Shown in pieces: positions 1-42,683 of a stretch of DNA of 42,683 bases. The notes beneath the pieces are model-generated. The model had not been told where the DNA came from. It saw only the letters and a list, made by a program, of their open reading frames with translations, and made no database searches. The position numbers were made by a program, and so were the translations under genes. The DNA lies in contig JAQVGF010000003.1 of NCBI GenBank assembly GCA_028696875.1, positions 1-42,683 on the forward strand. Direction: 5' to 3'. This stretch comes from Dysgonamonadaceae bacterium. Lineage in GTDB: Bacteria > Bacteroidota > Bacteroidia > Bacteroidales > Dysgonomonadaceae. Numbering within the stretch: the stretch's first letter is position 1; each line of letters opens with the position of its first letter.

Positions 1-529
1 TAAAATATTGACGAGCAATCAACAGTCCTTGAATGAGAAAAGAGCTCTCAACCAAGTCTCCACCATTGTCTTTTTCGCTGAAAGGTTTCACCTTACCGGT
101 CTTTCCATATAACCAGTGAGGCCATACGCCATGAAAACGATCTGAACTTTCAAGATAATCCGCAATTTTATGCAATCGTTCAACTCCTTGGTTGCGTGGA
201 ATGAATCCTTTCTCAATTCCAACAATCAATCCGGCTATCCCAAATCCACTTCCTCCGGTTGTTACAACATCCGCATCGTTTTGTGGATAAATACCATCCA
301 TATGGATTCTTTCCGGTGCCAACCCTGAGGTTTTTTCTGCACCTTCCCACATATAATTAATATGGGTTTTTTGGATAAAATCCAAAAACTCATCGTCAGA
401 TTTGAAAGATAAAGGACGATTTGCTTCTTCTTCTATCTCGGTATTCGTTTCACTGTTTTTATCGGAACACGTTGCTGATGAAAAGATGATTAATATAAGT
501 AGTGCGTAATATATAAATTTATTATTCAT
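1..529 (-). CDS. GH144 / glycoamylase-family lipoprotein, 3' part beyond window
   Basis: This gene starts at the ATG at 529 and runs off the left edge; 176 residues are visible. They begin with a lipoprotein signal whose lipobox is SATC (Cys21), so the enzyme is probably exported and lipidated. The rest looks like the N-terminal half of the glycoamylase fold (PF10091, CAZy GH144): a region with the residues DGIYPQND, a Gly-rich stretch TTGGSGFGIAGL, a WPHWLYGKTGK segment, and GGDLVESSFLIQGLL near the edge. Family knowledge: characterised GH144 members act on beta-1,2-glucan or its oligosaccharides. The gene lies 3 bp after the alpha/beta hydrolase stop and is the last visible gene of the SusCD locus, which supports a glycan-degrading role. 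Substrate is inferred, and the catalytic part is mostly outside the window. Confidence 0.82.
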   Translation of the reverse strand, partial: MNNKFIYYALLILIIFSSATCSDKNSETNTEIEEEANRPLSFKSDDEFLDFIQKTHINYMWEGAEKTSGLAPERIHMDGIYPQNDADVVTTGGSGFGIAGLIVGIEKGFIPRNQGVERLHKIADYLESSDRFHGVWPHWLYGKTGKVKPFSEKDNGGDLVESSFLIQGLLIARQYF

Positions 530-532
530 GTT

Positions 533-1324
533 TTAGTTTTGTTGCTTTAGGAGCTTTTGAGCGTATAACCACGATATGAAATCGAGTTGATTGAATGCCG
601 GATCCCAACTTCCATGATTCACACCGGGAAATTCAAAATATTCGACACTTTTTCCAGTTTCCTTCAGTGCTTTGTACGCTTCGCGTGAAAATTGAACGGG
701 CACTACCGAATCGGCATCGCCATGATACAATCTAAATTGTGTATTTGAATCGATGTCACGCAATCGTTGCGTATTTACGCCGCCACAAATAGCTATTGCG
801 GCAGCAAACTTATCTGGATTGCGACATACAATATCATAAACACCCATGCCACCCATCGATAAGCCAATTACATATATTCTGCTTGTATCAACCGGATATT
901 CTTCAATTACTTGCGACAAAAGCTTCTCCACCATTCCTAAGGGTTCACTTATTTCATCATTCAAAGGGAAATAGTCCATATCGAATTTATCGGGACGTGT
1001 TGATGGAGCCCAATATTTATCTTCGGGACATTGAGGAAATAGAACAAACGATGGATAAGCCTCTCGATTTACCGGATTGGTAAATTGCATGCTTCCATGT
1101 TGTAGTTGCAATTTATTGTCAGATCCTCTTTCTCCGGCACCATGTAGAAATAGAACCAAGGGGTAGGTTTTGTTTTCTGCAATTGTTTCAGGAGAAAGCT
1201 GTCTGTATAAAAGAGTATCGCCGTTCAGATCAATGAACTCTTTCTTTAGATAATCATCATGTTGAGCCAATACCCCCATTGTTATTGTCATAAAAACAGC
1301 AAGTGTTATAATTTTATATGGCAT
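533..1324 (-). CDS. Secreted alpha/beta hydrolase (esterase / prolyl-oligopeptidase-like)
   Basis: A 263-residue protein with an N-terminal signal peptide ending near VLAQ (residue 21). The hydrolase fold shows an oxyanion-type LFLHGAGERG motif, the nucleophile elbow GLSMGG (Ser156), an acid in HGDADSVVP (Asp205) and the catalytic His in VNHGSW (His237). This pattern matches PHB-depolymerase/esterase-like enzymes found in polysaccharide loci, which may remove ester decorations or act on oligosaccharides; the real substrate is unknown. The start at 1324 (MPYKII) was chosen because the longer frame from 1351 would begin inside the terminator-like hairpin at 1340-1380 and would place nine extra residues before the signal peptide. 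It lies 3 bp upstream of the GH144 gene and was probably co-transcribed with it. Confidence 0.88.
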   Translation of the reverse strand: MPYKIITLAVFMTITMGVLAQHDDYLKKEFIDLNGDTLLYRQLSPETIAENKTYPLVLFLHGAGERGSDNKLQLQHGSMQFTNPVNREAYPSFVLFPQCPEDKYWAPSTRPDKFDMDYFPLNDEISEPLGMVEKLLSQVIEEYPVDTSRIYVIGLSMGGMGVYDIVCRNPDKFAAAIAICGGVNTQRLRDIDSNTQFRLYHGDADSVVPVQFSREAYKALKETGKSVEYFEFPGVNHGSWDPAFNQLDFISWLYAQKLLKQQN

Positions 1325-1339
1325 AATAAAGTGAGTAAA

Positions 1340-1380
1340 ATAGAAGTCCAAAGTTAACTGATAGTTCTTTGGACTTCTAT
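1340..1380 (-). terminator. Intercistronic hairpin with T4 tail
   Basis: A perfect 14-bp inverted repeat (arms 1340-1353 and 1367-1380, stem containing GAAGTCCAAAG) with a 13-nt loop. On the minus strand it is followed by a short T-run. It starts 9 bp after the LamG gene stop and ends just before the hydrolase start. It looks like a rho-independent terminator or attenuator between the binding-protein genes and the enzyme genes of the locus. Confidence 0.75.
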
Positions 1381-1389
1381 AATTTATTA

Positions 1390-2202
1390 TTATTTACCTT
1401 CAAATTTGGCCTTTACTTCCGCAACGGTCATTGCTTTGTTGTATATTCTCAACTCGTCAATTAAACTATTGTCTGATTTGTGTCCCCACTCATTGAATCG
1501 AGGTGAACCAGAACCAATGGACATGATGTCACAACCTTTCCATGAAACTGTAACATCTGAAGATGCAACTACCTCTCCGTCAATGTATAGTATAGCCTTT
1601 TCTTGAGTCAGTACTAAGGTGATAAACTTCCATGTAGCATTGGTAGGATCGATATCCGCCTTGTCACCTCCATCAAGCCAACTATCAGCTTCACCGTTCC
1701 CAATAATTGCTTTTATTCGTTGCATATCACCTGCACTCTCGCGAAAAATTCTTATACCCGCTGTTCTATTATTTTGTTGGTCAGCCGGGGCGCCCTCTGT
1801 CTTGGGCGCAATTACTAAAAGACCTGCACGTTCTACATCACCATTAACTTTGTACCAAAATGAAAAAGTCATTGTGGAAGTAAGTGGCGAAGCCAAATTA
1901 GCTGTTCCAAATGTTAGGTAGCTATCTTTTGCTCCGGCATAAGCAAGTCCTTTTTTCCCTTCGGCAAATCCGGGACTTCCAACTACGGTGGCTTCACCGA
2001 GACTTTGAAATTCTTCGTAATTGTCCTCAAAATCCATATAAAACATTTGCCCGTCAGCTCCTATAGGAGGAGGAACTGGTTGTTCGGGGTAATCGAACGG
2101 AGGATTTTGTCCTAAATCCTGAAAACAGGATTGGAGTGCCACCACCATTATGGTGATGATGGCTACTTGCATAATGATAAATATCTGTTTTTTATTTTTC
2201 AT
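1390..2202 (-). CDS. LamG/concanavalin-like surface lipoprotein (candidate glycan-binding protein)
   Basis: A 270-residue lipoprotein: hydrophobic signal followed by lipobox LQSC (Cys26), then a Pro-rich linker (residues about 35-50) and a jelly-roll domain resembling LamG_3/concanavalin A-like. Visible marks of that fold are TMTFSFWYKVNG, KFITLVLTQEKAILYIDGE and the closing SLIDELRIYNKAMTVAEV. Directly downstream of susD (13 bp), it holds the position usually taken by the surface glycan-binding protein of a PUL, so binding of the target polysaccharide at the cell surface is inferred; no catalytic residues are evident. The ATG at 2202 (MKNKK) is preferred, as it matches the start of the susD product; an ATG three codons upstream (2211) is also possible. 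Confidence 0.85.
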   Translation of the reverse strand: MKNKKQIFIIMQVAIITIMVVALQSCFQDLGQNPPFDYPEQPVPPPIGADGQMFYMDFEDNYEEFQSLGEATVVGSPGFAEGKKGLAYAGAKDSYLTFGTANLASPLTSTMTFSFWYKVNGDVERAGLLVIAPKTEGAPADQQNNRTAGIRIFRESAGDMQRIKAIIGNGEADSWLDGGDKADIDPTNATWKFITLVLTQEKAILYIDGEVVASSDVTVSWKGCDIMSIGSGSPRFNEWGHKSDNSLIDELRIYNKAMTVAEVKAKFEGK

Positions 2203-2215
2203 AATAATCAATTTT

Positions 2216-3745
2216 TTAATAATTAGGATTTTGTATCAAGACACCGTTCGATTTGTCCACTTCTGTTTGTGGTAATGGTAACAATGCATGTTTGTCTTGA
2301 TAACCTGTTTTACCGGCCGCATGAAGTACATCTCTGGCAATTCCCCAACGAACTAAATCGTAAAACCTATCAAACTCCATTCCTAATTCCACACGTCTTT
2401 CGTGACGGATGGCATTGCGCAATTCATTTTGATCAGTCGTAGTTACTTTTGGCAACAGGGCATTGTTTGAGCCACGAGCTCTGGCTCTCACCATTTCAAG
2501 ATAATCTATTGCCTCTTGTGTTTTGCCTGTTTCGTTTGCTGCCTCGGCTGCCATTAATACAACGTCTGCATACCTGATCAAACGAATGTTGAACCAATGT
2601 CCACTTTTAGCATATTTTGCTCGTAGAGTAGAGCTGGTATATGCTTTTTTATTGTAATATTTATTTACAACATCAGCATTTGCAATTGGCTTTTCAGTTT
2701 GGCTGGCTGGTATTGAATCAGTGCTTTCCCCTGTTTTTACGAAGTAAAGTAATGTTTCATCCTTTCTTGGGTCACCTTCCTCAAATGCCTCGGCTAAAAG
2801 TTCAGTAGGAGTGTGCCAACCCCAACCTAAGTTCCATTCGCCGGCACCACGCACGCCTTGCACTTCTGCAAACTGACTGCCAATTTCGTTTGAATTTGGC
2901 ATGGCGTCTGTTGCCGTACACTGCAATTCAAAAATTGAACCGCTGTTGTTTTCTCCTTCTTCTCTAAATATTTTGTTATAAGGAGTATTAAGGTTGTATA
3001 GACCAGATTGAATAACGGCTGTTGCTGCTCCATACAGATTGCCCCAATCGTTACGCATCATATATGTTTTTGCATGAAGCGATTTTGCGGCACCCCACGT
3101 TAATCGACCAATGTAAACGGGAGCCCATATTTGTGGTAAATTCTCTGCGGCAATCTCTAAGTCGCTATCAATTAAAGCATATATTTCTGCTGCAGGAGAT
3201 TTGGCAATATTGGCTTCTTCAGCACTTTCCACTTTAAAATCTATTTTAGGAATATCTCCAAATGCTCTTACTAAATTGAAGAAAGAGAAAGCTCTGAAAA
3301 AATGGGCTTCTGAGAGATTAGTTAAATCACCCTCAGTTAACTCTTCTTCTTTTTCTGCAATATCTGTAATAATTTTATTCGCTAAAATAATTATTCCATA
3401 ATTATTTGTCCAATAATTAGTAAGAGTTGTATTGGAGGCAATGTATTCAAAGTCGTCAAACATTTTTCCGTATGCGGAACCATCTGACGCAGTGCTTCCC
3501 TTTTCGGCATCTTCTGAGCGGAAATTGTGTATAGCTAATGCAGTATTTCCCGATGTAACATGAAATCCACGTGCTTGTGCATAGAGTGTAAAGACATCGG
3601 ATTGAAATGATCCTCCAGCACCTTCATCACCTTCTACCCATTCTCCTAACGGCTCTTGATCGAGCAGATCAGTACAACTGATTCCGAAAGAGAAAAGGAC
3701 TATAAAGGCAGTTATTGTAATATATTTTATCCACTTATTTTTCAT
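2216..3745 (-). CDS. SusD/RagB-family outer-membrane glycan-binding lipoprotein
   Basis: A 509-residue protein with signal peptide and lipobox GISC (Cys24) followed by TDLLDQEP, the usual SusD opening. The N-terminal TPR-rich SusD_3-like part covers about residues 60-240 (LSEAHFFRAFSFFNLVRAFGDIP), the RagB/SusD C-terminal domain about 290-509, and the end LLPLPQTEVDKSNGV..QNPNY is diagnostic of the family. It forms the lid of the SusCD transporter and captures oligosaccharides at the surface. It starts 13 bp after susC, indicating co-transcription. The name susD is used only for the family; the substrate is not starch-specific on this evidence. Confidence 0.95.
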   Translation of the reverse strand: MKNKWIKYITITAFIVLFSFGISCTDLLDQEPLGEWVEGDEGAGGSFQSDVFTLYAQARGFHVTSGNTALAIHNFRSEDAEKGSTASDGSAYGKMFDDFEYIASNTTLTNYWTNNYGIIILANKIITDIAEKEEELTEGDLTNLSEAHFFRAFSFFNLVRAFGDIPKIDFKVESAEEANIAKSPAAEIYALIDSDLEIAAENLPQIWAPVYIGRLTWGAAKSLHAKTYMMRNDWGNLYGAATAVIQSGLYNLNTPYNKIFREEGENNSGSIFELQCTATDAMPNSNEIGSQFAEVQGVRGAGEWNLGWGWHTPTELLAEAFEEGDPRKDETLLYFVKTGESTDSIPASQTEKPIANADVVNKYYNKKAYTSSTLRAKYAKSGHWFNIRLIRYADVVLMAAEAANETGKTQEAIDYLEMVRARARGSNNALLPKVTTTDQNELRNAIRHERRVELGMEFDRFYDLVRWGIARDVLHAAGKTGYQDKHALLPLPQTEVDKSNGVLIQNPNY

Positions 3746-3758
3746 AATAAATATCTTG

Positions 3759-6700
3759 TTAAAAAGTTAAATTAAGACCAAAAGTATAAATCATAGGCAT
3801 TGGGTATGTTCCTTTGTCGACACCAAATGATAAGGCATCGCCACCAATTTCCGGTGTGTAACCTGTGTTTCGACTCCATGTTTTCAAGTTTTGAACGTTG
3901 GCATATAAGCGCAACGATTTTAGATAAACTTTTTGCAACATATCGGTAGTGAAAGTATAGCCTAATTGCATATTACGGATTCTAAAAAAACTGCCATCTT
4001 CTATAAAGTAATCAGAGTTGACCAAATTTATTGCGTGAGATGGGTCAAGAATTGGTTCCCAATTTGAGGTGCCTTCGCCATTCCACCGGTCCATCCGATT
4101 GGTTAAGTAGTTGAGTTGTGCATACGTGGGATCATCCCATGTTCTGTATATCTCATTGCCATATACACCCATCATGTCAACTCCAAAGTCGAAGTTTTTG
4201 AATGTCAAGTTTACGTTGAATCCATAAGTGAAATCCGGTGTTGGATTTCCAATAATTGTTCTGTCTTCTTGATCTATTACTCCGTCGCCATTGATATCAG
4301 CAAATTTTAAATCGCCGGGAGAGGGTGTTCCTACGTTGTTTGGATAATATGTTTTTACGTCTTCGCCATTTTGATATACTCCTACTACCTTATATCCGTA
4401 AAAGTGTCCAACAGGATATCCTTCCAATGAGCGTGAAATGCCGTCTGGTCCTGAAAATATGGCATCTTCAGGCCCACGACCTAATGAAATAACTTCATTG
4501 TCTATGGTAGTAAGATTTCCAGAGATTGAATAACCAAAACCTGTTTCACCAATCTTATCGTTCCATGTAGCAGAAATTTCAACCCCTCGGTTTTGAATCT
4601 CTCCTAAATTCTCCAAAGAATTTTTCGCACCTGAAAAACCTGAAAGTAGAACTATAATGTCATTTGTTATTTTGTTATAGTAAATAGGCTCTATGCGTAA
4701 ACGACGATTGAACAAATCCATTTCAAAACCGGCTTCCCAAGCATAGGTTTTTTCCCACGATAAATCTTGTGGTAAATAATTGATAGAGTATCCACTAATA
4801 ATATTATCACCAAAAACTGCGCTTCCTGAGCTCTCCAGACGTGGATAGGTAGGATAGTTAAAACCTCCGGTGTTTTGACTTCCCAAAACTCCCCATGAAC
4901 CTTTTATTTTAAGATAATCTATAATGTCTTGATCTTTCATAAATGCTTCTTCCGATGCAACCCAACCACCTCCGAACGAATAGAAATTGTCCCATGTATT
5001 ACCTACCGATCTAAACACAGATGCTCCATCTCGACGATAAGAAGCATTGAAGAGGTATTTGTTTTGATAGTTATATAATGCTCTTAACAGGTATGACATG
5101 GTAAAGCGCCTGTATTGTGAAGATCCATTTGTTGAGGCTTTAGAATCAATAGAACTTATCCACCATTTATCATTATTATTTAATGGAATAGAAAATATAA
5201 TATCTTCCATATTTTGACTCCTACCCGCTTCCAATTTAGAATATTCAGTATAATTAGTTGTTAAACCTCCCATCAGGGTTAATGAATGTCCTTCAAACTT
5301 ATTATCATATGTAAATATGTAATCACTTTGTGCAACTGTCTTTGTTGATTTTGATTGAGACAGAGATTCAGATTCATTTAAATTCTCTTTTCCGGCAATA
5401 TCAGGATTATACACATATATTATAGGGCTGAACTTACGGGCTTCTTCCACAGCGTAATCCAAAGAAAATGTAGATTTAAATGAAAGACTTTTCAGAATAT
5501 CTACTTCACCATATACATTTCCGGCTGCTCTATTATTTGTGGGAATATTTGTATTTGCACGGGTTTCCACATCAATCATTGGGTTCCAAACCTGCGATCG
5601 TTGGAAGTCGGGCATGGTTTGTAACAAATCTCCATCGGGTCCATATACAGGAGCAATAGGCGCTGCTCTAATCGCACCGGTAACTCCTTTAGCATCTGTA
5701 GGCAAAGTTCTGGAACCATTTACCTGAAATCCAAATCGCAAGAAGTCGGTTACATTATAATCGCTGCTTGCATTAAGAGTAACTTTAGAGAACTTTTCAT
5801 TCTTAATATTTCCTTCTTCCGATGTGTAACCAACACCCAGATAAAAACGATTTTTCTCACTTGCCCCAGTTATGCTTACATTGTTATTGGTAATTAATCC
5901 GGTTTGGAATATTTCGTCTTGCCAATCTGTATTAGCACTATAATTTGTATAATCAAACGGCGACACTCCCTGATTAATCCTTTGTTCATCGTATAATTCT
6001 CTGAATTGAGAAGCATTGGTCATAGGCATTTTATCAACAACTTCTTTAAAACCGATTGAGGTGTTGAAATTTACGATTGTTTGTCCCATTTTTGCCCTCT
6101 TGGTGTTAATAATGATCACACCGTTGGCACCTCTCACTCCAAAAATAGCAAGTGAAGAAGGATCTTTCAATATCTCCATTGACTCAATATCTGCAGGATT
6201 AAGGTAATTAATATTGTCAGAAAATAATCCATCAACAACGTAAAGTGGAGCATACCCATTAATAGAGTTTGTACCTCTAATTCTAATTTCTGGATCTTGT
6301 CCTGCTCGTCCGGTGTTTACTACTTGCACCCCTGACACTTTTCCTTGAAGTGAAGCAAGTGGGTTTGTAGAAGGACGGTCCGCAATATCAGAAGCTTTTA
6401 TACTGGCAATGGAACCGGTTAAGTCTCTTTTACGCGCGGTACCATATCCTATAACCACCACTTCCTCCAAAGCTTGAATATCTTCTGCAAGAACTACATT
6501 TATAGTGGTACGTCCATTCACGTTTTCTTCTACGGACGTCATACCAATATAACTAAATTCGAGTGTGGCATTGGATGGTACGTTACTTAATGAGTAGTTT
6601 CCATCAATATCTGTAACAGTACCGATGGTTGTACCTTTCACTAATACAGTCGCCCCGATTGCGGGATCGCCTGTGGTTTGTTCTGTAACTACACCTTTTA

Positions 6701-6776
6701 CAGTTATCTCTTGTTGTGAGAAACCATAAAAACTCATAGTAAACAGAGAAATCATTAAAATAATTTTGAATTTCAT
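3759..6776 (-). CDS. SusC/RagA-family TonB-dependent outer-membrane transporter
   Basis: A 1005-residue transporter. After a signal peptide ending near GFSQ comes a CarboxypepD_reg-like domain (about residues 20-100, with VKGTTIGTVTDIDGNYSL), the SusC/RagA signature EEVVVIGYGTARKRDLTGSI, a plug domain, and a 22-strand-type barrel ending in LNLTF with the terminal Phe typical of BAM substrates. It imports oligosaccharides with TonB energy, paired with SusD. The start at 6776 (MKFKII) is preferred over the in-frame ATG at 6806, which would put ten charged residues before the signal peptide. No N-terminal secretin/STN domain is present, so it is unlikely to signal through an anti-sigma factor; regulation probably comes from the adjacent one-component regulator. 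Confidence 0.95.
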   Translation of the reverse strand: MKFKIILMISLFTMSFYGFSQQEITVKGVVTEQTTGDPAIGATVLVKGTTIGTVTDIDGNYSLSNVPSNATLEFSYIGMTSVEENVNGRTTINVVLAEDIQALEEVVVIGYGTARKRDLTGSIASIKASDIADRPSTNPLASLQGKVSGVQVVNTGRAGQDPEIRIRGTNSINGYAPLYVVDGLFSDNINYLNPADIESMEILKDPSSLAIFGVRGANGVIIINTKRAKMGQTIVNFNTSIGFKEVVDKMPMTNASQFRELYDEQRINQGVSPFDYTNYSANTDWQDEIFQTGLITNNNVSITGASEKNRFYLGVGYTSEEGNIKNEKFSKVTLNASSDYNVTDFLRFGFQVNGSRTLPTDAKGVTGAIRAAPIAPVYGPDGDLLQTMPDFQRSQVWNPMIDVETRANTNIPTNNRAAGNVYGEVDILKSLSFKSTFSLDYAVEEARKFSPIIYVYNPDIAGKENLNESESLSQSKSTKTVAQSDYIFTYDNKFEGHSLTLMGGLTTNYTEYSKLEAGRSQNMEDIIFSIPLNNNDKWWISSIDSKASTNGSSQYRRFTMSYLLRALYNYQNKYLFNASYRRDGASVFRSVGNTWDNFYSFGGGWVASEEAFMKDQDIIDYLKIKGSWGVLGSQNTGGFNYPTYPRLESSGSAVFGDNIISGYSINYLPQDLSWEKTYAWEAGFEMDLFNRRLRIEPIYYNKITNDIIVLLSGFSGAKNSLENLGEIQNRGVEISATWNDKIGETGFGYSISGNLTTIDNEVISLGRGPEDAIFSGPDGISRSLEGYPVGHFYGYKVVGVYQNGEDVKTYYPNNVGTPSPGDLKFADINGDGVIDQEDRTIIGNPTPDFTYGFNVNLTFKNFDFGVDMMGVYGNEIYRTWDDPTYAQLNYLTNRMDRWNGEGTSNWEPILDPSHAINLVNSDYFIEDGSFFRIRNMQLGYTFTTDMLQKVYLKSLRLYANVQNLKTWSRNTGYTPEIGGDALSFGVDKGTYPMPMIYTFGLNLTF

Positions 6777-6879
6777 AAGTTTAATTTTTTTGTTTAAATA
6801 AGGCAAAGTTTATGCTTGTTGACAATTATAACACTTATTATCATGTCTCGTTCATTTTGTACCTCTGTTAAAGTACGTT

Positions 6880-6893
6880 ATGTTATATAACAT
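6880..6893. promoter_or_regulatory. 14-bp perfect palindrome, candidate operator for susC
   Basis: ATGTTATATAACAT is a perfect palindrome located about 104-117 bp before the susC start. A LuxR-type regulator encoded next door could bind such a site as a dimer. The link to the regulator is inference from position only. Confidence 0.45.
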
Positions 6894-7090
6894 GTTAATG
6901 ATGAATACTCTTTTTGTACTTTGTGGAGTGCTAACAAATTGATAAACAGCTAAGAGTAATTTGTTAAATGAAAGTGAGTTGTTTCAATATAAAATAAAAA
7001 ACAGTATTAGGTTGAAACCTTTTATTCTGTCTCTTGGAGGACATGTAGCTCTCGCTCCATGTAAAAGAAATGTATGAAGGAGGAGTTTCA

Positions 7091-7145
7091 ATCGCCCCTC
7101 CACCCCTCGTTTCAAACGAGGGTGAGAGACTTGCGCCAGCCTGGG
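7091..7145. repeat. REP-like hairpin element
   Basis: Contains a hairpin with arms 7101-7112 and 7114-7124 (core CCTCGTTT, C, AAACGAGG, with one bulged C), followed by agagacttgcgccagc. The last part, read on the minus strand as GCTGGCGCAAGTCTCT, recurs in variant form at 17620-17645 and 26868-26895. The flank GGGGCGATTGA (minus strand) also recurs at 10462-10472. Confidence 0.6.
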
Positions 7146-7190
7146 CAAAAAACCGAAAAACCAAAATCACAAAAAACAACCCCCCATTTC

Positions 7191-10076
7191 TCAAACGAAA
7201 TTTATCATAAACGACACCAAATCTTCATTCTCTTGAATATCGATTTTTTTGCGCAGTCTATACCTGGCAGCCTCCACTCCTCGAATAGATAAGTTTTGTA
7301 TTTTGGCTATCTCTTTTGATGTATAATTGAGACGTAATAATGCACACATTCTTAAATCGACGGGAGTTAAATCCGGGTAAGCTGTCTTTAGATTTCGAAA
7401 AAAGTTTTTATGAATCAAATCAAAGTTTTCTTGAAAAACTGCCCATTCATCTTCTTCAGATAAGTTTTGACTAATTTTATCGATTAATATTTCACCTTGT
7501 CTTTTTTGTATTTTTCCGGATAACGTATTTTTCTGAATATCTTTTTTGAGTTCATTCAAAAAATCCTCATGATTAATAATCAACATCGTGGCATTCGCCA
7601 ACTCCTTGCTTTTGTGCGACAGATCGGCCTGCAACCGTTCACTCTTAAGAGTGGCAATTTCTTTTTGTTGTTTGTTTAATTGTGCAATGCGCTCTTTTTC
7701 TTGTGCATGAAAAAACTTGTTGTTTCGTCTAATTGCAAACTTTATATAGCTCAAAGTGAGCAAACCAGCTATTAGCAGAGCTAAAAAGATATAGATAATA
7801 TAAGCCCAAGTTGAGAGGAACCAAGGAGGTTTTACTATAAATGCAAATGAGATTTGAGACACTTCTTCGCCCAATTCATTTAGGATACGAGCTTTTAGTA
7901 CATAATCATTAGCAGGCAAATTTGCATAGGTAATGGCAAATTGGTTGTTTGCAGAAGTCCATCGGGTATCGTAATTTTCTAAAAAACACTCAACTTTTAA
8001 AGTTGTTTTCGAAAAATCGGGGTATCCAAAATTAAAATGAAGCGTATTTTCATTAAACTCAATAATATTCTCTTCAGTTAATGGCAAGTATCTACTTGTG
8101 TTGTTCTTTCGGTTGTAACTCCACACAGTGGACAGATATAGCTTTTTCGATTCATCTTTCTCCTTTTCAAGAAAATTGTATTTAGCAATTCCACCATTTA
8201 AAGTAAAATAGGATGTTCCGTCCTCATCAATATAGATATTGGCGCGTCCTTGATTGGGTGGATTATTGAGAATAATGAAGGGTATTTTGTCTTTCACTCT
8301 GTATATTCCCGAATCGTATTCTACCAGAACATATTCACTGTTTTTTATAAACCAAAATAGTTGGTCGTTGATTGAGACTATACGATACGTATCGGTCAAG
8401 CCGGGAAGCTGGTTGTTTAAAAGAGTGAATGGGATAACTTTTTGAGAAATATCATCGTATGTGTAAAACTTTTCATTATCGGTTAACACAATTCGGCCTC
8501 GCAATTTCATTAAATTTAAAGGTGTGGAGGTTTTTAAAGAGTCCAGCGTCTCAAAATATTCTTTTTCAACCACCCTTTTGATATCATTATCCAATCTTAT
8601 TCGATATATTCCCTTATACATATGTCCCAACCAAATATTCCCCGTGTGATCAACTTCAATATCTGCAATAAGATCCATAAAACCATCTCTAATATTGTGG
8701 CTAAACTTCCATTTACCGGACTCATCTTTTAAAAATACTGACAAAAAGCTATATGTAGATTCAATTAAGGCATTTCTGCCATTTATTGTTACATCTTTGA
8801 TATCGGTTCCTCCGGCGCTGCTCCCATTAACGAGTTGTTCTTGGTCGTTTACTATAAAGGAAGCACCTCTATTGTGTCCGGCAATAATTTGATTGTCTAT
8901 TTTTCTGAGATACCAGGTTTGGATATTAAATCCCGGAAGTTGCTTAAAACTCTTTACAACGGGATCATATAGATAAACGCCTTGATTTGATGCTACATAA
9001 GTTTTTCCGTTGGTCACTAAAATATCTTCCACCATACCGATTTGTATATCGGTTGGCTCGAAAAGAGAAACATACGAGTTTAGTTGAATGTGAGAAATTC
9101 CATTATCAAGAGCAGCCCACAAATTGTTTGCTTTATCTTTGAAAAGGCCTAAAACAGTATTGTTATTTAATCCATTTTTTCTGTTTAAATGCCATTTCAG
9201 TTCTCCTTTATGATCGATAGCATATAAACCTTCATTTATCGAGCCCATAACAAACAAACTGTCCGATATGCTCACTACTCTGTTTATTACCGCATTTTGC
9301 AATTCTCCATCAACCGAAGTTTTCCACTGCTTTACATTTTTATCTTTAGGGTCATATATAAACAGACCATTTTTAGAAGTTATAAGCAGGTAGGTGTTGT
9401 TCATTGAAACCATTCCCACCACATCATCATCCATTAATTGTTCTCTGGGAACAATACGTTCAAAACTCTTCTCTTTCAATTGAAATAAGCCGTTTTTTAT
9501 CATTGGGGCGAATATTTCGTCTCGAAGAGAGAACAGGTATAATGGACTCGGACTTAATTTGTTGGCTTTTAAATCGTTTTCGTTATACGAAAAATAGGAT
9601 GAGAAAGATTGGAAATAGATTGTATTGTTGTGTTTTACAATGGTCCAGATTTCATCGTTTTGGAATCTATAATCTTTGGCCAAATGTTTGAGCGAATGAT
9701 ATATTAATCTGTTTGTTGAATCTCGTTCAAAATAACCAAACTCTTCAAATGCACCTACATAGATTTTTTCTTTGATTTTGTTATTCACCTCAATATTGTC
9801 TATAAGAATAGATTTCACACCTATATTATTTGGTAATGTGTGAAGTTGCCAATTTATCCCATCAAAACTCAAAAGACCACTATTGTTAGCAACATATATT
9901 ATTTCGCTTTTATCTTGTGCTAATGCCCAGTTTTGATTTCCTGCTTTGTAATTGTTTGTGTTGTAATTATATACGGGAGGGACAAAAGGAATGTCTTGTG
10001 CAGATGCATACGAAATCTGCATGGTGTATAAAAAAAGTGTGAGTGTAAAAATGATGTTTATCTGCTTCATTTTCAT
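7191..10076 (-). CDS. Membrane one-component regulator: beta-propeller, Y_Y_Y, TM, LuxR-like HTH
   Basis: A 961-residue protein next to susCD. A signal peptide (to about residue 26, ASAQD) is followed by a long periplasmic sensor made of two-component-regulator-propeller-like repeats (about 30-690; repeated blocks such as WALAQDKSEIIYVANNSGLLSFDG), then a Y_Y_Y-type immunoglobulin-like domain (about 690-748, YANLPANDYVLKARI). One transmembrane helix lies at about 755-780, then a coiled coil (about 785-830), and a C-terminal HTH at about 903-945 (LTPVDLRMCALLRLNYTSKEIA and KNLS-like NLSIRGVEAARYRLRKK). There is no histidine kinase, phosphoacceptor or receiver domain, so it is not a hybrid two-component system. 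It probably senses an imported oligosaccharide in the periplasm and controls susC from the membrane. It lies upstream in the same direction, separated by 414 bp, so it likely has its own promoter. Confidence 0.88.
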   Translation of the reverse strand: MKMKQINIIFTLTLFLYTMQISYASAQDIPFVPPVYNYNTNNYKAGNQNWALAQDKSEIIYVANNSGLLSFDGINWQLHTLPNNIGVKSILIDNIEVNNKIKEKIYVGAFEEFGYFERDSTNRLIYHSLKHLAKDYRFQNDEIWTIVKHNNTIYFQSFSSYFSYNENDLKANKLSPSPLYLFSLRDEIFAPMIKNGLFQLKEKSFERIVPREQLMDDDVVGMVSMNNTYLLITSKNGLFIYDPKDKNVKQWKTSVDGELQNAVINRVVSISDSLFVMGSINEGLYAIDHKGELKWHLNRKNGLNNNTVLGLFKDKANNLWAALDNGISHIQLNSYVSLFEPTDIQIGMVEDILVTNGKTYVASNQGVYLYDPVVKSFKQLPGFNIQTWYLRKIDNQIIAGHNRGASFIVNDQEQLVNGSSAGGTDIKDVTINGRNALIESTYSFLSVFLKDESGKWKFSHNIRDGFMDLIADIEVDHTGNIWLGHMYKGIYRIRLDNDIKRVVEKEYFETLDSLKTSTPLNLMKLRGRIVLTDNEKFYTYDDISQKVIPFTLLNNQLPGLTDTYRIVSINDQLFWFIKNSEYVLVEYDSGIYRVKDKIPFIILNNPPNQGRANIYIDEDGTSYFTLNGGIAKYNFLEKEKDESKKLYLSTVWSYNRKNNTSRYLPLTEENIIEFNENTLHFNFGYPDFSKTTLKVECFLENYDTRWTSANNQFAITYANLPANDYVLKARILNELGEEVSQISFAFIVKPPWFLSTWAYIIYIFLALLIAGLLTLSYIKFAIRRNNKFFHAQEKERIAQLNKQQKEIATLKSERLQADLSHKSKELANATMLIINHEDFLNELKKDIQKNTLSGKIQKRQGEILIDKISQNLSEEDEWAVFQENFDLIHKNFFRNLKTAYPDLTPVDLRMCALLRLNYTSKEIAKIQNLSIRGVEAARYRLRKKIDIQENEDLVSFMINFV

Positions 10077-10102
10077 TTTATCTAATGTGCATTAAGAGCG
10101 TG

Positions 10103-10137
10103 GTTGTAAGTTGTAAGTCATAAGACGTAAGGTGTAA
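10103..10137. repeat. Heptad repeat block, 5 units (GTAAGTY type)
   Basis: Five consecutive 7-bp units in exact phase: gttgtaa, gttgtaa, gtcataa, gacgtaa, ggtgtaa. The same subfamily occurs inverted at 41804-41845. Confidence 0.75.
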
Positions 10138-10213
10138 AGGGCTATGAGATGACACATTTCAATTTTTCCCCAAATCATCGTTTGCGCGCATCGCTTTAGC
10201 GAAATCTTCTTTG

Positions 10214-10267
10214 AGTGCACTCCGAAAAGTCAATTACCCTGCTTTCTGAGGGTTTTCAGAGTGGACT
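10214..10267. repeat. 54-bp imperfect inverted repeat (REP-like)
   Basis: Outer arms AGTGCACTCCGAAAA (10214-10228) and TTTTCAGAGTGGACT (10253-10267) pair at 13 of 15 positions; inner arms ACCCT (10236-10240) and AGGGT (10249-10253) close an 8-nt loop. The 14-mer at 10253-10266 recurs exactly, inverted, at 41478-41491. Confidence 0.65.
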
Positions 10268-10294
10268 CTTCTTTTATTTTTTTGCTTCGCAACA

Positions 10295-10333
10295 TTCACC
10301 CTGTGAAATTTAATTCTATTTCACGGGTGTGAA
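10295..10333. repeat. Imperfect hairpin
   Basis: Arms TTCACCCTGTGAAAT (10295-10309) and ATTTCACGGGTGTGAA (10318-10333) pair with one mismatch and a one-base bulge around an 8-nt loop. No T-run follows on either side, so a REP-like element is more likely than a terminator. Confidence 0.55.
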
Positions 10334-10385
10334 CCCTATGGAAAAAATCGTAGATTTTAATGCAAAGCATTATTCCACGGTACTA

Positions 10386-10402
10386 ACGGTTTGCAAAACC
10401 GT
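10386..10402. repeat. Short perfect hairpin
   Basis: ACGGTTT, loop GCA, AAACCGT. It sits in the repeat mosaic and has no tail that would make it a terminator. Confidence 0.45.
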
Positions 10403-10435
10403 GCGAGTGGGAGTTCCTCTTAAAGTGTAAATTGC

Positions 10436-10464
10436 AGCCAAAGTCCCAACAAGAGGATTTAGGG
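10436..10464. repeat. 29-bp dispersed repeat, copy 1
   Basis: AGCCAAAGTCC, a 6-nt spacer, then GAGGATTTAGGG. Copy 2 at 41512-41540 has the same flanks in the opposite orientation, with only the central spacer different. The following GGGGCGATTGA is shared with 7090-7100. Confidence 0.65.
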
Positions 10465-10491
10465 GCGATTGACTTATGGGAGTAGACTCAC

Positions 10492-10526
10492 CTTTTAACT
10501 TTTAACTCTTAATTCTTAACTCTTAA
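10492..10526. repeat. Heptad repeat block, 5 units (YTYTTAA type)
   Basis: Units in exact phase: cttttaa, cttttaa, ctcttaa, ttcttaa, ctcttaa. The reverse complement is of the GARTTAA type seen at 17511-17559 and 26750-26777. Confidence 0.75.
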
Positions 10527-10567
10527 TTTTAAAACTTGCAAGTTAGCCGATTAGCGCACACTAACAA

Positions 10568-11305
10568 TCAGCCAATCGGCTGTTTTCTTTGCAAAAGTCT
10601 TTGAATTTCCTCATCGCTCAAGACCTTTACATTCGTAAATAAGAATCTATTGTCCAGAAAGTCACCATATTTATTGCATTCTTGTATTGCCGCATTTAAG
10701 ATGGCTTTTACATCTGTTTCGAAAGGGAATAGCATTAAAATAGAAAAGTAGTTTTCTTTTATTTCAAACTCTTCAATTTCAACCTCAGCTTTTTCCAATT
10801 GGAATTTAAACTCGCGCTCAACAATCTCTTTTTGAAGATCGCTGAAATTTTCGAGCAACTGTGATGTGAATAGTGAAAAAAAACGTAGTTTTTGATTGTG
10901 ACCACCTAATCCGGATGAGATGTAAACTTGCTGTTTGCCGGATAAGTCGGAGTTAAGCACAATTCTACTGCCCAATAAGGCAATGGAAGACCAGTTTTTG
11001 AGCTCCGGTTCGAGTGGACTGCTTTGGTAAGTTTCGATGGAGCGATAAGCTCCTACATCGGGTATGGATGCAAGCAAGGTTAAGCTCCGTTTTTTTTGTT
11101 CTATTGTGGCATCGGGTGAAAACAAGATAGCTATCTCTTCGTCGCGAACAAAGGGTTCGTTAGCAGTTCTCAGATATTCAAAATATCTGAAATATTCCAT
11201 TTGCTCCTCGATTGGAACTAATTCTTCGAGGATATGAAAGGAGTCTATTCCCTGATTGTTTAGGGTAGCTCTCAATTTATCAAGTATGTTATTCCACTCA
11301 TTCAT
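10568..11305 (-). CDS. Conserved hypothetical protein (possible HEAT-like N-terminal half)
   Basis: A 245-residue cytoplasmic protein: no signal peptide or membrane helix is visible. I do not recognise a function. The first half (about residues 65-125) has helix pairs such as EQKKRSLTLLASI and ELKNWSSIALLGSRIVLNSDL that resemble HEAT-type repeats, then comes a distinctive segment VYISSGLGGHNQKLRFFSLF that I recall from uncharacterised Bacteroidales proteins. The second half is acidic and helical (EKAEVEIEEFEIKENYFSILMLFPF). The gene stands alone, divergent from dut. A good -7 box lies only 5 bp before the ATG and a palindrome overlaps the promoter, so it may be leaderless and locally regulated. 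Confidence 0.75.
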   Translation of the reverse strand: MNEWNNILDKLRATLNNQGIDSFHILEELVPIEEQMEYFRYFEYLRTANEPFVRDEEIAILFSPDATIEQKKRSLTLLASIPDVGAYRSIETYQSSPLEPELKNWSSIALLGSRIVLNSDLSGKQQVYISSGLGGHNQKLRFFSLFTSQLLENFSDLQKEIVEREFKFQLEKAEVEIEEFEIKENYFSILMLFPFETDVKAILNAAIQECNKYGDFLDNRFLFTNVKVLSDEEIQRLLQRKQPIG

Positions 11306-11310
11306 TATAA

Positions 11311-11318
11311 CAAAGATA
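11311..11318 (-). promoter_or_regulatory. -7 box TATCTTTG
   Basis: Exact match on the minus strand to the Bacteroidetes -7 consensus TAnnTTTG. It ends 5 bp before the ATG at 11305, so transcription would begin at or next to the start codon. A TTTG (minus strand) 15 bp upstream could be the -33 element, although the spacer is short. Confidence 0.55.
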
Positions 11319-11321
11319 CGA

Positions 11322-11339
11322 ATTTTGATCCATCAAAAT
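11322..11339. promoter_or_regulatory. Operator-like palindrome in promoter spacer
   Basis: ATTTTGAT, CC, ATCAAAAT: perfect 8-bp arms with a 2-bp centre, 3 bp upstream of the -7 box of the 10568-11305 gene. The position suits a repressor site. The regulator is unknown. Confidence 0.45.
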
Positions 11340-11453
11340 ATGTTTTTTCGGGTTTTATAAGCTTTCTTTTGAGAGTAATTCCCTTAAATTTTATCAATTA
11401 GCTCTATTATTGAAGAGAAATGTATAATTTCGCAGTTGGGAACTCAAGATTGG

Positions 11454-11694
11454 AAACTCGGGACTCGGAATTCGGAATTCGGGACTCGGAATTCGGAATT
11501 CGGGACTCGGAATTTGGGATTAGGGATTCGGGATTAGAGAATAGAAATTAGGTGTTAGAAGATAGGTGTTAGAAGATATTAGAAAATAGAAGAAGATAGA
11601 AGAAGATAGAAGATAGAAGATAGAAGATAGAAGAAGATGTTAGAAACTGGAAACTGGGAAGTAAAAATTAGAATTTAGAAATTGGAATCAACCT
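11454..11694. repeat. Long degenerate heptad repeat array
   Basis: From 11454 to 11579 there are 18 consecutive 7-bp units without a single phase slip: aaactcg, ggactcg, gaattcg, gaattcg, ggactcg, gaattcg, gaattcg, ggactcg, gaatttg, ggattag, ggattcg, ggattag, agaatag, aaattag, gtgttag, aagatag, gtgttag, aagatat. From 11580 the array goes on with mixed 7-bp (aagatag) and 10-bp (aagaagatag) units. There is no unique spacer content, so this is not CRISPR. Confidence 0.85.
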
Positions 11695-11761
11695 CCCAAC
11701 ACCTAACTCCTGAACACCTAACTCTTTACTTCTTATTACAAAAAACAGAAAAAACAGAAAA

Positions 11762-12196
11762 ATGCGCATCAAAATTATAAATAAATCCACTAATTCTTTA
11801 CCCGAATATGCAACTGCGTTGTCTGCAGGCATGGATTTAAGGGCAAACCTAAAAGAGCCTGTAACCTTAAAACCACTGGAAAGAGCGTTGATACCCACTG
11901 GTTTGTTTATTGAACTGCCGACAGGTTACGAAGCACAAATAAGACCACGAAGTGGCTTGGCAATTAAGCACGGAATATCTGTGTTGAATTCACCGGGAAC
12001 AATTGATGCCGATTATCGAGGTGAGATTTGTGTTGTTTTAGTTAACCTTTCTAACATCGAATTTGTTGTAAATCATGGCGAACGAATTTGTCAAATGGTT
12101 GTTACATCACACTCCACAGTGGAGTGGGAGCAGACTGAAGAACTTGCAAAAAGCGAGCGAGGAACTGGAGGTTTTGGTCATACAGGCAAACATTAA
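11762..12196 (+). CDS. dut: dUTP diphosphatase (dUTPase)
   Basis: A 144-residue trimeric-type dUTPase that hydrolyses dUTP to dUMP and pyrophosphate, keeping uracil out of DNA and feeding dTMP synthesis. All five family motifs are visible: AGMDLRA (22-28), RPRSGLA (61-67), [10 protein letters not shown] (79-88, with the catalytic Asp), GERICQMVV (106-114) and the C-terminal arm [10 protein letters not shown] (133-142). Length is normal. It is the first gene of a plus-strand run; the next start is 11 bp downstream. Confidence 0.97.
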
Positions 12197-12206
12197 ACCC
12201 ATAAAT

Positions 12207-13967
12207 ATGGAACAGATAATGAATTACAGTATAAAAACAGTAAGTGCTTTTTTAAAAGCTATTGCACCAACATTGTTACTTTTATTTTTGACAACCAATT
12301 TTGTTTTGGCACAAAATAAAAACCAGTTGGCTTTTGACACAGATAATCAGCGAAAATTTGATTACTACTTTTACGATGCACTGAATGCGAAAGCACAAGG
12401 AAAGTTTGCCGAAGCATTCGATCTGTTTCAACACTGTCATGCATTGGACTCAACCAATGCTAATGTATTGAGCGAGCTAAGTAGTTTTTACAATGTTTTG
12501 CAAGAAAAATCAACAGCTGCCAATTATCTCAGCAAAGCTGTTGAGAAAGATCCCGATAATTATTACTACAATATGATGCTGGCATCGTTATATGGTGAGC
12601 TCGATCGTAAAGAAGACGCCATTGGTATTTACACTACGTTATTGGACAAAGATCCCCAAAATACTGATGTGTATATGGCATTGGCGGAGGCTTATAACAA
12701 CAATGGCGATCTTGAAAAAGCTATTGAGACATTGGATGCATTAGAGAAGAATGTTGGAATTAGAGAAGCAATTACCTTAAATAAATTCCGACTTTATTCC
12801 ATGTTGAGTAAAAAAGAAAAAGCATTTGAGGAAATTGAAACCATTATAAAGAAAAATCCGGATAATTTGGGCTATATACTTTTGTTGGGAGATCTGTATT
12901 TGCAAGATGATCAATTAGACAAAGCGCTAAAACAATTCGAAAAAGTAAAAGCTATTGATCCTGATTATCCTTCCTTGGTACTGTCGATGGTAAACTATTA
13001 TGAAAAAAGTGGCAGTCCCAAGTTGGCACAGGAGGAAATACGCTCGGCATTGGTAAACCCAATGTTTGAAGTGGAAATGAAATTACAATTGCTGACACGA
13101 TACATCTCTTTGTTGCAGTCCAATAAAACCGATACCAAAATTGCTAATCCTCTTTTTGAAACATTGTTTGATCAACATCCTCACAATCCACAACTTAATT
13201 ATCTTTATGGGAATGTTTTACTGTTGCAAGAAAACAAAGAGGAGGCAATGAAACAATTTCAGCTTTTTGCCGATGCAGAACCCAGTAATCCGGCAGGTTG
13301 GGAACAAATGCTTCGAATTGCGTTGCCCGATAGTCTGGATAAAGTAGTGGAAATTACCCAAAATGCATTGAAATACAACCCCGATGCCTATCAATTTTAC
13401 TTCTATTTAGGTGGCGCAAAATATCAGCAAGAGAAATATCAAGAAGCATTAACTATTTTCGAAGAAGGACTTGAGCTAATGGATGATGAAAATCCTCTCG
13501 TTAAGTCCGACTTTTATGCTCAAATTGGCGATCTAAATTATCATTTGGGAAAAAAGGAAGTTGCTTTCGAGAATTACGAAAAAGCATTGAAGTTGAACCC
13601 GCAGAATTTGGGTGTTTTAAATAATTACAGCTATTTTTTGTCGCTTGAAAACAAAGACTTGGATAAAGCAGAGCGCATGAGTGGCATAACCGTTAAGGAA
13701 GAACCTACAAACGCTACTTTTTTAGATACTTACGGCTGGGTTTTGTTTAAACAAGGAGCCTACACGATGGCGAAAATATACATTGAAAATGCTGTTAAGT
13801 ACAGCGAGGATGAGCCTTCAGCAGAGGTATTAGAACATTACGGTGATATTTTATATAAAACGGACGAACCGGAGAAAGCTCTTGAACAATGGAAAAAGGC
13901 CAAAGAGCTAGGTAGTGATTCAAAAACACTAAACAAAAAAATTAAAACAAAAAAATACGTAGAATAA
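12207..13967 (+). CDS. Exported tetratricopeptide-repeat protein
   Basis: A 586-residue protein with an N-terminal hydrophobic export signal (APTLLLLFLTTNFVLAQ) followed by an almost continuous TPR solenoid, with units such as EDAIGIYTTLLDKDPQNTDVYMALAEAYNNNGDLEKAIETL and the C-terminal EKALEQWKKAKELG. It probably acts as a periplasmic or outer-membrane scaffold; a precise role is not visible. The open frame extends back to 12075, overlapping dut, but the upstream residues are out-of-frame dut sequence. The ATG at 12207 (MEQIM), 11 bp after dut, or the ATG at 12219 (MNYSIK) is the real start. It precedes the DUF4292 and EnvC genes by 21 bp, suggesting one operon for envelope assembly. Confidence 0.9.
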   Translation: MEQIMNYSIKTVSAFLKAIAPTLLLLFLTTNFVLAQNKNQLAFDTDNQRKFDYYFYDALNAKAQGKFAEAFDLFQHCHALDSTNANVLSELSSFYNVLQEKSTAANYLSKAVEKDPDNYYYNMMLASLYGELDRKEDAIGIYTTLLDKDPQNTDVYMALAEAYNNNGDLEKAIETLDALEKNVGIREAITLNKFRLYSMLSKKEKAFEEIETIIKKNPDNLGYILLLGDLYLQDDQLDKALKQFEKVKAIDPDYPSLVLSMVNYYEKSGSPKLAQEEIRSALVNPMFEVEMKLQLLTRYISLLQSNKTDTKIANPLFETLFDQHPHNPQLNYLYGNVLLLQENKEEAMKQFQLFADAEPSNPAGWEQMLRIALPDSLDKVVEITQNALKYNPDAYQFYFYLGGAKYQQEKYQEALTIFEEGLELMDDENPLVKSDFYAQIGDLNYHLGKKEVAFENYEKALKLNPQNLGVLNNYSYFLSLENKDLDKAERMSGITVKEEPTNATFLDTYGWVLFKQGAYTMAKIYIENAVKYSEDEPSAEVLEHYGDILYKTDEPEKALEQWKKAKELGSDSKTLNKKIKTKKYVE

Positions 13968-13988
13968 GATAAATTCGTTTTTATAACA

Positions 13989-14837
13989 ATGAAAACTCAT
14001 AAACTACTAAAATATTTCGTAAGCTTGCTATTGTTACTAATAGTGGGCATATACTCATGTAAACCCAAAGAACGAATAATTCAGGCTCAGGCAGCATTAG
14101 AAGATAAAACTCAATCCAAGCTTTTCAAGGATGTGATGAGCAAAGGTCTTGAATTCAACACTTTTTCGTCTAAGTTAAACATGACCATCTCTACTGGCAC
14201 CAAAACTATCAGTTCAAAAGGAAATTTGCGCATCATAAATGATGAAGCCATACAGGTATCGGTCCAACCACTATTTGGTATTGAGATGTTTCGTCTTTAT
14301 GTTGAGCCTGATTACCTGATTGTTTTGGATAGAATGAATAAGCGTTATGTAAAAGAGTCGTTTCAAGACCTGACAGAGGAAAACCCGGTTGGATTTAACT
14401 TCTATACTTTACAATCACTCTTTACAAACAGTTTGTTTATCCCGGAACAAAAAGAGGTTTCACTTCAAGATTATAGTAAGTTTAAATATTCTGAGAGTGC
14501 AGATAATTATCATTTAACGGCACGCGATAAAAAATCGAAAATTGATTATTCTTTTTCTGTGAATGGGAACGATCAAATTACCCTTACTCAGTTGTATATA
14601 CCCGAAAAAGGATATTCCCTTCAATGGAATTACAATCAATTCTCGTTAATGCGAAATCTATTTTTTCCACACGAAATGAAAATCACAGCTTCTACTCAAA
14701 AACGTAAGTTAGATACTTCCATTTCACTGTCCGACATCAATTTGAACCAACCATTAACTCTGGAAACGCTCATACCGGGGAGTTATACAAAAGTAGAATT
14801 AAGCGAAGTGCTAAAAATGTTTTCCGATAAAAAATGA
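13989..14837 (+). CDS. DUF4292 lipoprotein (LolB/LolA-like fold expected)
   Basis: A 282-residue lipoprotein with lipobox IYSC (Cys24). The pattern of the mature part, FNTFSSKLNMTISTGTKTISSKGNLRIINDEAIQVSVQPLFGIEMFRLYVEPDYLIVLDRMNKRYV, matches the DUF4292 family of Bacteroidetes, whose members resemble LolB-type beta-barrel-cup carriers. A role in lipid or lipoprotein handling in the envelope is inference. Its stop overlaps the start of the EnvC-like gene (ATGA, 14834-14837), so the two are translationally coupled. Confidence 0.85.
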   Translation: MKTHKLLKYFVSLLLLLIVGIYSCKPKERIIQAQAALEDKTQSKLFKDVMSKGLEFNTFSSKLNMTISTGTKTISSKGNLRIINDEAIQVSVQPLFGIEMFRLYVEPDYLIVLDRMNKRYVKESFQDLTEENPVGFNFYTLQSLFTNSLFIPEQKEVSLQDYSKFKYSESADNYHLTARDKKSKIDYSFSVNGNDQITLTQLYIPEKGYSLQWNYNQFSLMRNLFFPHEMKITASTQKRKLDTSISLSDINLNQPLTLETLIPGSYTKVELSEVLKMFSDKK

Positions 14838-16168
14838 AACAGGTAGTTGCTCTTTTTAGTTTAGTAATAAGCCTTTCTGTTTTCTCGCAAACAGGTGATT
14901 TGGAACGTTTACAAAATCAACGAAAAAACCTGCAAGCAGAAATTGAGAATACAAATCGGCTCTATTTAAATGTAAAGAAACAAACAACTACTATCATACA
15001 GCGCATTAATCTTATCAACAAACAGATAGAAAACCGAAAGAAAATTATTGCTGTTCAAAACCAAGAAATTGCCGCTCTCGATAATGAGTTATCTCGTTTG
15101 CAAAAAGAGATAGAGGTTTTAAATCGTGAACTTAAACAAAGACAGGATAAGTATGCGAATGCAATAAAAACTGTAATGCATAAGCGACAATCGGAAAATA
15201 AAATCTTTTTTATCCTCTCAGGTAAATCCTTTGGCGAAACATTGCGACGGATGCAATATTTAAAGCAATATTCACGCATGCAAAAAAATCAGGCTGATGA
15301 AATAAAAGAGAAAAATGCAGAGTTGCAAAAAAAACGGACAGATATTGAGCAAGCAAAAATTGAGCGTAGTAAAACACTTGCTGCAATAAGAACAGAACAG
15401 TCGAAATTAATTGAAGAAGAGCAAAATCGTAAAAGCGAAATGAATGAAGCACAAGGCAAACAAAAAGAGTTGCAAAAAGTGCTTCAAGACAAACAAAAGC
15501 AAGCCAATCGCCTGAATTCAGAAATAGAAAAACTGATTGCCGAAGAAGTGGCACGACAAGAACGCGAAGCCAGGCGACTGGAAGAGGAGCAACGCAAAAA
15601 GCGTGCAGAGGAACAACGTCTGGCAGAAGAAAAACGACTCAAAGAGCAAAAGAAAAAGCCTAAGAGAGAAAAAGCAGAACCTGAAAAAGAGATTCCTGAG
15701 CGTACTATCGTAAAAGAAGAACCGCTTATTGCAGAAGCTGAAACATTCAACCTCTCTAAAAACTTTGTTGCAAACAAAGGCAGTTTACCGATGCCTGTAA
15801 CAGGTGCTGCTACAATTGTTTCAAAGTTTGGGATAAATAAACATGCAGAGTGGAATGTATCTACCAATAATAGCGGAATTGATATTCAGGCACAAAACAA
15901 TGCCGACATCCGCTCCATATTTGATGGAGAAGTATCGCGCATCATTGCGTTTCCGGGATACAACAACTGTGTAATTCTCCGACACGGAGATTACTATACA
16001 TTCTATGCCAATATCATAAATGTGTACGTAAAACAAGGACAAAAAGTTAAAACAGGCGAAGCCTTAGGGAAAATATATACCGATTCGGATACAGGTGTTT
16101 CCACAATGCACTTTCAGCTTTGGAATAAAACCACGAAGCTAAATCCGGCGCCCTGGCTCAAAAAATAG
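14834..16168 (+). CDS. EnvC-like murein hydrolase activator (coiled coil plus degenerate LytM)
   Basis: A 444-residue protein: signal peptide (ending VFSQ), a long coiled coil (about 20-275) rich in Lys, Glu and Gln, a charged linker, and a C-terminal LytM/M23 domain (about 325-444). The usual zinc residues are lost: the H-x3-D motif reads NNSGID (345-350), the Y-x-H position reads YAN (391-393), and the H-x-H pair reads T-M-H (424-426), keeping only the second His. This fits a non-catalytic LytM factor that activates amidases for septal peptidoglycan splitting, as E. coli EnvC does. Start overlaps the DUF4292 stop by 4 bp. Confidence 0.9.
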   Translation: MKQVVALFSLVISLSVFSQTGDLERLQNQRKNLQAEIENTNRLYLNVKKQTTTIIQRINLINKQIENRKKIIAVQNQEIAALDNELSRLQKEIEVLNRELKQRQDKYANAIKTVMHKRQSENKIFFILSGKSFGETLRRMQYLKQYSRMQKNQADEIKEKNAELQKKRTDIEQAKIERSKTLAAIRTEQSKLIEEEQNRKSEMNEAQGKQKELQKVLQDKQKQANRLNSEIEKLIAEEVARQEREARRLEEEQRKKRAEEQRLAEEKRLKEQKKKPKREKAEPEKEIPERTIVKEEPLIAEAETFNLSKNFVANKGSLPMPVTGAATIVSKFGINKHAEWNVSTNNSGIDIQAQNNADIRSIFDGEVSRIIAFPGYNNCVILRHGDYYTFYANIINVYVKQGQKVKTGEALGKIYTDSDTGVSTMHFQLWNKTTKLNPAPWLKK

Positions 16169-16217
16169 ACTGAAAATATAATATCGTTAATTTCTATTCA
16201 TTGTAAACTACATTTTT

Positions 16218-17468
16218 ATGAATCTAAAACTACGTTTAATTTTGATGAACTTTCTCCAATATGCAATTTGGGGAGCATGGTTAATTTCATTGGGCGCTTA
16301 CTTAGGTGGTAAGCTGAATTTTACAGGCGTACAAATTGGCAGCTTCTTTGCTACCATGGGTATTGCCTCGCTTTTTATGCCTGGACTACTGGGAATTATT
16401 GCAGATCGATTTATACCAGCAGAAAAATTGTTAGGTATTTGTCATTTATTGGGAGCTATGTTTTTGTTTTTGGCTGCTCCTCAAACTGAATATATTGCGC
16501 TTTATACTTACATATTGCTTGCAGTATTTTTTTATATGCCAACCATTGCATTATCAAATGCGGTGGCATACAACGCACTTGAAAAATCGGGGCATGATAC
16601 TGTGAAGTCCTTCCCACCCATTCGTGTGTGGGGCACAGTGGGTTTTATAATCGCTATGATTTCTGTTGATCTGCTCCGTATAGATGGAATGAAATTTTCT
16701 CAGACGGCTTATCAACTCTATTTTTCAGCGGGTCTATCATTTATATTGGGGATCTATTCGTTTACACTTCCAAAGTGTCCTATCAGTCCGGCAAGTGAGA
16801 GCAAATCGTGGGTGGATAATTTTGGCTTGCGTGCATTCGCATTGTTCAAACAACGTAAGATGGCTGTCTTTTTCACTTTCTCCATGCTTCTTGGAGTTGC
16901 CCTTCAAATTACAAACATGTTTGCCAATGACTATTTAACCAATCATTTCGGCAAAATGCCGCAATATCAAGACACATTTGGAGTGCAATATGCAAACATT
17001 CTGATTTCAATTTCTCAAATGTCTGAAACACTTTGTATTTTGTTAATTCCTTTCTTTCTGAAACGATTTGGGATTAAGAAAGTAATGCTGATAAGTATGT
17101 TTGCATGGATATTACGCTTTGGCCTATTAGGGCTTGGCGATCCAGGTGGAGGAGTTTGGATGCTTGTTCTTTCAATGCTTGTGTATGGTGTAGCATTTGA
17201 CTTTTTCAACATATCCGGCTCTTTGTTCGTAGAACAAGAAACGAGTCCGAGAATTCGTTCCAGTGCACAAGGACTTTTCATGATTATGACCAATGGCATT
17301 GGAGCTTTTATAGGTTCATATGCTGCTGGACAAGTGTTAGATATGGTTGGCTGGCCCAATGCATGGTTTGTATTTACCTCCTACTCTGTAGTGGTAATGA
17401 TTCTTTTTGCTATTCTCTTTCAATATAAGCACGATCCTGTAAAGATTGAGAGGCATTTGGTGGGGTGA
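16218..17468 (+). CDS. MFS nucleoside transporter (NupG-like, nucleoside:H+ symporter family)
   Basis: A 416-residue polytopic protein with about 12 transmembrane helices. The opening LRLILMNFLQYAIWGAWLISLGAYL and the segment GTVGFIIAMI are typical of the nucleoside:H+ symporter family of MFS transporters (E. coli NupG/XapB); inner membrane uptake of nucleosides is predicted. Lies 49 bp after the EnvC-like gene; whether it shares that transcript is unclear. A nucleoside phosphorylase at 20924-21790 would act on the imported nucleosides. Confidence 0.88.
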   Translation: MNLKLRLILMNFLQYAIWGAWLISLGAYLGGKLNFTGVQIGSFFATMGIASLFMPGLLGIIADRFIPAEKLLGICHLLGAMFLFLAAPQTEYIALYTYILLAVFFYMPTIALSNAVAYNALEKSGHDTVKSFPPIRVWGTVGFIIAMISVDLLRIDGMKFSQTAYQLYFSAGLSFILGIYSFTLPKCPISPASESKSWVDNFGLRAFALFKQRKMAVFFTFSMLLGVALQITNMFANDYLTNHFGKMPQYQDTFGVQYANILISISQMSETLCILLIPFFLKRFGIKKVMLISMFAWILRFGLLGLGDPGGGVWMLVLSMLVYGVAFDFFNISGSLFVEQETSPRIRSSAQGLFMIMTNGIGAFIGSYAAGQVLDMVGWPNAWFVFTSYSVVVMILFAILFQYKHDPVKIERHLVG

Positions 17469-17510
17469 GGTTGTTTGTGGTGCGGTGTTTGAGGTAGTGT
17501 GAGGAAAGAA

Positions 17511-17559
17511 GAATGAAGAACTAAGAATGAAGAGTTAAGAATGAAGAACTAAGAATGAA
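17511..17559. repeat. Heptad repeat block, 7 units (GARNNAA type)
   Basis: Units in exact phase: gaatgaa, gaactaa, gaatgaa, gagttaa, gaatgaa, gaactaa, gaatgaa. Higher-order order is visible: gaatgaa alternates with the other variants. Confidence 0.8.
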
Positions 17560-17582
17560 AAATCACTCTAAAAATTCTTCTC

Positions 17583-17645
17583 GCTGGTAAGTCTCCAGAC
17601 TTATGCCTCTAACTCCCAAGGCACAGGTCAGAGACCTGCGCCAGC
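17583..17645. repeat. BIME-like inverted pair of REP-like elements
   Basis: Left element 17583-17607 begins GCTGGTAAGTCT and ends ACTTATGCC; right element 17620-17645 is its inverted relative (minus strand begins GCTGGCGCAGGTCT, ends ACCTGTGCC). Each has its own small internal palindrome, and a 12-bp spacer separates them. Related sequence is at 7125-7140 and 26868-26895. Confidence 0.65.
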
Positions 17646-17771
17646 CAAAGTTCTGCAAATTTCAAAAAACAATATCATTTCAAGCGTATGTGAGAAATCT
17701 GTTTCTACAAAGAACTAAGGGATGTTTCATTTGGTTATCATAACAAGAGACCAGTATTATTCTTTTATTGC

Positions 17772-17886
17772 CAATCCCGAAAGGGATTGAATGTTTATAG
17801 CACTAATTACAAAATAGAATTCGACCACGATGTGGTCGAATTTACTTTCGTTTTTACGCTATAAACATACAACCTCTTCGAGGTTG
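17772..17886. repeat. Compound inverted element with three hairpins
   Basis: Hairpin 1: CAATCCC, GAAA, GGGATTG (17772-17789). Closing stem: ATGTTTATAGC (17791-17801) with GCTATAAACAT (17858-17868). Inside it hairpin 2 with perfect 11-bp arms AATTCGACCAC and GTGGTCGAATT (17818-17842). Hairpin 3: CAACCTC, TTC, GAGGTTG (17870-17886). Hairpins 1 and 3 plus their stems form an inverted pair of about 30 bp each. Confidence 0.8.
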
Positions 17887-17973
17887 CAATGTAAACCTAA
17901 TTTAATTCCTGACATAGATACTTCTAAAATTGAATGAAAATTCCGCCTCATATTTTTTATTATTACAACCAAA

Positions 17974-18008
17974 AAAAAGCGCCAAGATTTAATCTCTTGA
18001 CGCTTTTT
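17974..18008 (-). terminator. Rho-independent terminator of the M16 gene
   Basis: Arms 17974-17987 and 17995-18008 (core AGCGCCAAGA / TCTTGACGCT) form a 14-bp stem with one G-U wobble in the minus-strand RNA, a 7-nt loop, and a tract of eight T on the minus strand (17971-17978). It lies about 70 bp after the M16 stop. Confidence 0.85.
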
Positions 18009-18076
18009 CGTTTTTTATATAAAAGAACTGCTACAATTTTTGATGTTTATACATTGTGCAGTCTCTTGAAAACCAC

Positions 18077-20896
18077 CTATTCTACGGCATCTTCTTCCCC
18101 CTCAGTCGGCATCATACTCACAATTATTTCATTCTCTTGCGAAAGCAATTCGTTTGCAAATTGTTTCACATCGGCCATTGTTATTGAATTCAATGTGCTT
18201 AGATAATCTGAATAATTATCTTCATTGTAGTAATAATAAGTATCTAAGATATTGAGCCAATAGCTATTCTCTTTCATATTTTCGCTATACTTCTTGTTCA
18301 TGAATTCTTTCACTTTATTGAAGTCAACTTCGCGTGGTCCGTTTGCTGCAATATCACGAAGTTCTTTATGAACAATTGTATTCAGATGCTCCATTTTTGC
18401 AGGATCAGTATCGTATACGATTTGCAAAATCGTTTGATTCTCAGGGTACCGTGCAATATTTCCTCTGGAAGATACTCCGTAGGTTCCGCCTTCATCTTCA
18501 CGAATTTTTTCGGTGTAAACGATGTCCAGAATTTGATCAAACATGCTCATAAGAATTGTGTTCTTCAATGTTCTGTCCATCTTACCGGTAAATGCATTAA
18601 AGACGGATGCTTTTGGGTTTTGCATCTCTCTTTGGAAAATATTTTTTGTTTTACCTGTCTTAACGTCCATTGGCACGTGTAAGAACTCTCCCTCCACAGC
18701 CTCGCCCGGTAATGATGCAAGGTAAGTTAAAACAGCAGGTTTAATTGCTTCTTCGTCGACATTTCCCACGAAAGTGAAAACAAAGCTACCCGGATTAATG
18801 AATATTTGTTTATACATTTTCATGATTTTGTCGTAATCTATCTTTTTTAAATCTGCCAGTTTAGTACGCAACACAATTGGATTGTCTCCGTACAAAGCAT
18901 ACATGGCTGAATCGCTGAAAGCAACCATCGGTTCTGCTTCCACATTTTTAAGTTGCGACTCCATCCGTTCGATAAACGAATCGAAAGCGTCTTTATCGCT
19001 TCTGGGCGATGTGAAATAGAGGTAAATCAACTGCAACATGGTTTCAAAATCTTTGATGGAAGACGATCCTCTAAAGCCTTGAGTGGTCAAAGCAACTGTT
19101 GGGGAAGCAGATGCAGTTTTTCCGGCTAACACTTTGCGCAAATTAGTTACACTAAAGTTTCCAACACCACCTAACGACATAACATTGCTCATCATCTTGC
19201 TGTTTATCGGATCTTGTTCGGCATACGAAGAATATCCGCCAACACTTGACGCGGTCATCAGAATTTGGTCATCTTTAAAATCGGTATTCTTCAAAACAAC
19301 TTTCATGCCGTTAGAAAGAGTCCAAACTGTTGCATCAAGAGCTTCGTTTGTTTCTGTTTTTGTAATTTCGCCGGCAGTAGGAGGTGTTGTGATAAGCGGT
19401 TCATCGGATACTTCTTCTACGTATGCTTCAATTTCCTCTTTCTTCACTTCCTCAACGAGCGCTAAAATCTCGCTTGCGGTAGGATATACCAATTCCTCTT
19501 TTGCAGGTCCTGATATAGAGATAACCATGTTTTTATCTTGAATCAACTGAGCAACTGTTTGGTTGATTGCTTCAACAGGTATGCTTGGAGCAATCATTTT
19601 AATCATGTTGTACTCATATTCAATTCCGGGAAATGGTTCATTGTTGGTGAAGCTACTCACGTATTCTTGCGAATAGACTCTGTTTAGTTGCTTATCTCGG
19701 TTGTTGTAAGAGTTTTCGTAATTTTTAATCGTGTTTTCACGCGCTCTTTCGTATTCCGATTCTGTGAAACCAAACTTCTTCATACGTTCTGTTTCGCGAA
19801 TCATTGCCGATAAGGCATCTTTGATTTTGTCGTCGGCAGATGATGCTGCAACAGTCCATGCATCTTTTGTTTTAGCAACAAAATAGTCACCGTCGTATGC
19901 ATACGCATATGTAAATGGAGCGTTTGGCTTTTGAATTATTTCCTGAAAACGATCATTTATCATGCTCGATGCTACATTTTTAATGTAATTGATCACAAAT
20001 CCGGCTTGCGATAATTTTATTTCGTCCGGTATTGGATCATGTTTGTAGAAAACCATCAGGCTTGTGCGGATAGATTCAGGATCGGTGGCAATAGAAACAA
20101 TGGTTTCTTCATTATCGGGAACGGGATAATATTCGCGTTCTGCGGCATTTTCAGGCATCTCAATTTTTGAGAATAGCTCTTTCACTTTTGCTTCAACTCT
20201 ATCGGGATCAATATCACCAACAATAATTATTCCTTGCAAATCGGGGCGATACCATTTTTCGTAATAATCGCGAATTTCCTGATGCTTGAAGTTATTGATA
20301 ACATCGATGCTACCAATGGGCAATCTATTTGCATACTTGCTGTCTTTGAACATAACAGGGAGCATTTTTTCCCACAAGCGAAACTGTGCACCGCCACGCG
20401 TTCTCCACTCTTCACGAATGACACCGCGTTCACTTTCAATTTCGTCTCCGTCAAGGGCAATTTCGTTTGCCCAATCGTGCAGAATGAGCAGCGCCGAGTC
20501 TACAATCCCTTCGCGTACCACAGGTACATTTGACAGGTAATAAACCGTTTCGTCAAACGATGTATAAGCGTTTACATTTTCGCCAAATTTCACTCCATTT
20601 TCTTCCAGATAATTTAGCATCTCTTTCTTCGGGAAATGGGTGGTGCCATTAAATGCCATATGTTCTAAGAAGTGTGCCAAGCCTGCTTGAGGATCTTCTT
20701 CTTGCATGGAACCCACTTTTTGAGCAATATAAAAATCGGCTCTGTTTTCGGGCAATTTGTTTTGACGAATAAAATAAGTCAGCCCATTTTCAAGTTTTCC
20801 GTAGCGTACTGCCGGATCCATGGGTTGAGGAGGGTTTTGTTGTGCAATTGTTGTTAAACTGATTAACAAAACTGCCAGTAAAGATAATTTTTTCAT
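18077..20896 (-). CDS. Zinc peptidase, M16 family (pitrilysin/PqqL-like), two-copy type
   Basis: A 939-residue exported peptidase with signal peptide ending TTIAQ. The N-terminal M16 domain carries the inverted zinc motif HFLEH (75-79, H-x-x-E-H) in GLAHFLEHMAFNGT, and the third ligand Glu about 76 residues later in IESERGVIREEW (Glu156). Further M16_C domains fill the middle and the end; the C-terminal half (from about 515, VWTLSNGMKVVLKNTDF) repeats the M16 fold without the zinc motif, as is normal for inactive partner domains. It likely degrades peptides in the periplasm. It is followed by a strong terminator and lies 27 bp after the nucleoside phosphorylase gene, in the same direction. 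Confidence 0.93.
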   Translation of the reverse strand: MKKLSLLAVLLISLTTIAQQNPPQPMDPAVRYGKLENGLTYFIRQNKLPENRADFYIAQKVGSMQEEDPQAGLAHFLEHMAFNGTTHFPKKEMLNYLEENGVKFGENVNAYTSFDETVYYLSNVPVVREGIVDSALLILHDWANEIALDGDEIESERGVIREEWRTRGGAQFRLWEKMLPVMFKDSKYANRLPIGSIDVINNFKHQEIRDYYEKWYRPDLQGIIIVGDIDPDRVEAKVKELFSKIEMPENAAEREYYPVPDNEETIVSIATDPESIRTSLMVFYKHDPIPDEIKLSQAGFVINYIKNVASSMINDRFQEIIQKPNAPFTYAYAYDGDYFVAKTKDAWTVAASSADDKIKDALSAMIRETERMKKFGFTESEYERARENTIKNYENSYNNRDKQLNRVYSQEYVSSFTNNEPFPGIEYEYNMIKMIAPSIPVEAINQTVAQLIQDKNMVISISGPAKEELVYPTASEILALVEEVKKEEIEAYVEEVSDEPLITTPPTAGEITKTETNEALDATVWTLSNGMKVVLKNTDFKDDQILMTASSVGGYSSYAEQDPINSKMMSNVMSLGGVGNFSVTNLRKVLAGKTASASPTVALTTQGFRGSSSIKDFETMLQLIYLYFTSPRSDKDAFDSFIERMESQLKNVEAEPMVAFSDSAMYALYGDNPIVLRTKLADLKKIDYDKIMKMYKQIFINPGSFVFTFVGNVDEEAIKPAVLTYLASLPGEAVEGEFLHVPMDVKTGKTKNIFQREMQNPKASVFNAFTGKMDRTLKNTILMSMFDQILDIVYTEKIREDEGGTYGVSSRGNIARYPENQTILQIVYDTDPAKMEHLNTIVHKELRDIAANGPREVDFNKVKEFMNKKYSENMKENSYWLNILDTYYYYNEDNYSDYLSTLNSITMADVKQFANELLSQENEIIVSMMPTEGEEDAVE

Positions 20897-20923
20897 TGAT
20901 TAAATTTTTTAAGATTAATAAGT

Positions 20924-21790
20924 TTAAATTCGGTCTAATACTATTTTAATTAAATCTTCTATTGATCCTTGATAGTTGGCATTCGATTCCTGAGCTACTC
21001 TGTTGGCAATAATGGAACAAACTGTCATGGCTTTGTGTCCCATGAGCTTGCTCAAACCGGCAAGTGCAGAGCTTTCCATTTCATAATTCGTGATGGAATG
21101 ATCTTCAAATCGAAACGACTCAATTTTGGAATTAAGTTCCGGATCGGCTAATGCCAATCGAACATGTCTGCCTTGTGGTCCATAGAATCCGATTGCAGAA
21201 ATGGTTACACCTTTAATCATATCGTAACCAATCTGATCAACCAACCCTTCATCAGCACTCACCACATATGGCGAGCAATGATAAGGTGACCAATTAACAT
21301 GTTTTTGAAAAGAAAGTTCAAACTCTTCTTCCCTTATTTTCTCCGAATTATTGTAATAATGAATTAGCCCATCAAAACCAATCGATTTTTCGGAAACAAC
21401 AAAAGTGCCCACCGGGCAATGTGGCTGCATTCCACCGGAAGTGCCAACTCGAATCATCGTGAGTTGTTTAAAGTCTTTTTTCACTTCACGTGTTTTGAAA
21501 TCTACATTTGCCAGAGCATCCAATTCTGTAACAACAATATCGATATTATCGGTCCCGATACCGTGGGAAAGAGCTGTTATTCGCTTACCTTTATACATAC
21601 CGGTTACGGTATGGAATTCACGACTTTGAATGTCGAACTCAATAGAATCGAAGAAAGAGGCGGTTAAGGTAACGCGCCCCGGATCGCCCATCATTATTAT
21701 CTTATCTGATAATTGTTCAGGCTTTATATGTAAATGGAAAATGCTTCCATCCGAATTAATTATTAATTCAGATTCAGGTATTACTCTCAT
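20924..21790 (-). CDS. Nucleoside phosphorylase (uridine-phosphorylase-like, PNP/UDP family)
   Basis: A 288-residue cytoplasmic enzyme of nucleoside phosphorylase family I, which splits nucleosides with phosphate to a free base and ribose-1-phosphate. Visible marks are the phosphate-binding MMGDPGRV near residue 33-40, GIGTDNIDIVVTELD, the MIRVGTSGGMQ motif near 112-122, and NYEMESSALAGLSKLMGHKA with the family's Met-Glu ribose-binding pair. Uridine is the likeliest substrate, but purine specificity cannot be excluded from motifs. It would work with the NupG-like transporter at 16218-17468. The upstream gap of 165 bp to floA suggests its own promoter, though no TAnnTTTG box was found there. 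Confidence 0.88.
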   Translation of the reverse strand: MRVIPESELIINSDGSIFHLHIKPEQLSDKIIMMGDPGRVTLTASFFDSIEFDIQSREFHTVTGMYKGKRITALSHGIGTDNIDIVVTELDALANVDFKTREVKKDFKQLTMIRVGTSGGMQPHCPVGTFVVSEKSIGFDGLIHYYNNSEKIREEEFELSFQKHVNWSPYHCSPYVVSADEGLVDQIGYDMIKGVTISAIGFYGPQGRHVRLALADPELNSKIESFRFEDHSITNYEMESSALAGLSKLMGHKAMTVCSIIANRVAQESNANYQGSIEDLIKIVLDRI

Positions 21791-21955
21791 ATTTTCTTTT
21801 GTTTTTAATGGTTCTATTTTATGTGCGATGCGTTTCGTTTTAATGTTTCTCAGCCGTTGTATGCAACGTCTCTATGGGTTTGTTATCAATATACATTGCG
21901 ATTATTCAAGCGCCCACATACCGCAAAACGCATACCCCATATCTCACACCCCAAC

Positions 21956-22945
21956 CTATTTATTTGGAGTAATTTTATCAGAACCCTTTTGTGGTTTAGA
22001 AATAGAATCGCGCATCTCCGTATCGGCCTGGATATTCTTCATGCGATAATAGTCCATAATGCCCATATTGCCCGCTCTAAATGCTTCGGCCATGGCTTTA
22101 GGAACTTCTGCTTCGGCTTCAATAACTTTTGCACGAGCTTCTTGTGCTTTTGCTTTCATTTCTTGCTCCAATGCAATAGCCATTGCCCGACGTTCCTCTG
22201 CGCGCGCTTGCGCAATATTTTTATCGGCTTGTGCCTGGTCAATTTGTAGTACAGCACCAATATTTTTACCTATGTCGATATCGGCAATATCGATGGATAG
22301 AATTTCAAATGCGGTTCCCGCATCCAATCCCTTTTTTAGAACCAGCTTAGAGATAGAATCCGGATTCTCTAATACCGACTTGTGCGATGCTGCAGAACCA
22401 ATAGAGGAAACAATACCTTCGCCTACGCGCGCTAAGATAGTCTCTTCTCCGGCTCCTCCTACTAATTGTTTGATGTTTGCACGAACTGTAACGCGGGCTT
22501 TAGCAATAAGCTGAATTCCGTCAATAGCCACTGCGGTAACGGGCGGTGTATCAATAACCTTGGGGTTTACTGACATTTGAACAGCTTGCAAAACATCTCT
22601 ACCAGCCAGGTCAATGGCTGTTCCCATTTGGAATGACAAGTCGATGTTTGCTTTGGATGCCGAAACCAATGCATGAACAACTTTCTCCACGTGTCCTCCG
22701 GCCAAATAGTGAGCTTCCAGATCATCGCGCGTTATGTTTTTGAGCCCTGCCTTGTGGGCTTCAATCATTGCATAAACAATGGTGCGTGGCGGAACTCTTC
22801 GCAATCGCATCAAGAATAACTGTACCAACGAAATATGTACTCCCGCCGACAGTGCGTTTATCCATAAGAAAAACGGTACGTAATAGAAAAAAATGATTAC
22901 TACAAACAGAACCGCTGCTGCAGCCATAAAAAGTGTAAATTCCAT
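21956..22945 (-). CDS. floA: Flotillin-like protein FloA (SPFH)
   Basis: A 329-residue protein. The N-terminal membrane segment (about 5-30) leads into the FloA-type SPFH region ([70 protein letters not shown]) and a C-terminal flotillin coiled coil with Glu/Ala repeats ([45 protein letters not shown]). FloA proteins scaffold functional membrane microdomains. The neighbour 49 bp upstream is nfeD, the standard FloA partner. Confidence 0.95.
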
Positions 22946-22994
22946 AATATTTATTTTTAGTGTTTATGAATTATTTTAGTTTATTATTCCAAAA

Positions 22995-23480
22995 TTATAC
23001 AGATGTGGTAACTTTAGCAACAAGTACATTTGACCACTCAACTTTAATCACCTCTACTTCTGTTTCCTCGTCAATCATTTCGCCATCAATTGATTTTGCT
23101 TCAACGGTCAAACCGTTGATGGAAACTTTCCCGATAGGGTTTAGACGTGAAATTGTGATTCCTGTGTCTCCTATATTGATTTTTTTTAAATCAGAAACAT
23201 CCACTGTCGAATCAATATTTGTGTTGAGCGCAATACGTCTAAGGGATTTTGATTTGACCAGGAAAAGGAAGCTCCCCATTATCAAGAATACTGTTATTAG
23301 CAGTGTGAAGTTTCCTGCCGATGCGCCCATGTACTTGTAAGCATATAGAATTCCGCCCGCAATAAAAACTATTCCGGCTATTCCGGAAATGGTAATCCCG
23401 GGAATCAGGAATATTTCTACTAAGAGAAAAATAATTCCCAATAGAATTATTATTGCTATAATTATGATATTAAAAGTCAT
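22995..23480 (-). CDS. NfeD-family membrane protein
   Basis: A 161-residue short-type NfeD: membrane segments at about 3-25, 33-50 and 57-77 and a C-terminal OB-fold domain (about 90-155: VSDLKKINIGDTGITISRLNPIGKVSINGLTVEAKS ends the family signature). It lacks the ClpP-like protease part found in long NfeD proteins. NfeD partners FloA/SPFH proteins in membrane microdomains. It begins 5 bp after the TPR/PD40 gene and sits 49 bp before floA, so the three form an operon. Confidence 0.92.
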   Translation of the reverse strand: MTFNIIIIAIIILLGIIFLLVEIFLIPGITISGIAGIVFIAGGILYAYKYMGASAGNFTLLITVFLIMGSFLFLVKSKSLRRIALNTNIDSTVDVSDLKKINIGDTGITISRLNPIGKVSINGLTVEAKSIDGEMIDEETEVEVIKVEWSNVLVAKVTTSV

Positions 23481-23485
23481 GTCAA

Positions 23486-24916
23486 TTATGGTTGTGAATT
23501 AATATATTGTATCTCTTCGTTTCGTGCAACTGTTTCTGTCGCTTTCCATTGATCGAATAGTTCGCTAACCCTTTTTTCCATATAAAGAATTTCTACTCCT
23601 AAGGGAGTTGAAACATTTGATGCAGACGCTGCATATTGCTCTCGTTTTTCATCCAGTTGTTTAGATAACTCTTCGAATTCTCTCTTTGCATCCCTTGCTC
23701 GTATAAAATATTCTCTTGCACTGAAACTTTTAAAGTCGGCAAGCTGATGATAGGTATAATCATTGTTGATAACAAAATCAAAATCTGCTGCCGTGTCTGT
23801 GATCTTATTACTTCTTTTTGAAGCTATATCCCGCAAGGATGAATAATCTTTATCGGTTCTCCACGAATCTTGAATACTGCTAATTTTTGCACGATTCGCC
23901 AGTATCTTTTCGTCATCCGATTGAATTAGTAAAACTTCTTGATTTGGAATGAATGTGTACACACATACTTGCCCTTCGGGCTGATAGCGATCGCTGGCAA
24001 ACCATCCGATTCCTTTCTTTTCGTCAATCACCATCATATAATCGTTAAACGGTGAATTGAAAGGCATATTCATCTGATTGGGAGTTAAGTAAGTGTTAGA
24101 GTTTAAGTTTAACCGCGAAGCGTACAAATCGTAACCCCCAATGGTTTCGTGGCCTTTGGTAGCAAAATAGATAGTCAGTCCATCCGACATAATAAATGGA
24201 TAGGCTTGGTCTTTGGCATCACTAATTGGAGCAGGTAACATCTTTTCGTTCCCGAAATTTTCCAGCATCTTTTCCATGGTGTAAAGTGTGGAACCGCGCT
24301 CTGTTGCAAAACGCGAGAAATAGACTTTTGTCTTTCGTTCGTTCATAAAAACTACCGAATTATCCTCGTTCCAACCATCATCGAAAAAATCACGTGCCCA
24401 CTCTAATGAACCACCGCTTTCACTCAGATTATACGCGCTCAGGAGATCTCTTTTGCTTACTACAATGCTGTCGATTATTTGGATATCTTCTGTACGGCCG
24501 TTCATTCGTCGAAGCCGATCTGCATATTCACGCTCCTTTTCCAATTCGGCCAATGCTTCTTTGTTGCGACGCATTGCTTTCTCGAATGCCGCAAACTGCT
24601 TTTCTGCATCATCAAACTTATATTGCATTGCATAGAGTCGACCCAGATAAAGCGTAGCTTCGTGAATGCGTTTTTTTGAAGCAACGGTCAAAGAGTGTTC
24701 TGCTGTTTCTATGTCGCCGGTTTTTAAAGCGGCAATACCAAGCAATTTATTTATTGTGGCATCTGCCGGATCGTTCTCAAAATCTATTTTCAGGACAGAT
24801 TTAGCCTGCTCGTAATTTCCTTCTTCAAAAAGTTTCATTGCCTCTTCCGAAACCTGACCAAATGCCCAAGCCGGGAAAAACAGAATCATTAAGAATATAA
24901 GCTTATATAATTTCAT
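23486..24916 (-). CDS. Exported TPR plus PD40 (WD40-like) protein
   Basis: A 476-residue protein with signal peptide (to about AFGQ, residue 21). Two to three TPR units follow (about 24-130: EEAMKLFEEGNYEQAKSVLKIDF, ATLYLGRLYAMQYKFDDAEKQFAAFEKAM), then WD40-like PD40 beta-propeller blades (about 180-330: KTKVYFSRFATERGS, QAYPFIMSDGLTIYFATKGHETIGGYDLYASRL), and a helical, charged C-terminus (about 400-476). This TPR-PD40 arrangement resembles outer-membrane scaffold proteins of Bacteroidetes such as type IX secretion components, but there is no OmpA domain and assignment to that system is not justified. It heads the operon with nfeD and floA and has a good -7 box 25 bp upstream. Confidence 0.85.
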   Translation of the reverse strand: MKLYKLIFLMILFFPAWAFGQVSEEAMKLFEEGNYEQAKSVLKIDFENDPADATINKLLGIAALKTGDIETAEHSLTVASKKRIHEATLYLGRLYAMQYKFDDAEKQFAAFEKAMRRNKEALAELEKEREYADRLRRMNGRTEDIQIIDSIVVSKRDLLSAYNLSESGGSLEWARDFFDDGWNEDNSVVFMNERKTKVYFSRFATERGSTLYTMEKMLENFGNEKMLPAPISDAKDQAYPFIMSDGLTIYFATKGHETIGGYDLYASRLNLNSNTYLTPNQMNMPFNSPFNDYMMVIDEKKGIGWFASDRYQPEGQVCVYTFIPNQEVLLIQSDDEKILANRAKISSIQDSWRTDKDYSSLRDIASKRSNKITDTAADFDFVINNDYTYHQLADFKSFSAREYFIRARDAKREFEELSKQLDEKREQYAASASNVSTPLGVEILYMEKRVSELFDQWKATETVARNEEIQYINSQP

Positions 24917-24941
24917 TCCAATAATGCATAGTTCTAATCTT

Positions 24942-24949
24942 CAAAGATA
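24942..24949 (-). promoter_or_regulatory. -7 box TATCTTTG for TPR/PD40-nfeD-floA operon
   Basis: Exact TAnnTTTG match on the minus strand, 25 bp before the ATG at 24916; predicted 5' leader about 20 nt. The -33 element is weak (TTG about 25 bp further upstream). Confidence 0.6.
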
Positions 24950-25148
24950 ATAATATACTTTTTAAATAACGTTACAATCCGTGTAAATATACTATAAATC
25001 ATGATTAAAAAGAGTTCTCTTTCATTTACTTCTGTCTAAGGAATGAAGCAATCAGTTCAATTTAGTGCATTGATGAATTACAATTGTGTGAAATCTATAT
25101 TGGAGCATACATCACAATATTTTTTGTTACTGAGCTTGTCAGTGTAAA

Positions 25149-25176
25149 TTTTCAACTTCCCATTTTCCATTTTCAA
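25149..25176. repeat. Heptad repeat block, 4 units (YTTYYCA type)
   Basis: Units in exact phase: ttttcaa, cttccca, ttttcca, ttttcaa, ending 24 bp before the guaA -7 box. Confidence 0.6.
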
Positions 25177-25200
25177 TTAAAATACCATATCTTTTTTTCT

Positions 25201-25208
25201 TATATTTG
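25201..25208 (+). promoter_or_regulatory. -7 box TATATTTG for guaA
   Basis: Exact TAnnTTTG match, 20 bp before the guaA ATG; predicted leader about 14 nt. No good -33 TTTG is visible. Confidence 0.6.
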
Positions 25209-25228
25209 CACCTTAAAACTTGCAAATT

Positions 25229-26746
25229 ATGGATGAAAAAATAATTATTCTTGATTTCGGTTCTCAAACTACTCAACTTATCGGACGAAGAATTCGCGAA
25301 TTGAATACGTTTTGTGAAATAGTTCCTTTCAACAAATTCCCGTTTGAAGATAAAACCGTTAAAGGAGTAATCCTTTCCGGTAGTCCTTTTTCTGTAAACG
25401 ATAAAGAAGCGTTTAAAACCGATCTTTCGGAGATTAGAGGGAAATATCCTGTTTTAGGAATATGTTATGGAGCTCAACTTATAGCTCAAACTGAAGGAGC
25501 AAAAGTGATAAAAACAGACTCCAGAGAATATGGACGTGCCAAATTAAGCACGCACGTTGACGACCAATTATTTAAAGATGTTTTGAATTTATCAACCGTT
25601 TGGATGTCACACGGAGACTCCATTACCAATTTGCCCAATCATTTGCAACTTATCGCTTCAACAGAAGATGTTGAAGTCGCAGCCTATCGTGTATCAGATG
25701 AACTCACGTGGGGAGTTCAATTTCACCCTGAAGTGGTTCACACCGACGAAGGAGTTAAATTGCTCTCCAACTTTTTAGATATTTGTGGTTGCAAGAGAGA
25801 TTGGACACCTGCTTCATTTGTAAAATCGACTCTGAAAAATCTAAAAGAAGAATTAGGCAACGATAAAGTTATTTTAGCTCTTTCCGGCGGTGTAGATTCA
25901 TCCGTTACTGCTGTTTTGTTGCACCAAGCCATCGGTAAAAACTTAACCTGCGTTTTTGTGGATCATGGTTTGCTTCGCAAAAATGAATTTGAAGATGTGC
26001 TCACCGATTACGAGCATCTGGGATTAAACGTGATTGGAGTAAATGCAAAAGATATATTTTACAAAGAGCTGAGCGGTGTAACCGATCCGGAAGAAAAACG
26101 AAAAATTATTGGAAAAGGTTTTATCGATATTTTCGATGAAGAAGCGCACAAACTAAAAGATATAAAGTGGTTGGCACAAGGAACAATCTATCCAGATATT
26201 ATCGAATCACTTTCAATAACGGGAACCGTTATCAAAAGCCATCACAATGTGGGTGGTCTTCCTGAAAAAATGAATCTTAAACTTTGCGAGCCGCTAAAGT
26301 TACTTTTCAAAGATGAAGTTAGAAAAATCGGTCTTGAATTAGGTATGGAACCTCATCTGATTCATCGCCATCCTTTTCCCGGTCCGGGATTGGGAATTCG
26401 GATTTTAGGTGAAATCACTCCCGATAAAGTACGAATTGCACAAGAAGCGGATCACATTTTTATTTCGAATCTTCGAAAAGCAAATTTATACAATAAAGTG
26501 TGGCAAGCAGGAGCTATTTTGTTGCCTGTGCAATCCGTCGGCGTGATGGGCGATCAACGAACATATGAAAACACCATTGCACTGCGTGCGGTCACCTCAG
26601 TTGATGCCATGACAGCAGATTGGGCGCAACTCCCGTATGAATTTCTTGCAAAAGTATCCAATGAAATTATCAATAAAGTGAAAGGAGTGAACCGCGTGGT
26701 GTATGATATTTCGTCGAAACCGCCGGCAACGATTGAGTGGGAATAA
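25229..26746 (+). CDS. guaA: GMP synthase (glutamine-hydrolysing)
   Basis: A 505-residue enzyme that aminates XMP to GMP with glutamine and ATP. The N-terminal class I glutamine amidotransferase domain shows the nucleophile in LGICYGAQ (Cys79) and the His/Glu of the triad in VQFHPEV (His166, Glu168). The ATP-pyrophosphatase domain begins with SGGVDSS (219-225), and the C-terminal dimerisation domain ends [12 protein letters not shown], the family's conserved end. Start is the ATG at 25229 (MDEKII); an upstream TTG in frame is not needed. It is monocistronic, with its own promoter. Confidence 0.98.
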
Positions 26747-26749
26747 AGG

Positions 26750-26777
26750 GAGTTAAGAATTAAGAATTAAGAACAAA
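26750..26777. repeat. Heptad repeat block, 4 units (GARTTAA type)
   Basis: gagttaa, gaattaa, gaattaa, gaacaaa, beginning 3 bp after the guaA stop. The reverse complement matches the block at 10492-10526. Confidence 0.65.
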
Positions 26778-26792
26778 TGCTCATAGACTCTG

Positions 26793-26818
26793 TAGGGGCA
26801 ATCCCTTGCGGTTACCCT
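26793..26818. repeat. REP-like element (AGGGGCAATCCC type)
   Basis: Imperfect hairpin of AGGGGCAA and TTACCCT around TCCCTTGCGG. It resembles short dispersed elements I recall from many bacteria; no second copy is in this window. Confidence 0.45.
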
Positions 26819-26867
26819 CTGCTTATTTTTGAGACTTTTTGAATCTTTCTCCATAAACAGTGTATCC

Positions 26868-26906
26868 GCTGGCGCGGGTTTGAAACCCGTGTCTGCCGTA
26901 GGCAAA
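26868..26906. repeat. REP-like element (GCTGGCGCGGGT type)
   Basis: Begins GCTGGCGC and carries a hairpin CGGGTTT, G, AAACCCG (26875-26889), then a small TGCC/GGCA stem. It belongs to the family seen at 7125-7140 and 17620-17645. Confidence 0.6.
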
Positions 26907-26983
26907 AAATTGCATGTTGCACATATTTTAATGATATTAGCGACACAACATTAAGTCGCACTCCAAGATAAAAGATTTAGCAA

Positions 26984-29077
26984 TCAAATCTCATTCAACG
27001 TCTCATCCCTCTTCAGTGGCTTTTCTTCATTCAATTCCGGATACGCAATCCGCGAATGATAAATTGTTTTCAACTTTTCCACAAAAAGTTCTTTTATGAT
27101 ATCCACTTCTCTGAACGTAATAGGCGCTTTTTGAAACAACCCGTCCCGCATTTGAGAATCGATCAGTTTATTAACCAATTTTCTTATCGACTCTTCGGTG
27201 TATTCTTGTAAGCTGCGCGAAGCTGCTTCCACCGTGTCGGCCATCATCAATATAGCAGTTTCTTTACTAAACGGATTTGGACCGGGATAGGAGAATGCTG
27301 CATCGTCTATTTCTTTACCGGGATTGGCATTTTTCCAGGAGTTATAAAAAAACTTCGGTGTACTGTCTCCATGATGCGTCTCAATGAAATCGATAATTTG
27401 TTTTGGTAAACCTGCTTTATGCCCTCTTTTAACACCAAGAGGTACATGATCAATAATAATACGTGCACTTTCTTCGAAAGGAAGTCCGGCATGCGGATTG
27501 ATTCCCGGTGACTGATTTTCTGTAAAGAAAATAGGATTATCTATTTTCCCAATGTCGTGATAGAGCGCACCTGTTCTAACCAACGAAGCATTTGCACCAA
27601 TTTTTTGTGCGGCTGCTGCTGCCAAATTCGATACCTGCATAGAGTGTTGGAAAGTTCCCGGAGCTTCTTCCGAAAGCTGCCTTAGTAAAGGTTTGTTTAT
27701 GTTTGCCAATTCCACCATGCTTACACCCGAAATAAATCCGAATGATTTCTCTACCATATAAACCAAAAGATATGAGAAGGTAATAAATATGAAATTGATG
27801 AGAAAATAGATAAGAATTTCCCAATTAACCATGGTGATATCTCCTTCTTGAGCCAATACCAATGCCACATATATAATAACGTATGAACTTAGAATCACAA
27901 ATGAGCTTCGGATCAACTGAGAACGTTCGGTTAGTTCCTTCAAGTTGAAAATTGTGATCATGGCAATGGTCACTTGCAATATCATAAACTCAAATGCAAA
28001 CGAAACCATCAATGCACAAAGCAGTATAGTAACCAAACTGGCGTAGAGGGCTGTTCGTGAATCAATAAAAGTACGGACCAGAATTGTAACAATTACGTAG
28101 GGAATGATGTAAACGTTGAAAAAATTGAAACTCACATTTATTGCGGTGAGAACTACAAAAGATGCAATTAGAAGAACCATAAATGTTACGTGCTTCCGAT
28201 TTCGAAACTCATCGATTCGGAAAAAGAGCAGGTACATATAAAAAGATCCCATCAATATGGCAATGAGCATAAATTCCCCAAAAATTATCCAGTTTGATCT
28301 TCCACTGGAACCCGTTCTTTCTTCCGTAACTTTTTTGAGCGAAGAGAGAATATTATATACATTTTGGTTTACGATTTCTCCTTCGCCAATAATTCTTTCG
28401 CCGGCTTGCACCATTCCTAACGTAGGAGAAACTTGTTGTATAAACTCATTTTTAGCTTTTTCTGAAGTTACAGGGTCATAAACAATGTTTTCTTTCAGGT
28501 AATTGTTTACATCCGCTGCTTTCAATGTGTTTTGGTCTAAGACAGGAGGTGCGTTTTTAATAATCTCTTCATATGCCGATTTTATGGTATAAAATGATTC
28601 TATTTCCCTGGTTTTTGCCTCTTTATCCTCGCGCAAGCGAAGAGTTTTCTTCTTGGTAGCCGCAACTTTGTCGTATTCGGCACTGTTGATTATTCCGGCT
28701 TCATATATGTTTAATAGTTTGATCCTGATGTAACTAATATAGGATTTATCCAATTGATTCAAAGCGGGATCTAAATTTGAATCGGCATCAAAGTTTGCAA
28801 TTGCCTCTATTTCGGCAGCTTTATCAATTTTGTAGTAAGGTTCATAAAAGAGCAAAATACTGTCCTGATCTTGTTGCAGTTGTTGTGCAGATTTAAAAAT
28901 GGGAAAATCAAAGGGAGCTGTCAACAAACCATATCTCCATGGGCGACCTTCGTTAAAAGAGTATTTAAATTTTCCTTGACGGGGAAAAACATACGTAATT
29001 AATAAGGTTGCAAGAATAAAAATGAGCGGTACATAGATTCGCGTTTTTATCCGATATTTCGATTGTGACTTTTTCAT
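26984..29077 (-). CDS. 7TM-HD family membrane phosphohydrolase (PgpH-like)
   Basis: A 697-residue membrane protein: N-terminal helix (about 12-30), a large extracytoplasmic domain (about 35-270, 7TMR-HDED type), seven membrane helices (about 275-450), and a cytoplasmic HD domain with GALYHDIGKIDNP (His507, Asp508) and further metal ligands in IDHVPLG and IETHHGDST. In Firmicutes the homologue PgpH degrades c-di-AMP; whether this one does is inference. The start at 29077 (MKKSQSK) was preferred to 29110, which adds an Asn-rich stretch. It lies 98 bp after waaA in the same direction. Confidence 0.9.
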   Translation of the reverse strand: MKKSQSKYRIKTRIYVPLIFILATLLITYVFPRQGKFKYSFNEGRPWRYGLLTAPFDFPIFKSAQQLQQDQDSILLFYEPYYKIDKAAEIEAIANFDADSNLDPALNQLDKSYISYIRIKLLNIYEAGIINSAEYDKVAATKKKTLRLREDKEAKTREIESFYTIKSAYEEIIKNAPPVLDQNTLKAADVNNYLKENIVYDPVTSEKAKNEFIQQVSPTLGMVQAGERIIGEGEIVNQNVYNILSSLKKVTEERTGSSGRSNWIIFGEFMLIAILMGSFYMYLLFFRIDEFRNRKHVTFMVLLIASFVVLTAINVSFNFFNVYIIPYVIVTILVRTFIDSRTALYASLVTILLCALMVSFAFEFMILQVTIAMITIFNLKELTERSQLIRSSFVILSSYVIIYVALVLAQEGDITMVNWEILIYFLINFIFITFSYLLVYMVEKSFGFISGVSMVELANINKPLLRQLSEEAPGTFQHSMQVSNLAAAAAQKIGANASLVRTGALYHDIGKIDNPIFFTENQSPGINPHAGLPFEESARIIIDHVPLGVKRGHKAGLPKQIIDFIETHHGDSTPKFFYNSWKNANPGKEIDDAAFSYPGPNPFSKETAILMMADTVEAASRSLQEYTEESIRKLVNKLIDSQMRDGLFQKAPITFREVDIIKELFVEKLKTIYHSRIAYPELNEEKPLKRDETLNEI

Positions 29078-29175
29078 TTTATTCGGGTTATTCGTAGAAT
29101 AATGTTTCAAGAATTAAAACATCAAATAGAGTACATTGTTTAAAAATATCGTTTGCAAAATAGTTGTAGTTTTAA

Positions 29176-30402
29176 TTAGAGTGCTAATTGACTTACTATT
29201 TTTTGAGTAGCTCCCGCATTTGCATAAATATATTCCGATGCTTTTTGGCCGGCAGTTTTACGATCTTGGGGAGATGTAACAAGCTTTTTCAAGATCTTAT
29301 TAAAATCAACTTCGTTGTTAATACTATATCCTCCACCATTTTTTAGCAGTTCTTGCGCTTCAAGAAACTTGTGGTAATGTGGTCCAAAAATCACCGGTAT
29401 TCCATGCACTGCCGCTTCGGGCAAATTGTGAATTCCGGCACCGAAGCCGCCTCCGATATAGGCAATTTCTCCATATTGATAGATTGAAGAGAGCAACCCG
29501 AAGTTATCCACAATCAAACAATCGTAATTCAATATATTATCTTCGGTAGCTTGCGAATATCTTACAAATGGGCGTTTGAGTTTACTCTCTATTTGTTTAA
29601 GATGTGTTTCGTCGATAAGATGAGGAGCAATAATTAGTCTCAAATAAGCGTGTGTATTAAAATAACTAATGAGTATGTTCTCGTCTTCCGGCCATGAACT
29701 ACCGGCAACAAGGGTGGTCTCACTATTTTTTGGTTTGGCGAATTTTTTTACCACAGGTAGTGGTAATGCTTTTTCTTTAATTTTTATCACCCTATCTATC
29801 CGTGTGTCGCCCATAACGATAACATTGTTTAAGCCTTGTCCCTGAATAAGATTCTTTGACTCTTCGTTCTGAACAAATATTTGAGTGTAATATCTCAATA
29901 TTTTTGTATAGACATCGCCCCACGGTTTAAAAAACAGTTGATTGGGGCGGAAAACTGCAGAAATCAGATAAACAGGAATCTCTCGTAAATAGAGCTGATG
30001 GATAAAATGATACCAAAATTCATATTTTACAAATATGGCAATTGCTGGGTTCACTAAATCGAGAAAAAGCTGAGCATTTTTCTTTGTATCGAAGGGGAGA
30101 TAGCAAACTACATCGGCTGTGTCGTTATTTTTTTGTACTTCATATCCCGAAGGAGAAAAAAAAGATAACAATATTTTATACGAGGGATTCTCCTTTTTGA
30201 TAATTTCCATCATCGGTTGTGCCTGTTCGTATTCACCCAACGATGCTACATGGAACCACACATATTTACTTTTGGGATCGATTTGTTCTCGCAAAATCTG
30301 GAAGGTTTCATTGTGACCTTCGATCATCAGTTTAGCCTTTTTGTGAAAGGGTGATACTAAACGAACTAAAAACGAATAGATTGAGATAGCGACGTTATAC
30401 AT
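29176..30402 (-). CDS. waaA: 3-deoxy-D-manno-octulosonic acid (Kdo) transferase
   Basis: A 408-residue GT-B glycosyltransferase that adds Kdo to lipid A. The N-terminal Glycos_transf_N domain (PF04413) shows VWFHVASLGEYEQAQPMMEII and LLSFFSPSGYE; the C-terminal half shows GSSWPEDE and the nucleotide-sugar-binding GGGFGAGIHNLPEAAVHGIPVIFGPHYHKF. An N-terminal membrane anchor is present. Starts 8 bp after the gltX stop, so the two are co-transcribed. Confidence 0.95.
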   Translation of the reverse strand: MYNVAISIYSFLVRLVSPFHKKAKLMIEGHNETFQILREQIDPKSKYVWFHVASLGEYEQAQPMMEIIKKENPSYKILLSFFSPSGYEVQKNNDTADVVCYLPFDTKKNAQLFLDLVNPAIAIFVKYEFWYHFIHQLYLREIPVYLISAVFRPNQLFFKPWGDVYTKILRYYTQIFVQNEESKNLIQGQGLNNVIVMGDTRIDRVIKIKEKALPLPVVKKFAKPKNSETTLVAGSSWPEDENILISYFNTHAYLRLIIAPHLIDETHLKQIESKLKRPFVRYSQATEDNILNYDCLIVDNFGLLSSIYQYGEIAYIGGGFGAGIHNLPEAAVHGIPVIFGPHYHKFLEAQELLKNGGGYSINNEVDFNKILKKLVTSPQDRKTAGQKASEYIYANAGATQKIVSQLAL

Positions 30403-30410
30403 GCTAAATT

Positions 30411-31931
30411 TTAATCTTTATGGATGGTGATTATTGCTTTTTTTAGTCGATTAATTGTCTCTTCTTGTCCAATTAATGCTGCTATATCAAAAATGTGTGG
30501 ACCTTTGGGTTCGCCAACTAATGCCAATCGGAAGGCATTCATTATATTGCCCAAATGATATTGTTTCAACACAATCCAATCTTTGATTAAGCTCTCGATA
30601 TTGGCACTTGAAAAATCTTCAACTCCTTCAATCAGATTGATTAATTCACCTAATTGCTCCGGTGTTTCAGCTTTCCATCTTTTTCTTACTGTTTTTTCAT
30701 CGTACGATGTTGGTGCAATAAAAAAGAAACTACCTTGATCCCAAAAGTCATCGATTAAGTGTGCGCGATTTTTTATTAGACCAATCACTTTTTCAACATA
30801 TTCTTTCGAGACAATTACTTTTTTCTCATCCAAAATAGGTCTGAACAATTTTTCCAGTTCTTCGTCAGAAGTTGTTTGAATGTATTGATGATTGAACCAC
30901 TTTGCTTTTTCGAAATCAAACTTTGCTCCGCTCTTGCTGCATCGATCAAAGCTGAAAAGCTCAATCATTTCCTCCATTGACATTATCTCTTCGTCATGAC
31001 CGGGATTCCATCCTAACAATGCCAGGAAATTAACTACAGCATGAGGCAAGTATCCGCTTTCGCGGTATCCTGAGGACACTTCACCCGATTGTGGGTCAAC
31101 CCATTTGAGCGGAAATATAGGAAAACCCAGACGATCGCCATCGCGCTTGCTCAGTTTTCCATTACCTTCCGGTTTGAGCAACAACGGAAGATGAGCAAAT
31201 TGTGGCATTGTCTCTTCCCAACCTAAACATTGATACATCCAAACGTGCAAGGGTGCCGATGGCAACCATTCCTCGCCACGAATAACGTGCGAAATGCGCA
31301 TCAGGTGATCGTCAACAATATTGGCTAAATGATATGTAGGCAATTCATCCGATGATTTGTAAATAACTTTGTCATCCAATACAGATGAGTTAACAATTAC
31401 CTCACCACGAATAAGATCGTTTACTGTGATTTCAATATCCGGCTCCACTTTTATTCGAACTACATAAGGTGTTCTTTTTTCGTTCAGCGCTTCCATTTCG
31501 TTCAGCGACAAGGCGAGTGAATTACGCATCTGCATGCGTGTTGACGCATCGTACTGAAAGTTGCTTATCTCTTTGCGTTTGGTGTTCAGTTCCTCCGGTG
31601 TGTCGTATGCAATATAAGCTTTTTCCGAGTTTAACAGTTTAGTAACATATTGTTGGTAAATCTCTTTTCGCTCCGATTGTCGATACGGACCATGTTTTCC
31701 ACCAGCCAAAGGACCTTCATCAAATTCTAAGTTTAACCACTCAAAAGCATCAGCAATATACTTTTCTGCCCCTTCAACAAAACGGTTTGAATCAGTGTCT
31801 TCTATTCGCAGAATAAATTTTCCACCCTGTTGTTTTGCGAAGAGGTAATTGTATAATGCGGTACGAACTCCTCCAATGTGAAGTGGTCCCGTTGGACTTG
31901 GTGCAAATCGCACTCTGATTTGATTGTTCAT
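30411..31931 (-). CDS. gltX: Glutamyl-tRNA synthetase
   Basis: A class I aminoacyl-tRNA synthetase of 506 residues that charges tRNA-Glu. The HIGH motif appears as HIGG (18-21) in [20 protein letters not shown], and the KMSKS loop as KLSKR (259-263). Start: ATG 31931 (MNNQIRV) or 31940 (MTTMNNQ). A -7 box at 31952-31959 predicts a transcript start near 31945, which favours 31931 with a leader of about 14 nt. The gene heads an operon with waaA. Confidence 0.97.
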
Positions 31932-31951
31932 TGTTGTCATATTTTGTAGTG

Positions 31952-31959
31952 CAAATCTA
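31952..31959 (-). promoter_or_regulatory. -7 box TAGATTTG for gltX
   Basis: Exact TAnnTTTG on the minus strand, 11 or 20 bp before the two possible gltX starts. Confidence 0.6.
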
Positions 31960-32015
31960 CATAAAATTTACCAAATTGAGGAATTTATAACGAGCGATAA
32001 CTCTAAAATCAATTT

Positions 32016-32636
32016 TTACAAATAGAGTCTTGCTTCATTTCCCATATTAAACAAGAGGTCGATAATGCTTGCGTTGGCAATGAATCCGTTTTTTTCTTCG
32101 AAAACCTGATAATAGGGTTTTGCTTCAAACTCGGAGTCAAAACTCCTCCAATCTCTTTTTGGATGGATACTCTCTCTGTAATCCTTTATTTCCGATGGAT
32201 AGTTTTCTATAAACTTAGATGAATATTCAATTGGCACTTCAATGCCTATTAGTTCGCAAATAAGCGAGCGAAGTTGTTCGTTTAAATCGAGAAGGAAGCG
32301 GAATCTGTTTTCGTAGAAATAACGAAATTCATCCCGATAATAATCAAAAAACGGGGTAGAATTGTATGCCGAAATTAATGCATTCCAATGCAAATGTTGC
32401 CAGTTTCCATGTTCAGCAATTCGAACATCCTTCATCTTACTTTTAAGCCCAGCGGGCTTCTCAATGGGCACACTCAACGACATTGCACCATTGGCAGCAG
32501 CAATTACAGAGCGGTTTCGATAAGATTGCTTTTGATAATTGTCGTCTGTTTCAATGATCGCCCTTTCGGCACGAAAGAGTTTGCTGTAATATTGTATTGG
32601 CGCAAGGTACAAAGAAGATAGAAGAACAGTATTCAT
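32016..32636 (-). CDS. WbqC-like family protein
   Basis: A 206-residue protein of the WbqC-like family (PF08889), recognisable from LLSSLYLAPIQYYSKLFRAE, YQKQSYRNRSVIAAANGAMSLSVPIEKP, HWNALISAYNSTPFFDYY and a C-terminal LLFNMGNEARLYL. Family members occur near polysaccharide and envelope genes; the biochemical function is not established. Start ATG at 32636 (MNTVLL) overlaps the lepB stop by one base (TAATG), indicating translational coupling. Confidence 0.9.
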   Translation of the reverse strand: MNTVLLSSLYLAPIQYYSKLFRAERAIIETDDNYQKQSYRNRSVIAAANGAMSLSVPIEKPAGLKSKMKDVRIAEHGNWQHLHWNALISAYNSTPFFDYYRDEFRYFYENRFRFLLDLNEQLRSLICELIGIEVPIEYSSKFIENYPSEIKDYRESIHPKRDWRSFDSEFEAKPYYQVFEEKNGFIANASIIDLLFNMGNEARLYL

Positions 32637-34093
32637 TATTTTTTCGCACTTCGGAACAATCTGTTCCAACGGATTTTACCATTTAGCCAGGTTTTATCTT
32701 TTTCTAACGATAACCAAATCAACAGAGGTTGCCCCACCACATGATCTTCCGGAACGAAGCCCCACACGCGGGAGTCGGCAGAGTTGTGCCTGTTATCGCC
32801 CATCATAAAGTAATAATCCATTGTAAATGTGTAGGAATTAGTCTCCTGACCATTTATATAAACTTTTCCGTCGCGATAATCGAAGTCATTGCCTTCGTAA
32901 TTTTTTATACAGCGCTCGTATGCAGCAACTTTATAATCGGCATCTGTGTCAAACGTAATGGTGGTTCCTTTTTTAGGTATCCAAAGCGGACCAAAAGTAT
33001 CTCTTGTCCATCCTTGCTGGTAATCAAGCGGGTAATATAAACTGGAACCGGCCGGTTCAGACTCTTTAATCACATTCCAGACAAACGGTTTCGATCTCAT
33101 TTTTTCAACCATTTCATCGGTCATCGGAATGTTATAATAAAGTTTTCCTTTATTTCCACTGACGTCTTTCAATCCAAGATTTGCCATGCTCATACTATCG
33201 GCATACGCTAAATCTTGCATCCGTGCTTGTCCCGACATATCTTGTGCAACATAATCGTCTCTGTTTATCCCGATCTCTGAAAACACCTTTGATGAGATCT
33301 CAGATCCATCTGTTTGAATAAAATAATTGTGTTGAGACAATTTGGGGTTTGGTAGAAAGGAACCGTCAATAAATACAGAGTCGTTTCTCATCTCCAATGT
33401 TTCGCCCGGAAGGCCAATACAACGTTTCACATAGTTTTCTCTTCGATCGACCGGACGATAAACAATTTCGCCATACGTTCTTCTGTCCGATTTGATCCCT
33501 TCGCTTCCGTTTGCATTGTATGCTGACAATACATAATAGTCGACCGACTCCATATTGGTTGCTACAGTGTCACCCGTTGGAAAATTAAATACTACAATGT
33601 CATTTCTTTTCACCTCACCAAAACCTTTTAGTCTTCGATACTTCCACTGAGGTTTTTCGATATATGACTTTCCTCCTACAATGGGCATGGTATGTTGTGC
33701 CAAAGGAAAGGAAAGTGGAGTTATTGGTGCACGAGGACCATAACTAAGTTTGCTTACAAAGAGAAAATCGCCCACCAACAACGATTTCTCTAACGATGAG
33801 GTGGGTATTTGGTAATTTTGGAAGAAAAAAGTGTTAATAAAATAAACTGCAATCAAAGCAAAAACAATTGCATCAACCCATTCCATCACTTTTCGTACTG
33901 CCGGATTCTTTGTCTTTTTCCAAAATGTCCATGGCACAAATTTTGTTATATAGATGTCAAAAAGAAAAAATATAAACAGGAGAAGCCATAAATTGCCTGC
34001 CCACAGTGAAAAGAGAAACCACGCAGATGCTGTGCCGATAAACCATATCCATTGACGGCGCGATGTGTTAGAAATACGTTCTTTTAATGCCAT
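32636..34093 (-). CDS. lepB: Signal peptidase I, enlarged Bacteroidetes type
   Basis: A 485-residue membrane peptidase that cleaves signal peptides of exported proteins. Two or three hydrophobic segments lie at the N-terminus (about 17-60, 74-90); the catalytic Ser is in QIPTSSLEKSL (Ser100) and the Lys in YVKRCIGLPGE (Lys223). The final conserved box GDNRHNSADSRVWG appears only at 433-445, because an insert of about 180 residues separates it from the Lys box; such enlarged LepB proteins are known in Bacteroidetes. Start at 34093 (MALKERIS) avoids an extra 16 residues. It follows dapB by 55 bp and is coupled to the WbqC-like gene. Confidence 0.94.
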   Translation of the reverse strand: MALKERISNTSRRQWIWFIGTASAWFLFSLWAGNLWLLLFIFFLFDIYITKFVPWTFWKKTKNPAVRKVMEWVDAIVFALIAVYFINTFFFQNYQIPTSSLEKSLLVGDFLFVSKLSYGPRAPITPLSFPLAQHTMPIVGGKSYIEKPQWKYRRLKGFGEVKRNDIVVFNFPTGDTVATNMESVDYYVLSAYNANGSEGIKSDRRTYGEIVYRPVDRRENYVKRCIGLPGETLEMRNDSVFIDGSFLPNPKLSQHNYFIQTDGSEISSKVFSEIGINRDDYVAQDMSGQARMQDLAYADSMSMANLGLKDVSGNKGKLYYNIPMTDEMVEKMRSKPFVWNVIKESEPAGSSLYYPLDYQQGWTRDTFGPLWIPKKGTTITFDTDADYKVAAYERCIKNYEGNDFDYRDGKVYINGQETNSYTFTMDYYFMMGDNRHNSADSRVWGFVPEDHVVGQPLLIWLSLEKDKTWLNGKIRWNRLFRSAKK

Positions 34094-34148
34094 AGTTATA
34101 AACTGAAAAATCTGTTGAAATTTATTGGGCTTTTGTTGCAAGGGCTAT

Positions 34149-34865
34149 TTAGAATGGAAGAAGATCTTTCATCCCAAGGAAACCTTTCTTGTTTGCTGTA
34201 AACTCTGCAGCTAATACTGCTCCAAGTGCAAAACCTTTTCGGCTTTTTGCATTGTGTGTAATTTCGATTTCATCTACTTCCGATTCGTATTTAACGGTGT
34301 GAATTCCCGGAACTTCTTTTTCGCGATAAGAATTTATTCTTAAATCATCATCAGTCGTCTCTTCATTAAGCTTCCACTGTTTTTTTTGTTCAATCGAATC
34401 CATTATGCCTTCGGCAAGCGTGATGGCGGTGCCACTGGGTGCATCCAGTTTATGAATGTGATGTGTTTCGTCAATATGTACATTATATTCCGGAAAGTTA
34501 TTCATTATTTTCGCCAAATAACTATTTACGGCAAATAAGATGTTTACTCCCAAACTGAAGTTGGATGCATAAAAGAAAGTTTTTCCCTCTTCTTCACACG
34601 CTTCTTTCACTTCGTCTATATTGTCGAGCCACCCTGTTGTGCCCGATACAACCGGTACATCTGCAGCAAAAGCACGGCGATAGTTCTCCAAAGCACTTTC
34701 TGGAGAAGAGAATTCAATGGCTACCTGAGCGCTCTTAAACTCGTCAGAGTTAAATTTATCTTCATCTCCTACATCGATGATGCAAACAATATCATGGTCT
34801 CTTTCGCGACAAATCTTTTCAATTTCGCGACCCATTTTTCCGTAACCTATAATCGCTATATTCAT
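34149..34865 (-). CDS. dapB: 4-hydroxy-tetrahydrodipicolinate reductase
   Basis: A 238-residue enzyme of lysine and diaminopimelate synthesis, needed for peptidoglycan. The nucleotide-binding GYGKMG (8-13), the VVSGTTGW segment and the substrate-binding DETHHIHKLDAPSGTA are all present. Start ATG at 34865 (MNIAIIG). A -7 box lies 19 bp upstream. First gene of dapB-lepB-WbqC. Confidence 0.96.
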   Translation of the reverse strand: MNIAIIGYGKMGREIEKICRERDHDIVCIIDVGDEDKFNSDEFKSAQVAIEFSSPESALENYRRAFAADVPVVSGTTGWLDNIDEVKEACEEEGKTFFYASNFSLGVNILFAVNSYLAKIMNNFPEYNVHIDETHHIHKLDAPSGTAITLAEGIMDSIEQKKQWKLNEETTDDDLRINSYREKEVPGIHTVKYESEVDEIEITHNAKSRKGFALGAVLAAEFTANKKGFLGMKDLLPF

Positions 34866-34884
34866 TTTCAATGTTTTAGAACTG

Positions 34885-34892
34885 CAAAAATA
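34885..34892 (-). promoter_or_regulatory. -7 box TATTTTTG for dapB-lepB operon
   Basis: Exact TAnnTTTG on the minus strand, 19 bp before the dapB ATG; predicted leader about 13 nt. Confidence 0.6.
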
Positions 34893-34976
34893 GTAAATTT
34901 AAAATGTAAAACAGAATGGAATAAACAAAAAGATGTTTTGAGGACAAAATTAGTGTTTCAAAAGATCTGTTTATTT

Positions 34977-35987
34977 TCATAACCACCCTTTTTCCTTATA
35001 CCAATCAATTGTTTTTTCAACCCCTTCTTTTAGAAGAAAATTAGGGAAAAAACCGATATCCTCCTTCAAAGGGGTGATATCGCATGTCCAATTTCGTTGC
35101 TTCATTATTTTGTATTTGTCGGTGTTGAAGGTAATCGGTTTTCCTAACAATTCACCAATTTTTTCGCTTACATAAGCAGCTGCCTTTACGATGAAAAGGG
35201 GTATTTTCAACCGAAGCACACGTTTTTTTTGTAATGCACGTTGCACTATTTTATTGAACTCATCGTCCGTATATCCTTCTCCATCAGAAACAAAGTACAC
35301 TTTCTGCGCTATTTTCTTGTCGATACAAGAAAAAACGATATCGACCAAATCGCTTATATAAATAAAAGAGAGCAATTGTTTTTTGAATCCGGCTCCCACA
35401 TTAACTCCTTTTTGTACTGCTTTCATTAGTATCAAATAGTCGGTATCGTTGGGGCCATATACGCCCGTTGGGCGAAGTATTACGTAAGGGAAACCGGGAA
35501 TACTTTTCAAATAGTTCTCAGCCAATAGTTTGCTTTTTCCGTAAGCAGTATTGGGGTTTGGTTCTCGATCGCATTGCATGGGCAAATAATCTATTTCGTC
35601 TCCAACTCCCATAGCTCCCAATGTGCTCATAAATACAAAAGAATCTGGCACAATTTTTGCAGCTACTAATACATCCACAAAGTTTTTGGTGTATTGAAAA
35701 TTTATTTTTTCAAAATCTGCTTTACGAATCGCTTTGGTTAATCCGGCAACATGTACAATGGTATTGAACTTCCCATTTTTTTGAGTAAATGATCTAAGTT
35801 GATCGGTCAATTTTTCTTTGTCCGAATAGTTTAGGTCGATAAAATTTATACGTTTATCTTGCAACCTATCTTTTTTGCTGCTCGAACGGATACCTGCCCA
35901 TGTTTCGTAACCTTCTTCAAGAGCTCTTGCAACAATAGCACTGCCAATAAATCCGCTGGCTCCGGTAATGAGAATTTTCTTTTGCAT
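34977..35987 (-). CDS. NAD-dependent epimerase/dehydratase (extended SDR)
   Basis: A 336-residue extended short-chain dehydrogenase/reductase. The NAD(P)-binding motif GASGFIGS (9-16) and the active-site Tyr-x-x-x-Lys in AYGKSKLLAE are visible, with GVYGPNDTDYLILMKAV behind. Substrate is not evident; nucleotide sugars or steroid-like/dihydroflavonol-like compounds are possible. Start at 35987 (MQKKILITG) is preferred; the in-frame ATG at 36026 would add 13 residues, and a -7 box at 36065-36072 fits either. Confidence 0.88.
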   Translation of the reverse strand: MQKKILITGASGFIGSAIVARALEEGYETWAGIRSSSKKDRLQDKRINFIDLNYSDKEKLTDQLRSFTQKNGKFNTIVHVAGLTKAIRKADFEKINFQYTKNFVDVLVAAKIVPDSFVFMSTLGAMGVGDEIDYLPMQCDREPNPNTAYGKSKLLAENYLKSIPGFPYVILRPTGVYGPNDTDYLILMKAVQKGVNVGAGFKKQLLSFIYISDLVDIVFSCIDKKIAQKVYFVSDGEGYTDDEFNKIVQRALQKKRVLRLKIPLFIVKAAAYVSEKIGELLGKPITFNTDKYKIMKQRNWTCDITPLKEDIGFFPNFLLKEGVEKTIDWYKEKGWL

Positions 35988-36064
35988 TTTATTTTTTGTA
36001 AGATACAGTCGGGCAAAATTAATCATTAAATGGCTAAAATGGGGTAGATCTTTTATGAAATAAG

Positions 36065-36072
36065 CAAATATA
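36065..36072 (-). promoter_or_regulatory. -7 box TATATTTG for the SDR gene
   Basis: Exact TAnnTTTG on the minus strand, 38 bp before ATG 36026 and 77 bp before ATG 35987. Confidence 0.5.
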
Positions 36073-36205
36073 GCTCCAAATGCTCTCCGCCATTAACATC
36101 AAATGTGAAAAAAAAATGAACAATAGCACTTCATCTGCGTTTTTTATTGATTGTACAAACAATAACTAAATGCAGTTGAATTGATTATAAATTGATAAAT
36201 TTTAG

Positions 36206-36213
36206 TTACTTTG
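36206..36213 (+). promoter_or_regulatory. Probable -7 box TTACTTTG for rnr
   Basis: One mismatch to TAnnTTTG, 29 bp before the rnr ATG, with TTG at 36181-36183 as a possible -33 element (22-bp spacer). Confidence 0.4.
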
Positions 36214-36242
36214 CGTTGCTGCAAAACTGAAAAACTAACCAT

Positions 36243-38393
36243 ATGAAAAAGAAAATGAATCCGAATCAATCGGAACCAAAACGTAAGAAAAAAGAATTAG
36301 CATCTGAAATTATTCAATTTTTGAACGATAATCAGAATAATCAATATAACTATAAGCAGATATCTGCAGCCTTGAATGTAACAGATGATAATGAAAGACG
36401 TTCCTTATCAGATGTGCTTGACAAGCTACGTGACGATGAATTGGTGCTGGAGACTTCACGAGGAAGATATAAATCAAACAATCGGAACCCTGTTCTTGAA
36501 GGACGATTTGAACGCAGGAGTAGCGGGAAAAACTTTTTTGTGCCCGACGATGATGGTAACATAATATTTATCTCCGAGCGAAATTCAAAGCATGCAATGA
36601 ATACGGATCGAGTGCGAGTGCAATTATTTGCAAAACGCAAACGTTCTGATACTGAAGGCGAGGTCATTGAGATATTAGAAAGAGCCGAAACTCGTTTTAT
36701 TGGAACCCTTGAGGTTCAAAAACAGTTCGCTTTTTTGGTGTTAGATAGTAGAATATTGGCCAACGATATCTTTATTCCGAAGGAACACTTAAAGGGCGGA
36801 AAAACCGGTGATAAAGTGGTTGTAGAAATTACTGAGTGGCCGGAAAAAGCAAATAATCCCATCGGAAAAGTAGTGGATGTATTGGGTGAAGCAGGAGATA
36901 ATGACACGGAAATGCATGCCATTCTTGCTCAACATAATTTACCTTACCGCTATCCGGAGAATGTAGAAAAAGCTGCTGATAAAATTTCGGCGGTTATTAC
37001 CGATGAGGAAATTCAGAAACGCAAAGATTTGCGCAATCTCTTTACGTTGACCATTGACCCAAGTGATGCAAAGGATTTTGATGATGCTTTGTCACTTAAA
37101 AAACTATCGGAAACCACTTGGGAAGTAGGAGTTCACATTGCCGATGTTACACATTATGTGAAACCTGGAGATATAATCGACACTGAAGCGCAGAAAAGAG
37201 CAACTTCTATTTATTTAGTTGACAGAACTATTCCGATGTTGCCCGAAAGATTAAGCAACGAGTTGTGCTCATTGCGTCCGAACGAGGATAAACTCTGTTT
37301 TTCAGTAATTTTTGAGATGAATGAGAAAGGAGACGTTCTAAATCATCGAATTGACAAAACAGTGATCAACTCCGACCTGCGTTTGTCATACGAAGAGGCA
37401 CAAACGCTTATAGAAACAGAGAAAGGTGATTATAGCAACGAAGTAGGAGTCATGAATAAATTGGCAATTCAATTACGTGAAAAACGCTTTGCCAATGGAG
37501 CCATCAATTTTGAACGTTACGAAGTTCACTTCAATTTGGATGAGAAAGGAAAACCTCTTGGGGTTTATTTTAGTGAGGCAAAAGAGGCCAATCATCTTAT
37601 CGAAGAGTTTATGTTGCTTGCCAACCGTACGGTTGCTGAGGAGATTGGTAAAGTAGGTAAAAACAAAAAAGCAAAAACATTCGTATATCGAATTCACGAT
37701 CTGCCCGATCCGGATAAGTTGGATACGCTCAATACATTTATTACTCGTTTTGGTCATAAAATTAGAACATCGGGCAGTAAAGTGCAGATTGCTAAAAGCA
37801 TAAACTCTTTGTTAGATTCTGTTCAGAATCGCCCGGAAGAAAATTTGGTGGAAACCATTACGATAAAAACAATGGCTAAAGCCGTTTATTCAACCAAAAA
37901 TATTGGTCACTACGGATTGGCATTTGAATACTACTCTCATTTCACATCGCCCATTCGTCGTTATCCCGATATGATGGTTCATCGTTTGCTGAATGACTAT
38001 CTGAATAACGGTAAAAAAAGTGCCGACCAAGAAGAGTACGAAAAACTTTCAAAGCATTGTTCCGATATGGAGTTGGTAGCAGTTCAAGCTGAGCGCGATT
38101 CCATAAAATATAAGCAAGTAGAATTTATGTCCGATAAAATCGGGCGAGTTTACGATGGCGTAATTTCCGGAATTACAGAATGGGGAATTTATGTTGAAAT
38201 AAATGAAAACAAGTGCGAGGGTATGATCCCTATCCGTGAATTAGACGATGACTTTTATGAACTTGACGAAAAAAATTATCGATTGATAGGCAGACGAACC
38301 AAGCGTGAATACCGTTTGGGACAAACGTTACCAATTACAGTGGTTCGTGCAAATTTAGAGAGGAAACAATTGGATTTTGGATTGGCGAAATAG
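36243..38393 (+). CDS. rnr: Ribonuclease R
   Basis: A 716-residue 3'-5' exoribonuclease that degrades structured RNA and takes part in RNA quality control. Domains in order: basic N-terminus and RNase R helix-turn-helix (about 18-75), two cold-shock/OB domains (about 85-215), RNB catalytic domain with the Asp cluster DPSDAKDFDD (272-281), and C-terminal S1 domain (about 635-715, RVYDGVISGITEWGIYVE). Its TAG stop codon forms the left edge of the 34-bp palindrome shared with the convergent transposase. Confidence 0.96.
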   Translation: MKKKMNPNQSEPKRKKKELASEIIQFLNDNQNNQYNYKQISAALNVTDDNERRSLSDVLDKLRDDELVLETSRGRYKSNNRNPVLEGRFERRSSGKNFFVPDDDGNIIFISERNSKHAMNTDRVRVQLFAKRKRSDTEGEVIEILERAETRFIGTLEVQKQFAFLVLDSRILANDIFIPKEHLKGGKTGDKVVVEITEWPEKANNPIGKVVDVLGEAGDNDTEMHAILAQHNLPYRYPENVEKAADKISAVITDEEIQKRKDLRNLFTLTIDPSDAKDFDDALSLKKLSETTWEVGVHIADVTHYVKPGDIIDTEAQKRATSIYLVDRTIPMLPERLSNELCSLRPNEDKLCFSVIFEMNEKGDVLNHRIDKTVINSDLRLSYEEAQTLIETEKGDYSNEVGVMNKLAIQLREKRFANGAINFERYEVHFNLDEKGKPLGVYFSEAKEANHLIEEFMLLANRTVAEEIGKVGKNKKAKTFVYRIHDLPDPDKLDTLNTFITRFGHKIRTSGSKVQIAKSINSLLDSVQNRPEENLVETITIKTMAKAVYSTKNIGHYGLAFEYYSHFTSPIRRYPDMMVHRLLNDYLNNGKKSADQEEYEKLSKHCSDMELVAVQAERDSIKYKQVEFMSDKIGRVYDGVISGITEWGIYVEINENKCEGMIPIRELDDDFYELDEKNYRLIGRRTKREYRLGQTLPITVVRANLERKQLDFGLAK

Positions 38394-38424
38394 GTAGAGA
38401 GAATTCATGAATTCTCTCTACCTA
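38391..38424. repeat. 34-bp perfect palindrome at rnr/RAYT convergence
   Basis: Perfect dyad centred at 38407/38408, with half-site GTAGAGAGAATTCA (from 38394) and outer TAG/CTA. It contains the rnr stop (38391-38393) and the transposase stop (38418-38420). It has the shape of a REP recognised by the adjacent RAYT; as RNA it could end both transcripts, although it lacks a T-run. Confidence 0.85.
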
Positions 38425-39032
38425 AACGTATCCCCATCCCAATTTTTAGGGTTGTTAATAATATAATTTTTAATACGATGATATGATTCAACGTCACGGA
38501 TAATATGATCGTAGTAATTCGTTTGCCAATTTTTTATACCCGGTGTGTTTCGTTTAATATTTATCTGTTTTGATGTTATCATCTCCAGTTTCCCAACCAT
38601 TTTTGGTATTATCATTTGTCTGCGTTGTTTGCGGTATTGTTTTATTTCGCCGATGGTGGGTTTATAGTTGGGATTGTGCCACCATTGGTGTTTTGATGGT
38701 TGCGGTGGTGTTTGTTGTGACCGCTGTAGAGAAAATTCATGAATTTTCTTTACCTGAATTCTCTCTACATCAATTCCCCCTACATCGGATTCATCCCTAC
38801 CATCATCCGTCAATTCAATTAACAAATGAATATGATTTGGCATCACAACCCATTCATCGATAATTGCACGAATATGGTAATCATTCATTTTTATGATTTC
38901 ATTTTTCACAATTTCGCCATAGTCAGACAATATCATCACCCCATTTTTAATATTTCCCAAAATACATTCTCTATTTTCCACACAAATGGTAATAAAATAG
39001 TGTCCGTTTGCAGAATAATCCCAATACTGCAA
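38418..39032 (-). CDS. REP-associated tyrosine transposase (RAYT, IS200-like Y1)
   Basis: 204 residues from a TTG at 39032, though the true 5' end is probably displaced by a frameshift (see 39033-39076). It is a Y1/HUH single-strand DNA transposase: NGHYFITICVENREC at the start, HUH motif HIH (67-69) in MPNHIHLLIEL, catalytic Tyr in NYYDHIIRD (173/174), and the C-terminal signature RIKNYIINNPKNW. RAYT proteins bind and cut REP hairpins and are usually single-copy, not classic IS elements. Residues about 78-113 form a low-complexity insert, partly encoded by tandem copies of the REP half-unit. The gene is convergent with rnr and abuts the GT2 gene. The frame is otherwise intact from 39032 to the stop. 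Confidence 0.9.
   Translation of the reverse strand: MQYWDYSANGHYFITICVENRECILGNIKNGVMILSDYGEIVKNEIIKMNDYHIRAIIDEWVVMPNHIHLLIELTDDGRDESDVGGIDVERIQVKKIHEFSLQRSQQTPPQPSKHQWWHNPNYKPTIGEIKQYRKQRRQMIIPKMVGKLEMITSKQINIKRNTPGIKNWQTNYYDHIIRDVESYHRIKNYIINNPKNWDGDTFR
38726..38783. repeat. REP half-units inside the RAYT coding sequence
   Basis: On the minus strand three tandem 15-bp units follow each other: GTAGGGGGAATTGAT (38769-38783), GTAGAGAGAATTCAG (38754-38768), GTAAAGAAAATTCAT (38739-38753), then an inverted unit (38726-38740) makes a 28-bp palindrome with one mismatch pair. In protein they read VGGID, VERIQ, VKKIH. A fourth, 17-bp degenerate unit lies at 38784-38800. Confidence 0.85.
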
Positions 39033-39076
39033 TCGGTTTGATTCAATCCGATATCTATTGTTGAATTTTTAGTCAT
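39033..39076 (-). other. Displaced 5' end of the RAYT gene (probable one-base frameshift)
   Basis: The transposase frame continues upstream of 39032 as NRYRIESNRL, a sequence typical of RAYT N-termini, but meets a stop instead of an ATG. An ATG at 39076-39074 lies in another frame; adding one A to the A5 tract (39066-39070, T on the plus strand) would join it: MTKKFNNRYRIESNRLQY. The ATG overlaps the GT2 stop as ATGA. Confidence 0.7.
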
Positions 39077-39996
39077 TGTTTGGTTGTTTGCGTTGTCAAA
39101 TAATTCGCCCTCGCCACTTTCGTTTTCTTTCTTGTTGCATTCGCCATAGGAACTTTCCCCAACAACTTAAAAGCCATCTTCAAATACGCTCCCGAATTTG
39201 AAAATCTTCCACCAAACCCTTCAATAAACATCTTCTTTATGGCAGCCAGCACACTGTAAGCTATCGCTTTTGAGAAGCTGTAGTTGATATTTGCCAATTC
39301 GCTCAAGAAATAGACATATTCGGCATAGAGAAATTCTTTGTTAGTTACCTTTCTGTTTTGTCTGTCGTGCGTAGCAAAAGCGTTTGGCAGATATCCAATT
39401 TTGAAGTTATGAAAATGAGTGCGCTGAATGTAGTTTCTGTCTTCTCCATAATGATAGAACAGGGGACTAAATCCGCCAATCTTTTTGACAACTGCAATTG
39501 GGAGCAACCAAAAAGCAGCATTCACAAAGGGTAATTCAACTAAGAGAGGTGATATTTGCACTATTTCATCGAGAGTTTTCTTGTTGGAATAGTTGGCAAA
39601 GCCATGATCGAGTGATGTACCATCCGATGAGAGATGAACCGGGGAAATAATTCCGAATTCTGAATTTGTCTCCGAAGCAATTATAAGTTTTTCCAACATA
39701 TCTTTTTCAATCCAAGTATCCTGATTCAGTAAAAAAATATAATCGAAACCTTTATCTAATGCATACTTAAAGCCGATATTATTGGCTTTTCCAAAGCCAA
39801 GGTTATCCTTGTTTTCAATCAAGATTACTTGTGGGAAGTCTTTTTGTACTCTTTCAACTGTCTTGTCATTAGAATTATTGTCAATAACGAGCACAGTGGA
39901 AGGAATTGTTGAAGCAAATACCGCCGGCAGGCACTTGTCAATCCACGGTTCAAAATTGTAAGAGACAATAATTACACAAACTTTTTTATTCTTCAT
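39073..39996 (-). CDS. Family 2 glycosyltransferase
   Basis: A 307-residue GT-A (GT2) glycosyltransferase: CVIIVSYNFEPWIDKCL at the N-terminus, VLVIDNNSNDKT (UDP-sugar site), ANNIGFKYAL and the metal-binding region FLLNQDTWIE. Rhamnosyl- or galactofuranosyl-transferases have this type of pattern, but the donor is not evident. The N-terminal ATG at 39996 overlaps the flippase stop by 11 bp, indicating co-translation. Together they are probably part of a surface polysaccharide pathway. Confidence 0.9.
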   Translation of the reverse strand: MKNKKVCVIIVSYNFEPWIDKCLPAVFASTIPSTVLVIDNNSNDKTVERVQKDFPQVILIENKDNLGFGKANNIGFKYALDKGFDYIFLLNQDTWIEKDMLEKLIIASETNSEFGIISPVHLSSDGTSLDHGFANYSNKKTLDEIVQISPLLVELPFVNAAFWLLPIAVVKKIGGFSPLFYHYGEDRNYIQRTHFHNFKIGYLPNAFATHDRQNRKVTNKEFLYAEYVYFLSELANINYSFSKAIAYSVLAAIKKMFIEGFGGRFSNSGAYLKMAFKLLGKVPMANATRKKTKVARANYLTTQTTKQ

Positions 39997-41449
39997 TATC
40001 ACTGTTTTTTGGTCTTTTTGAAGCAATAAATTGATTAATCTCTGTAGTCATTTCTAAGTTAAACACTCTGCACAAGATTAAATAGACAGCTCCCATTACT
40101 GCCATTGCGGCTAACATTTGCAAAAAACCATTTGATATTTGATAGGATGCAAAATAGGCAGCCAACACCGCCACAAGTGAAAGAGTTACATAAGGAATAA
40201 CATCTCTAATGAAATTCCAAAGAGAGTAGGCAATCAGTTTTTTGGATAGAAATAGCGAAATGATTAATGTGATGTACATGTAAACCACCCAACTCACAGC
40301 CAAACCGGCAATGCCTTGTTTGAAAAATGCGATAATCAGTGCGATTAGGATGATGCGCTTTACAATCTCTACGCTCAAAAAGAAATCGGCTCTCTCTTTG
40401 GCAATAAACAATTCGTTGAGTATAAAAGTAAAAGGTGACACAGCACCACCCAAGCATAATATCTGAAAATAGGGAACAGATGGTAACCACTTTTCACCGA
40501 ATACATTTACAAAAAGAGGTTCGGCAATCAATATTAAGATAACTGCAATGGGGAACGACAAAAATGACATCGTTTTCATTAGTTTTGCTACCACTCGATG
40601 CAATCGTTCGGTTTGTTGATTTATCTCTGAAAGAATAAGCATAGATACCGAACGGAAAGTATCGGAAAGAACGGCAAATGGAGTATCTTGATATTTGTAT
40701 GCTTGTGTATAAAACCCAACTTGTTGCATGGGATAAAACATGGCAATGACACTGGGGTAGATGTTGTTGAAAATGGCGCCTATTGCTCCCGAAGCCAATA
40801 GCTTATTGCTGAAAGCAAAGAATGTTTTTAGTTTGGACATTTTGAAAATCCATTTGGGTCGCCAAGGTGAATAAAGCCACAAAAATAGACTTCTGAAAAA
40901 AGCATATATTACATTTTGTGCAACCAGCGACCACACACCGAATCCTTTCCAAGCCATGATAAGGGCAATTGCGGTTGAGATAACCAGCGCAGAGGTGTTT
41001 GCTTTGGTCTGGGTTTTGAAATCGGATGCTTTGGTAAAGATTACCGTTTGAATCACGCTAAGCCCATTGAATAGGAGAGAAAGGAAAAGCACTCTGGAAA
41101 CAGGAATGAGCATTGGCTCATGGAATAGTTGGGCAATTAATGGTGCAGAAAGAAAGAGTGCTATATATAGAAATGCACTAATGGCAAGATTGAAATAAAA
41201 AACAGTGCTGTATTCAACTGCGCTGATATGTTTTCGATTGAGCAATGCACGCCCAAACCCACTGTCGATTAATAGCGATGAAATGGCGGTGAAAATGAGC
41301 AGTGATCCCATAATTCCATATGCCGAAATATCCAACAAACGCATTAGAAATACACTGCTAATCAGGAAAATAAGTTTCTGACCAAACTTATCTAGAAAAC
41401 TCCAAAAAAGTGCGGTGACAGTTCTTTTCTTAAGTGTTGAATCAGGCAT
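39986..41449 (-). CDS. Oligosaccharide flippase (Wzx/MOP, Polysacc_synt family)
   Basis: A 487-residue membrane protein with about 12-14 helices of the MOP superfamily: WSFLDKFGQKLIFLISSVFLMRLL, AYGIMGSLLIFTAISSLLIDSGFGRALLNRKH and GFYTQAYKYQDTP are typical of LPS/O-antigen type flippases (WzxC-like). It likely moves lipid-linked sugar units over the inner membrane. It heads the short operon with the GT2 gene; a good -7 box about 185 bp upstream predicts a leader of about 175 nt that includes repeat hairpins. Confidence 0.92.
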   Translation of the reverse strand: MPDSTLKKRTVTALFWSFLDKFGQKLIFLISSVFLMRLLDISAYGIMGSLLIFTAISSLLIDSGFGRALLNRKHISAVEYSTVFYFNLAISAFLYIALFLSAPLIAQLFHEPMLIPVSRVLFLSLLFNGLSVIQTVIFTKASDFKTQTKANTSALVISTAIALIMAWKGFGVWSLVAQNVIYAFFRSLFLWLYSPWRPKWIFKMSKLKTFFAFSNKLLASGAIGAIFNNIYPSVIAMFYPMQQVGFYTQAYKYQDTPFAVLSDTFRSVSMLILSEINQQTERLHRVVAKLMKTMSFLSFPIAVILILIAEPLFVNVFGEKWLPSVPYFQILCLGGAVSPFTFILNELFIAKERADFFLSVEIVKRIILIALIIAFFKQGIAGLAVSWVVYMYITLIISLFLSKKLIAYSLWNFIRDVIPYVTLSLVAVLAAYFASYQISNGFLQMLAAMAVMGAVYLILCRVFNLEMTTEINQFIASKRPKNSDNEE

Positions 41450-41511
41450 CTGAGACTGTTTCTAATTTAAATTATGTGTCCACTCTGAAAAATCTATTTC
41501 TATGTCTTACG

Positions 41512-41540
41512 CCCTAAATCCTCTAAAGAGGACTTTGGCT
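41512..41540. repeat. 29-bp dispersed repeat, copy 2 (inverted)
   Basis: CCCTAAATCCTC, a short centre, then GGACTTTGGCT. It forms a near hairpin AGTCC-like stem (CCTCT, AAA, GAGG) and corresponds, inverted, to 10436-10464. Confidence 0.65.
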
Positions 41541-41631
41541 GAGTGCTGATTAGTAGGATTTTCCTTTAGGGACAAAGGGTGAGAAAATTAACAATCAGCA
41601 GTTTTGTATTTCCAGAGAAGACTTATTAGTG

Positions 41632-41639
41632 CAAAAATA
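41632..41639 (-). promoter_or_regulatory. -7 box TATTTTTG for flippase-GT2 operon
   Basis: Exact TAnnTTTG on the minus strand; the predicted leader is about 175 nt, much longer than those of other genes in the window. Confidence 0.5.
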
Positions 41640-41803
41640 CGATAAGTTTTTCACTTGTTAACAGCTTAATGTGCAAATTATAAGAACAAGACACTCCGTT
41701 TCCGATTTTTTTCTTTAAGTTTGGGTCGAGGTGTGGAGGTATGACGTCTGTAGTGTGAAGCCTGTGGTTTTGGTCTGATTTGGTCAGAACGCTTTCCACC
41801 TAT

Positions 41804-41845
41804 CACTTACATCTTACAACTTGCAACTTATTACTTACGACTCTT
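41804..41845. repeat. Heptad repeat block, 6 units (inverted GTAAGTY type)
   Basis: Units in exact phase: cacttac, atcttac, aacttgc, aacttat, tacttac, gactctt. It ends 3 bp before the queG ATG. Confidence 0.7.
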
Positions 41846-41848
41846 TTT

Positions 41849-42683
41849 ATGACACCGTCAGAAAAAATAAAACAACACGCACTCTCGTTGGGCTTTGATG
41901 CCTGCGGCATTTGTCGTGCAGAATCAGCCGGGGAAGAAAAGAACCTTCGCAATTGGATTAAATCCGGTTATCAGGGTGATATGTCCTATTTGGAAAGGAA
42001 TATTGAGAAAAGAGACGATCCCCGTTTGTTAGTTCCAGGTGCTAAATCAATTGTATCAGTTGCACTAAATTATTATCCACACGAAAAGCGAAATCCCAAT
42101 CTTCCCAAATTTGCTTATTATGCATACGGAAAAGATTACCACTCTGTGGTAAAAGATAAACTGAAACAACTTTTGGAATTTATCAAAACTATTTATCCCG
42201 AAACTGAAGGACGTTTTTTTAGCGACTCAGCACCCGTTCTTGAACGCTATTGGGCTGCTAAAGCAGGACTTGGATTTATTGGAAAGAACACACTGCTCAT
42301 TATTCCCGGTAAAGGATCATTCTTCTTTTTGGGAGAATTAATTATTAATCAAGAATTGGATTACGATGAACCAATCAATCTATCGTGTGGGTCGTGCACC
42401 CAATGTTTAGATGCTTGCCCAACAGGAGCTATCGAACAACCCAACTTATTGAACGCAACTCGTTGCATCTCTTATCAAACCATTGAGAAGAAAGGAGAAC
42501 AAGACGAAGATGTTTCAACCGGTGATTGGGTTTACGGTTGCGATATTTGCCAACTTGTTTGTCCCTGGAACAGATTTTCAAAACCTCATAACACTCCTGA
42601 GTTTAATCCTTCTCCTGAGTTTCTTTCGCTTGATTTAGAAACATTGCAAACGATGAATCAAGAACAGTTTAGTAGTTTGTTCT
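41849..42683 (+). CDS. queG: Epoxyqueuosine reductase, C-terminus beyond window
   Basis: 278 residues are visible from the ATG at 41849 to the right edge. QueG reduces epoxyqueuosine to queuosine in tRNA with a cobalamin cofactor and two [4Fe-4S] clusters. The N-terminal DUF1730 part (about 1-130) includes the catalytic-type DSAPVLERYWAAKAGLGFIGKN (Asp126); the ferredoxin-type cluster ligands are CGSCTQCLDACP (Cys180, 183, 186, 190) and CDICQLVCP (Cys231, 234, 238), with Cys206 between them. A typical full length is about 310-380 residues, so only a short C-terminal part is missing. Confidence 0.96.
   Translation, partial: MTPSEKIKQHALSLGFDACGICRAESAGEEKNLRNWIKSGYQGDMSYLERNIEKRDDPRLLVPGAKSIVSVALNYYPHEKRNPNLPKFAYYAYGKDYHSVVKDKLKQLLEFIKTIYPETEGRFFSDSAPVLERYWAAKAGLGFIGKNTLLIIPGKGSFFFLGELIINQELDYDEPINLSCGSCTQCLDACPTGAIEQPNLLNATRCISYQTIEKKGEQDEDVSTGDWVYGCDICQLVCPWNRFSKPHNTPEFNPSPEFLSLDLETLQTMNQEQFSSLF

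Follow-up and report, generated by a model that had tools for sequence, protein, structure and literature searches.

Why should a transposase gene carry, within its own reading frame, units of the palindrome that stands at its 3' end? The question is raised by a locus near the end of the window (the whole stretch of DNA analyzed here, 42,683 nucleotides long), where an exoribonuclease gene faces a smaller ORF in convergent orientation.

36243-38393, plus strand: rnr-like exoribonuclease gene
38391-38424, no strand assigned: perfect 34-bp terminal palindrome, between the rnr-like gene and the RAYT gene
38418-39032, minus strand: RAYT / TnpA-REP gene body, 204 aa from a TTG (open frame 216 aa)

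The smaller ORF is a RAYT gene, as a preliminary description of this DNA had proposed; the Pfam, NCBIfam, and PDB sequence and fold matches agree on this. It matches Y1_Tnp (PF01797, E=1.5e-5) and, with 60 bits against a curated cut-off of 80, the NCBIfam REP-associated tyrosine transposase family NF047646 (E=1.8e-16), which was the sole family matched by all 31 aligned homologues (E up to 0.001); the E. coli RAYT-REP complex 4er8 was both the sole match in a PDB sequence search and the top-ranking fold for the model. The NF047646 match is split into two stretches, perhaps by the loop. The HUH motif NHIH lies at residues 66-69, WQ at 169-170 and the Tyr motif YIINNP at 190-195. An AlphaFold2 model built from 31 homologues (mean pLDDT 81) is mostly above 90, with values below 50 at residues 79-96, 98-112 and 115-120, covering the REP-encoded stretch; this low-confidence insert falls between strand E67-74 and helix H127-137, and the loop is predicted by the model to be disordered, tolerant and apart from the catalytic core.

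The terminal palindrome, TAG-GTAGAGAGAATTCATGAATTCTCTCTAC-CTA, proved perfect over all 34 bp, as claimed, and consists of a 28-bp double-foot GTAG..CTAC REP (38394-38421) plus 3 bp on each side. Both convergent stop codons lie inside it (the rnr TAG at 38391-38393, the RAYT TAG at 38420-38418). Such 34-bp palindromes are expected by chance about 7e-6 times in the whole window. The folding energy of this one is -21.5 kcal/mol for both strands (z-scores of -6.4 and -7.8). No match to Rfam was obtained in a scan of 36000-41500.

In the part of the gene that separates the HUH motif from the Tyr motif, relatives of the terminal half-unit stand in a row (given here 5' to 3' on the minus strand).

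38784-38800, minus strand: degraded half-unit GTAGGGATGAATCCGAT, 17 bp, read in another frame (GRDESD)
38769-38783, minus strand: tandem half-unit GTAGGGGGAATTGAT, 15 bp, encoding VGGID
38754-38768, minus strand: tandem half-unit GTAGAGAGAATTCAG, 15 bp, encoding VERIQ
38726-38753, minus strand: internal double-foot REP GTAAAGAAAATTCATGAATTTTCTCTAC, composed of GTAAAGAAAATTCAT and GAATTTTCTCTAC, 28 bp, encoding VKKIHEFSL

The preliminary description had reported three tandem 15-bp units (VGGID, VERIQ, VKKIH) with an inverted unit that rebuilds a 28-bp palindrome, and an adjacent degraded 17-bp unit; coordinates and sequences of the former were confirmed, and the latter is present, though it is the weakest part of the array and its resemblance is possibly due to chance. 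The arms of the internal palindrome pair at 13 of 14 positions. The three 15-mers are alike at 10-12 of 15 bases among themselves and at 12-14 of 15 when compared with the terminal half-unit; the one at 38768-38754 agrees with the terminal half-unit at 14 of 15 bases and with its neighbor at 12, and would be able to pair with the inverted half in its neighbor's place. The array is real and well above chance: its period-15 score was reached by none of 300 codon-shuffled genes. The mRNA folded better than all 200 shuffles, and a palindrome score of 11 was reached in 1 of 60 synonymous resamplings of this gene's loop.

The same arrangement is common among relatives. We collected 71 distinct ORFs with both motifs from genome collections, and 43 of them (this gene and 42 of the 70 others) carry, between HUH and Tyr, a 28-bp GTAG..CTAC palindrome whose arms pair at 12 or more of 14 positions. 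The arms are perfect (14/14) in 31 of these 43 carriers; the palindrome starts in the same codon frame in 40, 28 bp not being a multiple of three, and in all 43 it lies 10-41 residues after HUH, while the HUH-to-Y spacing differs widely among homologues. The remaining 28 homologues (about 40%) have no GTAG-type internal palindrome. A best palindrome score of at least 11 was found in 43/71 loops vs. 0/71 N-terminal parts, which served as a control, and synonymously resampled loops of carriers seldom reach 11. These two controls are relied upon in place of a pair-covariation count, which was set aside as largely circular, the palindromes having been picked as palindromic. The palindrome cores vary among homologues (AATTCATGAATT, GGCATGCC, ACGGCCGT, GCAAAATTTTGC and others).

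Some loops have further peculiarities. In four (L084, L130, L044 and L098) the palindrome is longer than the 28-bp REP by up to 10 bp at either end, which gives the impression that an inverted arm has taken up a copy of the adjoining sequence; four others without a GTAG REP (L083, L096, L132 and L055) have palindromes of the GGGCGAATTGCATTCGCCC kind instead, which in L083 form a ladder of ELHSPDNSN repeats. L101 (G155:C89) has a pair of RAYT copies separated by about 2.1 kb, and ladders of GCAAAGAAAATTCACGAATTTTCTCGTAATATTGATGACAAT repeats flank both of them.

The preliminary description also held that the array could change without breaking the frame, and relatives do differ by in-frame half-unit steps: extra half-units, with no more than one mismatch and offset by multiples of three, occur in about 10 other RAYTs (L054, L061, L073, L074, L075, L082, L090, L094, L117 and L119), and some homologues repeat the same half-unit exactly. 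L074 and L075 are identical at 597 of 624 aligned bases (96% in DNA), with arrays running left-right-right in the former and left-left-right in the latter, so that one half-unit, the middle one, has been flipped; L054 and L061 differ in both the number and the orientation of their half-units. Template switching at inverted repeats is described as homogenizing arms and inverting the spacer (PMC8604942, alongside which we cite PMC8794818, on hairpins) and would be the simplest account of this turnover, with processing by the RAYT as the alternative.

To follow the palindromes through the family we built a RAYT protein tree without the loop (125 columns, with many unresolved forks). A single branch sets the carriers of the AATTCATGAATT core apart from all others (1 change vs. 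9.6 when shuffled), and all core types jointly need 15 changes vs. 40 shuffled; judged from these sequences, the core tracks RAYT phylogeny. Of the 11 genomes picked for having this RAYT clade, one of them the window's own, 10 contain REPs with this core (up to three mismatches), as do 2 out of another 3 from the same genus as the window; the 13 genomes taken for comparison, many of them with other types, contain none. A single copy lies inside a RAYT gene in G300, G289, G373, G428 and G301, and both copies do so in G384; no copies outside RAYT genes were detected in six related draft genomes, which may miss copies. The preliminary description had named homologues with the same residues in non-palindromic codons as evidence against its view; what we found is that codons are shared: within the clade, residues in common use the same codon 91% of the time inside the REP vs. 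60% outside it (a descriptive figure, as pairs are not independent).

In the window's own genome, the expectation of further half-unit copies held in part: the exact half-unit GTAGAGAGAATTCAT has no further occurrence in the 2.35-Mb draft, and the complete 28-bp palindrome has near-copies at C179:1818, C95:7393 and C124:10250, as well as at C38:6927 in a second, decayed RAYT. With up to three mismatches there are six 28-bp matches, two within RAYT genes, one at the end of the window's RAYT and three dispersed. These counts rest on 28-bp patterns with mismatches, for which all controls were zero; they replaced a loose GTAGRG..CYCTAC pattern, dropped when its total count was no better than that of a reversed control. 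The sequence in question is this RAYT's REP family, and the terminal REP and the few dispersed copies are probably ordinary members of it; there are so few of the latter that present-day spreading by this RAYT is doubtful. A different REP type, with GTAGAGACG..CGTCTCTAC-type palindromes, is found in the same genome (G000) at C3:121-148 and C188:3337-3365 (L066, L067).

The state of this copy also has to be considered.

39066-39076, minus strand: expected RAYT start, with an ATG at 39076-39074 followed by an A5 run (N-termini compared with L070-L073 and L087)

This ATG, which the compared sequences suggest is probably the true start, overlaps the stop codon of the upstream glycosyltransferase gene (ATGA) and is one base off the frame of the RAYT body, and the conserved N-terminal stretch can be reached in the shifted frame only. 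The off-frame start reflects either a new break, an assembly error, or slippage on the A5 run that joins the frames. Apart from the window gene, a search of the genome for RAYTs returned just one, the decayed copy (C38:6927-7215, L062), whose loop region likewise carries this REP (GTGGAGAAAATTCATGTATTTTCTCTAC). Decay may be under way in the window copy as well; with a start that looks frameshifted and a decayed paralogue, it may not encode an active enzyme.

We consider it likely that this is a subclass-2.4 type RAYT (a REPtron) and that its cognate double-foot REP has long resided in its own disordered loop, with arms kept matched, co-evolving with the enzyme. An insert confined to one loop, in nearly one frame, lineage-specific, and in several genomes without a detected copy outside RAYT genes, argues for long residence over repeated accidents. 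On this account, which draws on common position, frame and phylogeny, the protein would tolerate the REP because the loop is predicted to lie outside the catalytic core. The palindrome would form hairpins in single-stranded DNA, and template switching during replication, or nicking by the RAYT at GTAG, may keep the arms matched and may also duplicate, delete and flip half-units; only those changes whose length is divisible by three would survive, giving rise to tandem 15-bp arrays. The 3'-end REP and the dispersed copies were probably spread by the RAYT, to judge from the literature on the E. coli enzyme. With one gene specifying both enzyme and substrate, the loop of such a RAYT should allow its cognate REP to be predicted.

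The preliminary description had offered, as one of two readings, self-insertion of REP units into a tolerant loop. The tolerant part fares well (the loop is predicted to be disordered, and relatives differ by in-frame half-unit steps). Recent neutral insertion, in which a genomic pool supplies the jumping REPs and the RAYT loop simply counts among the few in-gene sites tolerating an in-frame insert, would fit with the in-frame intragenic REPs described in other genes (PMC3733652) and in subclass 2.4 RAYTs (PMC6006769), and with the half-unit that is nearer to the terminal REP than to its neighbor; we nonetheless think it unlikely, given the single frame in 40/43 genes for an insert of 28 bp, a core type that tracks RAYT phylogeny, and the six genomes in which no REP was detected outside RAYT genes.

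Autoregulation, with the RAYT binding its own internal REP as single-stranded DNA or mRNA to limit expression or copy number, and the palindrome under selection, is compatible with the resident-REP view and is a possibility to which we give a low probability. It would account for DNA conserved beyond the protein level, for arms so frequently perfect among carriers and for mRNA folding that beats every shuffle, and it has an analogy in the E. coli RAYT, which is reported to bind and cleave its REP (PMC3733652). However, template-switch correction could keep palindromes perfect without selection, the GTAG palindrome is missing from 28/71 RAYTs, and the site is mid-gene, away from start or promoter. 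Selection and mere upkeep by replication errors could be distinguished through synonymous changes to the palindrome. A bolder version, in which the internal REP serves the enzyme as master copy and also as regulatory site, keeping enzyme and target always together as they travel, and a flipping, growing in-frame array of half-units tunes binding or expression, we regard as rather improbable. Finally, we reject protein-level repeats or chance unrelated to REPs as a highly improbable reading: the upstream units are indeed weaker (the VGGID unit and the degraded 17-bp unit), but the codon shuffles, the synonymous resampling (which the palindrome beats in most genes) and the N-terminal controls, together with half-units repeated exactly and codons shared in homologues, all speak against it.

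How does this gene compare with known systems? TnpA-REP/RAYT genes of subclass 2.4, from Bacteroidetes and Cyanobacteria, are described as carrying REPs in frame between HUH and Tyr, some of them GTAG...CTAC "double-foot" REPs (Quentin et al., 2018, PMC6006769). REPs in a tolerant RAYT loop are thus already published there, and this gene is a further example, to which we add information on the residence of the REP, its co-evolution with the enzyme and the turnover of half-units. It has all of the subclass features assessed (motifs, REP and insert site): the NH[IFV]H form of HUH, WQ and YIxNNP, a double-foot REP (5' GTAG, 3' CTAC), an in-frame REP between HUH and Y, and a length-variable insert between beta3 and alphaC, seen here as the low-confidence insert of the model and the variable HUH-to-Y distance. 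The length of about 200 aa, the short repeats in the variable loop and the Bacteroidales-type relatives likewise resemble subclass 2.4 (Bertels group 4), whereas the tandem half-unit array on the internal copy, the few dispersed REPs and the frameshifted-looking start differ from the subclass as described in that source.

The E. coli RAYT/REP system (REPtron; 4er8) shares the HUH/Tyr fold and a GTAG-tagged REP beside the gene; unlike the gene studied here, the E. coli RAYT belongs to subclass 2.2, for which the account in PMC6006769 describes long, often bulged REPs, and which is not reported to have any within its genes. Intragenic GTAG REPs are known more broadly (Di Nocera et al., 2013, PMC3733652), and these, like the Rickettsia palindromic elements (RPE), are palindromic repeats translated in frame within a protein gene. 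Those repeats are sited in unrelated host genes, whereas here the gene that bears the repeat encodes its presumed processor.
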